Positions 1 through 64,000 of a stretch of DNA of 64,000 bases are shown here, in pieces. How positions within the stretch are numbered: the stretch's first letter is position 1; every line of letters begins with the position of its first letter. The DNA is from Viridothelium virens (lineage: Eukaryota > Ascomycota > Dothideomycetes > Trypetheliales > Trypetheliaceae): the NCBI GenBank assembly GCA_010094025.1, contig ML991808.1, positions 124,001-188,000 on the forward strand, in the 5' to 3' direction. The notes under the pieces were generated by a model. The model made no database searches. It was given only the letters and a program-made list of their open reading frames with translations, and had not been told where the DNA came from. The translations under genes and the position numbers were made by a program.

Positions 1-2
1 CC

Positions 3-1559
3 CCTTTTGCTCCGCATCGATCATCAATCAGCCAAGAAGAGGAGAAGCGAGAGGACGCGGCGGAGGATAGACAGCCTGACGAGTGGACGCCGAAAGGGGT
101 CATTGGGAAGGATGCTCTGCAGCTAATCAACTCAGTGGCTACGCAATCTAGTGAGAGCGCCTCTGATTCCGATACTGGAAGTGGGCTTGAGTCCTGGTGG
201 GATTGGGACTTTCCAAGGTCGGCACTAGCAGACATGAAAGCCCAGACGATTGCAATTCTTATTGCACGATTCAGTTTAGATTACAGCTCATACGGAGACT
301 TCTTCGCATCGATCCGATCTTGTCATGAGCACGCTGCAGGACCTCAGACAAATGAACCAGGGTCCTTCACGGGGAGCGGGCATCCCTCAAATGCCACAGG
401 TCGGCAATGCGGCAAACGCAAACGCAAAGGACTTCATGACGAGAATTGCGATGAGCAAGATAAAGACGAGGAAGATGACAAGGACGGCGACGAGCAGCGT
501 CGAAAACGCTCATTCGGCGTTCGTACTGAGACAGATGACGAGGAGCGCTTGCTGGCTTGTCCTTTTTACAAGAAAGACCCCATTCGACATCGGGCTTGCG
601 CAAGAAAAGTCTTGAAAGCAGTGCCGCGAGTCAAATACCATCTTCTGAGATGTCACCAACAGCCCATTCACTGCGATCGATGTTCGAAGACTTTTAACTG
701 CGAAAATGATCGTGTGGCACACGCGAGAATGACTGTACCTTGCACAGTGAGATCTGCAATCAAGTGGGACGCAATAAATGACGAACAAAAGAAGCAACTG
801 TCCAGGAGGATCTCATCCAAACAGTCGGAGCGAGACCAGTGGTTTGGCATCTACGCAATACTGTTCCCCGACGCTGAGAACGTCCCGGCATCTCCTTACC
901 TTGACCGGTTAGAATCGAGGCTTCTCCGCCAACTAGTGACCTACGCAGAGGTTGAAGGGAAAGGTATAGTGGATGAGCTCATGGTCAACTTACCGGAGAA
1001 CTTGTGGCTCGTAGAAGTTGACATTGCGGCTTTCCTGGAATCAGCCACGCAAGACTTCATTAGCCGCCTTTTTGAAAAATGGGAAGACGCTGCTCGAACC
1101 ACACTATCAAAAGGAAGTGATACGAGGGCGTCATTAATACCTCCTGAAGGCCCCTCAGTCGCGGCAGCCACAGCAACTGCTACTAACGGCTTCGAAGTTC
1201 ACCCAGACACTCACCCCATCGATACTACGCAGTCTTTACCTCTGCAACCTGTGACAACTGTTCCTGCGACTGCCGTTGCGCCACATCTCTTGAACTTCAG
1301 AGAGCCTCCGGGGTTGGTGAATTCCGATGTCCAGTGGTCTGGATCCATTGCTCGCAACGATTACCACGTGCATGCGGGTCCCTCAAACTGCGAGCAGTGG
1401 GCGTTAAACAATACTTCACAATTGGGGTCTTCTCACTTTGCTAACTTGGATTTGCTACCCAATACGACTTCTGTTTGGCCAGAACTACTGAGTATGGCGG
1501 AACCGTCTTCCGCGTATCAATACAACCGCGTCGCGGCTGGGAAGGCTTCGCAAGAGTAA
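3..1559 (+). CDS. Fungal C2H2-like zinc-finger protein, 5' end outside the window
   Basis: The frame is open from the first bases of the window and has no ATG before it, so the gene starts upstream; the GTG at 135 is not a real start. A Cys/His block encoded at about 555-760 (CPFYKKDP, then RVKYHLLRCHQQPIHCDRC, then CENDRVAHAR) matches the poorly characterised C2H2-like domain found in many fungal regulators. An acidic/basic low-complexity tract (DEQDKDEEDDKDGDEQRRKRS) precedes it. The C-terminal half is Ser/Thr/Pro-rich without recognisable domains. The 3' end is uncertain: the simple frame stops at 1559, but a GTATGG donor at 1492 and a CAG acceptor at 1580 would replace the last residues with about 50 others ending at 1735 (a helical stretch including DLMAQVEANREAI). 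DNA-binding regulation is likely by family, but no target is known. Confidence 0.7.
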   Translation, partial: PFAPHRSSISQEEEKREDAAEDRQPDEWTPKGVIGKDALQLINSVATQSSESASDSDTGSGLESWWDWDFPRSALADMKAQTIAILIARFSLDYSSYGDFFASIRSCHEHAAGPQTNEPGSFTGSGHPSNATGRQCGKRKRKGLHDENCDEQDKDEEDDKDGDEQRRKRSFGVRTETDDEERLLACPFYKKDPIRHRACARKVLKAVPRVKYHLLRCHQQPIHCDRCSKTFNCENDRVAHARMTVPCTVRSAIKWDAINDEQKKQLSRRISSKQSERDQWFGIYAILFPDAENVPASPYLDRLESRLLRQLVTYAEVEGKGIVDELMVNLPENLWLVEVDIAAFLESATQDFISRLFEKWEDAARTTLSKGSDTRASLIPPEGPSVAAATATATNGFEVHPDTHPIDTTQSLPLQPVTTVPATAVAPHLLNFREPPGLVNSDVQWSGSIARNDYHVHAGPSNCEQWALNNTSQLGSSHFANLDLLPNTTSVWPELLSMAEPSSAYQYNRVAAGKASQE

Positions 1560-1735
1560 TACAGCGCTCTGTAGGTTCAGGACAACACACGCATGGAACC
1601 ACGGATGAGATTTGCGATTTGATGGCCCAGGTAGAAGCCAACAGGGAAGCGATCCAATCGAGTATCAACATTGCGCAAAATGCTATCCATGGTGAAGTAC
1701 TTCAGACTGATGCGACGCACGCAGCGACTTCATGA

Positions 1736-3194
1736 ATCAGAGCGACCAGAATCCCCCGGACTGACGCTCAGAACTTGAAGTAAAACATGTTGCGTTCCTG
1801 GAATGCGCTGTTGAGCTCGTTGGAAAGCTGCCTGTTTGCAATAAGAAGACCGCGATGTGGTCGCTGTGGGGCCGGGTGGAATTGGTTACACGACGTGCGA
1901 GGCGCCGGGAGGAGGTGCTGGCGTACTTGGTTCCAAAACAGATGTTATGCGGGACGACAGGGGGAGCAATGGTAATAGTGCCGTGCACAGGCGAGTTGAA
2001 GGTCAAGATGAGCCTCGTAGTCGAGCGGATTTTAGACAGACGTGATAGCCGAGAACTTCTCTAGACGCTGATACAAGGTAGCTATTTTCAGCCAGCGCTT
2101 GTGTAGGCAATGGCTGCATTCAGCTGAGCAAGTCAATTATGTCGTCTGAAGACGGTAATCCGTGCAGCACTTTACGTATTGAATGAAGAGCATCAGCGGC
2201 TAGCCTCATTCGAAGAATTGTCGTGAGCAATTCTTGGGAGATAAGCCATCTCGTTAGCTATCCAGTAAATCTACGAAAATGCAGGGCGTCCATATCGACT
2301 GGATCCGTTTTTCAGAGTGCACATGATCTCTGGTTTCCGGACAGGTAGTAATTGTCTCCTTATGAGATTCTGCTGCTTTACCCACTGTTGGGTCGAAGTG
2401 CTGAGTATGGTATCGCCTCGTGTAGATTGTATGAAGCTAGAAGTCCGCTAGCTACCTCGTGCAGATTCTAGGAACGTAGGTGCGTCTGCCAAATCATCCG
2501 AAAGTAGATAGGAAGAGGACGACGCACCGTGATAAACTTGGATTGGCGTGCTCTCATACACAATGGTGATTATCCTTGTTTAAGGAAGAAATTTGTAAGA
2601 TCTCGAAGGAATACCCTCGGTGCTTCAGTATTAATTCGCCGAGAGCCTCTTGAGAATCCATCCCAAGGGTTTGAAGGATATCATCAAATGATGAGGTGGC
2701 TGTGGACATTGGACCCAGGAGGATGTTGTAGAGTACTAGTTGAACCAATGCTTAGCTGTGTCGTGCACTTAGACCATTCTCATTAAATAGCAGCGTTAAC
2801 CCATTGCTTGCTTCACCTCTATGCCAGCGTTGCTGCATGTGTTCGACGACTAGTTTGGGAAGGCTGTAACATTCGGCCTCTGTACAGAGCTGCTAAACCA
2901 GGCTCGAGAAAATAAAGCCGATGCTTTTCACAAGCCAACTTCCACTCATTCATATCTCTACCAAGCTACACATCAAGTTCTGATCCGTGAAGCTAGAAAC
3001 CACCGCCCGGGAGCAAAGGGAAACAACAGATGCCAACCGAAAAGCAAAGCCACTCAGTGAGTGTCCCTATGCGAACATGAAACGCCGGATACTGGATGCA
3101 GTGGTATATCAATGCAGCAACACAACACAACACAATGCTTCCTCGATCGCTTGCAAATCTCCCCATCCACCGAACTGAATCAGCCCCTCGATCT
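1736..3194. other. Intergenic, no convincing gene
   Basis: About 1.46 kb. Only short open frames below 90 codons occur, without family motifs or consistent splice signals. It contains the 3' flanks of the convergent C2H2-like and F-box-like genes. Confidence 0.5.
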
Positions 3195-6100
3195 TTATGC
3201 GGCGCTTTCAAGGAAAGTGAAGAATTCACCAACCCCTAGCGCCAGATCGACTTCCTCCTCGTCCAGACCTGGATCCGCGCCTTGGTCGACCGAACTTATC
3301 TCAGCATCGCCACTGCTCTCTCCTCCACTTCTCTCATCCTGGCTCACACCCACCACCACATCCTTCTTACTCGATTGCCCAGCCTTCCCAACCTTTCCCC
3401 TATTCCCAGCATGCTTCCAAATCCGCCCCTCGACCCTCTCCTCCCATTCCGACACCACCTGCATCACGGCCCCCTCCCCTCCCGGACAGAACCCAAACGT
3501 CCACATCAGCCCCTCTGGAATCCCATTCACTATCTTCCCCCCTCCTCCCGCACCCATCCACAGCCCCGGAAACCCCGGCAGTACCACATCAGAACCCGTG
3601 TCACTTCCAGATCCCGAAGCCGAAACCCGCATCTCCTGGAGCCCGTCCTCATCCGCTGCAATCGCCATAAGTGCCTGTTCGTTGCGTTTCTGCTTCCCCT
3701 GATTACCTTCGTTGTCGTCGCCGCCATCAGCGTCTCGTTGTGCCTGAGCCGTCTCTGCGCGCTGAGCCTCTTGTTCCTCGCGAAGGCGGCAGGCGGTGCG
3801 CGCGGCGGGGAGGAGAGCGCAGGAAGGACAGTGATAGCGGGCAGTGCAGGGTTGGCAGGGACATGGTAGGGAGTCGGTACGACAATGCTGGGCCTGTGGT
3901 TAGTTGCACTACACAGTGGAAGAATGATAGGATGAAAACGGAACAAAAGAGGTTGTCATCGTGAAAGAACATACCTGACACACTAAGACCCCGCAGTCCA
4001 CGCACTGATTCATCGATGCCGTACACCGCGGTCGACTGTCCCCTGGCGGCCGAAATTGCTGGCAGAAGAACTCGCCGCAGCCCTGCCATTGCACGGGATG
4101 TTGGGGATGGCCGGGGACGGGCTGTGTAGGCGCTGTGCGTCGACCACCTAGGCTTAGGGATCTTGGACGGGATGAGGAGTACGGTAGTGGCGAGAGCGCG
4201 CGTTGTGTGGACCGCGACGATTCCATCATTGGAGCATGACTTGAAGAATCCAGATTCGATGCCTTCAATTGGATGGCATCCCAGTCGACCCAGTTATTCC
4301 CCGAAAGGCCGGATCGGTTCTCGGTCCAGTCTTCACGGTTGAAACGAGCGCGCCTGACTTCCATTCTCCGCCTCTGTCTCTCGTGGTCCCGGACCCAGTC
4401 CCGTTCGGTTCGCATGTCCCGGTAGCCACATTTACGGACTTTCAAGGCGCGGAGGTCATGCTCGCGACAGATGGGACGCCTGCAAGCACGGCAGGGTATC
4501 TTCCATCGAAAGGATCGGTAGCAATCAGTACAGAGCGAACGGGGACAAGTTACTGCCGAAAGGTCGAGGGATTGCTGTTGGAGATAGGGGAGGATCGCGG
4601 GTTCAGCGTCGAGAGGTGCCGGAAGAGATGGCATATACGAGATCTGTAGAGAGGACGATGATGACGCAGTAGAGGAGCAGCTAGATGAGGAGGAATTCGA
4701 TTGTGGTGGATACGGCGAAAAAGCTCTTCGTGGATCCGGAGAGTGTCCAAGTATGCTGGGTAAAAAGTCCGAATCCATGAATTCGGAACTCGGTGGGAGA
4801 GGAGTAGCGCGTATAGCATCTGAGCCAGGTCCGGCAACGTTGGGACCAATGAAAGCAACACCACCGCCGCCGGAAAAGACAGGTTCCAGGCAACACCAAT
4901 GCATATTGAGCTTTGGAGGGGGCAATGTAGCAGGTTGAGTAGCCCCATTCGTGCTCGCAGAGTTGCTGGACGTGTCTGAATCAGAGTCGGAGCCATCGAC
5001 TTCGTGAGCCGCTTCATGAATCTGGTTTGGAGATCGGGTGACACCAGGGGCCCACCAGAAGGGTGCCTCTCCGGATTGGACCCTATGACGGGGGGAAGAA
5101 TGGGCTGAGATTGTCGACGACGAGGTAGACATATTCACCACATTCGTGTCTAGTCCTACGGCCTCGTGACTGGTCTGTCGCAGCTTGCTCCTTTGCTTGC
5201 GCGGAAGAGGTCGATCAAATGCACAGCTTGCGCATAGGGTTTTCCTACAGCCCATGCAGTGCATCTTCACGCTGCACTGTTCACAACGCTCTTGGATCTC
5301 CGCAGCGCACTGGTCGCACTTGATGCCTTCAACGAACACTTGGTGGGTTCTGCGGCCATGTGCTGGAGTCTCTTTGCCTTCTCCTCTTTGATCAGCTGTT
5401 CCAAGTGCTTCCCCAGCATATCCTTCTTCCTCTTCCCATAGCTTGCCTGCCGTAATATTGTGTGCCTCCTCCTCATTTGGCCCTATTCTATTGCTTGATC
5501 TCCACAGCCGATCGAAGGGCACCCAAACCTCCGTTGTTCCTGGCGCAGCGCGGCCTGTGTAGTAGTCCCGTCTCCTGAAACATCTTGGTCCGGGCGTTGG
5601 ACACCAAGCAGTATCTGTCCATATCCCGAGCTGGTGGCATATTTCAATCAACTCGTGTGTTGGTTCAGAGTCTGAATCTCGTCGGAGCAAAGAGGAAGGT
5701 AGATAGGCTCTCCTGCGGTGGTGCCGACATCGGTATGTGTACAAGCTTTGGAGTGCATAGCCGTTGTTCTTCGCTCGTGACATTTTGCCTGGACGCTGCA
5801 GATGTATCTGCAGAAATGGGAGAATGTGATATTTGATCGAGACATTCTTGCATCCTCGTACCGATAGATGTTGTAAGGTAGATTTGGTCTGTGGCAAGAC
5901 CATGGACATAAGAGAGACACCGTTGATAGCAGTGTTGCATAGATCCAGATTCTTCAGACGAGTTCCGAACGGAACGACGATTTGTAGTAGAAGGTCATCC
6001 ATAGCATTCTGCTTGGACTTATGGCCTCGTCCATCTGGAGAATCATTGCCTGGGGAAGCTATGGTGACAGCAGGCTGAGGTAAGCGGAATGACAGAGACC

Positions 6101-6440
6101 GCCATGCTAATGGATACTCTGCAAAGAAGGACCTGAGGTGTTTCGAGGTATGGTAGAGGTCAATAAGGGAGGGCGTAGGTAACTGCAGGACGAGTGATTC
6201 TAGTATGGGCGGATAGGAGCTAACGATTCGTTCGAAAGTTGAGAGATTCCGTGGACCGATTTCCTCGTCTATGGCTTCGAGTGAGATACTGCTGCTGCAC
6301 CCAGAGTCGGATACTCTGTCTCCTTCAGTCTGCAACGCAGACACGGTGCCTGCCATCGCCCCGTCTTGCTGCATGTGCAGCCTCCTGGCAAGCTCGTCGC
6401 CAACGAGACAATCTTGCCTCAGTAATGCGCATGGGGACAT
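3195..6440 (-). CDS. F-box/LRR-like protein with several Cys-rich zinc-binding clusters
   Basis: Two exons: 6440-3975 and 3893-3195, joined across an 81-base intron (3894-3974) with donor GTATGTT, branch CTAAC and acceptor CAG in phase 0, giving about 1,054 residues. The N-terminal part (residues ~70-215) looks like an F-box helix set (LPTPSLIDLYHTSKHLRSF) followed by leucine-rich repeat segments (LKNLDLCNTAI, LQHLSVRGCKNV). The middle and C-terminal parts have three Cys/His clusters: CDQCAAEIQERCEQC..CMGC..CASC; CTDCYRS..CRACRRPICREH; CVDCGVLVCQAQHC..CPCQPC..CPSC, the last created across the intron. Low-complexity Ser and Gly stretches separate them. I infer a substrate adaptor of an SCF ubiquitin ligase or a related zinc protein. 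I do not recognise a named orthologue. The start at 6440 is the first ATG in frame. Confidence 0.75.
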
Positions 6441-6803
6441 ACAGAAAGTCAGTCAGGTCTGGACTGCATCCTTTCAGATGCCGATCAGAGAGCGTAAGAG
6501 AAGGATTGACCGGTGTGGTGCTCCGTAATGCAGATGGTGGTGAGATGGCGAAGGACTCGCGTGCTGGCTGATCGACGCGGCCGCCAACCAAGAGGGGGCT
6601 GGTCCTTATTTGGCTTGGCTTGGCACAGCTGAGCGCCCTGTCAAAAAACCTAATTCCGCCTTATGAAAATTGGCTGGTGCCTGCCAATTTTTTTTTGGTA
6701 CAACTGCCACTTTGAGATGCTGGTTGCACAACTTATTTGACATGACTCGCATCCCAACGGTTTTCCATATTCGTACAGTCCTGTGCGACAGACGTCTAAA
6801 ACC
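6441..6803. promoter_or_regulatory. Short spacer: F-box-like gene promoter and DPH2 3' flank
   Basis: 363 bases between two genes on the same (minus) strand. It contains a T-rich run near 6690 and GGCTTGGCTTGGC direct repeats near 6610. No clear TATA box was seen. Confidence 0.4.
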
Positions 6804-8579
6804 CTATTTCCGTAGATCGTCATCGCCCACAGTGTAACCTCTAGCTAACCCTTTCCTGCCCTCTTCGACCGTTGCTCCGTCCTCTTGGTACCCAATCTCG
6901 AAGTCACTGCCTAATCCCTGCCACGTCCTCATCGATCGCAGAAATTCCGCGCCCGGGGAAGCCTCACCACCAATCCGTGCGACATCGCCAGTTGCGCGTT
7001 TGATGAGTGCGTTTGCCGCGTGACCATTGCCCCGTTTGGTCCCCCGATTAGAAGCCTTGTTTGATGACATCTCCACTGGCCGAGCACTTGATATATACCT
7101 CCCAGTCCGAAGATCAAACTCCGGCGGTGCCGACTCTTCTTCAGACCCCGAATCCCTGTCTTCATCTCCATCCTCACCGCCATCGCCATCATCCTCACCT
7201 TCAACACCTCCATCTCTCTCTTCCCCCCCACCCATCCCCTTCTCCTCTCCCACCCCCTCAAAACCCCCCTTCCACTCTCCACCCCACACCCTCTGCGCCT
7301 CCCCCCTGAACGCCACCTCCAACTCAAACGGCGTCACCATCGGCCTCCAATACCTCCCACCTCCCCCCTCCCCACTCTTCATATCCACCAGCCCACTCTC
7401 CCAACACCCTACCACCACCCACGCCCCCACCTCGGCGAAATTCGCTACCTTCGCCGCGTTCACCTTCCCCACCACAACAGTATACGACTTCTTGCCGACG
7501 TCGGCGATCAGCTGTCGGATGCGCTGCAGTGCGGGGAGGTAGGCGCGCACGGAGAGGGTGCCGATGAGGATGCCGATGATGGGGACGGAGGGGAGCGTGC
7601 AGAGGAGGGCGTAGCGGCGGCGGAGGAGCGGGGTGGTGGTTGCTGGGGCGAGAGGTTGCGGGTTGGTGGTCTCGTTGCGGGAGGGAGGGCGGGTGCTGGG
7701 AAGGGAGAACGCGGAGGACGAGTTGGTTGGGTAGATGTAGATGGATTCGAAGCGGGAGGAGAGGGTGAGCAGGAGGGAGGTGGGGGGCTCGGAGATGTGG
7801 AATAGGCTGTAGGGGTGGAGCTTGTCGGCGTCTTGTTTGATGTCGTTCGGCACGGTTCGGTTTGGGAGTAAGGAGGACGGGTCGTGGATGATTGATGGGG
7901 CGAAGATGTTTGTATATCCTTCGTCTTGAAGTAATCCGTATAGCTGTTGTAGGTGATGGGAATATGGGATATCTGCCATGAGCACAATCTTTTTGTCCCG
8001 CTCTGGATATGTCTGGATGAACGTATCCGTTGTGGCCTCCAGGTCTAACGCCTTGCTGGTGAAGACATATATTACTGGCAAACGTGATGTTGGACTCAGA
8101 CAAGCTCTGCCGTAATGTACTACAACATCAGCATCAACGTGCTCCGCGGCAATTTCATCTACGCAGCATGCTCCATACGAAGTATCTGCTAAGATGTAAA
8201 CTTTTTCCGGAAGATCCTCTGAAGCTATGCCTAGTTTTCCCATATAGTTCACTAGATTTCTACCAGAATCGTGATTTTCTATGCCATCCTCGGATGATGA
8301 ATGAGATATCTTCCGTCTTTTCCTGGCATCTTCCAGTCCGTGACTCAATGCTTCGAATACTCTTGGTGCATCCACTAGCATTTCATCTGGAAATTGTAGC
8401 GCGATTCTCTTCCATCCACCAACCGTGATTTCATTGATCGTCCTATGGATCTCATACTGAGAGTGAAGCTGCTCATCAGAAAGCTTTGGAAGGCTCTGAA
8501 CATCGATGAAGGGCGTAGGATCCCCGAATACATGCGTATCTGGAGTAGATAAAATAGGCGCGACCTTTGTTGCGCTCAT
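6804..8579 (-). CDS. DPH2: Diphthamide biosynthesis protein 2
   Basis: Single exon, 591 residues, ATG start. Dph2 pairs with Dph1 in the non-canonical radical-SAM [4Fe-4S] enzyme that moves the 3-amino-3-carboxypropyl group of SAM to a histidine of elongation factor 2, the first step of diphthamide synthesis in the cytosol. Family signatures: GGWKRIALQFPDEMLVDAP; ILADTSYGACCVDEIAAEH; VVHYGRACLSPTSRLPVIYVF; PIIGILIGTLSVRAY; VGKVNAAKVANFAEVG; and VVVGCWESGLVD. Cys138/139, Cys160 and the Cys of GCWESG are in the positions used by the three-domain Dph fold. An acidic Gly/Glu/Asp insert (about residues 455-505) lies before the C-terminal DLRTGRYIS motif. It is encoded by a strongly strand-asymmetric purine-rich tract (pyrimidines on the plus strand, 7140-7400). 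Such inserts are common in fungal homologues and probably disordered. Confidence 0.93.
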   Translation of the reverse strand: MSATKVAPILSTPDTHVFGDPTPFIDVQSLPKLSDEQLHSQYEIHRTINEITVGGWKRIALQFPDEMLVDAPRVFEALSHGLEDARKRRKISHSSSEDGIENHDSGRNLVNYMGKLGIASEDLPEKVYILADTSYGACCVDEIAAEHVDADVVVHYGRACLSPTSRLPVIYVFTSKALDLEATTDTFIQTYPERDKKIVLMADIPYSHHLQQLYGLLQDEGYTNIFAPSIIHDPSSLLPNRTVPNDIKQDADKLHPYSLFHISEPPTSLLLTLSSRFESIYIYPTNSSSAFSLPSTRPPSRNETTNPQPLAPATTTPLLRRRYALLCTLPSVPIIGILIGTLSVRAYLPALQRIRQLIADVGKKSYTVVVGKVNAAKVANFAEVGAWVVVGCWESGLVDMKSGEGGGGRYWRPMVTPFELEVAFRGEAQRVWGGEWKGGFEGVGEEKGMGGGEERDGGVEGEDDGDGGEDGDEDRDSGSEEESAPPEFDLRTGRYISSARPVEMSSNKASNRGTKRGNGHAANALIKRATGDVARIGGEASPGAEFLRSMRTWQGLGSDFEIGYQEDGATVEEGRKGLARGYTVGDDDLRK

Positions 8580-8859
8580 CGTCTACTGAGCATTAGCCCC
8601 CGAAGCAAAGTACGCCGAGAGATGAGGTCGGTCTCGCTCTTTGTGTTGAAAATGGTGGATAGTGGGGCAAGTCCAACAAAAAAAGCCGACGTAATGGAGG
8701 GGTTCCAAAGCGTTACCCACTTCGCAGGTAGGTAGGTAGATTTTCTTGAAGACATCAAAGCTCAAGTTGCTATTAGTGCTCCTTTCTATGTACAAGTCTC
8801 GCGTCTCCATGATGGCCAACGCCGCAATTTTGCTCAAGGGCTCGGCTTTATGCATTCCA
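8580..8859. promoter_or_regulatory. DPH2 promoter / permease 3' flank
   Basis: 280 bases between the DPH2 start and the end of the next gene on the same strand; no open frame with family similarity. Confidence 0.35.
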
Positions 8860-10179
8860 CTAGATGGCCACTTTGACAGGAATTCCTCTCCTTCCAGCCC
8901 TTCTACTTGCTTGCGCTGCGTGTAGACCCCTCTTAGTCACCGGATTGTCGTCAAAACTACCCGGCCCAAAGTCTGGTGTACCGCCCAAAGTCCCGAATAT
9001 GTCGCCTATATAGTTTGTAGCATTAACACTCTTGGCGAAAGTAGTATTCCATCCATCGATGATTCCTTCTACAACCTTCACACCCGCTAGGTAAATATTT
9101 TCTAGTGAAGGGTTATAGCCACCTTGGTCTGCATAGAATAGATTGTATTGGGGGGACTCGCCAGGATATGGACGATCAAAGTCGGACGCTGTCCGCATGA
9201 CGATAATTCGACCGAAGTCCACTAAGCCAGCTTTCGCTCCACGTAGCATGGCCTCAAGTGAAGCGTTGTCCTCTTGAGCTGTGGTACAATACACTCCCGA
9301 TCCATTTGTTATCAGGGAGGTGTAGTTCCCAAATGCCTCGCCCAGAAGCGCACCACTATAGTATACATCCGAGGTTGCGACATCGCACTCGACCACGCTT
9401 GGTGCTTGTGCACCAGCAGCGTATGCAGGAGATGTGGCATAATGGGCACGATATGCAACAGCGTCTGCTGAATCATTGAGAGTAGCTGTACGCGCAAAGT
9501 TGACGGCGAGGCTGCGAAGCGCGGTATTGACCTCGAAGACTTCGGTACCGTAAATGGCAGAAGGATATTGGCTAGGCGCGGTACTCCCTTGGGGGACGTA
9601 GCCCGTGGAGAAGTTGGCTGGGATCTCTCGCGCATCGAATTCGTACTGTAACGCCACTTGGACGGCGTATCGTGCGAAGGTGACTGAAGCGAGCGTGGCC
9701 ACTTCAGGATTGACACCAGCAATGCCAGCAATCAGAAAGTATGTGGTTTGAAGGTCGAACTTAGGAGAGAGGAGCAACGAGGTAATAGTCGTAGCCGCAT
9801 TGATTTCTGCGCGGAATTGTCTGTCAGCACCATCACGGACCATAATTTAATTTTTGACCTTAGTATAGGACGTACCGCTCTCTCCAGTCACCAATTGGCA
9901 GATCTCCCCATCAGCCGTGCAGTGCGCATCCGGATAAAGTGGCGAGAATCCAGTCACGGAAATATTCTGTGCAAGAACATTGAATTCGGGAATGCCGTAC
10001 CAAGCTTCACCTTCAGGTTCGAACATGTCAATGATGAAGACTTTGGGCTTTATACAGTCCGAGTTTCTTGCCTCTATGGCTTGTGCTGCATTGTGCGCTG
10101 CGAAGGGATTTCCCAGTGAGAAAGTCGGTAGGAAGAGCAAAGCAGGGAGGACCTGGCAGACAGCAGAATCGAGACGCAT
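8860..10179 (-). CDS. Purine nucleoside permease (NUP family)
   Basis: Two exons, 10179-9876 and 9806-8860, joined by a 69-base intron (9807-9875; donor GTACGT, acceptor GCGCAG). The join recreates the family motif TGESEINAATTITSLLLSP, which fixes the acceptor; the alternative CAG at 9821 is out of frame. The product is about 416 residues. A hydrophobic N-terminus (LPALLFLPTFSLG) looks like a signal peptide or anchor. Other NUP hallmarks: PKVFIIDMFEPEGEAWYG, TYFLIAGIAGVNPEVATLAS, ARYAVQVALQYEFDAREIP and the MRTASDFDRPYPGE segment. The family was named for Candida albicans NUP, which carries adenosine and guanosine; its fold also relates to nucleoside phosphorylases, so transport is by family assignment, not shown here. 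Confidence 0.88.
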
Positions 10180-10977
10180 TTTGACCAGAACAAGGACCTA
10201 CTTGAGCTCCCAGAATTGAATTGAAGAACTACTTCGAGGAGAGCAGGTAGGGAAGCTCCAGCGCAGGACACGAGAAAGGTCCGTCAAGGTAGCTCCATAT
10301 CTTATGGGAAGCAGGGGAGCTTTTAGAGTTGATTGAGGAGCTTGCCTACGAGCGCGGTGATCTCCGGGCTGATCCATCTGCAGGAACGCCAATAGCATCG
10401 TGATATGCTTGGCAATAATGGCATTGCTAAGATAACACAGTCTGCGAGGCGATCCAGAAGGCTGCTTATCTCTAGGGCCATTCCTGGTTCTGAGGTCACC
10501 GTGCGGCGTGCAAGTTGGGCTGAGAATCCGGTGATCCGGGCTGTATTAGTTGGGGTAGCTGCCCCGTGTGGTTAGGTGTATGATAGCTAACCTTGCATCG
10601 CATTAGTTGGAATGCGACTCGTCCTCAGCAAAATTTCCAGAGCACCGTCCACACCGCATTAGTTTTATGAATGACTAGCTATAAAGTGAGCGGTCGTGCA
10701 ATGTTTTTCCGTGTGGGCGTTTATATTCGAGTCAGAGCGAAGTTCCTGCTCAGCCTCTTTGCTCATACTCTCACAAAATGGCTGATATTCTGCCCCACCG
10801 AGGGATAGTGGAGGGATCCATGGTCGCTAGGGTTCAGTCTCAGGAACACTAGGTAAGCGAGGTAGCGCAATCCCTGACGAAATTTCGGGAAATGACATGC
10901 ACCAACATGGGAGCGATGACGACATAAGAGCGAAGCATTGAGAGATACTTCTGACTACTGAGTAGAAGTACACGAGA
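10180..10977. promoter_or_regulatory. Intergenic region upstream of the permease gene
   Basis: About 0.8 kb between the NUP start and the IKS1 stop, both on the minus strand. It contains a repeated GCATTAGTT word (about 10600 and 10657) but no gene-like frame. Confidence 0.35.
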
Positions 10978-13111
10978 CTAGAAGCCCGCCCAGAAATTGG
11001 CTGCCACGTCGCAAAGAAAATGGTATCGACGGCCGAGGAACACTATAAAAAGATGCACAACGAGAAGCAGCGTTGATTGCGCCCAGCTACTCCGCAGAAA
11101 GCCTAGGTCCAAGGCAGCTAAAGATGTCAGGGAATACGAGATAAATGCATTGGCTTGATATGGTGCACAGAGGTAGGACATAGTGAAGAGCTTTGCAAGG
11201 AATAATGAGATTCTTGCGACTGCGATCACATCATTCCGAGCCAGAAAGATTGAGAGGCGAGATGCCCGTGGTGGTGGCGGTGGTAAGATCAGGCGCGGTG
11301 AGGATGGGGTTCTTGAAGGGAATTGAGGCTTTGTGTCTATCTTATGAGGATGCAGAACGATACTCGACTCGCCGGCATCATCGCCATCATTGCCTTGATT
11401 TGTAGGCGGACTCGGCGAGCGCTGGTCTTCGGCATAGGCTCGCTTTAGTTTTGATGGGCCTGGTCTTAGATAAGGAGGCGACATGGGTCTTCGAGAATTG
11501 GTATTAGGTGACGGCGACGGCGATCCCACTGAGGTTATACGCGAGCGCCCGTCTTGGACACCGGAAGAATGCTTGTTGTATGCAGTAAACTCCTCCAAAC
11601 CGGAGCCTCCCTTAAGTGCGAGAAGGATTTCCTCTGCGCTTGGTCGTTCCTGAGGATCAACAGATAATAGTCGTTTCAAAAAGCGATATAGTCTCTCTGG
11701 AAGATCAGCTCGTGTCCGGCGCTCATCTTCAAAGCCTGCCCAGGCTGAAATCTCATCTCGAAGCTGGTCGAGGTCCTCGTTTTCTTCATTAAGGTCGTCG
11801 GCATTCATATAGGGCAACCGCCCGAAGCACATGAAATAGACAATCATACCCAGGGAGAAGATATCTGACTTGGTTGTAAAGTTTCCTAACGGACCTGTAG
11901 GTGATTCTCGGCGAAGGACTTCAGGCGCGCAGTATGAGATGGTTCCTGTTGCCCCCGTGGATTTCCGGTTCATGTTGACTGCTTGGACTTCACCAAAATC
12001 GCTCACCAAGACTCTGACCTTGTGTCCGTCGTCATGCAGCAAGCAGTTACTTGGCTTGAGATCACGGTGGATGTACCCGTTCACATGCAGGTAGTTCAAT
12101 GCAGACGTGATGTCTTTGACAAAAGTGAAGATCTCTTCAAAATGCATGTGTCGAGGTCCATGCAAATCTTGTGGGGGTTCGGCTTGGCCTTTTGACCTAC
12201 GCCGCAACCTCTCCTTGAGTTCCTGCGTCGTGACGGAAGACTTAGCCGAGTTGAGTATGTAGTGGTGGAGATCGCCCCCATTACAATATTGTTGCAGAAT
12301 GAACGCGCAAGGGACGCTTGGGCCGAACGCTGTGATCTGGCAGTCTTCAAGCCAGACATGACGATAAGAAACCAAATTTGGATGGGAGAGGTTCTGCAAT
12401 AGCTGTGCTTCCACCAGCACCTTTTCAAGCCATTCGTGATCGTCTCCAACGGGTACTCTTTTGCACGCAAAACGACCTAAATTGACTCCATCCAGAACAT
12501 GTCTGACTTGAATCACCACCCCTTTCCCGCCTCTGCCTAGTTCTCTCTCCTCCACAAAGAATGTTTTGAAATAATCTTTACTGAAGGCGGCCGCGGATAT
12601 ACCATGTGGAGATGGAGGCGATGCCGGTGAGCTTCCTATGAACTCAGCTCCCACGGGAGGTTCAGAATCAACGACATCATCTCGCGAATGAGGCTGGACT
12701 AGGCGTCTTCGAGGAGAGGGTGGTCGTGATGGTTCGCTCGAGCCTGGAGTACTGTGATGTAGAAGGCGGAAGTATTCAGGATTCACGAAACTGGCTTCAG
12801 CCCCATGTCCGGAAGGTTGTTCGCTGCGTTCAGACGTGCGACTATCTTCCCGCAATGGTCGATGACAGTAGGGACAATCGGCGAGTTCAACAGCTTGTGA
12901 TCGGGAGGCGTCTTTGAGGGAAAGTTGTCTTGACTCTTGGTCGTACACCACCACGGCTGAGCCATGGCGACTATTTGAAAGAACAGCCACAGATCAGCTT
13001 CATCAACAGTCTCGCTCCAGGTTCAGAGTCCTTCGCTTACAGTACAACTTCTCTCGAGTCTGGCTGATATGGCACTAATGACATACTTCGCTGCGGAACA
13101 TCATCCGCCAT
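10978..13111 (-). CDS. IKS1: Ser/Thr protein kinase, IKS1 type
   Basis: The long frame begins with GTG at 12990, so the true start lies in an upstream exon. I place it at 13111-13041 (starting MADDVPQRSMSLVPY), joined to 12970-10978 across a 70-base intron (donor GTAAGC, acceptor AATAG). This yields the continuous sequence REVVLRHGSAVVVYDQESRQ expected of fungal Iks1 and a protein of about 687 residues. A CPYC pair lies near the N-terminus. The kinase domain has LGRGGKGVV (ATP loop), FACKRV (catalytic Lys), YIHRDLKPSN (catalytic loop), SDFGEV (metal-binding Asp) and CAPEVL. After a Pro/Ser-rich linker, the last ~70 residues are hydrophobic (YQANAFISYSLTSLAALDL; LLLVVHLFIVFL), so the kinase is probably membrane-anchored at its C-terminus. 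Substrates are unknown; yeast Iks1 is linked to stress and drug sensitivity. Confidence 0.88.
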
Positions 13112-13696
13112 AGCTCAATTCCATCAGCATCAAGCGTAAGTACTCAACGCAGGCGGTCGCAACAAGAGTACAAAAGCTCGTACCGGATCAGAAGAGGTGC
13201 CGGCTGACATTGTACTGTTATCGACGATGTTTGCTGGATTGTATGGTGAGTTTGGATATCATTCAGAGCACGAGACTTTGAAGGATCTCCAGCGTGCTGC
13301 AGGTTCTCGAGACCAGCTTCGCGGGGCAACAGCGACGAGCGATACAACATCAACCAACACATCATTCCACGCGCAAGCTGTTTCATTCAAGCCATTAGAT
13401 TCATCATGTGCAATTTAGAATTACTTTTACATTCAATTCCTATCTGCTATGAGCTTGATCTGCCGTAGAAAATTCAGTGGTATCAAAGAGTCCCGTATCC
13501 AGGGCACCATAAACCGAGCTTGGGCTACACTGTCCACGGTCATGCTCGTACAAATTCATATTTGCCCGACCAGGCACTCGCCCCTTTCCCCAGCCATTTC
13601 GCCAAAAATGATTTAAGTATACGCAATGTTGCCGGCCTGCCTGGGCATGGAGAACAATAAATGCAAACAGAAATTTGGAGCAAACCTGATTAGGCA
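13112..13696. promoter_or_regulatory. IKS1 5' flank and RIC8 3' flank
   Basis: 585 bases. Short frames on both strands are not supported by family similarity. The part adjacent to 13111 is probably IKS1 promoter and 5' UTR. Confidence 0.35.
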
Positions 13697-15467
13697 CTAA
13701 TCGAGCTCTTCAAATCTGCCTTCTTCCACGGCGTGTTCCACTGGGTTCTTCACGTTGACGACTCCAGTTTTCTTGAGTCTGCGGCGCGATTAGTTGAGTA
13801 TTCACCCGAGAAGTCGCTGGATGGGTTGAGTACCTCTCAAAAAGAACAAAAAGCTTTTCTGCCTCCCTTTCCTTTTCCTCCTGTGTCATTTCAGGTCCGG
13901 TGTCATGTGGTTCTTCCATGTCTAGGCGTTGCCCCGTGATTGGATTAATGGCTGGAGCTCCTGTGTCGCCTGGACTGCTGAATGCATCTGATGCCGTCTG
14001 GGGAACAGCGATGTTGTGGCTCAGTAGGAAGCCGGAGGCGAAACCATAGCCGACATTGTGCACGAATTTGTTGGCGTCATTGTCGGATAGCTCAAACATC
14101 AACGCTGAGATTGATTCCCGCATGGTGGGCAACATTGGTGATGTTGAAAGCCTCAATAGGCGAGCAGACAGCGTGTCCAGCTGGCCCAATGGCTTCTTCC
14201 TATCAGCATCAGTCGGTAGCATAAGCCATTGCATGTATCTTCGGACACCGTCAGGGGCGAAGCCATAGATCTTGCGAATCAGATTCAGGACAGGAGCCGC
14301 AATGTGGTCCAGATCATCTTCCTTGTAACTAGTAATCGCTTGATGGAGGATATCAATCAACAGTTCAATGTTGTGGTTTTGATCAAATTTTGGAAAGACC
14401 GGGTTGATTCCGAGGTGTTTCGATTTCTTGTTTTCCAAATCCAATGGGATCAGAGCGTTGATAAGGGTATTGACTGGGGCCTGAAGTGGAGGCTTTAATA
14501 CCCCTATCCTAGTCAGTATTTTGAAGATATGTGGGATGGATGCCGAAAAGTTCTCTGCAAGGTCGGGGTAATAGTATAGAATGTTGAAAATCAATTTGCA
14601 CGTTTCCGTAAGCGCCATCTCATCAGCTTGAGCAGGCAAAGATTTACGGCTCTTCGAGTATGCCTTGGCATGTCGTGCCATTGCCTTTGTACACATTCGT
14701 CAAATAAGTCCAAAGAAGGATATTTTCAAACCAACCTCATTGATGCTTTCATCAAGATGAATATTTTTGATAAGGTCCTCGAAGTTTAGCGTTGTATCAT
14801 AAGTCATGAGAAATAAGATTCGGCCGAGGAGGAATTCGTCATCTCTATTGTCGCTCTGTACGCAAGTTAGTAGATGAAACACAGGTTGATCGGAATGAAT
14901 CTGCGTCCCTTGTATCGCTCCGCCGCTTTTGGACCGTAGCCTTTGTTGACAAATATTTGTCGGGATTTTGGCTGAAGGAGAAACGCATTGGCAAGGCATC
15001 TGAGAGCTTCCCGCGAACTTGTCTGGTCTTTTCCGGAGAATGCATGTTCGGAAAGGGTATTGATCCCCTGCCAGTGGGTCAGTCTTTGGATCCAAACGGT
15101 ATTGGTATGTGCATATATACCTCTTGCTCAAACATGGGATCTGCATTAGTTGCATCGCGACTATAGACTTTCAGCCGGTCAAGGATGGCGACCCGTTCTA
15201 ATCTAAGCGTCAGCACAGACGTCTCACCGCTGGATTATAGGGATTGCACTACATACGTTGTGGCTCGAGCAATTGCGTTCTCAGATCATGGCGTAGTTTA
15301 ATTAGAAGAGTTGTGACTTCGTTGAGTTTTGCTGGTACTCAGTCAGAACAGCTGTGAGAACGCTGCAAATTCATAGGGTGCGCACCTTCTCCAGTAAGGG
15401 ACGGGGCAAGTGATGTAGTATAAGAGCCTTTGGAACTCCCAGAGTGGCTCCTTGTATGCGCCAACAT
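13697..15467 (-). CDS. ric8: RIC8 / synembryn, G-alpha chaperone and exchange factor
   Basis: Seven exons by hand: 15467-15386, 15331-15257, 15197-15121, 15067-14909, 14855-14736, 14684-13834, 13778-13697, giving 481 residues, normal for fungal Ric8. Introns are 51-59 bases. The assembled protein reads through family blocks: GEAKLNEVTTLL; RVAILDRLKVYSRDATNADP; REALRCLANAFLLQP; KSRQIFVNKGYGPKAAERYK; SDNRDDEFLLGRILFLMTYD; LNFEDLIKNIHLDESINE; ETCKLIFNILYYYPD; and the terminal FERLKKTGVVNVKNPVEHAV. Ric8 is a cytosolic armadillo-like protein that folds and activates heterotrimeric G-alpha subunits for growth, development and pathogenicity in fungi. Oddity: the fourth intron (14856-14908) begins GGACGC rather than GTACGC, although frame and length fit perfectly. 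The gene is divergent from RIF1 with an ~0.8 kb shared upstream region. Confidence 0.9.
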
Positions 15468-16283
15468 GGTGAATATCAGACTGATGGATGGGTAATCTTG
15501 TTGACAGGCCACTGAGGCTCTTTCAATACGGCGAAGAGCCGGATTTTGCCAAAGAGCGGTGGAAGAATACGGTATGGCCGACTACAAGTAGCCGCGGCTC
15601 TTTCCAGGGGGCATCAGGGAAGCTCTGGCCGAGTTCGCAGTGGTGCATGCGACAGCTGGTCCGGAGTCGAGGCCGGGCTATGAAAGTTGGAAGTCAATTG
15701 GGGACTGCAGGCTGGCTGATCACCCGGATGTCGATTACCGGATCGGTGGTGCCATGTGACGTCGAAGGAACATTCACGACAGACCTTGAGCGTATGCGAG
15801 ACGGCGCACAGTCGCAATTTAGGGACTCGTTGCGATATGGGTAGGTTCTAGGTGGATGGGAAGAAGAAGAGTCGCCTGCGAGCCGGGCCCCCACTCCGGT
15901 AGAATTTGGCAGAAAGGCGGTTTTGGTGTTGATCGACTTGGACGAGCCGCTGTACAATCGATACGATAGGGAGACGATCGCCCGGGCTGACGGCAGCTGT
16001 GAAAGCCATGCGGGTATTCTTTTGAGACCGCACGGCCCGGCAGCCAGGATTTTGCCCAAAGCACGGTGGCACTGTGGCACCACCAGCGCCGTGGCACCTA
16101 AAGTGTGGCGATTCTCGAGGATTCGCGCCAAACGCGGGGCACCAACGACGCGACGCGTGAACCCTGGCTCGGACGTGAGTGCTCGTGCTCCTACCATCGC
16201 CGTCTTTTTCAGAACACTGCTTTCTCGAAGGCCCATTTTCCGATCATGGATACCTAATACGCCTTTCTCACACTTGCATAGCC
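15468..16283. promoter_or_regulatory. Shared divergent upstream region of RIC8 and RIF1
   Basis: 816 bases between two ATGs pointing away from each other. Open frames here on both strands lack family similarity. GC-rich in the centre; no TATA box recognised. Confidence 0.45.
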
Positions 16284-19200
16284 ATGGCGTTTTCTCATGC
16301 ATCTTTAGACTCTCTTTCTGCTCGTCCTCCTACTCCTCCAAAAGGCCTCGATGAGGTCGAACAAGGCGTTGTCGACGCCCTTGAATTCCTAAAGAGTGAC
16401 CTCACTATTTCGCTATCCCAATCGAACAGCACGACTCGACCCAAGCTTCTCGATACCCCTCCTACAAGCTCGCCTCTTTCCTCCCAAGGTCAAAGGGGCG
16501 ATAGCTGTGAAGCAGCTCGAAAAGCCGCTGAGAAAAAGGTTGGCTTTTCGCCATGGCCAAATTACCATAGGCCACCGAACTACACTCTGAGAGACTGCGG
16601 ACTCTCGCCTCTCAAGCGGCTTCCGCCCTCTCGAGAACTCAGGTCATTCCGATCGATATTGAAACAATCACCGCAATCGGCTCTCCTCTCGTCCTCACAC
16701 CCCACTGACAATTCGGCATCCCTGGTTGCTGGGGACCCATTCCCAACTTTCGAAGCCATGCTTGACTGCATGCTGCAACAGCTTGAGCATGGGGATGAAA
16801 AGGCGAGGACAGATACATATGTGTCTCTTTGCGGCACACTTGGCGCTTGCGAGTGTCTTCCAGAAGAACCGGACGTGGGCGCATTGTACTCACATATGGA
16901 CAGATTGATGCAACACATCAGACGAGACTGTACATTTGCTGGCGGCGACAGCAAAGCGGCTGAGACTGGACTCATCGTGCAGTCACTCAAGCTGCTTTCT
17001 ATCTTCCTCCTCACTCCCACTTTGTCCAGAACTATCAAAGACGACGTACGGATCTTTGCAATCGAGAGATCGATTTCAGTCTTACGGGATCCTACAGCAC
17101 CGAAGCCAGTCATAAAACATTACATGTTTATGCTTTCACAACAAAAATTCAACTCGACTATTCTCACAACGGCTAGAGCGCAACGGCTCCTGGACAGCCT
17201 GCAGAGCATTGAAGAAAGGACGAAGGGCAACAGTATCATCGGAGGGAGACTCTCGATCTACCACAGACTGCTTACTCAAGCACGCTCTGCCTTCCTGTCC
17301 AAGATAGACGCTGTTCTCGAACACGTCTTCCATGGAATGCTTAGCAGCATTGGGGATATTCGAAAACGTGCCATCGATCTGGGTACTCAGATTGGTCTAA
17401 TTCTAGGAAAAAGTGGCCAGAGCCATAGGACTTTGGTCAATCATTTTGCGACAGTACTCGACTCCGAAAATCACTCAGATTATGGTTCATTCTATGCTGG
17501 TCGCCTTCAGAGCATGTTTCACAACAAAGATTGCCGCGAAGATGTCCCACGTATCTGGACGGTTGCCATACTTTTCTTCCAGAATCGCGGGCATAGAATT
17601 CCAAAATGGCCACACGTTCGCTCATGGTTTCGGATCATACAGCTCTGCCTCAACTGCAGTGATGCACATGTCAGGTTTCAAGCATACTTTGCATGGAATA
17701 GACTGATATCCGTTGTCTCTCCCAGTATGTCTACCACACAGGAAATGGTTAATATGCTCTTACAACCGCTATGCCTCCAACTGCGGCGTACCGAGAGTGG
17801 CAAAAGTTCTACTCAAGTCAAACAATTCGCGTTCTCGAGTTATTGCAATCTCTTATATTATTCTTTCCGACCCTCGAAATCTCCGGAGGAGCTTGAATAT
17901 TTCTGGGGCGTTTATGTTGAAAAGCAATTACCAGACCTACTCATGCAAGGTCACGAGTACATCGACAGAACAAACCAGATTCTATCAGCATTGTTCGGGG
18001 CTGGAGACCGCAGTTCATGGGATGAAGGTAGAGCGAACAATCCTGATTCGGTGAAGCCGCGAGAGCTTCCACAACTTAACACCAAATGGCTTCGGAGAAG
18101 GATCTCTGCCATCTTACCAATACTTGAACGGGTCTTTGAGGCAGACTGTCAGAGGGAGATTCCACTTGAAAACATGCCAAGCGCTCGAACCTGGGGACAC
18201 CTCATGGATGCTTTAGCTGACGCAGGCAGCCAAGAAGTTAAGGCATCATCCGAACTACGACAAGCTACGGCTCAAATCATCACGTCACTACATAGGCTTT
18301 GGAATAAGATCGTGTTTCCACGAGATCGCGAGTCTCTTCCTACAAAATCCTCGGTGGGCCTCTTCACGAGTTTGGCGTGTTCAGCAATGAGTAAACTTGG
18401 GTCGCTCCATTTCACTCAAAGGATCCTAGTCGAGAAGCATTCTGCTACGTTCGAAGTTGCGCCTTCACCTTCTCACCGCTCTCATAAATCTGCGAAACCA
18501 CTTCAATCTCCATTCCATTGCATCTATCGATTGATGGTTTCCTCACCTTTCTTCGGATCTTGCAGAGAAGTTGCGATGCTCGGACTTTCAAAACTAGTCC
18601 ACCTCGCCTACACTTCTCAAAACACCCTTCAAGCTAAGTTCAGTCTTTTGCAAGATTGTACGGATACTGCTCTCGATCCCCGACCACGCGAAGATGGAAT
18701 ATTTGCCTATGTCTGGCCAATCTTGGCAAATGAGACAAGAGAAGCCTTGTCCTCTGTGCCAATCATCCACCCTGGAACTGAACGACCCCTTGGACAGGAA
18801 TTGCGGATTGTAACAAGCATTCTCGTTGCTGCTCTTCGTTCAGACACGCAATCATGGTCTGCAAGTCAGACTCTGTTCGTAGAGCTTGTCAATGCTGCTA
18901 GGAATAAAGCTAGTGCTTTGGGTGAGGCGCGAACCGCCATGGAGTCGCTCACTCAAGCACTCGGTAGCTGCAAGATGAGCTTAAACGATGATAGTATCTT
19001 ATTCTGTACTTCGCTGATCTTGGGAAAGAGCTATCGAAAAGAAGACCCGCAGCCACTAGCACTGGAACAACGGACAGCGTGGGACTGGATGTCAAAGAAT
19101 CAAGATGAGCAAGTAGCCGAATCCTTTGAAGAGATCTATTGCCTGATAGATGAATCGCTGAAACGGTGTTTCCGGCCGGACCAGCTCGAATGTCAGCCGT

Positions 19201-21981
19201 TCATCCATGAGTTTCTATCGTCCTTGATTGGATTCATCGACTCCGCTCCTCTGAATTCTAAAGCCACTGTCCTTTGCAGAATACAGGATGGATTAGCATC
19301 TATGCTGGAAGATGCTGGAGATTTGTGCAATGAGGCGAACGATATACTCCAAATGGTAGGTTCATTCCATATCCGGTTTTTTAGGTGCTGACAGAAGTGT
19401 AGGAAGTGGAGCTATGGTTGGCAGTCAATAAATCTCTGCGAGACCTTCCATGTCATGATGATCTACTCTTGAAGAGTCTAGCTCCTCTTATCTCTGCTGG
19501 ATTTGGTAGTCGTCACAGGTGTTTTTCCTCAATGTTAGTGGATACCTGGAATGATACGTTTGGGAGGGCAGAGGGATTAGAGTATCCCAATCCGGTTGAA
19601 TTTGCTTTACGGCAATTAGGGCCGCAACTCGATATCCGCCATCCGAACTTTTCGTATAACGACGGTGACAGGGTAAGCGATGCATTCCATTCTATTCTTC
19701 GCAGCTGATGATATAGGCTTGTGCAACTCCTGCGGACATGGCTGGATCTAGTCATAACGCCGGGTCAAATGGGTCAAACAGATTTGGGCAGGCTTTAGAA
19801 GAGCCCAACGAAGTGACGGTGGAGCAGAGTCCACATCCGCTCAGAACGATCAGCAGCGAAGAGCAAGCTCCAACACCCGCAACTCGCAGGATATGTTCGC
19901 CTATTAGACCAACTCCCAAAGCACGCCTAAAGCACAATGATTCTCAGATCGAATTCGCTGTGATTGAGTCTTCTCCCACAAATTATGAGGCAATGGAGTC
20001 ACAATTACTAACAGAGCATCAGAAGGAGGTGCGGTCGCAACAGCAAGCTGAAGCGGCGGCAATGTTTCCGGATATTCGCTCGGGCTCAGTCTCGAGGGCG
20101 AAGCAGACGCGTGAGCTTACAATCAACAATACCGTTGCAGATTTTGAGGAGGCTGCGACTCCCTCCCCGCACCTTGAGCCTATGGATGACTACTTGAGCT
20201 CATCTCCCACGCCTGGCTCTGCTGCCAAACGAGAGTTGATCATGCGTGATGAAATCCCGTCGAGCTTTGATCAGGAGAGGAGAGCGTCTCATAATAGCAA
20301 CGAGGAAGAAGAGCCACCTTCCTCACCGCCAGAGCGGATTGGCGAAAGCGATGAAACACGAGCACGGCATTCTGGAGAAGACGAACAAGCGTATATCGAA
20401 TACGCTCTGCAGGAATATGTTGACTTATCTGCCGGGGAGGCCCTGGCGACCACATTGGACACGGTTGGCGTAAAGAAGGATCCAGCCGACCCTGAGCAAA
20501 GAGCTTCGATACAGGCGTCCCCGTCGCTCTCTGGCGAAGTGGAGATAACCGATGCTAATGCTGAGAATGTGCCCTTTTACCGCGAAATGTACGACGAACA
20601 TGACGGTCGAACAAGTGGCAATGAAGTAGAGGAACAAAAGATCACCGACGGAGACCAGAATGCAATAGGGTTTGATCTCCCTGGATATTCGATGCCAGAA
20701 GATCAGGCTCGGGGCTTGGGACCAATGGATGCGGCCGCAATGCATACGGAGATGCAAACTGAACCAGAGACTTCCCGGGCCAGGAATGAAGCATCTGTCG
20801 ATGCACCATGCGTGATAAGTGATCAAGTATCTGACACAGCAGATGAACCAGAGATCTTTGTAGACGCGTCTCAAAGCCCGCTACAAGAGGGCGTAGAAGA
20901 TCTAGACGACACTACTCCATCAAGGAACGACAAACGTCAACCACAAACTTTGATACCGGATCTCAACGATCAAGACAACCCCCAAACAAGCGATTTGGCC
21001 GATGTTTGCGATTCTTTTCTCATGGGGACAAAGCAAACACAGCTAGAGGCTTCTACGCACAAACCGGAGTATTTTGAAACGCCTAATTCACCAACGGAGA
21101 GTCCGCAAGACTGTCAGACATCTGATGAGGATGTAGCTGGACAAACCAAGCGCAAACGAAGCTACCAAGACCCAAGCAAGACCGGCAGGCCTACAAAAAG
21201 GCGAAGGTCACGTCCTCTACAGCCCATCGATGCAAATTCACAGACTACAGGAGACGACGAAATTCAAGACTGCATCACTGTGCTGCCTCCTACCTTTGCA
21301 TCTGTCTTAAAACGCCGGGGATCCACACGCAAATCACTAAGTAATCAATCATCTGTTCGGCTTGCGAAACAGCAAGAACAGCCTTCTAAATCGACATCAA
21401 ATTACATCCATTCCGAAGACGGTCTATCGCGGCATAAACGCAAGATGCCTTCTTCATCGCCTCAAGAGGACAAGCCCATCAAAAACTTCCGAAGCGGGGG
21501 AGGTCCCATCAAGGTTGACCGTAATACCGTCGACCACCAAATCGAGAAGAACAAAACAGAAGAGGAGCCAATACCAGGCAGCATGAGATTTAGTCATGTG
21601 GAGATCGAAACGAGTCAGCATCGACGGGGAGCGTCTACGGAGCCAATATATGAGGATGTTTTCTACAGCTCGAGTGCAGATGACAGCGATGGAGGTGTTT
21701 CAGTGGGTGCCACCGAGGACGTTGATGCAGAGCGTCGCACAGCAGGGAGGGCACATGCAGAGGATGCGGAGGCGCGACAGCAGCTTGTCTCGGAAGAGAA
21801 AGCGGCACAAGCCGCACGACGCATTGCGCAACCAAAGAGCATCATCGAACGGTTGAAGGGAGTCTTGGCGGATTGCAAGGGAGTGATATTCGGATCTCAA
21901 GACCGGTTGCAGGTGTATGATACATTAGCGGAGCTGCAGGCGGAAGTGGTAAGGCGGAAAGACGGTGAAGGCGAGCATTAG
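16284..21981 (+). CDS. RIF1: Telomere length regulator / replication-timing factor Rif1
   Basis: Three exons, 16284-19355, 19403-19672 and 19717-21981, separated by introns of 47 and 44 bases with phase-0 junctions; about 1,868 residues. The first ATG with good context is at 16284 (the frame runs further up only from a GTG). Residues ~160-1130 form the alpha-helical Rif1 N-terminal repeat region (QLEHGDEKARTDTYVSLCG, ILERVFEADCQREIP). Two likely PP1 docking motifs sit at the N-terminus: KVGF (85-88) and SILK (124-127). The C-terminal third is acidic and low-complexity, with KRKRSYQD/PTKRRRSRP basic patches that could be nuclear signals. Rif1 recruits protein phosphatase 1 to chromatin to restrain origin firing and acts at telomeres and breaks. 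The motifs support that role here; DNA binding is by family. Confidence 0.85.
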
Positions 21982-22417
21982 AGGGTGTTGTTGGAATGTG
22001 AGGCTGACATGTGATTCGCATTTGATGAGGCAGGGCTGTAGAGAGAAGATCAGTCATGGATCAGTCATGCATGGTTCGGAAGGGTATCAGCGCAATGGGC
22101 AGTCCTGTCAAAGTAGCAGATTCCGTCAATGATCTACAGATTTGCTGTTGAGCCAACACGGCACCATGGAGCACAAAGACTCGCCTTACGCACAGTTACG
22201 TAGCTCTGGAGCGTTGCGTTTCACATTTGAAGCCACCCAGAACACGCATCCAACACCACCCCACCACGTCCAACCATCCCGGCACCGGCTGCAGTTCAAT
22301 TGCCCCTCCCATCCTCCGGCCTTTTCCCACCATTTTCTACCTTTGCCTGAGCGCTTCTGACCGTCTTCACCTCATTTTGTCCCGCGACCCTCTTCCAGTC
22401 TCTCACCTTCGACCATC

Positions 22418-23563
22418 ATGGTTGACCGCGCCAATAAACCCAGTGCTATCGCCCCTTCGCCCGGTCTTCCTCAACCGCGAGTCAATCTCTCCGACGACAA
22501 CTCGAGAGTGACGGCCACTCTACCGACGGGCGAGTCAGTGGAGATCTTGCTTCATGGCGCTACGGTGATATCATGGAAGAGCGGTGGAGTCGAGAACCTC
22601 TGGCTGAGTGAAAAGGCTGTACTGGATGGGAGCAAGCCAGTGCGGGGAGGAATACCAGTTGTCTTTCCGGTAAGTTAAAGCCCGTCATCACCTGGATTTG
22701 TCATGTTATCATTTCTACATCTTTCCCAAAGCCACTCAAGCTCGCGCGGTGCCTTAGAAAGCAGGAGATCCCATCGTTACTCATCTGACTTCAGGTCTTC
22801 GGAGGTCCACCAGCCAACCACGCAACCTCGACATTACCATCGCATGGCTTTGCCCGCAATTCACGATGGGAGTATCTCGGTAAATCCACATCGGAGTCCG
22901 GCGCACTGTCTAAAGGGGGTGATGATTGTGTGAAGCTCGACTTCGGTCTGTACACAGCAACATTGAGCGAGGAGGCCAAGAAAGCGTGGCCCTACGACTT
23001 CGGCTTGGTCTACTCAGTTACCCTGGGCAAGGATGGCCTCCAAACGATGCTGAATGTGCGGAACGAGGGCAAAGTGGCATTCGAGTTCCAGATGCTACTT
23101 CACAGCTACTTCAGAGTAAAGGTAAGCCGCAATCTTTCACGATCCACCCAGAAACCAAATTGCTGACTGAGCACTCCTTTCGTAGGACGTCTCTAAAGTC
23201 GCGGTCAAAGGTTTGACTGGCGTGACCTACATCGACAAAGTTCTCAATGCCCAGATAGCCACCGAGTCCAATCCCGCAGTGCGCATAACTGGTGAAACCG
23301 ATCGCGTCTACCAATCTATCCCTCAGGACACGACCTCGATTGTTGAAGCGGACCAGCCACGATATGATGTTGTGCGGGATAATCTCGAAGACTCTGTGGT
23401 CTGGAATCCATGGAAGGAAAAGGCAGCCTCCATCGGGGACTTTGAGCCTAAGAATGGATACATAAACATGATCTGCGTGGAGGTAGGCAGCGTCAAAGGG
23501 TGGCAGAAACTGGATGGAGGTGAGACTTTTGAGGGAGGACAAATCATCCGGTCGTCACCATGA
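22418..23563 (+). CDS. Glucose-6-phosphate 1-epimerase (aldose 1-epimerase family)
   Basis: Three exons, 22418-22669, 22795-23121 and 23186-23563, with introns of 125 and 64 bases (GTAAGT..TTCAG; GTAAGC..CGTAG); 318 residues. Signatures of the YMR099C-type hexose-6-phosphate mutarotases: ILLHGATVISWKSGG; NLWLSEKAVLDGSKPVRGGI; the join PVVFPVFGGP; PSHGFARNSRWEYLG (substrate-contacting His and Arg); LLHSYFRV; and VVWNPWKEKA with GYINMICVEVG. The enzyme interconverts alpha and beta anomers of glucose-6-phosphate in the cytosol. The gene lies ~440 bases after RIF1 on the same strand. Nothing unusual was seen. Confidence 0.92.
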
Positions 23564-23940
23564 GAAGACAAAGTGCGTGGAGTGCTTCATAAATGATCGA
23601 AGATCAAGTCTTCAAACCAATTGGTGGGACCCTTGGTCGGGCTCTTGGGACATTGGGTATGAATACTCCACAAGGCATTGCATAGAATCAGCGGCATCTC
23701 ATATACCAGTCACGACAAGTTCGACCATGATGACAACCCGATTTAGAGTACTTATGATGACATATCGCAGCTTAAAGTCGTCGATTGAAAGTCTTCATAC
23801 GTCAATATTTGTGATTGTGTTGCTCTTGCGCTTCCATGGTCTTGCATAATTATCAAGATTGTTCTCATCTACAATAATCCGCATGTCTTTTTACCATCTC
23901 CGCGTCGTCTCATTTCCTCTACATCGCTCAGACTTACAAC
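23564..23940. terminator. Convergent 3' flanks
   Basis: 377 bases between two converging genes; AT-rich in its last part. No gene is seen. The exact polyadenylation sites cannot be read from sequence alone. Confidence 0.3.
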
Positions 23941-24933
23941 TTATAACTTCGCCTTCTCCTTCTTCGCCGCCTCCTCCGCCTCCCTCGCCTCTGCTTCCCA
24001 ATCTCTCGCCGCAAACGCCCGATTACGCTTTTTATAAATATCCGTCCACGCATCCGCCGCTCCTTGCGCCATAAATCGCTGCCCGTGATCTGCAAAACTA
24101 GGAGGATCTCGATAAAACAGACTGTTCAAGCTCACCTCCACTATACACCCATTCTTCGCGTTCTTGGTATCCTTCCACGATCCCTCTCCTTCTCCCCCCA
24201 GATCGCCAAGCTCGTCAAACGCTCGCATCATCGTACTCATCGGCGTCCGCATCTCCTCGGGCCAAGCATCCAGCAGCCCCGCCGGCGCCAGCCCTGTCAC
24301 CACCACCGCAGGACAAATCGCATTGACCGTGATGCCCACGTCTGCTGCCGCCGGCGCTAGACTCCGCGTCAGTCCTACCAAGGCGTGCTTCGCAGCACAA
24401 TACTGCGGGATTGCAGGCGCCGCGTACAGCCCTGCGCTGCTTGACGTGATCACAATGCGCCCTTTCACGCCTCCTCCTCCACCTCCTTCTCCTCCTGCTG
24501 CAGAGCTCCCAGGCTTGCGTCGCGACATATACCACGCCGCGAGCTTAACCCCATAGTACACGGCATCGAGATCGACCTCGAACGTCCGCAGACTCGGCTT
24601 CCGCGGCCCCTCCAGCCCCTTACTCTCTTCCGCCTCTATCGAATTGAAGATATCGTCCCGGTCGTCGATCCCCGCGTTCAGCGCCGCGAAGTCGAGCCGG
24701 CCGAAGCGCGCGAACCCGGCGCGGAAGAGCGCCGCTTGCTGCTCCCAGGATGCGACGTCGGTGCGGACGAAGAGCGTGCGGTTGGAGGGGAAGGAGGTGC
24801 TGGATGAGGGGGGAGGGGGGTTCAGGTCTGCGAGGATGAGGTGCCAGTTCGCCCTGGGGAGGGAGAGGAGGTGTTGGGCGAGGGCGAGGCCGATGCCGGA
24901 ACTGGCGCCGGTGATGAGGGCAACTGGGGGCAT
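23941..24933 (-). CDS. Short-chain dehydrogenase/reductase
   Basis: Single exon, 330 residues. Rossmann nucleotide-binding motif TGASSGIG near residue 8, an Asp after the second strand (LILADLN, suggesting NAD preference), NAG (residues ~88-90), the catalytic Ser within VITSSSAG, the Tyr/Lys pair in QYCAAKHAL, and ICPAVVVTGL. This is a complete classical SDR active site, similar in layout to 15-hydroxyprostaglandin dehydrogenase-like fungal enzymes. A Gly-rich insert (GGEGGGGGG) sits before the catalytic Ser strand, and the C-terminus is a charged Ala/Glu/Lys helix. The substrate cannot be predicted. Very GC-rich coding sequence compared with the genes around it. Confidence 0.88.
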   Translation of the reverse strand: MPPVALITGASSGIGLALAQHLLSLPRANWHLILADLNPPPPSSSTSFPSNRTLFVRTDVASWEQQAALFRAGFARFGRLDFAALNAGIDDRDDIFNSIEAEESKGLEGPRKPSLRTFEVDLDAVYYGVKLAAWYMSRRKPGSSAAGGEGGGGGGVKGRIVITSSSAGLYAAPAIPQYCAAKHALVGLTRSLAPAAADVGITVNAICPAVVVTGLAPAGLLDAWPEEMRTPMSTMMRAFDELGDLGGEGEGSWKDTKNAKNGCIVEVSLNSLFYRDPPSFADHGQRFMAQGAADAWTDIYKKRNRAFAARDWEAEAREAEEAAKKEKAKL

Positions 24934-25860
24934 GGTTTTGAGAGGGGAAGAGAGAGGTGGCGGGCTGGCAGGGGGTGTGTTCTTGCAGTGGTATGAGGAA
25001 ATGAGATTGTACAGGGAGTGATGTAAGAGAGATGTGGGAATGAGAAAGGAAAGAAAAATTTGATTCGAGATGAACTCTTAAGGAAATGCTAGCACGATCT
25101 ACCTGTAAACTACCTGCATGGTCATGGTCATGCAACTACGGCATTTGTTGCAGACTTCAATTGGTATTCCGTCGCGGGAGTGGAAGCCGAAGTGGAGGCG
25201 GCTCAGAGTAGTGGCGGGGTTGGAGGGGTTGGAGGGGTTGGAGGGGTTTGTATATGGTACGCATTAGCCTTTAACTACCACTGAGAAAGCTTCGAATGTT
25301 GAGTGATGGGATCTTTCACGTTGTCTTCAAGTCTGCTGCCGATGCTAGTTACAAAGACGATTGTATATCGCCGTCCGAACCAACTCAAGCTGGAGCAGAA
25401 ATCGAGATGCTCAGCGAGTCGAAGCCCGGACGACAGTAGCGAATCTGGAAACATCGCAGACGAACGACAAAGAACAATAGAATATCAATCCACCTTGGGC
25501 TGAGACGCTGAGGAGCCAAGAGGCAACGAAGGAATCGACCTGACCTTGGACAAGAGACCAACTCAGCCTGTAGGCGAGTCAAAGCCTCTTGTTTTGGCTC
25601 TTCGATCAGGAACTCCATCTCTATCAATGAAAGGAAAGTAAGAATGCCAGAAATTATGAAAATCGCCAAATGCCGAAAACCAAAAAGTCAGACAGCCACC
25701 CATACAAGCCGTGTTCCGAGCCAGCGCCGTCCAAAAATGCATGCAGCATACCAATCTCAGTGAGTCGTAGGAGCATTGAAATCCAACAATCGAGACCCCA
25801 AACTCCTTTCTTTGCCGTTCAGTATTCCATCACGCAGTCAGGTCTCGTTCCAACCGATCC
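24934..25860. promoter_or_regulatory. Intergenic between the SDR gene and the spindle pole body gene
   Basis: About 0.93 kb; holds the SDR promoter side (minus strand) and the 3' flank of the next gene. Apart from the G-rich repeat no gene-like frame is convincing. Confidence 0.35.
25212..25248 (+). repeat. Short G-rich tandem repeat (possible G-quadruplex)
   Basis: Three copies of the 9-base word GGAGGGGTT, preceded by GGCGGGGTT. There are four or more runs of four G separated by 5 bases. It lies ~280 bases upstream of the SDR start, on the strand opposite to that gene. Confidence 0.8.
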
Positions 25861-28800
25861 TCAATATCCACTGTTTCTCCTGGACCTTCCACTCGCTAAG
25901 CTTTCCCCATCCGTCACAATGCCCTCCCACGGCAAGTCTTCATCTTCCTCATCACTGTAGAAGCCATCCGGCAAGCCTCCAGCTCCCTTCCTCACCCCAA
26001 ACCCAACACTCTTCTTCACCTTCCCGGCCGCCGTCTCCTTCCCTCCCTTCTTCCCACCTCCAGCCACCGCCTCCTTCACCGCCTCCCCCAACGCATTCCC
26101 AGGATCAATCCCCACACTCTGCAACGTCTCATCCAGACTCCTCCCCTCCTTCCCCCCCAACCTCGCTCCATCCACCCCAATCAACCCCTCCGTCTCCTCT
26201 CCCTCTCCGTCTCCCTCCCCTTTCAACCCCTCCAGCACATCATAAAGCGCATAAACAACCTCACTCCTCCTCTCCACCCTCGCCACCAACTCCTCCACCC
26301 TCCTCGCCAACACCACCCGCCTCCTCTTCCCACGACTCGGATCCGTGGCCGCATACGCGCGCTCCGCCTCGCGCAGCTCCGCCTTCGTATGCGCCACCTC
26401 GTCCTCCGTGCGCGCGATCGCCGCGAGCAGCGCCTGCCGCGGCGGCTGCGACGGCCGGATCGTCACGTCTTCGGTGTTTTCTGCTTGGCGCTGCTGCTGG
26501 GAGACAGGGACGACGGTGAAGGAGGCGAGCGCGGCGGTGGTGGTTGCGGAGGCTTTGGCGGCGGCGGCGGAGCGCGAGAGGAGGTGCGGGCAGATGGTGC
26601 AGGTGGTGGGGTCGTGGGGGCAGAGGGAGTTGAGGACTTGTTTGGCTTCGGAGGAGAGGGTGGGCCGCTCGTGGCTGCTGCTGCTGTTGTTGGGTCCGGC
26701 TTTCTGGGGGTGCAGCGTGATGTCTGGGAGGATGAAGGCGGAGGTCATTTCTTCGAAGTCGTGGAGGCCGCTGTTGCGGTGGCGGCGGGAGGTCTTGCTT
26801 GTGGTGGAGTCGATGGTGTTGTCTTGAGTATGCTTGGCGCGAGTGGTACTTGATGAACGACGCTGGCGACTTGTCGTGTCGTCTTCGTTGCGTTGCTTGT
26901 CTCTCGATTTGAGGTCGCTGGTTGCACCACTGGTAGAGCGTGTGGCTGCATTGCCAGCAGATGCTTGGACGAAGTCCTTCATTGCGCTTTTACGCCTGGG
27001 AGCCTGGATATCGGTTTTCTCAACAGTCCCAACAGAACGAGTGGTCTCGGCATGTTCGTCGTGATACTGGGCGGCCATGGCACGAGCCTCATGCAATGCC
27101 TTCCTTTCCTCTTCGAGAGCAGCGCGCAGCTTGGCAATATCATCTCCCTCAGTGAAGCTCTGGGCTGTCACGTCAATTTCCGAGTTTTGGGTATGATTCT
27201 TCTGATTCTCAGCCTTCATAGTGTTACCCTGCGCATGAGATCCTTGCTTCACGAAATCAAGGTCCGTGGTAGATTCGACCTCGCTCGCAGAATCGTCGCT
27301 CGCTTCTCGCATTGGCTGAACTGCAATCGGTTCCTGATGCTCAGCTGTTTTTGCCTCTCGAGGTCCTCCAATCTTATCACTTGCAAACTGCGCGTGATGG
27401 GAGACTCGCTTCTTTGGTGACGCGATCGTAGGACGATTGCCACCATCAGACCTCGTCCGACGAAGCTCCTGCTCAATGCGGTCTGAGATCTTAGTTTGCG
27501 TGTCTTTTTCAATCTTGGCACTGGCACGCCGAATGTTCGCTGGAAGATGCTGATTTTTGTAGCCTTGTACGTTTTGCAGCTCTTGCGTTTCGTTTCTCGC
27601 CGAGAGTAGCTCTCGAGTAAGCTCGCGTGCTTCCTTGACAGCGTCGTCTTTCTTCTGAATTCTTGAGCGGAGTCGCTCCTCCTTCTTCGTCCAGTTCTGA
27701 GTCTCTTCCTCATGGTGCCCAAGCAACTTTGCCAACTGGTCTCGCAATGCTTGGTTCTCAGCACGAAACGCATCATTTTCTCTCATCAGGATGTCATTTT
27801 CCTTCTCAAAAGAACCAATTTGCGCCTTAAAAGATTCGATGTCGCGCTTTAATTCTTCGACGTTGAAGTAAGCAACGCCTAATTGCGTGACAAGGTCATC
27901 GCGCTCCTGCGTCATGCGCTTGACTGATATATCAGACAATGAGTTTTGTTGCTCGGCCTTGTCTAAGCGTGTCTGTAATGTCTTTAATGAAGACTCGAGT
28001 TCTGGTAGATATATCAGCATGACTGTACTTCATAGTAGCCCAAAATGCAACTTACTGGCTCGTTCAGTCTTCCGCTTCGAAGGTCCTCTGCCTTCATCGT
28101 CTGTAGTACCAAGACCACTATCGTTGTGTCGGATCTCCTTTTGAGCCTGGGCTTGAGAACGTAGCTCAATGATCTCGTTCTCGTATTTACCAAGCTTCTG
28201 ATCCTTTTCATCCTTCTCAATCTCAAGCTGAGCTACTTTATCTTGGAGGAGGTGCAGTGATGCAAAAATGGCTTTTTCATCATCTGGCATAGGAATGCCG
28301 TCGATCGGAAAGTGCACAGGTTGGGAGCCCTTTGGAGTTGCGCGGTTTGAGCTTGAAGCAAAGCGAGAACGAGCCCTGGGTGTACGTGAGAAGACTGGAG
28401 TCCCGTCGGCGCGAACACCAGAGACAAGCTCTGTGATATTGGGAAGATCTGGGAGTATGAAGGACTGCATTGTACCGGTCCCTACGGCAGCTTGTGGATT
28501 TGTTGATATACTATGCTGAACACGCCTAGGCGTTTCCATTCTATTTGCACCCAGGTTCAATCCATTTTCACCGCTGGTACTATTTGGAATGGCGTTACTT
28601 GGTACTGGGTTGTTTCGAATGCTGCCGAATCGCGTGCTCTTAGTCAGAGTTGCAGTAGGCTGAGGACGCTCCTCGCTCATATAGGACCCATCATATTCGT
28701 CCGTGACCCTCGCATGCATATGTGCAAGCGTGCTTGGCTTTCGCGTATTTTCGGATTTATTTGTGCCTGGGGAAGGTCCATCGATAGGCGCGGAAGGTAC

Positions 28801-29382
28801 GCGAGGTTCTGCTGTCACAGCAGCAGACGTGCGTCTCGGTGGTGGGTCTTTCATCACACTCCCTTTGGCTCCATCATTCTTCGCTTTTCCTGACGGGCGC
28901 GGTTTTCCTGGGGGAGTTGCCGTGAGCTCCCAAAGACTGTTGTCACCCATAGAAAAGACGATGTTCTCAGTTGGATCTTCAGATGGCAAGTTCTGATTAG
29001 GGGTATTTTTCGAACTGCGCCGGTTGCCACGTCCCAACTCAATAGACATAGAGCTCTCGGACGACCCGTCCTGATCACCGAGAAGTCGTCCCGCAGCATC
29101 CACGTCGATATAGTAGCCATCGTCGAGGTAACGGTATCGAGCATTATTCTGCATTGTATTACGTATGCTTGGTAAGGCTTGTTGGGTCGAATTGTCCATC
29201 TGACGAGTCGAATTTAAAGCTTCGTTCTCGGGGTCGAAGGAAGAGGTAGTGACATCGTTACCGGTCTCGCGCTCAGCATTTGAGCCCGCATCTGAATTGG
29301 AACCTCGAGTACGGACGCGATCTTGAGTCAGGTCGCGAATGATTCGAGCCCGCTGCTGTTGAGCAGATGGTGAGGGCGCCAT
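25861..29382 (-). CDS. Spindle pole body coiled-coil scaffold, Ppc89/Cep57-like
   Basis: Two exons, 29382-28056 and 28001-25861. A GTAAGT donor at 28055 could pair with a TACAG only 33 bases on, but the in-frame CCAG at 28002 gives a normal 54-base intron and a continuous coiled coil (ERAKLESSLKTLQTRLDKAE). The product is about 1,155 residues. Layout: disordered N-terminus; a short SFILPDLPNITELV motif; coiled coil ~residues 380-560; a second, similar SAFILPDITLH motif; then the segment LSSEAKQVLNSLCPHDPTTC with CTIC, typical of the C-terminal region of fungal spindle pole body proteins with a Cep57-type microtubule-binding domain (S. pombe Ppc89, Aspergillus SnaD). The role would be to scaffold the microtubule-organising centre. 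The C-terminal third is encoded by pyrimidine-rich plus strand, which creates long false antisense frames. Confidence 0.75.
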
Positions 29383-29938
29383 GGTTTGCTCTATGGTCTC
29401 CCAGCTGCTTGCATGTGACAGGAGGGAGGATATTCAATTTACTGGGGAAGAATGTAATCGCTCGGGTTGCATGTGAATTTGCTGTGGATTAGTAGACGTG
29501 CATACAGACAGTGCTTTCTGTCGCGCGACTGCCCAGATGGGAGAGCAAACCAAGTGGGAGATTTGGTGGAAAGTGGTGCTGCATTTGTTTACTGCTGTTG
29601 TTTTGGGAAATAGCGTCGCTGGACCGTGCATGGCGGCGCTCGTAACCACCGATGTCAGTCTAAACTGCCGCACCCCTACTCTACAGGCACGTGCCATATA
29701 GCACACCAATCTCACAGAAAACTTCTTAACTTGCACAGTATAAGTGGGTGATGAATCTCAGAATCTCGTTGTTCGCAATCAAAGAATATGCTTGTGCGAG
29801 CATCAGACTAAAGGAAAAGCTACGAAGCCATGTCTAGAGGCTCTCCAAGAGCGAGTGAAATCTACAATCCTTTCCTTGTGCAGATGCTCTCCGCCAAGCT
29901 TGAACACCTCCGATGCGAGTCCATGCAGAGGCAAAGAT
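29383..29938. other. Intergenic between the spindle pole gene and REI1
   Basis: About 556 bases; both neighbours are on the minus strand. No gene-like frame is convincing. Confidence 0.3.
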
Positions 29939-31708
29939 CTACTGAAGAAGTGGGTCCTGCAAGATATTAGTCGAATTACGTTCCAGCTTGCCTCCGTACG
30001 CTGTAAGCTTACCCTGAAGTGTTTCTGGAAATTCGATCGCCTCTCATTGCCCCACTGGTAACGTGCTTGAGCCCTTTGCTCCTTTCTCCGTTCTCTCTTC
30101 TCAATAGCTTGGGCTTCTCTCTTCCTTGGTTCGGACACTCCAACCATACCCATCCCACCGTTCGCTCGACTGATTATGGCACGATTATGCTCTCGGCCTC
30201 GTGGAGGAGTCTGCCCCTCCATTTCGGTGTCGGAATCAGATTCGTTGGTGATCATTCGCTGTTCTTGCCTTTCAGCTGGTGTGGGGTAATTTCGAAGATT
30301 TTGCCGGTAGTATCTATTCAGAGACCTATGTCCAGCAGTCCGGCCCGATGGTAGATGCATCTCGAACTCGTCGTGATAGACAGCATGAGGCACATGATGT
30401 GCATGTGAATGGAATCCATCTGAATTCTGATGTGGTCGTGGATCGCTATGTGAATGATGCCGATGTCGTCCTAATTGCTGATATCGATGGGAGAAGTCCT
30501 GGATGGGCACAGCGCCAATCTCATCTGTAGGAACGGAAGAGAGTGTGCTGTCACTCTCCCAACCGTCTTCGTCCTCGTTGACCATTTCCTCGTCACCGTT
30601 TCCACCGACGGCAGAGACACTGATTATTTCGCCTCGCTTGGCACCAAGCTTAACGCCGCCAGATCGAAGCTGTACTCCATCTTCCGGCCCTTCCTCCTCT
30701 TCGTCATCAGAGTATGTACTTCGAAAATCATAGAACTGCCCAATTTCCAGCATATCTTCCTCGCTGTCGTATGCTATCATGCAGTGGCCCACGTCCCGCA
30801 TATGAGCCTGTGCCCCGACAGCCGTGTGCTTTACTTGATGGCAATACAGGCATTCGTGTAGATCTATGACCTTCTCATGTAGATATGTGACCAAGCCTCC
30901 TGCATCCACCAAGTATTCATGCTCCGGAATAAAAAGACCGTGTTGTTTTCTCATGTGTGCTAAATTCTCCGACAAGTCCGGCAAGATAAAACTGCAGAAC
31001 AAGCACTGTACCGATGGCTCCACTGACGTGACTGCCGAATCCTGTACCGATGGCACCGGCGTTCCTGTACCCGCGTCCGATATTGAATGTTCCATCTGAG
31101 TTTGAGCTTCCGATGGTGTTGGCCGATGAGGGCGCCTCGATATCGGTGACTTCAGTTCCCCTTCTTCCAGCGACGTCTCCTTTATACCATTCACGGTTTC
31201 CGCAAATTCTTCATCGGCTGTTTTATCGCCCATTGCACCAGTTGGTGTTTGCAACGGCTCGCCTAGCGAAAAGTTTGAGCTCATGACAGAGGTTGCATCC
31301 TCTTCTCTCTCCGGAGGTCTGTGACTTATCTTTGCCAGGAGCGCGCGATGTTTCTGACTGCTTAAGTGGTTCTGATATGCATTCTCACTGTAGTATGTTT
31401 TTCGGCATGCATTACAGGTCTTCTCGAATGACGCCCGAGCAGCAGTAGCAGCAACAGAAGCTTTGTTCGCCAGCACCTTCTCGGCAAATACTTCAGAAGT
31501 CAGGGGAGGTAGGGAAGCCACTCGTCGTTTCAGATTGTACCGGCTAGCTATAATAAGGACTTTGAGAAACTCGTTGGCTGCGGGGTTTAACTTACTGCCA
31601 GTCGCTCTGCATGTGAGTCCGTTGCAACTCGCTGGACCGAAAAGCGACCTGACAAGAGTTACAGGTAAAAGGATGGGTTGTCCCATTCGTTGTGTGAGAA
31701 GCCGACAT
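29939..31708 (-). CDS. REI1: Cytoplasmic 60S biogenesis factor REI1/REH1
   Basis: Three exons: 31708-31596, 31543-30013 and a final exon of only 18 bases, 29956-29939, with introns of 52 and 56 bases; 553 residues. Exon 1 gives the first zinc finger (FTCNSCQVAFRSSELQRTHM..DWHRYNLKRRV, completed across the junction). The second finger is CNACRKTYYSENAYQNHLSS; the third and fourth are CLFCSFILPDLSENLAHMRKQH and CLYCHQVKHTAVGAQAHMRD. Splicing to the micro-exon produces the conserved end NFQKHFRDPLLQ instead of an unrelated read-through tail. REI1 helps release Arx1-Alb1 and recycle Tif6 during late cytoplasmic 60S maturation; its C-terminal tail inserts into the nascent peptide tunnel. The intact conserved tail supports function. 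Divergent from the GFA-domain gene. Confidence 0.93.
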
Positions 31709-32398
31709 TTCGTAAGAATCCAGGAAGACTGATCTATAGGCTGACTTCGAGATGCTGTCTAGCAAAGAATGAGACGTGAGAGAATGGACAACGGTTATGC
31801 AGCGAATGCGAGATACGGGGAGAAGCCGAAGCGGTGATGATTATGACTGATACGGAAGTGTCCGACCGGGGGTGAGGATAGATGATATAAGCACAAAAGT
31901 TTTGAACGAGTCTTACGAAATACTGTAAGCCTCTAACGAGTTTTCGCCGAGCGTGAATGGAACTGGTGGCGAGAAAACACGCACACCGTGAAGGGCAAAG
32001 GTGAACGCACGATGTTGGTGGGGTTGAAAAATGACGCACATGCTGAATCGGTGCGGCACAGCGGACCGATGCAGGCATCTGCTGCAGGGTCGGCCGCAAT
32101 CCATCCACGGCTTCTCGTGCCGCCACGCTTCCTAAGACGGATGCAGCCTCGTCGGGATTAATTGCAGCTATCTCAGTATCTATCTGGGTAGTCTGTTCTG
32201 CATGTCACTGCTTTGTCACCGACTTCTCGAGCCGCTCTTTGCGGCACAGCGCGGGGTAAAGATAGATCGATAGCGAGGTCAGGTAATGATAAATAAGGAA
32301 ATCCCTTAAGCTTTCTTCAAATAAGATCCGTGATAAGTTTTCCCTGCGTCGATAACTCTAAGCACGCTACGAAGAGCTATCATAAAAAAAATACCACT
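31709..32398. promoter_or_regulatory. Shared divergent upstream region of REI1 and the GFA gene
   Basis: 690 bases between diverging starts. No gene is seen. An A-rich run precedes the GFA ATG. Confidence 0.4.
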
Positions 32399-32935
32399 AT
32401 GGCTGAATCCACCGACAAATCCAAACCCTACTTTCCCCTGGCTGGTGGCGCCAGTGACGGCTGGACCAAAGAAGACGAAGCGACAGCCACCTGCTTCTGC
32501 GGAGCCGTGCAGCTAGCTTTCCCAACCCAAGGTCCCGGCCTTGTGAACAGCTTCATCTGCAACTGCTCGGACTGCCACAAACTCACCGTCTCCATGTTCG
32601 CCTCCAACTTCACAGTCGAGGACTCGCATCTCAAGCACCTACGCGGCCGCGAGAACCTGAAGACCTACAGCCAGTCGAAAACCGTTCAATCGGGCAACAA
32701 CATGACCAACCACTTCTGTTCCATCTGCGGTTCGCTGATGTATCGCGTCAGCTCGGGTTGGCCGGGGAAGAGCATCATGCGTATCGGCTCCATAGACGAT
32801 TTCCATCTGATGGAGACCAAGTTAAAGCCCAGAGTCGAACAGTTTGTCAAGCAACGGGTAGATTGGTTGAAGGGGGCAGAGGGGGTCAAGCAGGTTCATG
32901 ATAACTATTTTGCCAATCACCACGCTGATCTTTGA
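32399..32935 (+). CDS. GFA/CENP-V domain zinc protein
   Basis: Single exon, 178 residues. The frame opens earlier from a GTG at 32330, but the first ATG, with an A-rich leader before it, is at 32399. The glutathione-dependent formaldehyde-activating (GFA) fold is shown by its Cys set: CFCGAV, FICNCSDCHK and FCSICGS, spaced as in the two-zinc Mss4-like family. The active-site-like loop FASNFTVED and the YRVSSGWPGK segment also fit. Founder enzymes bind S-hydroxymethylglutathione, but most fungal members have no shown activity, so a detoxifying or glutathione-adduct role is only inferred. Confidence 0.88.
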   Translation: MAESTDKSKPYFPLAGGASDGWTKEDEATATCFCGAVQLAFPTQGPGLVNSFICNCSDCHKLTVSMFASNFTVEDSHLKHLRGRENLKTYSQSKTVQSGNNMTNHFCSICGSLMYRVSSGWPGKSIMRIGSIDDFHLMETKLKPRVEQFVKQRVDWLKGAEGVKQVHDNYFANHHADL

Positions 32936-34225
32936 GAGAGTCCGGCAAGGTTGAGAAGGGTTTGCAATGGCCAGTCCTTTGCTGCTAACATGGGCTTGGT
33001 CAGGTCGACTTAGGATTACATAGCTCCCGCCCTGCAGTACTTAGTCAGTGCTTGATCTAAACTGATAGATTGCACGCGCTTCAAGACGGAAAATGTACTG
33101 TTCAGGAGGTCTCGTCTCGGACAGTCTGTCAAAAATTACTAGGTACTATTGAAAGCGCAAGTTAGAATCCAGACGATCAGGAATAACTTACGGCAGATTG
33201 TCCTTGACAGTGCTCATCTTAGTCTTCACACTTCTAAGACCGCGCAGTGAGAGATCCTAGACTTCGCATCTTTTTGTTATGGTCCATCCGGCTGAATGAA
33301 TAATGATAAGCTCTCTCCATGATCAACGTTTACAGCCGCAATCTCGAGATCGTATGCTTTGACCATGGCTAAATTTCCTGCCATGGTACAGCAACCACAG
33401 TCCAACTAGGGTATTGACAGTCGCGGATGACAGTATAAAGCGCACGCTTGAAGATTGCCCTGCCGGACTAGGTCTCGTTTCCATACCGGCGCCGTCTATT
33501 TGCTCTTTTCTTATTGAAGATTGGTCGACCTAATCCAAACCGTCATGCGCATATTCTGACCAACGTAGTGTGTCCGGTCTTGCAGGTTGGCCCTAATTTT
33601 CTAGACAGCAAGTAAAGGTCTATTTGCATCAGATGTGGGGAGGGTCGAAAGGTTGAGTATTAGCATCCCAAAATCATTGGTAGTCCGCTCTCTGTGTGTC
33701 AAGTCTCGTGATATCACCTCTGTAGGGAAATGGCGTTAATATGCGTTGAGAGACTTATGGTCGAATCACATACTAACACAACCGGCTTCTGGGTCTAGGA
33801 CATCTCCAATTTTGATCGTCACTGTGCCAAGGAAGCCATCGTCCGTCCTTCCAGACCCCTTTTGGTCGAAAACATCAACTCTAAGGACACTGGTCTCAGT
33901 TACGTACATACTTGCTCAGTCAGCTTCTGTAATTTGCGGTGTTAACCACCCGAATACGTACGGAACAAACGTCTCACTCCAATAAGGATTCGGAGTCTTC
34001 GAAATCACTTTTGTTTTGTGGAGCGGTCCGTTATCGATACTGGCTAAAGCATATGCGTTTGGCAAACCTGTCTATTTATGAGCGTCACTATCGTATTCCA
34101 AGAAATATAACTCTGCTTCTCTGTGTTAACACTGTGTCATTACTATGTCAGTCAGAATATAGCGACAATATAATATCACGCGCTACTTGTATACAATTTA
34201 AAACACGTATTATCAATTCTACGCA
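32936..34225. other. Intergenic, no convincing gene
   Basis: About 1.3 kb. Weak open frames (33746-33985, 33939-34421 on the plus strand) lack motifs, and the second overlaps the kinase gene antisense. It marks the change from the housekeeping block to the sparser accessory region. Confidence 0.45.
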
Positions 34226-35963
34226 TCACGATCTTTTACGGTGTCTACATGTGCTCGCTTGTTTACACCATATCGACACCTTGAAACAGCTGCACGGACG
34301 AGCGAGAAGATACTTATCGAAGCTATCGCGTTGCGAATGCCTAAAGGCGGAGCTCCACCGAAAATGTCGGGCTTCCGGGCAGCGGCTACTGTCTACTGTT
34401 AGAGTACCCGAGACCCTTTGACGAATAAACGCAAAACTTCTTAGCTCACCTGTTCGTTGGGTACTGCGCCGAAACATTTTGTTATCAGTATTGTTCACTT
34501 TCTTTGATCTTGGTTCATAGTGCGATCCTTCCAGCTTCCAATATGGCGCTTCTTCTTCGGATTCCCGAAGGGCTCCGAAACCGGGGTTGAAAGAGAAATC
34601 TGACCCTTCGTCATCCTCCATTCGAAATTTAGACGGTTGTCCCACTTTGAGCGCATGACTCTGATGATACATTGAGTTCTTTAATACTGCCAGTTGACGC
34701 TCCTGATCCGGCAAAGGGTCTCTAGCAGACAAATCTAAATCTTGAAAATGCGGCACTGTTTTCATAGTCTCCGTAGCTGAGATAGCGCTCCATCTCGCCG
34801 ATGCCTCTGGGATTGACACTGTTCGAGGTTCTCCTTTCTCTAGTCGAAGGCGGTGGGCAACCGACAATAGATTGGAAGCGGAGTCTCTTTGAATATCGAT
34901 ACTAGGCCGCTTCATCCAAGAATGAAGAAGGGCGTCACTTGTATTTATCCGAAAATGGGGATCGACGGCCATCAGGGCAATGACGAACCGAGTTGCATCG
35001 TCTCCGGCACAAGATCTGAGCCGCTCCGAAGGGAACTCATTTACGCCTCGACAGTAGTCTCCAAGCAAGTCTAGACTTTGAAAACGTGTGCTCGCCGGTC
35101 AACATTCGAAAGACAATCTCTCCCAAAGCCCACATGTCTGCCAGCTGGGGGTCACCGCGGTTCGGAGCAGACGTCGAACGAACGAAGCCCAGCATCTCTG
35201 GCGCCATAAATTCCAGCGTACCTTTGACTGTCGAAGGCGCGTTTCTATCTCCCGCACGCTTGCTAATCCCAAAATCAGTAAGTTTCACCCACCAAGCCTC
35301 CGGTGGTTGCGATTTAATGAGGATGTTCTGGCGCAAGATAATCTATAAGCTGATGTACCTCTGATATGTTGGAGTGAACCTACTCACAGCTGGTTTCAAG
35401 TCTCTGTGGGCAAATCCATTCTCATGCATATCATGTAGGCCTTCAAGTATTTGACGTGTAAGCTCCTGAGCCTCTTCCACAGCCAGCGAAGACATTCGAG
35501 AAAGGTAGCGGTGGAGATCGCCATATGGGCAATATTCTAAGGCAATATAGATTGCTTCTGGATCGTCATACCAGCCGAAGGATTTCACAAAGCAGGCCTC
35601 GTACTAGGATGCATTAGCCATTTATAGTACCTTTCAGGAAGCAAGCCCTTGATTTACCTTAGCATTTGAAAATTTCGCGACTGCCTCCAGTTCTCTACGA
35701 AAATCAAAAGTGCTCGACGAGTTTGAGAGGTTTCGGACCATCTTCACCGCGCGCAGTTGGCCCTCATTGCTGCCCTTGACGCATTTCTCCAGCCAAACTC
35801 GCCCAAATGATCCATGCCCAAGATCTTTTTCCCGCTTCCAGTATTCTTCGCGAAGGACGCGTCGCCGGCTGCCACTGGCTTCGAGGTAACGGTGGACCGT
35901 GTGGCCATTGATGTGACGAGTCTCAAGTTTGGAGTCGCGTACGAGATCAGGCACTGCCGGCAT
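34226..35963 (-). CDS. Ser/Thr protein kinase, active-site residues present, frame shifted once
   Basis: Exons 35963-35658, 35603-35388 and 35327 onward, with introns of 54 and 60 bases; the second acceptor is chosen because it gives HRDLKPANILIK. Kinase motifs: LGHGSFGRVWLEK, RAVKMVRNL (catalytic Lys), FAHRDLKP (catalytic Asp), LTDFGISKR (DFG), GTLEFMAPEM. Within the third exon the frame changes at a run of four A on the plus strand (35081-35084): one frame reads LTGEHTFSKS, the other continues FQSLDLLGDYCRGVNEFPSE, the expected continuation of the C-lobe. With no possible intron there, this is a one-base shift (real mutation or sequencing error). The ~200-residue tail has no known domain; a possible 54-base intron near 34400-34450 keeps frame either way. 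The start is also open: in-frame sequence extends ~13 codons above the ATG at 35963 to a TTTAG acceptor. Head-to-head with the HeLo-like/pseudokinase gene. Confidence 0.7.
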
Positions 35964-36430
35964 TACGCTTTCAATCCTTGTGGGCCTCTCTTCAAACGGG
36001 TTCTAAAGTGACACTGTGTACCAACTTACTATATGAAACACGTCCTTTCGTGCAACCTTGACCGGGCCCTGAGGCACTCAAAGGCCGACACCCCCTTGGC
36101 TCCTACTCCTGAGTTAGCTACAGTGTAGCGTATACCGTGATCTCAGGATATCACGGTAGCACCGAGTAATAGGAGTTGGCATAGGTATCAGCATCTCCCG
36201 GTAAAGCGCGAATAGTGATTATCAAGACAACAGCACCAGCAGCACCACGAGGTATTTCATATGACAAGGCTGAGGATGCGATGGGGCTGGCTCTGAAACT
36301 TTTGATTGGATAATTTCGACATGGGCAGGTTGTGGCGTATTATGCCACGACCGACGAACATTACAATCTCCAATATCTGCCCAAGTGGTCCCTTCTCCCG
36401 GAATGTTTCCTATGACTGAACCCTACCGTC
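35964..36430. promoter_or_regulatory. Shared upstream region of the kinase and HeLo-like genes
   Basis: 467 bases between divergent starts. Includes a GATATCACGGTA-type inverted/direct motif near 36135-36155. Possibly contains a short 5' exon of the kinase gene. Confidence 0.35.
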
Positions 36431-38070
36431 ATGGCTGGTGTAGATCTCGCACTTGCCACTGTGGGTGCAGTAGACGTGACATTGAGGTGAGACAGGCTTC
36501 AGCGGCTCCGCCTACTTGTTAGCACCATGAATCTTTCGTAATCTAATCCTTCGCAGATACGGCAAACTTCTTATAGAGACTTGCCGTGCATTCAAACATG
36601 CCGAGGAAGAAATACGTGAACGAGCGCTTCATATCGAGAGCTGCTGGAAGCGCACGAGCTTGCAGCTGGATTTCCTCTGTCGGGTTTGGGGAGAGCTTGA
36701 TCAGGAACATCAGTCCATACAAAATGAAATCTTGACTGTTCTCAACGAAAAACTGAGGTCTGCAGATCAGAAGTTGAAGAGCTATCTCAAAGAACAGCAG
36801 CCTCCTACCAATGTGATTACTGACCGCACGCAGTCTCATACTGGAAAGGTGAAGAGATTCAAGTACGCATCATTGAAAGAGTCTCTAGACAGGACCATCA
36901 GAGACTTGGAGTCGTGGCAGAAGATGTTTGATCCCTCGTGGTTCCTTATCATGAGAGTTGCAAGCCAGCATGTCGACATGGAGTTGGATCGAAGCCACCA
37001 GGCCAGTCCAATGATGACAACCGCTTCCAGCGTTCGCGATTCATTGAGGGAACATCCCCAGCAACCTATCTCTGTGTTTCTACCAGAAAATAGACTTTAT
37101 ACGGCTCAGTTCACAGACATACCATTTAGCTCAGCGAAATTATTGCATTGGGCAGATTCTACCAGATGGTTTCTTGTCGATCCAATTTCGTGCGATTCTC
37201 GCTTGGAATTCGATCAGCGGAGGAAGGCGGTCCGTGACCTGGCCAGGAAGCTGATGATAGTTGAGCCAACAACGTTTGCGCTCCTGAAATGTGTTGGCGC
37301 TGTTGCAAACACATAACATGAGTTCCTGCTAGTCTTTAAAACGCCAGATAAAGCCTTTATTCCTCAGACCCTACGAACCACTCTATTGTTGAGAGGTACA
37401 CACCACTCGCTTCCCGAGAGACTTCGACTTGCTACACAACTCTCGAGGGCAATCTGCTCCATCCATACATTCGGCTTTGTGCACAAGAGTATTCGGCCCG
37501 AGAATATCATGCTGTTCCAGGACGAGGACTCGAAACTAGGATCTGCCTTCCTTCTAGGATTTGAAAAGATCCGTCTTGAAGAAGGCGGTACAAAGTTAAG
37601 AGGTGATAATGCTTGGGAGAAGAACCTATACCGACACCCTGAACGGCAAGGTGTGGACTTCCAAGCATCGTATGTCATGCAGCACAACATATATAGCCTC
37701 GGAGTTTGCCTACTAGAGATTGGCCTTTGGCAGTCTTTCGTGCATTACAGCGGCACAGACTCGGAGCATGCTGAGCCAGGAAATTATGAGTTTTCCGGAG
37801 AAGCGGAGTCCGTCAAGAACGAACTAATTGCTTTAGCCAACGAGAAGCTCCCGAGTTATATGGGGAGTAAGTATGCGATGATCGTCAAGACTTGTCTTAC
37901 TTGCTTGGATGAGGGAATTGAGGATTTCGGAGATGAAGATGAATTGCAGGATGAGGATGGTGTTTTGGTTGCTGTGAGATACATAGAAAAAGTAAGTCAC
38001 CATGAACATCTCATCTGAAACCAGCTTACGGTCCAAGGTTCTTCTCCAACTTAGTAGTATTTCAGTATAA
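36431..38070 (+). pseudogene. HeLo-like helical domain plus pseudokinase protein (fungal cell-death effector type), apparently broken
   Basis: The helical half runs from the ATG at 36431 through a 70-base intron (36487-36556) to about 37000. It starts MAGVDLALATVGAVDVTL and continues as amphipathic helices (YGKLLIETCRAFKHAEEEI, SLKESLDRTIRDLESWQKMF), the pattern of fungal HeLo (HET-S N-terminal) domains. The kinase-like half (about 37330-38070, with a 46-base intron near the 3' end) keeps the fold but not the catalytic residues: FGFVHKSIRPENIML replaces the HRD loop and LLGFEKIR replaces DFG. It therefore reads as a pseudokinase. The gene looks broken about once between the two halves, so it may be a recent relic. 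HeLo domains are membrane-acting four-helix bundles related to the MLKL bundle; a cell-death or immunity role is inference. Its neighbour is an active-looking kinase, transcribed away from it. Confidence 0.6.
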
Positions 38071-38180
38071 ACTTACCTGAATTGCATGCGCTATCAGATT
38101 ATGAAACAGAAGTGGATTCAAGGTGCGCAGGCGTGCTCATTCAAAAGCATCGCACTCCTTGCCTGGAGGAGACCCTGTCT

Positions 38181-38356
38181 GCCGCGTCTTATCCATGGAG
38201 TACATGACGTCCCCAACCACAGAATCATCCGTCAAGAAGGAGGGTAAGAGAGCAGCTGAGACTTTGAGCTACAGAGAAGCCAAGCAAGAAATTTATAATC
38301 ACTGCGAGAATGTCTACGTCTGTAGGCGTTGTTCGTAAAGCCGCTAGAAAGATTAG
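38181..38356 (+). repeat. Dispersed repeat X, copy A, with flanking ALDH-derived pieces
   Basis: 176 bases that align by eye over their full length with 42904-43079; most differences are transitions. On the left, 38130-38165 resembles the ALDH segment for KKIAPALAG. On the right, 38366-38405 matches the ALDH intron end and NHPLLIA codons at 43921-43960. On the minus strand both copies could encode a similar hydrophobic stretch (LIFLAA.RTT...DI.A..I.FLL), but no family is recognised. Transition-rich divergence would fit repeat-induced point mutation. Confidence 0.7.
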
Positions 38357-39084
38357 AGTAGGAGTTCTGCTGACCATTGCTATTAACCATCCGCTGCTCA
38401 TAGCGGAAAATTATCAAGGATAAAGTAACCTCATACAAAATTCATTTCTGCTTTTGGAGGTGAGTTATGCACGGATGTAAGGTAACTTGAGCGCCGATTC
38501 AGCAGCCGAAGCCGTGGCTGAGGCGCTGAGACAGCCCGAATACGATAGAGTACACCCTAAGCTGCGGTGAGCCAGGATAGGCACAGCGCGAGCTAGCTTG
38601 ATCTGACTATAATGATACCTGAATCTGGAACTTCTTTCTTTGGGCAAATGACCGCAGTTCCCAAAGTTGGACTTCAGAGCTTGCAGAGATCGATTGTCCA
38701 ATGTTCTCGCGGTATTGAAGGGACGTTGGAGCACCGTAGATACCGTACTTCGATACCTGTTACCCGCAACCATCGCGCCTGCGACAAAGAATGCGCATGA
38801 TGAGGCCGCCGATCTTGATGGCCTTGACTGGATCTCGCCAATAGCCTTTACTCGATACATTCAGGGCCGCTCTCAACGTATCGGCATTATCCCATTGCTG
38901 GAACAAAGGACTGCCGCTGTCTAACAGTCACTTCAAAATGATTGCCGCAAACGACCGTTGACAAAAGATTGATTGCGTTTATTTCCAATCTGGCAGTCCG
39001 CATCCGGTGCCTGCTGCTTTCAGGCTGTCATGACAAGCAAATCTAGTCGAGGTTGTCCTTCATTGATCCTGTTGGCAGGGCCTT

Positions 39085-39091
39085 TATAAAA
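39085..39091 (+). promoter_or_regulatory. TATA box of the phosphotransferase gene
   Basis: TATAAAA 94 bases before the ATG at 39185. A perfect 11-base direct repeat CCAAGTCAATT lies at 39138-39148 and 39149-39159 in the leader. Confidence 0.55.
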
Positions 39092-39184
39092 GGGGGGTTT
39101 ATTTGCTCTGAAACTTGAGTATTACTCGAGCTTGAATCCAAGTCAATTCCAAGTCAATTCCATCTGATAACACAAACAATCAAT

Positions 39185-40918
39185 ATGCCTCATAGAGACA
39201 GTTTCCGGGATTCCCTTGTCTGTGGTATATGTGGCGTGACTGACCACAACTATGAAAGATGTATTCGCTTTTTCAGAGAACGTAAATACTCAACTGACCG
39301 TGTACCACCCGGCTTAGTCAAAATCCGTCATTTCGACGGGACCGATTACTTTTGGGATATTGGACACCATTTATTGCTTTCGGATTGCAAAGTCCGAGAG
39401 GATCAAGAGAATAGCTCCACTGATGAAAGCGATGTGGTCAGCCTCGTAGAGAGCTGTCACATTCAAGACCATGATTCTCAACTTAACTACGGAAAGGATT
39501 CTCAAGGGATTGCAGATACTCTTGGATCTTTTGCATTCTCTTCTCAGAAACCCAAACCGCAAAACGGTGCGCAAGGGACGAACCTGTACCCGTTCAACTC
39601 TGCTCTAAGCCTGAAATATCTTTCGGATGCCGTTTTCCCAGAGCCTTTGCACCAATGGCGAGAAGACAATCGAGTTGCCACTCTGTTTGAGAAGCGAGAC
39701 ACCAGTGACGGACCTGATACCCGCGATTACCCAAACCTGGCTTGCCTCAACTGTGGCGCCCTGAAGGAGCATCAGGCGCAGTGGAATGGAGCAAATCGAG
39801 GACTCGTGTTCAATTTTCATCGGACGGGCCCTGATGACTGGTTCTGGTATTTTGGCTCCAAAGCAATCCTAAAAGAGACAGAACACAAGAATTATGTTGG
39901 AACCCAAGAGGCTGCTATCAACTACGTTAGAGAGCATACCACGATTCCTGTCCCTGCTTGGATTCGCGAATGGCATGAAGGCAACCGGTGCGTGAGCTTA
40001 CAGGACCGACTACCTGGCATTGATCTGGAGGTCGCTGCTTGGGGGCAGTATACTGGTAGCAAAGATGCAATTTTAGATGATGAAGAAGTTCAAGCGGTAT
40101 TTGCTGAAGCCGGTGTATATATGAAGCAGCTGCACGCATTGACATCACCGCGGCCCGAAACTGCGGACGGAAGATTGATGCGCAACATGCCCTTCTGGAG
40201 ACACGTCCCTAAGGCTCATTGGTTCCTGCCACAGTCGCACGAAGAGGCCGTTGAAGATTGGTATCAAAAGTCACTCACCGGATTCTCGCAGGAGGATTTG
40301 CCAGAGCTCGACCGCCTCCGAGAAACTTATCCCCGCGGGGAACCCTACGTCTTTATTCATGGAGATTTGGCTCAGCCGAATATCTTGGTCGGCCCGGACA
40401 AACATCTGAGCGGTATTATTGACTGGGAGTTTGCGGGATTTGCTCCGGTATGATATGAATAACTAGTGTGAAATTATGAGTACAGGTACTGAAGAAGACA
40501 ACAGGAATGGTGGGACCGCAGAGCTGCATGCATTGGGGTATTTGAGGAGGAAGAGGCGCCTAGAGCTGCCATGGAGTGGTATTTGTCGTGGGAAAACCTC
40601 TTTCAACCAGGCTGGTCCCGAAGCTTATGGGCCGCAAAGAGACGGCGACACCCGTATAATCGCGACAAGGAAATACAAGAAGCAACAGATGAGGGCTGGC
40701 GGCGGCAGCTTCAAATAGTAGAAGATGAAGACCGTCGAATGGAAGCAAAATGGAATGCAAAAGTGATAGCGCGTCAACTTCCACCCTACCCCGAAAGCAT
40801 GCAGGACATGTACCCGCCGAACCACTACATGGATGAAGAGGGAAACTGGATTGAATTTGACACGAAACCAATGTACGAGCTTCCAGAATTTGATGTTAGC
40901 CGATGTCGTCTGCAATGA
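39185..40918 (+). CDS. APH-fold phosphotransferase with Cys-rich N-terminal extension
   Basis: Two exons, 39185-40447 and 40505-40918, with a 57-base intron (GTATGA..AACAG) that joins FAGFAP to EWWDRR in phase 0; 558 residues. The C-terminal ~320 residues are an aminoglycoside-phosphotransferase/choline-kinase-like domain: GTQEAAINYVREHTTIPVP; VSLQDRLPGIDL; FIHGDLAQPNILV (Brenner motif with catalytic Asp and Asn); and IIDWEFAGFAP (metal-binding Asp). Key residues are complete, so it should be active on some small molecule or protein; the substrate is unknown. The N-terminal ~200 residues are unusual: two similar modules, CGICGVTDHNYERC...DYFWDIG and CLNCGALKEHQAQW...DDWFWYFG. Each has a CxxC and a DxFWxxG motif, suggesting an internal duplication of a small zinc-knuckle-like unit. 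It lies inside the putative insertion. Confidence 0.85.
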
Positions 40919-40969
40919 TCCTTTACCGTTGAGGATACTTTACCTGTTAGACTTTGTACTTCTTCTCTT

Positions 40970-41464
40970 CTAAAACCGAATGACCCAATCTGCAGTTTGG
41001 CCTCTAATATCAACTTCAAGCAGTAGCTCTCGGCTTGGGCTAGGAGGTGACATAACTTGATGGTCCCATTTAAGCCCTGGGCCGGGTTTTGCTTGCACCC
41101 AGATCCTAGATCGGTGGTGGATACTTTGTGCGCCGTTGTTCTGAGGCAATGGATTCCATTTCCTGAGTATATGGTTCCAATCTGTAGCCAGCATTGCTCC
41201 CTGAAGGTTCTGAAAGGTGACGTACTTGCGCGCTCCATCACTCTGCTTTAGCTCCAGGCCTAGTATATGGGTTCGAGCTGGTGGATTGATGTTACTAACA
41301 CCGTTCACCCCTGCCAGCATTATACTCTGGGAAAACCTGTCGCTTCCAGTAGTACAATCGAAAGTGACGAGCAATGAAACTCCGTACAGTGGATTTGGTG
41401 CGTTGCATTCGTCACAAGTGCTTTGTGGCGTGGGATAACCGCGACCGCATATGAGGCAACGCAT
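40970..41464 (-). CDS. Hypothetical small protein with N-terminal CxxC...CxxC
   Basis: Single frame from an ATG, 164 residues. The N-terminus reads MRCLICGRGYPT then STCDECNAPNP, a possible four-Cys zinc ribbon. The rest is a beta-rich-looking region (ILGLELKQSDGARKYVTF, SRIWVQAKPGPG, LLLEVDIRGQTADWVIRF) without a known family. It is convergent with the phosphotransferase gene, only ~50 bases from its stop. Confidence 0.5.
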   Translation of the reverse strand: MRCLICGRGYPTPQSTCDECNAPNPLYGVSLLVTFDCTTGSDRFSQSIMLAGVNGVSNINPPARTHILGLELKQSDGARKYVTFQNLQGAMLATDWNHILRKWNPLPQNNGAQSIHHRSRIWVQAKPGPGLKWDHQVMSPPSPSRELLLEVDIRGQTADWVIRF

Positions 41465-41525
41465 GAGGGACAGATGGCCGGGATGAGAGCTGAGAAGGAC
41501 CTGAAAATATATTCTTTTTTGGTGG

Positions 41526-41715
41526 CGGTCGCGGATGTTGCGTCGCTATTGAGAAGAGAAGAAGGGTCGTGAATGTTGATATCGGTTGCGAACTTTACGT
41601 TGCTATTGAGAAGAATAATTTTGAACGTTGATAGTGGGTTGCGAAATGTTGTATTGTGATTGAGAGATAGGATTGTGGATGTTGATGTCGGACGGAGAGT
41701 TGTATTCTTGCTCTT
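41526..41715. repeat. Imperfect tandem repeat, unit about 52-55 bases
   Basis: Units 41526-41580, 41581-41632 and 41633-41686 each carry GGTTGCG (or GGTCGCG), then a TATTGAG (or GATTGAG) word, and end in GTTGAT; a partial fourth follows. The 5' side lies upstream of the small Cys-rich gene on the minus strand, so it may be its leader or promoter. Confidence 0.65.
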
Positions 41716-41793
41716 AGGGGCATTCATGTTATATACAAGGGTAGCTTCGAAAGAGACTGTATAGTGGCCTTCGCAAGCCATACCATAAAGCAA

Positions 41794-42851
41794 TCAGTCC
41801 AGAGTCCGGATGAGACAAGTCTGCATTAATGTCTCACTGTTGATTGCTCTGGTACGAGAGACCAGACCAGTCTAGGTTTTGGAATCCCCTGAGTAGTCCA
41901 GCCAAGTGAGTTGCAATCACCTCTTGCCCCGATTTTTGACTGAGTAGATGTCTAGGTATGAGGTCTTCAGAGATAGTAAGCTGCGAACTTAGTGTGAGAC
42001 CTGGTGGATATCAGGCGAATCAGATCAACAGGAATTGACCGTGCCCCTACGAGCCTTTGTTCATGAACAAGTGAGTTTTTGAGACAGGGTTTCTGCATGC
42101 AGTCGCATGGCTGCATGCGTACTGGGAACATGCATACACATAAAGGGAGCAATTCCGATGCTTGAAACCAAGGTACCTGGCTGCCATTATTGCGAGGAGT
42201 TGGATTGCGGATTTTCGGGGAAGGGCAATGCTTTCGGAAACTTATGCGAACTGAAGAATTATTCTGAATGGTGGGAAATGATTGATATGAGTGTTTGTCT
42301 ATCTCTCCAAGGACACCAGTGAACGGCTTCCTTTACCTTTCATGGCTTCAATCAGTCTTGGGGATCCAATTTCGAGGCCCCTACAATAGTCGCGTAAACT
42401 TGGTAACATTTTACTGAGGACGGCTTAAGAGTACAGGGTGCCTAGATTTGGGATACCGTACGAAGCAAGACTGAGTAGGTCGTGAGCACGGTTGATTGAG
42501 CTTAGACAACGTTTGAGCACAGCTGATATGATAATAATTGGGCACAGCTGAGTAGAGCGTATCTAAGCAGTGGCGGTGATGCTGAGAAATGTAGATCAGA
42601 GCCCAAAACAGACGATCAATTCGTGGAGTGGTAGGTTAGAGAACCTAAGAACCTAGGACCTAAGGAACTACCTCACTCTACTAGGTACCTTAGGTACCTT
42701 AGCGTGGAGGTTCCGTCGACGTGCCACAGGGCCACAGGGGTATCGTACAAGCCTGAGCCGAGGTTGAGCCAGGCGTGCCTAATTTTGCCGAGTCAGTACG
42801 TCGATACCACTAACCCAGCTGGGTAGATGGCAAGGTCACTTTGTCTGCGAC
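41794..42851. other. Sparse region with a palindromic AGGTACCT/CCTAAGG run
   Basis: No gene is convincing; a 71-codon frame at 42107-42322 (with HYCEELDCGF) cannot be assigned. From 42637 to 42705 the sequence is a dense mix of ACCTAAGG, CCTAGG and TAGGTACCT words, i.e. many short overlapping palindromes. Confidence 0.4.
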
Positions 42852-42903
42852 CATAGCGACGAAAGAAATCGTCACGACCCTCGTGGGTGGCAAGACCTCT
42901 TCT

Positions 42904-43079
42904 GCCGCGTCTTATCTATGGGATGTATGGCGTTCCCAACCACAAGATCGGCCTTCAAGGAGGAAGATAAGAGATTGTCTGAAACTTTGAGCTACAATGA
43001 AGCTAAGCAAGAAACTTATCATCATCGCGAAGATGTCTATGTTTGCAGACGTTGTTCGGAAGGCCGCTAGGAAGATTAG
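42904..43079 (+). repeat. Dispersed repeat X, copy B, preceded by an ALDH-derived piece
   Basis: Aligns with copy A (38181-38356). The preceding 42852-42893 matches the ALDH codons for ATKKIAPALAGG at 43954-43995, here reading ATKEIVTTLVGG, so it is a decayed copy. Confidence 0.7.
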
Positions 43080-43309
43080 GACAGACCTTATTTTTAAGAG
43101 TTCTGACGTAAATCTTTTCATATTTGAGTGGGGTTCCTGGTGGAGTCAAGGAAGCCCCTGCGGCCAATCTTAGCCCCGACACTGTAATATCTACGCATGA
43201 TAGGGAAGGGCTAAGACTTTCAAAGTGAAGAAACTGCAGGTAGGATCTCCGCCACCTGGTCTCATTTCCAGAGTTTTGCTTAGCATCAGCGTAAATCGAA
43301 GTCGCAAGA

Positions 43310-45284
43310 TGACTGTTCAAGATTATCATATGTGGGTTGGCGGTGTTGAAAAACATGGAAACGGGGAAAAGTCCGTCTGCTATCAGATAAGCTCGCAGGT
43401 CAAGATTGAAACACTGACAGAATTTAAGAATATCGGTAGAAGATCCATCGAACCGTCAGATCTTAGCTCGGTATTGTGAACGTTGTTAAATACCTCTAGA
43501 CAGAGAGTCGCAGGACTAAGCCGCCGTAGTTGCGATACGTCTACCCCAGAAGACGTTGACGAAGCAGTGCGGATTGCTCATGAGACCTTTCGATCAGGAA
43601 TTTGGTCGAGAGCACCGCGCCAGTTCCGCGCTGATGTGCTTGACCGGATCGCTGATGTGTTGCAGGCTAATATTGTGCCGCTAATTACCCTCGAGGTGCA
43701 CCAGACTGGTAGAGCCTGTCGTGAGATGAAGGCTCAGGTCCCATCACTTATTAAATGGTTCAAGTATTTTAGCTCGATACTCAGGACTGAAGAAAGACCC
43801 GTGTTACCAACGTCGGGCAATTTGCATAACTGGGTTGATCGGGTCCCTATCGGGGTGGTTGCACAAATTACTCCATTGTAAGAAATTCATTACCTTTAGG
43901 TAAATTGTGGATTACAATCTTCTGCTGACCATTGCTAGTAATCATCCGCTACTCATAGCTACGAAAAAAATCGCACCGGCCCTCGCGGGTGGCAACTCCA
44001 TTGTTCTGAAGCCTTCGGAGTTGACCCCCATAACAAGTGTTCTACTGGGAAAGCTGTTCAAAGATGCAGGATGTACGTTCTTGATGCGCGGTTCTTTGAC
44101 GAAGCTAACCCGTTGCAGTACCGGACGGAGTATTTAACGTTATTAATGGCTTTGGCAATATTACCGGAAAATCGCTTGTCCAACACCCTCTCGTGGCTAA
44201 GATCGACATTACCGTAGGCTAAGCTCGGCTTGCTGATGCAACTGCAATCGTTGACAATGACAGGGAAGCACAAACGCAGGAAGGGCACTTGGTGCGACTG
44301 CCGGGCAAAAGCTGAATTCCTTCACGGCAGAGTTAGGTGGCAAGGCACCTCTTGTCGTCTTCGGTACGTATATTCTTGCTTCCACTGCACCTTCTCGAAT
44401 TTATATTACTCAGAGCAAGCGAATCTGGATCTCGCCGTCAATGGTATAGCCTTTGCGTCCTTCATTGCAAGTGGCCAGACCTGCATCGCAGCCACCCGTA
44501 TTCTGGTGCAGAACTCCATCATGCCTCAGCTTCTCCCTAAGCTCAAGGCAAAGTGCGAATCTGTTACAAGACGAATGGGTAAACCAACCTCTGAAGAATG
44601 CACAATGGGCCCCCTAATCTCTGAGCGTCAGCTCAAGGGCGTCGCCTCCATCGTCGATGAAGCAGTCTTACAGGGTGTCACTGTACTCTGTGGCGGTACT
44701 ATATTAACAGGGAGGTCGTATATTGACGATCAGGACTTTGGCGAAGGATATTACTATCCGCCAACTGTCCTAGTTGATGGCTCGAGCGCGAAGATTCTGG
44801 ATACACGATTGTGGAGAGAGGAAGCGTTTGGGCCAGTGATCGTCGTGGTTGGGTTCGACAATGAGGACGACTCTGTCCGATTGTCCAACGATAGCGAATT
44901 TGGTTTAGGAGCGGCGCTATGGACGACTGATCTTTCGCAAGCCTTCAGAGTCTCGCAGCGTATCGACGCTGGAATTGTATGGGGTGAGAGATCTTGAGCC
45001 CGATCGTAATGTTATTGCCGCTGATACCATAGCTTCTAGTGAACACACATCATCGGAATGATCCAAGTAGTCCGTGGGGCGGCATAGGTAGCTCCGGTGT
45101 GGGAAGTGAGAATGGCATCGGTAGGTTGATGAATGCCGAAATCATGCTGGACTGATGATGAATAGACGCCTATCACTCCTACACGAAGATGAAGAGCACG
45201 ATAATCAATTATGCATCGCCGGAGGAAAGCCTCGAAAACGAGGATTGGTTCCGAGAAGGAAGCGGTGAGGTCAGGTACAATTGA
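43310..45284 (+). CDS. Aldehyde dehydrogenase (NAD(P)-dependent), 5' end possibly broken
   Basis: The core reads as ALDH across seven exons: ..43877, 43939-44072, 44119-44213, 44264-44363, 44414-44983, 45040-45120, 45166-45284, with introns of 45-61 bases. Apparent frame changes are all explained by introns; joins recreate VAQITPFNHPLLIATKKIAP, DAGLPDGVFNVINGFG, IDITGSTNAGRALG and IVWVNTHHRNDPSSPWGG. Active-site residues are present: the Asn of PFNHP, Glu of TAELGGK, and Cys of SGQTCIAATR. The 5' end is not clean. GRRSIEPSDLSSV, a typical ALDH N-terminal segment, is followed in frame by TGA at 43477-43479, and no ATG lies between it and the ALDH body. Either a short 5' exon is missed or the N-terminus has decayed. 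ALDH fragments at ~38150-38405 and 42852-42893 show this gene was duplicated and partly destroyed locally. Substrate unknown. Confidence 0.75.
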
Positions 45285-46771
45285 AAGCCTTCGAGTTGAA
45301 AAAGCTTGGATCGAGATAGTGACAGTCTCTTGACTCAACAAGGCTGTAAAAAACTGAAATCTGATATTATTCAACTGAAGCAGGCACAAAAGGTCCAAGG
45401 TCAGGATGATTGTTCAAAGAAGGTACGCGTAAAGATGTAAAAAGGAAGATAATCTATCTTACGGGGCTTGTGATCAATGCCTATCGGAGCCATTCAGGTA
45501 ACTCCGCCATCGGTAAAGCTACTCAAGAGGTCGTAGGCCTCTCTGGCAGCACAGTGTATAGTGGCGACCTTTGTTACCAGATCCGTCCTCGCCCATGCGT
45601 CCACAGGTGATTTGATCTCGCCAGCTCCATCCAAGTCCATCTTGACCATAGTCAACTGATCGATTGCATTGATCTTTTCAGCAATTCACAGAAAACTGTC
45701 GTTTCATGGTATTGCAAGAGCGATCAAGAAACATCCTGACCATGTGACGTCGGACCGTGCCTTATCTCGGTTATTCGTCCTCAAGAGCTGTCAAGTCCCT
45801 TGGACGATTGAAGTCAGGGAAGTGGGCTTCATTCAGGCACTTCGCTGAACCATTTACACTCTTTTCTCACCGCCTGTCCAAAGCGCGCAGAAGATCGGAC
45901 TCACCAACCTGACGTCCACCATAGACCAGAAACGACCAATTGTTGTACATCCAAGATCGGTATGCTTTGACGATAATATGGTCAGTCTATCCGAACTGTG
46001 GAATCGCATACGTTGCGTTTTTGTCTGAGCATGATCTCCTTTTTCTAGTAGTTCTGCTGACGTTCCATCCTTGATCACGCCGTTCCAGTCTACTTGTACC
46101 AGAATCAGGCCATTCCCGTGGTAGCTGACATCATTTACAACCAAGGACCTTCTCCAAGAAAGCTTATTGTTGTCATGATGTCGTAGAGAATGGAGTCGAG
46201 ATGCTTCATCAACAGCTGCAACTTCTGTCTCGGACACCGATCCTTCTGGGCGAGCTATGAGCCCTTGTGCAGGAAGATCGACTTAACTTGGACTGGGACC
46301 TCGCGTAAGTCGCTCCATGTCGATACCGTTGACCGCATTGAGATCAATCAAGTAGCCGATATTAGGTATCGTTTCGGACGACCTGCCGTACTACTTCTCG
46401 TCTCCTTTCTTTCTCGTCCCTTCGGTCGTGCCATATATGTCGACATCTTCTCTACAGCTGTTGCTCTCTTCATCATTGTTACCTTCACCGTCGTCCCCGT
46501 CATCATCACTATCGTTGCCATCGTTGCCGTTGACAGCACTGCGTCTGTAGCTATTCTGCACTTCAGATCCACCTCGGGACACGTTATAACGTGCGTTAGC
46601 TGGAAGCAGTTCCACGTCTGCGAGTGGAATGATCAGTTGATCCACGTTACAACGGTCGTCGTCGTCAGTCATAAGAGGAGGATTCCGATTTTTCTCCAAC
46701 CATGGCTAATAACAGCAGCCGAGTAGAATCATTCGTTGATTTCAAGTCTTGAAAGCATTCATCCACTGATG
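45285..46771 (-). other. Unresolved, coding-like patches on the minus strand
   Basis: Several minus-strand stretches look coding but could not be assembled: 45854-46237 (YHGNGLILVQVDWNG, ELLEKGDHAQTKTQRM), ~45480-45700 (MVKMDLDGAGEIKSPVDAW) and 46391-46699 (acidic Asp/Asn/Glu tract after DQLIIPLADVELLP). Possibly a decayed or multi-intron gene; no family recognised. Confidence 0.3.
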
Positions 46772-47676
46772 CTATGCCCTCGTAGGGTCAACCCAAGGAA
46801 GTAGAACTATAAAGGCTAAGAGAAATAAGAGATAAACCAGCAATCCAATGCTAGGGTTCAGCCCTACACCAGTGCTGACGCCAGTCTGCGACGCGCTTAA
46901 AGTCGGAGAAGAGAGAGGCGAAGACGACGTGAAGGAGAGAGGTACTAGCAATGTAATTAGCACTGGTCAAATCAGCGGTCAAAATGTATGCGATTCAATT
47001 ACCAGTAGAAGTCGCAATATTCCCCGTAGAAGTTGCATCACCAGGCGAGAAGAGCGACCGTCGAGAAGTATCTGAAGTCACAAACCCCCACATATCGCTT
47101 TCACTTAACGAGGATATCGATTGACTAGGAGAGTCCGAAGTCGCGATGGACACTCGATTGCTTGATGAAAAGAGCGAGCGGCGAGGGGAGTTTGGATCAT
47201 CTGAAGTCACGAAGGACCACAAATCCGCAGATGAGCCAGTCGACGGAAGAGGGGCGCTTGTCTTAAGTGGAGTTCCCATGTCGCAAACGACCTTTTGGAT
47301 AAGTCTAGTGCAAGTCTGCTTGCAGGACGCGACTCAAGTGAAAGAAAAGAGTGTGCTCATCGACACTAAGTATTTCAAGTCTGGAGCAACGAGAGCCCTG
47401 ACTTGCGCACTCTGTTTCCTCCTCCTGACCAAAGCACATAGGAGTCTCCAGGCGCTGAATTTTGGTAGAGAGCACCTCGGTTTGTGGTATTAAGTGTTGC
47501 TCGCCTCTGAACGTGACTGCGGCATGCAGTTTGATTTGCCGACGCCGACTTCCATCGCTCAAGTCGGTCGTCTTTCTCGCTTCACGCTTTGACCGATCAC
47601 CTCCGCTACTAGAGTATTCTGCACTGATGTACCCTTCGCCATGATCTTCGCCACCCTCTCTTTTTCTACTCGTCAT
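46772..47676 (-). CDS. Putative tail-anchored protein with DxWxFVTSD repeats
   Basis: A candidate gene, partly resolved. From the ATG at 47676 a basic/acidic polar N-terminus (KREGGEDHGEGYISAEY, RRRQIKLHAAVTFRGEQHLI) runs to about 47345. A second exon (about 47300-47003) has two copies of a motif: DLWSFVTSDDPNSPRRSLFS and DMWGFVTSDTSRRSLFS. A 40-base intron (46963-47002, GTAATT..ACCAG) joins a Ser/Thr-rich linker and a final hydrophobic helix (IGLLVYLLFLLAFIVLLPW), then stop at 46772. The junction between the first two exons is uncertain. The layout suggests a tail-anchored membrane protein; function is unknown. Its proposed start is only 32 bases from the divergent GH92 start, which is suspiciously close. 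Confidence 0.35.
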
Positions 47677-47708
47677 GCTGGAGAGCTATTGTTCCTCAGA
47701 CTCTCGAT

Positions 47709-50221
47709 ATGGGACGGTGGCTAGCTTTCATTTTAAGCCCAGCGCTCGCCGCTGCCCAGAATGTCGACTACACTCAATACGTCCAGATTTTGTGAGCACA
47801 TCCCGTTGTGGTCCCCTATCTAAATTCTCGCTGACTTTGAGTACAGCATGGGCACTGAGAATGGAGGAAATATGTTTCCCGGTGTTGTGCGCCCTTTTGG
47901 CATGACGAAGCTTGGTACGGATTAGCACAGTGCGGCACGAACGACAGCGCGCTGATGATTCAGGGCCTGATCTCTACACCGGGAGCGATGCGTATTCAGG
48001 CTACTTGCCGTCAGGCAATGTCACTGGTTTTACCATGATGCATGAGAGCGGCACCGGAGGTACGCAGGCAACAGATGAATTGGACGGCGTGCTAAGCGCA
48101 GGCAGGTGCCCCGAAATATGGCGTTGTGCATCAGATGCCTGTGGCAGGCCTGGTCTCAAACCCTCTGATCGATCTCTCTCAGCCACGCGCATCCGCCGAT
48201 CAAGGGAGTGTGGGCACGTACAATACTACACTAGTGAATGGTATTCAGATTTCTCTTGCAGCGAGCGAGCACGCTGGTATCATGAGCTACAAATTTCCCA
48301 ACGGGTCTGCAAGCATTGTCGTTGATGTCTCTCATGTTCTACCTAGCTTTCGAGGTCTCGGGCTCAGTCAGGGCTATGCTGGTGGAAGTGTGCAGGTGTT
48401 TGCTGATGGACACTACGAAACCTCAGGCGTCTACAATAACGGCTGGAACGAGGGTAAGGTCACATGCGTCACCTTGTCTTAAAAACCCGCTTCGTCATCT
48501 TCTTGCTAATTGTCGAAGCTCCGGACTGGAAAATCTATGCCTGCGGCCGCTTCAACGTTGAGCCCGCCACTATGAAGGTCTTCTCGGGAATTAACACCAC
48601 TTTGATTAGTTATGGCGAGACTAACAGCACGTCTTCCATCACGAACCGCGTTGGCGTTGTCTACAGTTTCAAAAACGGAACTCAAGCTGTCGAGTCAAGA
48701 GTAGGAATATCATGGATATCTTCGGCCAAGGCCTGCAGCTACATCAGCTCGGAGTTGCCGAGTTCAAAGTCTTTGGCCCAAGTCCAAAGCGAAACGCAAT
48801 CTTTTTGGAACTCCGAGGTCCTATCGAAGATCACCACGACAATTACCGACCTGCCAACACTGCAACTACTGTACAGCTCACTGTATGGCATGACCCTGAT
48901 CCCTTCAAATCGCACTGGTGAGAATCCGCTGTGGGATTCTCTCGAGCCATATTATGATGACGATTTCACGTTTTGGGATTTGCATCGCTGTTCCACCGCA
49001 CTCATGCAAGTGCTACAGCCCATTGCTTACGAAGAGCAGATCAGGTCCCTAATTGACATTTGGCGTCATGCTGGATGGATGCCGGATGCACGCTCATCAA
49101 ATTACAATGGCCGTACTCAAGGCGGCTCAAATTGCGACAATGTATTGGCTGATGCCTACGTGAAGGGAGTTCGCGGGGCAGTAAACTGGACAGACGGATA
49201 TTCAGCCATGGTCAAGGATGCCGAAGTAACGCCTCCAAACAATGGCGACCCGCAGGCGCCAGACTCCTCAGATCAGCAAGGACGCGGAGCGTTGCCCGAT
49301 TGGCTCAAGTACGGCTACATCACTCCAACGTACTCTCGAGCAGTTACGCGCGCAGTTGAATACTCAGTGAATGACTTTTCGTTGAGCCAGGTTGCCCAAG
49401 GCTTGGGAAACCAAGCCGACTACCGGAAATATCTGTCGCGCTCCCATAATTGGCGCAATCACTGGAGCTCAGGCGTATCTTCACTGGGATTTACAGGCTT
49501 CTTGGTGCCGCGCAGCGCCAACGGGACATTTATTGCCCAGGATCCTCTGTCTTGTGGAGGTTGCTATTGGGGCGACGCATACTACGAGGCATTGCCCTGG
49601 GAATACAGCTTCGGTATGACCCATGACATCGCAACGCTCGTCAATTTTACGGGGGGTCCCCAGAAATTTGTGCAAAAGCTGGAGGCGATGTTTCAACCAG
49701 GCAATAACCCAGCGAGTAGTACAGGGAGCTCGCAATTCAATTACACTATCTTCAATCCGAGTAATGAACCCGACTTTACGACTGCCTACCTCTTCCACTA
49801 TGGCGGTAGACCAGACCTCAGCCTCAAGTACTCACGTCACGTTGCGAGGACATATTACAATGCCGGTAATTCAGGCTTGCCGGGCAATAGTGATGCCGGC
49901 GCTATGCAGACATGGCTCTTATGGAATATGATTGGCCTTTATCCCTTGACTACTACGACGACCTTTCTGATCCACGCACCCTGGTTCAGTATGACGATCA
50001 ACCTTGGTAATGGCAAGGTGCTCAACATTACTACTGTGGGTGGTGATGTAGACTCGGCATTCTATGTGCAACAGCTGCTCGTCAACGGCCAACCTTGGCG
50101 CAAAAGTTGGTTGACCTGGAACGACGTGTTTGCGAATGGCGGTAGTATGGAGTTCACACTTGGAGAACAGCCTAGCCAGTGGTTCGATGGCCCGCTACCG
50201 CCGAGCCCGGGGTCCCTTTAA
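47709..50221 (+). CDS. Secreted GH92 alpha-1,2-mannosidase
   Basis: Five exons: 47709-47791, 47847-47914, 47964-48059, 48106-48453, 48519-50221; introns 46-65 bases; 765 residues. The N-terminus is a signal peptide (GRWLAFILSPALAAAQ) leading to VDYTQYVQIFMGTENGGNMFPGVVRPFGMTKLG, the GH92 start. Other family blocks: GYLPSGNVTGFTMMHESGTG; GAPKYGVVHQMPV; SLYGMTLIPSNRTGENP; FTFWDLHRCSTALM; IDIWRHAGWMPDARSSN; QGGSNCDNVLADAYVKG; WEYSFGMTHDI; GLPGNSDAGAMQTWLLWNMIGLYP. GH92 enzymes are calcium-dependent inverting exo-mannosidases using Glu/Asp acid-base residues. Secreted fungal forms trim mannose from glycoproteins or cell-wall mannan. The many N-x-S/T sites fit a secreted glycoprotein. All elements look intact. 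Confidence 0.92.
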
Positions 50222-51560
50222 GGAGGCTGTAGCTTTGCTTTAAGCAGCGGTGGGTTGGATCATGATTGGATCAGCGCTGTCAACTAGTGGAAGTACTGTA
50301 CCAGGTAACACAGAAGGCGACAAACGCAGACAGCGACGTACAAAATGCATGCTGAAATAACACTTATCTGTTCAGAATATAATATCACTCTAACAATCCT
50401 TTCGACTTGTATAGAAGGGTTAAACAGAATGTTGAACTGAATGCACGCCGTCTTCGAATATTCGTATATCTTAGCTACGGTGACGCATTCTCTTGTTTTT
50501 GTTGTATTCCGAGATTATCAACCTCACTGCTGACCTTGGGCTAACGCTACTTCGAGACTCTCTAGCCGATAGGCCTTTGATCAATCGAGACATCTGAATT
50601 GCCAGAAAATGTATAATTTTTGCAGTTCCCAGGCCACTTCTACAACATTTCATTCTAAACCCGAAAGGTGAAGGGACTATGGAACTAGCTGATAGCCCTA
50701 TGCAACCACAGGTCCGCGTACGCGACGAGCCGCCCGACCGAGGCCGTCCATTGGTGTGACTAGGAGTGGGCCCTCCGCTTGCTGAATGGACTAGGTAGTT
50801 TCAAATAATAGAGAGGTATTGAGCTTGAAGGGAACGCAATGCAGCGATAGCACTACTTCCGAGAAATGAATGAACTCAATTGAACTGATGCCTGTCCAAT
50901 AGGTTCTTGCAGTATGTAAATTTTAAAGACTACTTACTGGCATCGGCATCCAGCCGGGTCTCTTAAGCTGTGCCGGAAACTTGGCGTAAGCTGAGGCTTG
51001 TTTAAATCGAGTCAGGCTTAGGAACGGACCACACCAAAAGCTTGATCGGCCGGAAGAAGTTTTGACCGATCACGCTGTCTCCCAGTCCTCCACACTCATC
51101 TGAACATACGGCACCGACCTGAACTGCGCGAGCGTGGCACAGTACCTTCGCAGGGATGCGCTTTACCCCTCAAGGTGGCTTACGAAGCATTTGGGCTTTG
51201 ATACTGGCAATGCCATTGGGCTCGGTGAGTTGTCGGCAAATATACCCACGTTCGTAGGACGTCATCCATATGGGTGGCATTGTCGAGCCCGGTAAGAGTT
51301 ATCCGATGGCTACTTGTCAGAGCTTCGATCTAGGCGTCTTCCCGCTTTACATGCGCAGTGTCGATAAGGAAGCGCAGCTTACTACCCTTCCGCGGTCAGG
51401 TCTCATCGTCTAAAAATCGAGCTAAGTGAGGGTTGGTATTTAAAGTCAATCGTTTCAGTGAGAGAGCTGGACCTTGAAACTACGTTGAAGTGGGACAGGA
51501 TCTTCGTCATTTCCCATCCCCCTGTCTGCATGAAACTCTACCTCTCAGAATACATAGAAA
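50222..51560. other. Intergenic, no convincing gene; P450 promoter at its right end
   Basis: About 1.3 kb with only short frames. The right end is the P450 upstream region, including TATTTAAA at 51437-51444, ~120 bases before the ATG. Confidence 0.4.
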
Positions 51561-53252
51561 ATGCAAGCCTCTATAACCGAATTGGCAGACTGGATCAGCG
51601 TGAATCAGACACGAATCAGCAGTGCCTTCGCACTGCTCATCGTCTCTAGTCTGACTTATGCTGTCGTCTATAGGCTTGTACTCAGTCCCATTGCCGGATT
51701 TCCAGGGCCCAAGTTGGCTGCTCTGAGCTTCTGGTACGAGTTCTATTACGACGTCATTGAAGGCGGAAGATATACCTGGAAAATTCGAGAGCTGCACGAC
51801 AAGTACGGTCAGTATTGTGAGCAGAATTTGCTAAATGTTCGCTTATTCTTACCCTAGGACCTATCATTCGAATCAACCCCTACGAAATCCACGTCGATGA
51901 TCCAGCATTTTATGCCGATTTGTACACTGGGTCAACCGGGAAACGCGACAAATGGCATTGGTCCATGAACATGTTTGGCATGAAAAGTGCCACCTTCTCG
52001 ACTGTACCGCATGATCTGCACCGTGAGCGCCGTGCCGCCCTCAATCCATCTTTCTCCAAGGCTGCCATCTACCATCTGGAGCCAGTGATCCTGGCACTCG
52101 TGGACCAGTTATGTGACCGGCTCCAAGAGTATCAGAGATCGGGTGAGCCCGCTAATCTTGGCCCTATCTTTGCCGCTCTCACTACCGATGTCGTGACTGA
52201 GTACGCCTTTGGAAAGTCTTATCAGTGTCTACAGGCACCCGACTTCAACCCTCAGCTACATGAGGCTGCCCAGGCAAACACAAAAACCACCGTACTTGCA
52301 AAGCAGTTCCCCTGGATCATCCCTCTTTCCCGAAGCCTTCCGCATTGGGTGGTCCAGGCAGTGAATCCGCTGATGATGCAGATGGTGCATTTTACTGATG
52401 TAAGACCAGATGAGCATTCCTTTCGTGCTGCACGGCAGTCTCCCCAATGATCTCGTTTCTCTTCCCGATTGGCAACTATTGACCTTCTCGTAGTACGTTC
52501 TGGACCAGGTACAATACGTTATCGAGACTCACAATACCGCAAGCGAAAAGCCAAAGCGACCCACCGTCTTCCACGGCATTCTAGATAGCGACACAGACCC
52601 ACGAGAAAAGAGCATACTTCGACTCATGGACGATGGCATCTCGATCATAGGCGCAGGTGTGCTCACAACAGCTGACACTCTACGAATCATCACCTTTCAC
52701 ATCCTCAACCGACCCGAGGTGCTCACCCAACTGCAGGCCGAGCTGGACGCCGCCATCCCAGATCCGACCACAAGCGCCTCGCTCCGGCTAGTCGAGCAGC
52801 TTCCGTACCTGTCCGCCGTCGTAAGTGAAGGCTACCGCATCGCATGCGGCATCTCGTCGCGGCTACAGCGCGTCTCGCCACACGCGCCGCTGACCTACGG
52901 CAAATGGATCATTCCCGCCGGCACCCCTGTCAGCATGACCATCTACCTGCTGCACAACCGGCCGGACATATTTCCGGAGCCCCACGAGTTTCGCCCCGAG
53001 CGCTGGTTGACGTCTCAAGCGGAGCGTCTGGATCGTTACCTTGTCCCTTTTAGCAAGGGCAGCCGGAGCTGTGTTGGCATGAACCTCGCTAATGCGGAGA
53101 TCTGTCTGACGCTCGCGTATCTGTTTCGCCGCTTTAGATTGGAGCTATTTGAGACTACGCGCGCTGATGTGGATATTGAACATGATTATTTCACTGCATT
53201 TCCTCGATTGGACTCTAAAGGGGTGCAGGTTCTGGTAAAAGAGAGAGATTGA
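51561..53252 (+). CDS. Cytochrome P450 monooxygenase
   Basis: Three exons, 51561-51807, 51858-52399 and 52494-53252, with introns of 50 and 94 bases; 515 residues, normal for fungal P450s. The N-terminus has an ER membrane anchor ([23 protein letters not shown]) and a Pro-rich hinge ([11 protein letters not shown]). Diagnostic motifs: I-helix [13 protein letters not shown], the ExxR Glu/Arg in SEGYR, FRPERW, and heme loop [15 protein letters not shown] with the Cys ligand. The I-helix reads GVLTTADT where many have AGxDTT, still carrying Thr. Closest in feel to fungal secondary-metabolism P450s (trichodiene-oxygenase-like N-terminus), but no backbone synthase is nearby. Substrate unknown. Confidence 0.92.
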
Positions 53253-53528
53253 CGACGCTAACCCGACTATTCGAAAGTTTGATGACAAAGTGCGATTTTG
53301 GCTCGTTCAAATTTCTCCTTTCAGCATTCTGTCTCTGAGCTGCAGGGTTCTTGTTGTACAGCGACTCCACATTGATAGTCAACAAATGATGTATCAGTCA
53401 AATTCCTTGAATGCAGTTTTCTGCCCCAGACGTGTATATCATGTGGATAAGAACCTTAAAATAGCGGACCTTTGAATTTGTATCAACGCCAAGTCATTGC
53501 CAGAGCCAACCACACCCCCCAAATTATT

Positions 53529-54566
53529 TCAGTGGAGCCAGTTCTGGCCGTAGTGAGTACTGGATTCCACCACTACCGTTATTCCATCAACAAGGAATCC
53601 ATCCATTTCAACTTTAAAACGCTCCAAGCGTTCCATATTTGCAAACGAGACCCACCAAACCTTGACACCGGTATTTTTACGAATCCCATGAGAATTGAGT
53701 GCAATAGCACTCGGTTCATACTTCCTAAAGGTCTCTAATAAGGAGAGGGGCGTGTCGAATCGAGAGGGAAGGTGGCTGCCATCCGCAGATGTGATGCGGG
53801 CCGAAAAGGGATATCGCTTGCCTTTGCGAGGGATCCGATCGAGGAAACAGCATTTTTGATCCTTTGGAGTGATGACAAGCAGTCGACCTTCTGAGCCTTC
53901 GGAAATAGAGTTGTCGGAAGTCGTGAGGCCAGAGTAAACAACCAAGCACCTCACAGCATCGTTCGCGGCTCGATGTAGAGTCGGACTAGGCTGATCGGAA
54001 ATGCCCATAGCCTTGATGACTTCGAACAGCTTAGGCGCGGATGATCCGCTTAATTCTGAAGCGATGTACTGTAAATCTACCCAGTATGTGAAGAAAGAGA
54101 CCGGAGCTGGACACTTTTGTGATATCCATTCCATCTCGGGATAGAGACTGAATCCAACAAGTATCAAGCTGCTTTGATTATCAAGGCGAGAGAGTATCTG
54201 AATGATAGTCGAACCAACTTCTTCGGCACCGACAAGCACCGTGCTTCCTTCACATTCGATCCCCTCGCGTGATAGATTCTTTGATATTCTATCTCGGACC
54301 AGAATGGTATGAGTTTCGATTTGGTTCTGGTGGTACCAAGCTAAAAGAGTGCTATTTCTGCAAAACATTGGTTGCTGATCTTTCTTCGTTCGAGGGATCC
54401 CCAGAGCAAGTTCGGTCAGCCCTTGTTCCGAAAACTTGATCTTCAGCGCGACTGGCGATGATCTCAGGCTGTGCTCTTTAAGTAGTTCGAAATCCGAGAT
54501 ATTAGAACCCCATAACGACTTTATATGTCTCATCCGGAACTTAGGAGTCTCGCCTCTTAGATGCAT
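53529..54566 (-). CDS. Gfd2/YDR514C-like RNase H-fold protein
   Basis: Single exon from an ATG, 345 residues. The central part resembles the nuclease-like domain of yeast Gfd2/YDR514C and fungal relatives: LILVGFSLYPEMEWI, then SFFTYWVDLQYIA, and SPTLHRAANDAVRCLVVYSGL, where the His and Asp of LHRAANDA occupy the usual third DEDD-type motif. The expected first acidic motif is not clearly seen in this copy, so catalysis is doubtful. The C-terminal ~110 residues (RLLVITPKDQKCCFL...) have no known domain. In many filamentous fungi this family has expanded with unknown roles. Confidence 0.6.
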   Translation of the reverse strand: MHLRGETPKFRMRHIKSLWGSNISDFELLKEHSLRSSPVALKIKFSEQGLTELALGIPRTKKDQQPMFCRNSTLLAWYHQNQIETHTILVRDRISKNLSREGIECEGSTVLVGAEEVGSTIIQILSRLDNQSSLILVGFSLYPEMEWISQKCPAPVSFFTYWVDLQYIASELSGSSAPKLFEVIKAMGISDQPSPTLHRAANDAVRCLVVYSGLTTSDNSISEGSEGRLLVITPKDQKCCFLDRIPRKGKRYPFSARITSADGSHLPSRFDTPLSLLETFRKYEPSAIALNSHGIRKNTGVKVWWVSFANMERLERFKVEMDGFLVDGITVVVESSTHYGQNWLH

Positions 54567-55365
54567 GGCAAATTTTGCGATACTATGGAAAAGTTCGCGC
54601 GCTGTCAGTAGTACGAATCTCGGGTGCCCAGTAGCGAGAGATTGGGAGGTTGTGATATTGTGAGTGTGACGAGCGTTGGATGGGAAAGTCGGGTTAATAA
54701 TACAGTTGGTAGACGTATAGAAGATGTGTAGGCTCCTACTTAAGCTTAGGGGTAAAAAATGCTATGTCAAAGAAGCAGGAGGTTTATCTATAGAGAGAGT
54801 ATGTATGTGTCTGGTTTGAAAATTGTCGAGGTTGATGAGAATGAAATGCAGTGGATTGTATGAAGCTAAATACACAGTGAGGATGAGAATGGCTGCATAT
54901 ACTAGGATAGATAGAGTGATAGCTATCCATGGCGCCGCCAAACCTTCTATGAAGGTCCTCGGTCGCGTATTCCTCTAACACTCCCTTAATGTAGTATCTG
55001 AACTGTAGCAGCATTTCATGTGATTCCCCGATGCTCACTCCGATCTCATCTCATTCTCCAAGTTGATAGTATCTATCTCGACAGAAGATGATCACTTGGA
55101 ATGGAGTTTCTTCTAAATGTGTATTCGTAACTTAATTGTAGCTCAAGTTAGCTCAGGGATATCTCAGCTGTGGCGCAGAATATAGTGGTACCGCCGCAGC
55201 TCAGGATTTGATGATGTAAAATGGGTGATGAAAGCTTGTAGATGAAGCTATGGAGGCGAGGACATCTATATACGTAGTAACTCACGACCTTCACTCGTAA
55301 TCACATGATAGAATTGCTAATAGGATTGTCTTCTCACACATCACATGCAACATCAGGATCGCTTA
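54567..55365. other. Intergenic, no convincing gene
   Basis: About 0.8 kb, AT-rich, with only an 84-codon frame of no clear family (54784-55038, minus). Confidence 0.35.
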
Positions 55366-55725
55366 CTAACCGCTCATGTCTAGCGGCGGGAGAGACTTCC
55401 AATATCGTAACTCGCACCTCATGCCCTCATTCGTCGTCGTGTCAGTTTTGACATAAGAGAAGAGCAACTCCCGGTCTCTTCTCAATACAATATCATCTTG
55501 CAACGGGAATATATGTGGTCCCTGAAAATTTCTCTCTCTGGCGAAGATGGAGGGAATTAAATCGAGCTCTAGTCGCGTGATATATAGTTTACGAGCTGTG
55601 AATCCTAATAGAAATCTTATGAGAAACTCTTTGATCATATGAGGATATCTCTTGTGTGATTTCACTTTCCACTCATCAATCGAATCCGCAAAATCATCCT
55701 TGTTCACCCTCAATTTTTCGTTCAT
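55366..55725 (-). CDS. Hypothetical small protein
   Basis: Frame of 119 residues from an ATG (MNEKLRVNKDDFADSIDEW), with a basic/aromatic centre (KEFLIRFLLGFTARKLYI) and charged C-terminus. No family is recognised. It lies downstream of the membrane-protein frame on the same strand (87 bases apart), so it could be a 3' exon of that gene rather than a gene of its own. Confidence 0.3.
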   Translation of the reverse strand: MNEKLRVNKDDFADSIDEWKVKSHKRYPHMIKEFLIRFLLGFTARKLYITRLELDLIPSIFARERNFQGPHIFPLQDDIVLRRDRELLFSYVKTDTTTNEGMRCELRYWKSLPPLDMSG

Positions 55726-55812
55726 GCTCTATTTGAACCAGGCAGATCTGTCGGCTCTGGCAGGGCATGAATACTCTTTGAGCAGCTCACGAACGATACG
55801 ATCGTTACTATA

Positions 55813-56553
55813 CTAGCGATCGCAAAAAAAATAGCAACCTAGAACCGCGTCAGTGAACACAGGTGTTGGTATGTAGGTTATCCATTCCCGCATTCTCCGA
55901 CTTGCCTTCAAATTGTCATTCCATTTCTCATCCAGCAAGACAAGTGGACTAAAGATAATAGAACATAATCCGGCAAGAAATGTCATTACAGAAAGGGTCA
56001 GCAGCATCATTGGACACTGAAGGGCAAATATGATCGCCCGATTAGCGGTTCGATTACCTATGGTCTGTGGTTCGGCCCTTATCAAAATGCTTTGGAACCT
56101 CTGTGCCTCTTCCTCATCAAGCTCGCTGTCGGGCAGAATGTTCTGTTGTTGCGCCCCTAAAACTACAGCTACCAATCCAAATACAATACTTGAATACCAA
56201 GAGGCCGACACGCTCCAATGGCTATCATCGACAGCGTTCCAAGAGAGTACGGAAATAACGGACGTAACAAGAATGGCCGCCTGCAAATTCTTCTTAGCTA
56301 ACGGGCCTTTAAGGGTGTGAAGAGCGAAGCTCACGGCAACTTGAACGTATCTGCTTTCATTGGCCTTGTATCTTGTGAAACGGTGGATCCTGGACGGAAG
56401 TTGGTTGCGGTCGTTTGTGTCATTTATGATTCCATCAATGGCCTGTACTGTGTTACGTTTGAAACTCTTGTAGTAAAAGTACGTCGATAAAAAAAGAAGG
56501 GGATGATCAAAACCCCATCCAGCGAGGGTTCTTAGCCTCGCCAATGCCTTCAT
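55813..56553 (-). CDS. Hypothetical multi-pass membrane protein
   Basis: The open frame runs from a GTG at 56622; the first in-frame ATG is at 56553 (MKALARLRTLAGWGFDHP), giving 246 residues. Alternatively the frame enters from an upstream exon through the CTTCTAG acceptor near 56615. Hydrophobic segments: LQAAILVTSVISVL, YSSIVFGLVAVVLG and MMLLTLSVMTFLAGLCSIIF; the C-terminus ends DAVLGCYFFCDR. The sequence between them is charged (LPDSELDEEEAQRFQSILI). The pattern is that of orphan fungal membrane proteins often found next to incompatibility-type genes; function is unknown. Confidence 0.5.
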   Translation of the reverse strand: MKALARLRTLAGWGFDHPLLFLSTYFYYKSFKRNTVQAIDGIINDTNDRNQLPSRIHRFTRYKANESRYVQVAVSFALHTLKGPLAKKNLQAAILVTSVISVLSWNAVDDSHWSVSASWYSSIVFGLVAVVLGAQQQNILPDSELDEEEAQRFQSILIRAEPQTIGNRTANRAIIFALQCPMMLLTLSVMTFLAGLCSIIFSPLVLLDEKWNDNLKASRRMREWITYIPTPVFTDAVLGCYFFCDR

Positions 56554-56752
56554 GTTGGAATGTTCGACTATGTTGCTCGTCGAAAGAGGCAGCCGCCCCA
56601 AATTTGAGGTTTCTAGAAGCACAATTATACTTCATGCATTGTGACGTCTCGTGACTATCAGCTGATAGGCATCAGCAGCACTGGTTCTATTTGATTCGCT
56701 ACCAATAGGTGCGCCCGAAGCTTGGCGGCCAGCCACGAATGAGTTTTCTCTC

Positions 56753-57046
56753 TCACCTCTGCGAATTAAAGCTATGAGGGCCTTGCAAGTTCTCAATTTC
56801 GAAATTGAAGCATGCGTCTCCATCCTTGTCTATCTTCCTATCGAGGACGTATGCCCCTGATTCGATTTGCCACCTCCTCACAGGGTTGAGCTGAGCAGAG
56901 ATAAGAAGACCTTTTTTCTTTTCTCGAGAGATTTTTTGATATTGCAGCGTCTTTTCCGACTTTTTGTTATCAATTGCGAGTCTCAACTCCAAGTTAGAGT
57001 TACTACACTTGAATACAACGATCTCTGCATCTGACCGGTAGCGCAT
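56753..57046 (-). CDS. Hypothetical short frame, possible 5' exon of the membrane-protein gene
   Basis: 97 codons with an ATG start; Lys/Glu-rich (RLAIDNKKSEKTLQYQ, NPVRRWQIESGAY). It ends NSQRstop, with a GTGAG donor directly overlapping the end, so splicing into a downstream exon is possible. The phase does not match the GTG frame that starts at 56622, so no join is claimed. Confidence 0.25.
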   Translation of the reverse strand: MRYRSDAEIVVFKCSNSNLELRLAIDNKKSEKTLQYQKISREKKKGLLISAQLNPVRRWQIESGAYVLDRKIDKDGDACFNFEIENLQGPHSFNSQR

Positions 57047-57324
57047 CCTTGCGTGAGTTTAATTAGACCTGGTCAAGAGATCATCTTAAGGAATATGGAC
57101 TAACCAGAATATTGGAAGCGTCTGCTTAATCAAGTAGAATCCTTTGATAGGCAGTGACAAGCTAACCTCGAATGGAATCGGCTCTGTGACCCACACTCAC
57201 GCTGTAGCAAGCGAACGCAGTGTACTGCTTTGAATCATACCTGTCCACGATTGTGAGTGAAGAAATTATTTTTGGGACAGGATATTATGGCTAATGTCCC
57301 CAATTATCAGTCAAAGTTCAAACC

Positions 57325-58314
57325 ATGACCGATCATGCTAAGCTTTCAGCGAGCAATACGGCAAGCAACGATACGAAAACCATCGAGAACGAAAAATACG
57401 AAATAAGAGATTCTGATCCACTGTTCGATAATCTTGATTCGGTGGAAGAAAGAAACCACAATCGCAAAAGCCGTCCAGTTTGGTTCAAATACAAGCCTGT
57501 GCACAATCTTCAAAGCACCCCCAAAGACAAAATTGCAATCAAGGCCGTTAAGGCTGGCATTCGAAGACTCCAATTTGTCGGGCATTGGGCTATTCAAGTC
57601 GGCAGCTCCCAGGAAACCGATGACAAAATAGTATATATTTGGGAACTATGGCAACATCCGAACACCCATGAAATTTACCTCGGAGAGCAAAACCGCGGTC
57701 CTGTCAAATGGACCAATCTTCGCGTGATCCAAACATCGACTGGAAAGGTGTTTAAGACCAAAGAGACACTGAAAGATTCGCACTGGTGGCACAAGTGTGG
57801 TAACACCACGATGACTGATCTTGAGATCCGCGACAAAGCAATACACATTATCAACAATCTCAGCACAGAGGACCTTGGTCCTCTCGACAGACTTATGAGA
57901 TGGCGGGCTCTGGCAGAACTAAAGGTCATAGAACGTTTGTTTGGAAAACGGGCACGCGGTGCAGCAATATCGATATTTGGGTTTCAGGGAAAGCTTCAAT
58001 CGGAAATTGTTCGACGGATTCGGGGTAAGACATCCGACGATGAGTGGCGGTATGATTTGTTCTTCAGAAATTGTCAGATTTTTGCCAAACGGCTTGCTGT
58101 GGAAATTTGCAACTCTAAGCTCCGATCCAGGCTTTTTTTCCTTCCAAGAGTGAGCGCAAGAAAATGGCTCTACAGTTATTTCACTGAAGGCCCGATGCCT
58201 CAATCCCTTCAGCAAACCTTGACTAACAATCAGCAAGCCTGGGCTAACAATCAGCAAGCCTTGGATATCAATCAGCAAAGCTCGGTAATCAATTCGGCAA
58301 CCCAAATACAATAA
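57325..58314 (+). CDS. His/Asn-Cys (LRAT/NlpC-like) protein with NQQ repeats
   Basis: Single exon, 329 residues, ATG start. A His in FVGHWAIQVG (His87) and an NC pair in LFFRNCQIFAKRLA (Cys250) are arranged as in permuted papain-like/LRAT folds (H-x..NC), with a beta-strand EIYLGEQNRG between. This fold catalyses thiol hydrolysis or acyl transfer in other families. The match here is by motif only and the spacing (163 residues) is long. The N-terminus is polar and disordered. The C-terminal tail is repetitive: LTNNQQAW / ANNQQAL / DINQQSS. Possibly a fungal orphan with enzyme activity on lipids or peptides; function is unknown. Confidence 0.6.
   Translation: MTDHAKLSASNTASNDTKTIENEKYEIRDSDPLFDNLDSVEERNHNRKSRPVWFKYKPVHNLQSTPKDKIAIKAVKAGIRRLQFVGHWAIQVGSSQETDDKIVYIWELWQHPNTHEIYLGEQNRGPVKWTNLRVIQTSTGKVFKTKETLKDSHWWHKCGNTTMTDLEIRDKAIHIINNLSTEDLGPLDRLMRWRALAELKVIERLFGKRARGAAISIFGFQGKLQSEIVRRIRGKTSDDEWRYDLFFRNCQIFAKRLAVEICNSKLRSRLFFLPRVSARKWLYSYFTEGPMPQSLQQTLTNNQQAWANNQQALDINQQSSVINSATQIQ
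58222..58284 (+). repeat. 21-base in-frame tandem repeat
   Basis: Three consecutive units with core CAATCAGCAA encode (T/A/D)(N/I)NQQ(A/S) at the C-terminus of the preceding gene; the first two units are near-identical, the third is diverged. Confidence 0.85.
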
Positions 58315-59227
58315 ATGAGACCTTCATACCGCTTTTTGTATTATCGTCACAGCATTTTTGGGCTCTTGTCCAGTTGCTTCAACAATAATGTTACGTAATC
58401 TTGCATACCAGTGTACGACACACAGTCCATTGAGATTCACGAAGTGGTGTGTTGAGCAGCCAAAGTAAGAGTGAGTTGAGGAGGTAGCAACTTCTAAGTC
58501 GAGCGCATTCTCGAACTTATTGGCCATGAAACCGCCTCATCGTGTGGTTCTAGTGCGCTTTAAGGGACATCTACGTTTCGACATTAGACAAGGCTGCTTT
58601 GCTGGCAAAGAAGTTCGACTACTACTTGAGTCAACGTCGTCGCATAGGGCATGTAGTGACAAGTGTCGAGCTCGAAGCCACGCCAAAGTCTGTATCCTCT
58701 TTACCTGACTTATACCTGCCCTGAACCTGATCTGCGATGTTGTTTGCTCCTGATGCGCCATCATACACACACTGGTTCGCCGCTGCTGAGCCGGTACCAT
58801 CACGGTCGTTTACGTAGAGAAAAGAGTTTGGTGCGACAAGTAAGTCATACTAAGTTGAGGGAATGATGATCCACTTGGATTTGTCCCGTATACGGTGGTC
58901 AAGTTGCTCGGAACGTGCGCCGTTGTGTAACTCAGTATTATCGTGTGGTATTGTAGAGCTACCACAGGGCGACGGATGCTGCTTAACCTATCGTAACTAA
59001 GCAGAAGTAAGCAAGGTGTGTAACAAGAGGGATACGTCTTGTGTTGAGCCAAATTCAACGTATGCGTGGACAGAAGCCGATTCTGCACGCTACTGTAATG
59101 AAAGTACATGAAATGAGAATCCTTTCGAGTCTTTCGGCTGCGAGTACATCTTGCTGGAGAACTACATATCTCTAGTAGGGAGCTCCTCCTCATTGGAAAC
59201 GGGAAGGACCACGCTACTAAGCATTGT
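58315..59227. other. Intergenic, no convincing gene
   Basis: About 0.9 kb between convergent genes; only short frames on both strands without family similarity. Confidence 0.4.
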
Positions 59228-60415
59228 CTACCCATCGAGAGCCTGGACTACCTGGGCCCATTCGCCGTAGCCGTATGCCCCTGGAACTTTGGCACCATCG
59301 AACACGCTGGCCAGGACCACGCGGTCTGACTGCTCACCTTCCCACGGCTGGCGACCATGCTGAGCAATGATATTGTCATAGACCAGGACATCACCCTCTT
59401 GCCATTTGTGCAAGACGCGGATCTCATCAGTGATATTTGCCAAATGCTCAAGATACTTTTCCGGTATGGGTGTTCCATCGCCATAGAGCTGCTCGGTCAC
59501 ATTCTTCCTTCCCGAGGAAGCGTTGACGCGCGCGTTCTTGTAGTACGCCGCTAAGCCTGTGAATAGCGTGGGAAGGTTGGTTTCGGGTTGCGTTCGGACA
59601 GCCGGTAACCTCTGTGTCAAGGTGATGCCATCGTCGGTCCATTCCCACGTTGTAAATTTGCCCCTACCGTATCGGGAGATTTGGGCTTCGATTTTCGAGC
59701 GCCTGGTTGCCTCATCATCCCCTTCCTGGATCTCCTTTCCAAATGCCTGTCTAAGCGTAGACCCTCCTTCGTATTGCTTTTCCACCTTATAGACGACTTT
59801 ACTGAGGATGCCTTTTTCGGTCAGCTCGGCGATGAACCCGGGGATTTCCCGTTGGGCGCGGTGAAACAGTTCTAGGGACGAAGAAATTGGGGTTTCGCCG
59901 CCCTTCTTCGGGACCTTGTGCCCATAGAAGAAGATATATTCCGGGGCATGAGGCACTTGGGGCGATTCGTTGTGATTGTAAATTAGCACTGATTTAGGGG
60001 CTTCATTGGCAGGAACGACGTTAGGAGCAAGTAATGGCCTATCGACGACTATACCGATGATTTCGTGGGGCTTGTAGCCAAAGGAATGAGCAAAGTTGCT
60101 GAAGTCGTCCGCGTTGTGAATTGGTAAACCTCGAAAGAGGAGAGCTCCATGGAGGGCAAGCTTCTTCGTCAGGATGCTATCCTGCTCCTGCAACGACTTG
60201 ATCGTCTGGACGATGGTATCGAGATCAAGTGGGACGCTTTCGTGAGTGGATGGACGTAATGCTAAGGGCGTCACTGTGTTGGCTGGGTGAGGCGGTCCAA
60301 GCACGCGCTGATTGGTTGCAGGTAAGTCAAACGATTCAAACACGAGCGCCGGTGACCGAGCATCGTCGAGTTTGAGAGCTGGCCGTCTGGCCCCAACTGC
60401 AATCGTCTCCATCAT
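59228..60415 (-). CDS. TauD/TfdA-type Fe(II)/2-oxoglutarate dioxygenase
   Basis: Single exon, 395 residues, starting at the first of two adjacent ATGs. Double-stranded beta-helix dioxygenase: GALLFRGLPI; iron ligands in YNHNESPQ (His148-x-Glu150, an HxE rather than HxD facial triad member); GGETPISSS; then the distal His in NIIAQHGRQPW (His353) and the 2-oxoglutarate-binding Arg in SDRVVLASV (Arg365). HxE variants are known in this superfamily. Fungal homologues hydroxylate sulfonates, amino-acid derivatives or clavaminate-like substrates; the substrate here is open. It is divergent from an UNC93-like transporter 650 bases away, which suggests joint use of an imported compound. Confidence 0.9.
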   Translation of the reverse strand: MMETIAVGARRPALKLDDARSPALVFESFDLPATNQRVLGPPHPANTVTPLALRPSTHESVPLDLDTIVQTIKSLQEQDSILTKKLALHGALLFRGLPIHNADDFSNFAHSFGYKPHEIIGIVVDRPLLAPNVVPANEAPKSVLIYNHNESPQVPHAPEYIFFYGHKVPKKGGETPISSSLELFHRAQREIPGFIAELTEKGILSKVVYKVEKQYEGGSTLRQAFGKEIQEGDDEATRRSKIEAQISRYGRGKFTTWEWTDDGITLTQRLPAVRTQPETNLPTLFTGLAAYYKNARVNASSGRKNVTEQLYGDGTPIPEKYLEHLANITDEIRVLHKWQEGDVLVYDNIIAQHGRQPWEGEQSDRVVLASVFDGAKVPGAYGYGEWAQVVQALDG

Positions 60416-61065
60416 GGACTTCAGTACTCTGGATCTTCGACTTCGACAAGCTGGGTGACTGACTCGACACGTGCGGATCTACCATCGACTTACCTACCTT
60501 ATGTACCATACTGTCTGTTTTTCGGGATGAGGAGAATCAGTGTCCCCTGAATTTGGTCATCTGAACTAAGATCACGAAATCCCTGCATCTACAAAACCCC
60601 AGAGAGCGACGTTTTGCATATTATGGATTGCAATGATCTCGATCTGGAGACCTTCAGATTGCCGAGGGACATGGAGGCTAGGACGAAAATGAGGAGTACT
60701 TGGTGCATTCCTACGGAGGTGACCCTTGGTGTTTTACTGTATCTACACGCCAGCGGACTCGCTGAGGCAGCTTTACTGGCTCAAACCCGTGACACGAAAT
60801 AACGATAAGGTAAGTTGTGGGGCATTCATCGTATCACAATTGCAGCATCTTGCGTGCTTGCGGAGAAGATAGGGATGTCATTCCGACGTGTGCGCTCGAG
60901 TCGGCGCACGCAAGGGAGGTTTATTCTTTTTGATCTGTTATCCATTGTCTTCTTTTCGTATAGATTTTCGTTTTTGGCAGTATTCGAGTATTTCTTTCTA
61001 CAAAACATCAACCTTTTAATACTTCCACCCTGGGCCTCGCGCCCTGCTCGCGACTTTCGCGCACC
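60416..61065. promoter_or_regulatory. Shared divergent promoter of the dioxygenase and transporter genes
   Basis: 650 bases. CCTACCTTATG near 60495 and a T-rich initiator-like tract (60920-61020) precede the transporter ATG. No clear TATA box. Confidence 0.45.
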
Positions 61066-62469
61066 ATGTCAGCGGAACTCAGCATGGAGAAAGCAGAGAC
61101 CGTCGCCGGGGCCGAAAAGCCTGGGGTAAATGTAAATGCCCCTCCGTCGACTGCAGTTCGACGAGTTTTCTTTCGCAGTACACTCTTTCAGATCCTTGTG
61201 GTCGGTGGCTGTGCATTTACTGCGCCAGGGATATGGGGTGCCATGAATGGCTTGGGTGTGGGTGGGACAGAAGATCCTAATCTCATTAATGCCGCCAATG
61301 CCTTGCTATATGCATTCATGACGGTGACGTGTTTTTCAGGCCCTTGGGTAACAAATTTAATTGGATTTCGTTGGACTTTGGCCATTGGCTCCCTAGGGTA
61401 TCCACTCTACGCGGCGGGACTCCATGTCAACAATCATTCTGAAGCCATTTGGTTTGTGTACTTTGGAGCTGTGGCCTGTGGAATTAGTGCCGGCTTCTTC
61501 TGGAGCGTTGAAGGCGCGATTGCCACAGGCTACCCCGAGGCGCACAAACGAGGCTGTTATCTTGCCACCTGGCTCACTTTCCGTGATTTGGGCATGCTTG
61601 TTGGAGGAGCGATCTCTCTTGCCCTCAATCATAAGACCGGGCAAAAGGGTCAGGTTGGGTACTCAACTTATCAAGCTTTCATCGCTATCCAGTGTCTTGG
61701 ATTCTTTCTCGCTCTCCTGCTCTCTACTCCAGAGCAAGTACAGCGCGATGATGGTACGCGCATCGACGCGCCTCGTGGGCTGCACTGGCGCGTTCAAGCA
61801 AAAGAAGTATGGCAACTGGCTAGGAGTAGGTCGATTCTCCTCTTGGTCCCACTCTTCTGGTACTTTGGCTGGATTCAGGCGTACCCAGGCACTTACTTGG
61901 AGACGTATTTTACCATCCGCTCTCGTGGCCTTGGTAGTTTCATGTCTGCGGTAGTTATGGTGCTTGGTACCTGGATTGGGGGCTCTCTGGTCGACTTGCC
62001 ATGGACAAGGAACCGGAAGACGCGAGCCATTACCACCTATATTCTTGTAGCAACGATCAACAGTGCGACCTGGATTTGGTCGGTCATCATCCAAAATGAC
62101 TTTCGCCACACGAAGCCTGTCGTTGATTGGTCAGATCAAAGTACTTTTGGACCGGGGTTTGGCGTGTACATGTTTCAGTATGTCAGTCTGGGCATGGTCG
62201 AGAACTATATCTACTGGTGCATCAGTAATTTGAGTGACTCCCCGGGTCAACAAATCCGATACACGTCTCTTCTTCGAGGCATCGAAACGGCTGCTGTTGC
62301 GGTAGGATTCGGAGTCCAAGCTGTTCCCACGGCTCTCATCGCTACGGCTAGCATCAACCTCGCCCTATGGTTTATCGCACTGCCGTTCAGCTACTTTGCC
62401 ACTTTGCAGGTCGTTCATCAATTCGACAAGACGGAAGCAGAGGCCAACCAGACAATGAGAGGGAATTGA
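61066..62469 (+). CDS. UNC93-like major facilitator superfamily membrane protein
   Basis: Single exon, 467 residues, ATG in good context (CACCATGTC). Eleven to twelve hydrophobic helices, starting LFQILVVGGCAFTAPGIWGA, with the family's first-loop motif NGLGVGG and LINAANALLYAFM. Other features fitting fungal UNC93/DUF895 proteins: GISAGFFWSVEGAIATGYPE, ATWLTFRDLGMLVGGAISL, WYFGWIQAYPGTYLETYF. The cytosolic N-terminus is short and polar. UNC93-like fungal proteins are presumed solute or ion-related transporters at the plasma or vacuolar membrane; no substrate is established. Confidence 0.9.
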   Translation: MSAELSMEKAETVAGAEKPGVNVNAPPSTAVRRVFFRSTLFQILVVGGCAFTAPGIWGAMNGLGVGGTEDPNLINAANALLYAFMTVTCFSGPWVTNLIGFRWTLAIGSLGYPLYAAGLHVNNHSEAIWFVYFGAVACGISAGFFWSVEGAIATGYPEAHKRGCYLATWLTFRDLGMLVGGAISLALNHKTGQKGQVGYSTYQAFIAIQCLGFFLALLLSTPEQVQRDDGTRIDAPRGLHWRVQAKEVWQLARSRSILLLVPLFWYFGWIQAYPGTYLETYFTIRSRGLGSFMSAVVMVLGTWIGGSLVDLPWTRNRKTRAITTYILVATINSATWIWSVIIQNDFRHTKPVVDWSDQSTFGPGFGVYMFQYVSLGMVENYIYWCISNLSDSPGQQIRYTSLLRGIETAAVAVGFGVQAVPTALIATASINLALWFIALPFSYFATLQVVHQFDKTEAEANQTMRGN

Positions 62470-64000
62470 TTGATCAAATCAAGGGTCAGAAAGGAAGGAA
62501 CTGAAGCGGTGCCTTTCTGTTGTCAACTATGACCAATAAGTCCTACGAAAAAAGCAACGAGATCTACCGTACGGCAGCCAGGAGAAACTAGAAAATATAG
62601 ATGTCTTTAGTTGGTATCAACGCGACCACGTACTGCTTTAGCTCTTCCGAAGATTTCGTGCTTGCGGCCTCATGTGTCCCCTTGTATTGACCTTATTCCG
62701 TGACTATGCACGCTCAAGGATGCCACCGTACATTTCTTGCTTGCGGCCTTTCAACTGTGGTCAACAGAGACAACATAAGAGCAAAGCGATCTAGAATCGC
62801 CATTCAGGAGGGGTGGAGTCTCAGTCAATTCTTCCTTGATAAGGTCCGGAGTAACTGCTCTTCCAGTATCTTACAGCAAAAGAATTGTCTTTCCTGAATC
62901 TATCGAGATGTCTGGACTTGCTTGTGGCACGGACTAACACCGGATCACGATCGCGAGATGGTATGACATTGCGACATGAGATAATATGCGAGCAAAGAAC
63001 CTGACCTGTCTATTCAAACATATAAATTGATAAAGTCCTCGCTTTGCATGTACGCGGTCGTGGTGTGACGGCAGTAAGCTTTTCGACCAATCTGATTTAG
63101 AAGCCAGGTGCAATGACCTAATAAGTGAACATGGTCAGACGTGCCCTCTGGAAGCACGTCGTGCACGTAGTCGAGAGCGCAATTTCGGGCCGTGGGGAAA
63201 GGGGCCAAGAGATCTGAAAACTTGAAACATAACGACTAGTTGATCTCAATCTTCAGCCGTAGTCCTCTCGTGTGTGCCACGTGGTTGCCAAGTATACTCC
63301 GTACTGCTTAGCCAGCCTTGCTCGATGTACGAGCCTCTTAGAAGCATCTTCTGTGGACTTTTCGTTTCCAAGCGTCAGTCATATCGTTAGAACCGTACTT
63401 CACCGCACCTTTGAAGGAGAAATGTCATTGTGAGATACGGACCTGCGAGAGAGAATGACGGAGACTTCACTGAAAGGTCGAGATTTCTACGATAACTCGC
63501 GTAAGGCTTTACCTGGGCCGCCACTTCACCCACGATCAGGCGTCGCCAGTCTTTGAAGGTGGCGGATTGAAATAGAACAGAGATGCACTCAAGATGACGG
63601 ATCGGCAGTCGTTACGGAGAATACAATCGGGGTCAGGGCAGCGTGTACTGTACCTAAGATTGGCTTGGTCTGGCCAAAGGCAAGCCGAGTCAAGACAAGC
63701 TTCCCTGGCAATTCGCCACAAGCAGTGAGATTGTGGAAATTAGATGATCTTCACAAAAGCTCTGCCGGTATACCGCGTTGATAGTGCTATCATGATGCTA
63801 TCATCCGATGCAACGATCTGGACTAGAGCTGCTCAGCTTGCCCAAGGAGAGCCAAGCGTGTGATTGCAAGGAGGAAAAAGGAGAGAAAATGGTCATGATA
63901 CCCGTGAGGTACGTGACAAGGTACCTGCCTACCTACTAGCAGCAGTCAAAAAGTTTGGCGATAACGGCACTCCCCCTGACGGCTTCGGAGTGAAACACCT
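62470..64000. other. No convincing gene
   Basis: About 1.5 kb with only short frames on both strands. Near 63905-63945 there is a GGTACGTGACAAGGTACC cluster, similar in words to the palindromic run at 42637-42705. Confidence 0.4.

Follow-up and report, generated by a model that had tools for sequence, protein, structure and literature searches.

The locus examined here, from Viridothelium virens, holds a gene for a protein with a predicted helical N-terminal half and a pseudokinase half, and a gene for a CAMK-type kinase that lies head to head with it, and the reading frame of each gene is broken about once. The explanation to which we lean is that the first gene encodes a protein of an architecture already known in fungi, MLKL-like when intact, that the kinase is an accidental neighbour, and that both functions have probably been lost. 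In the following, the window refers to the whole stretch of 64,000 nucleotides that was analyzed, and all positions refer to it. The features considered, with the evidence on which each was placed, are:

34529..35963, minus strand: CAMK-type serine/threonine kinase gene (Pfam, RAD53 alignment, exon ends, codon scores)
35076..35091, minus strand: loss of the kinase frame, past the LTGE motif in the C-lobe (frame reading, RAD53 alignment)
35964..36430: intergenic stretch between the divergent genes, 467 bp
36431..38070, plus strand: gene for the helical N-terminal half and the pseudokinase (spliced translation, Pfam, BRAF match)
36431..37085, plus strand: predicted helical half with a hydrophobic opening (Pfam, phmmer, hydropathy, structure model)
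37314..37316, plus strand: in-frame TAA at codon 272, within the N-lobe portion of the pseudokinase (translation; the BRAF alignment crosses it)

Gene order and surroundings

The start codons of the two divergent genes were located at 35963 on the minus strand and at 36431 on the plus strand, and the 467 bp between them agree with the head-to-head spacing given in the earlier note. Within this intergenic stretch, positions 36133-36158 form a 12-nt inverted repeat in which 11 of the 12 positions are paired. The plus-strand gene is composed of three exons (36431-36486, 36557-37991 and 38038-38070), with 507 codons ahead of the final stop, the one in-frame stop included. The final base of its spliced stop codon is 38070, the same upper limit that had been assigned to the gene pair before. 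The kinase gene has minus-strand exons at 35963-35658, at 35603-35388 and from 35327 to about 35,085, past which the kinase domain proceeds in another frame down to at least about 34,529. As the codon score of this reading turns negative (-0.117) past about 34,529, the remainder is probably non-coding; the lower limit of 34226 set previously thus probably lies too far, and the 3' end of the kinase gene is uncertain.

Down to 34,529, all six segments of the two genes have positive codon-usage scores, which are the highest among the three frames of their own strand. It should be noted that these scores are weak and that an antisense frame does just as well in the helical half (0.061 vs 0.055). 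Given the positive scores, and given that 225 codons stay open after the plus-strand stop, for which the chance probability is about 2e-5, the coding frames of both genes exceed chance expectation.

The Pfam survey of the window covered 28 pieces, namely 25 of the 46 open reading frames of at least 170 amino acids and three shorter kinase pieces. Families found in the window include diphthamide synthesis, NUP, a kinase (10978-12990), Ric8, Rif1, short-chain dehydrogenase, Cep57, zinc finger, GFA, APH, aldehyde dehydrogenase, GH92 and P450, while no NACHT, NB-ARC, HET or HeLo family was listed for the 28 pieces scanned. In one part of this survey, eight of 20 pieces gave no match whatever. The gene content, together with the short introns, suggests a filamentous fungus. 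A tblastn search for paralogues within the window returned, besides the two genes themselves, weak matches only, the best being the kinase near 12,000 (28% identity, E 3e-7). No close relative was found in a viral-contig and a genome-contig collection, neither of which is fungal; the one kinase locus noted, among the viral contigs, shows 27% identity (E 2e-4).

The minus-strand kinase

Across its three exons, the kinase gene presents GHGSFGRV, RAVKM, HRDLKP, DFG and APE, and the full set of catalytic motifs previously described for it, with the Lys in RAVKM, can indeed be read. The exon pieces match Pfam Pkinase with E-values of 2e-16, 3e-15 and 0.0013. When the protein, with an X placed at the break, was compared with the sequences of solved structures at a limit of E 1e-10, 872 distinct sequences matched. 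RAD53 was the top match (E 5.4e-31), aligned over nearly the full domain, followed by CHK2 (4.6e-25) and then by DAPK1-3, STK17, RSK, CAMK1D and a calcium-dependent kinase, all among the best 60 of the 872. No RIPK or MLKL appears among these best 60. Because the best 60 of the 872 matches are CAMK- or AGC-type kinases, the minus-strand kinase classes by sequence as CAMK-type and not as RIPK-type (TKL); it combines the Lys, HRD, DFG and APE elements with best matches to CAMK kinases, as a member of the CAMK group should.

An N-terminal FHA domain is a feature of CHK2 and RAD53 orthologues. At an E limit of 1, no FHA domain was listed by Pfam for exon 1 of the kinase, and 36002-36543 contains no minus-strand open reading frame of at least 80 amino acids. 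Since no FHA domain is listed for the exon-1 piece, the kinase, as far as its domains can be read, is not simply CHK2.

The plus-strand protein

The kinase-like half of the plus-strand protein lacks the HRD Asp and the DFG, as had been claimed: HKSIRPEN stands at the position of HRDLKPEN, and LLGFEK at that of DFG. As expected for the pseudokinase of an MLKL-type executioner, kinase similarity is thus present while both catalytic elements are absent. The part of the protein past the stop matches two Pfam families, each below its curated cut-off, these being DUF7580 (PF24476), with 25.8 bits against a cut-off of 27 (E 1e-5), and Pkinase, with 24.0 bits against one of 31.7 (E 3e-5). The DUF7580 match spans 168 residues of the C-lobe and excludes the helical half, and with the entire protein it falls to 23.1 bits; by the curated cut-off of 27, neither the C-terminal piece nor the whole protein is therefore assigned to DUF7580. 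No paper on DUF7580 was found in the open-licence literature.

Among solved structures, the C-terminal piece past the stop, when used alone, is matched best by a rhoptry kinase (9.7e-5). A longer query, with the N-lobe added and an X at the stop, gave 324 solved-structure matches at a limit of E 1, and the best 60 of these include BRAF (E 4.4e-5), a rhoptry kinase (1.5e-4) and RIPK1 (3.9e-4), while MLKL is absent from the same best 60. GCN2, StkP and other kinases match the pseudokinase half about as weakly as do BRAF and RIPK1. The alignment to BRAF crosses the in-frame stop, and the similarity to RIPK1 falls after it. Because the C-terminal piece alone prefers a rhoptry kinase, the likeness to BRAF and RIPK1 is not specific.

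For the N-terminal half, the earlier note had proposed a HeLo-like helical bundle. Of this claim, the helical prediction stands and the HeLo part is not confirmed. With the 193-residue helical half as query and a limit of E 10, Pfam listed no HeLo, HeLo-like or MLKL match (the HMMER filters, despite this limit, remove most matches above an E of about 0.1); the sole listing was GNC1_N at chance level (E 0.14). A phmmer search against the sequences of solved structures gave no match at E up to 10. Sequence profiles thus do not place the helical half in the HeLo or HeLo-like (HELL) families. Its first 18 residues are hydrophobic, with a mean Kyte-Doolittle value of 1.56, yet they include two Asp residues and have a low amphipathic moment (0.08).

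The AlphaFold2 model of this half was built from a single sequence and from the exon-2 part only (176 residues, with residues 1-19 left out), and should be read as a low-confidence model (mean pLDDT 69.7, pTM 0.34). It presents a 78-residue helix and four shorter helices, with no clear bundle at this pTM of 0.34, and a Foldseek search with it returned no match at E up to 10. A single-sequence model of the 478-residue exon-2 read-through had a mean pLDDT of 35.5. Models of this quality speak neither for nor against a HeLo-like fold.

One may consider that the helical half is an unrelated dimerization or scaffold domain and that the protein does not execute cell death. The lack of a listed HeLo-family match, the long modelled helix and the empty Foldseek result are consistent with such a domain, which we regard as a real though less probable alternative. 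However, the helical model is a single-sequence model of low confidence (pTM 0.34), and the order of the domains and the hydrophobic N-terminus agree with the pattern of MLKL and HELL proteins. The MLKL-like reading is supported by the gene model and its motifs, by the similarity to DUF7580 and Pkinase, by the weak likeness to BRAF and RIPK1 and by the hydrophobic N-terminus, and is weakened by the absence of a HeLo or MLKL profile match, by the poor models, by the low moment of the N-terminus and by a DUF7580 score below the cut-off.

Breaks in the two reading frames

Each gene is interrupted about once, as the earlier note had stated. The kinase frame is lost near 35,085, and the rest of the domain past this break, FPSERLRS..DDATRFVIALMAVDPHFRINTSDALLHSWM, follows in a different frame; RAD53 aligns with the sequence on both sides. 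In the plus-strand gene the break is the TAA at 37314-37316. As the frames are open downstream of the breaks, any loss would have to be recent or else the sequence is in error. RIP was considered as the cause of the stop and rejected, the composite RIP index being negative in all 32 two-kb blocks (32/32) and -0.57 at the locus.

It could be argued that both genes are in fact intact and that the breaks are assembly errors or unrecognized introns. Short introns do occur here, as the four modelled introns of the two genes measure 46, 54, 60 and 70 nt (donors GTGAGA, GTAAGT, GTAAAT and GTGAGT), and a canonical intron of 54 nt (GTAAGT..CAG) accounts for an in-frame stop in the Cep57-like gene of the window. 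Our search for missed introns considered GT-AG candidates within set length limits. It found 15 open, frame-keeping candidates that span the plus-strand stop, all of which have a loose branch-site pattern, as well as 12 that restore the kinase frame, one of which has the donor GTAAAT, identical to that of kinase intron 1. These candidates, as well as the frames that stay open beyond both breaks, speak for intact genes. However, the donors of the candidates at the stop are unlike those of the four modelled introns, and candidate introns would delete sequence that aligns to kinases. For example, the candidate at the kinase break whose donor is best (GTAAAT; 43 nt, 35044-35002) would remove VNEFPSERLRSCAGD, which sits inside the stretch aligned to RAD53. 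Long intact neighbours, such as the 1070 codons at 16179-19391, speak against a high error rate. None of the 15 candidates at the stop and the 12 at the kinase break is convincing; the breaks are probably real, and we consider it unlikely that both genes are intact.

Truncation at codon 272 would leave the helical half together with some of the N-lobe; the frame of the kinase would end inside the C-lobe. Because of these two lesions, the strain is probably without either function, unless sequence errors or unrecognized introns account for the breaks. The breaks had further been taken as a mark of a polymorphic incompatibility locus; breaks alone are no indication of this, and nothing found here supports it. 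Loci of that kind are characterized by balanced polymorphism across isolates and by death when alleles are mixed.

Comparison with known systems

The fusion of a helical domain with a kinase or pseudokinase domain is already known in fungi. The legend of Fig. 6 in a 2025 review (PMC12881547) mentions HeLo-like domains fused with kinase or pseudokinase domains, although this legend gives the architecture without a gene name. The protein described here is similar to these in that an N-terminal helical domain is joined to a pseudokinase half (PMC12881547, same legend), and differs in that Pfam shows no HeLo or HELL membership for the helical half. According to the sections cited, HeLo and HELL proteins act on membranes via their N-terminal helix (PMC12881547, PMC10197012), and amyloid templating by NLRs is one trigger of such proteins (PMC12881547).

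With animal and plant MLKL, the plus-strand protein shares a helical N-terminus followed by a pseudokinase in which DFG is replaced; MLKL, however, has a four-helix bundle, while the half found here is predicted to be helical by a low-confidence model. An MLKL-type executioner, once phosphorylated by RIPK3, permeabilizes membranes and causes death. In the relevant part of PMC5104457, human MLKL is described as having GFE instead of DFG and HGK as its catalytic triplet. GFE occurs about where DFG would be expected in the plus-strand protein, probably as the same triplet, whereas HGK is replaced by HKS. As the HMMER local alignment has a gap at GFE and pairs AFLL with the DFGL of BRAF, this resemblance to human MLKL is suggestive only.

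The minus-strand kinase resembles RAD53, CHK2 and DAPK of the CAMK group in its complete catalytic motifs and its alignment over nearly the full domain, and departs from RAD53 and CHK2 in the lack of a listed FHA domain in its exon-1 piece and in the loss of frame in the C-lobe. With RIPK3 it shares being an active-type serine/threonine kinase that adjoins an MLKL-like architecture, but it belongs to another group, CAMK. A simple pattern search found no RHIM-like or PP-like motif in either gene, and the six-frame RHIM pattern over the whole window matched twice, at 15696 and 11568, both outside the two genes.

The likeness to RIPK3-MLKL that the earlier note had drawn therefore holds in part. 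An active-looking kinase does stand beside a helical-pseudokinase protein with the domain order of MLKL and weak similarity to BRAF and RIPK1; however, this kinase is CAMK and not RIPK, no RHIM-like pattern was found in the two genes and no HeLo match is listed at the sequence level. The analogy is thus superficial, its basis being the order of the domains and a single degenerate motif.

Proposed explanation and alternatives

In the explanation that we favor, the intact pseudokinase half would sense a signal, either a bound partner or phosphorylation, and would otherwise hold the helical half in check. Once free, the helical half would kill the cell through the action of its hydrophobic N-terminus on a membrane. 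The product of the minus-strand gene is a CAMK kinase of active type, akin to RAD53, CHK2 and DAPK. Phosphorylation of the pseudokinase neighbor by this kinase is possible; an accidental adjacency of the two genes is more likely than a functional one.

A stronger version would make the two genes a cell-death or allorecognition module, in which phosphorylation of the pseudokinase half by the CAMK kinase frees the helical executioner, the breaks being those of a polymorphic or decaying allele. The head-to-head order with 467 bp from start to start, the active-type kinase adjoining a pseudokinase and the presence of one break in each member fit such a module, but the kinase is CAMK and not RIPK/TKL, neither gene has a RHIM- or PP-like pattern, and no NACHT, NB-ARC, HET or HeLo was listed among the 28 window pieces scanned. 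We consider it improbable.

To the same low degree, one might expect a sensor or decoy, in which the pseudokinase half or the CHK2-like kinase is bait for an attack by a virus or rival microbe on a host kinase, and death is executed by the helical half. Phosphorylation between the neighbors is not required here. In Sordariales, nine of the 12 PKinase-bearing NLRs have a CHK-2-like C-terminal kinase domain, for which the authors, in the section cited, propose an integrated decoy (PMC12258605), and the kinase described here is nearest to RAD53 and CHK2 among the best 60 of its 872 solved-structure matches. Nonetheless, the present gene does not encode an NLR, the exon-1 piece of its kinase has no listed FHA domain, and the similarity to RAD53 and CHK2 may reflect the CAMK group alone.

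Finally, a fungal switch of the RIPK3-MLKL type built from other parts, with a CAMK kinase phosphorylating a linked helical-pseudokinase executioner, is very improbable on the present evidence; in the open-licence literature we found no description of a linked kinase as the switch of a HeLo-pseudokinase protein.

Implications

The locus should be considered a lead on kinase-switched death in fungi, a question that a single broken copy cannot settle. The CHK2-like decoys proposed for Sordariales NLRs (PMC12258605) offer another possible meaning for such a kinase in the vicinity of a death protein, and a wider exploration of fungal HeLo and 4HB proteins is urged in the review mentioned above (PMC12881547, in the section cited). 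If the reading of a CAMK kinase as the switch is true, kinase-triggered lytic death would have arisen separately in fungi. If a linked kinase does switch fungal helical-pseudokinase executioners, then necroptosis would be paralleled in fungi in its kinase arm as well, beyond the amyloid and bundle arms.

Other features of the window

The ORF at 57295-58314, which gave no match when scanned against Pfam, carries close to its end a 21-nt unit in about three tandem copies (58209-58293), and this repeat is translated into N/Q-rich protein repeats of seven residues.

Downstream of the plus-strand gene that joins a helical half to a pseudokinase half, an ORF for an APH-family phosphotransferase is found at 39119-40450 (Pfam E 4.5e-17), and kinase-fold genes are therefore closely grouped at the locus. 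The divergent intergenic stretch between the plus-strand gene and the minus-strand kinase gene contains an inverted repeat (36133-36158; 12-nt arms, 11/12 paired, 2-nt spacer), possibly a regulator site or else a product of chance.

The Rif1 gene probably contains a very short intron at 19356-19411; its donor would be GTAGGT, and AG acceptors occur at distances of 29 to 56 nt. The reading of the Cep57-like gene (25861-29433) is split by an in-frame stop, for which a predicted 54-nt GTAAGT..CAG intron would account. As this stop is explicable by an intron, an in-frame stop in the window should not always be equated with a break.
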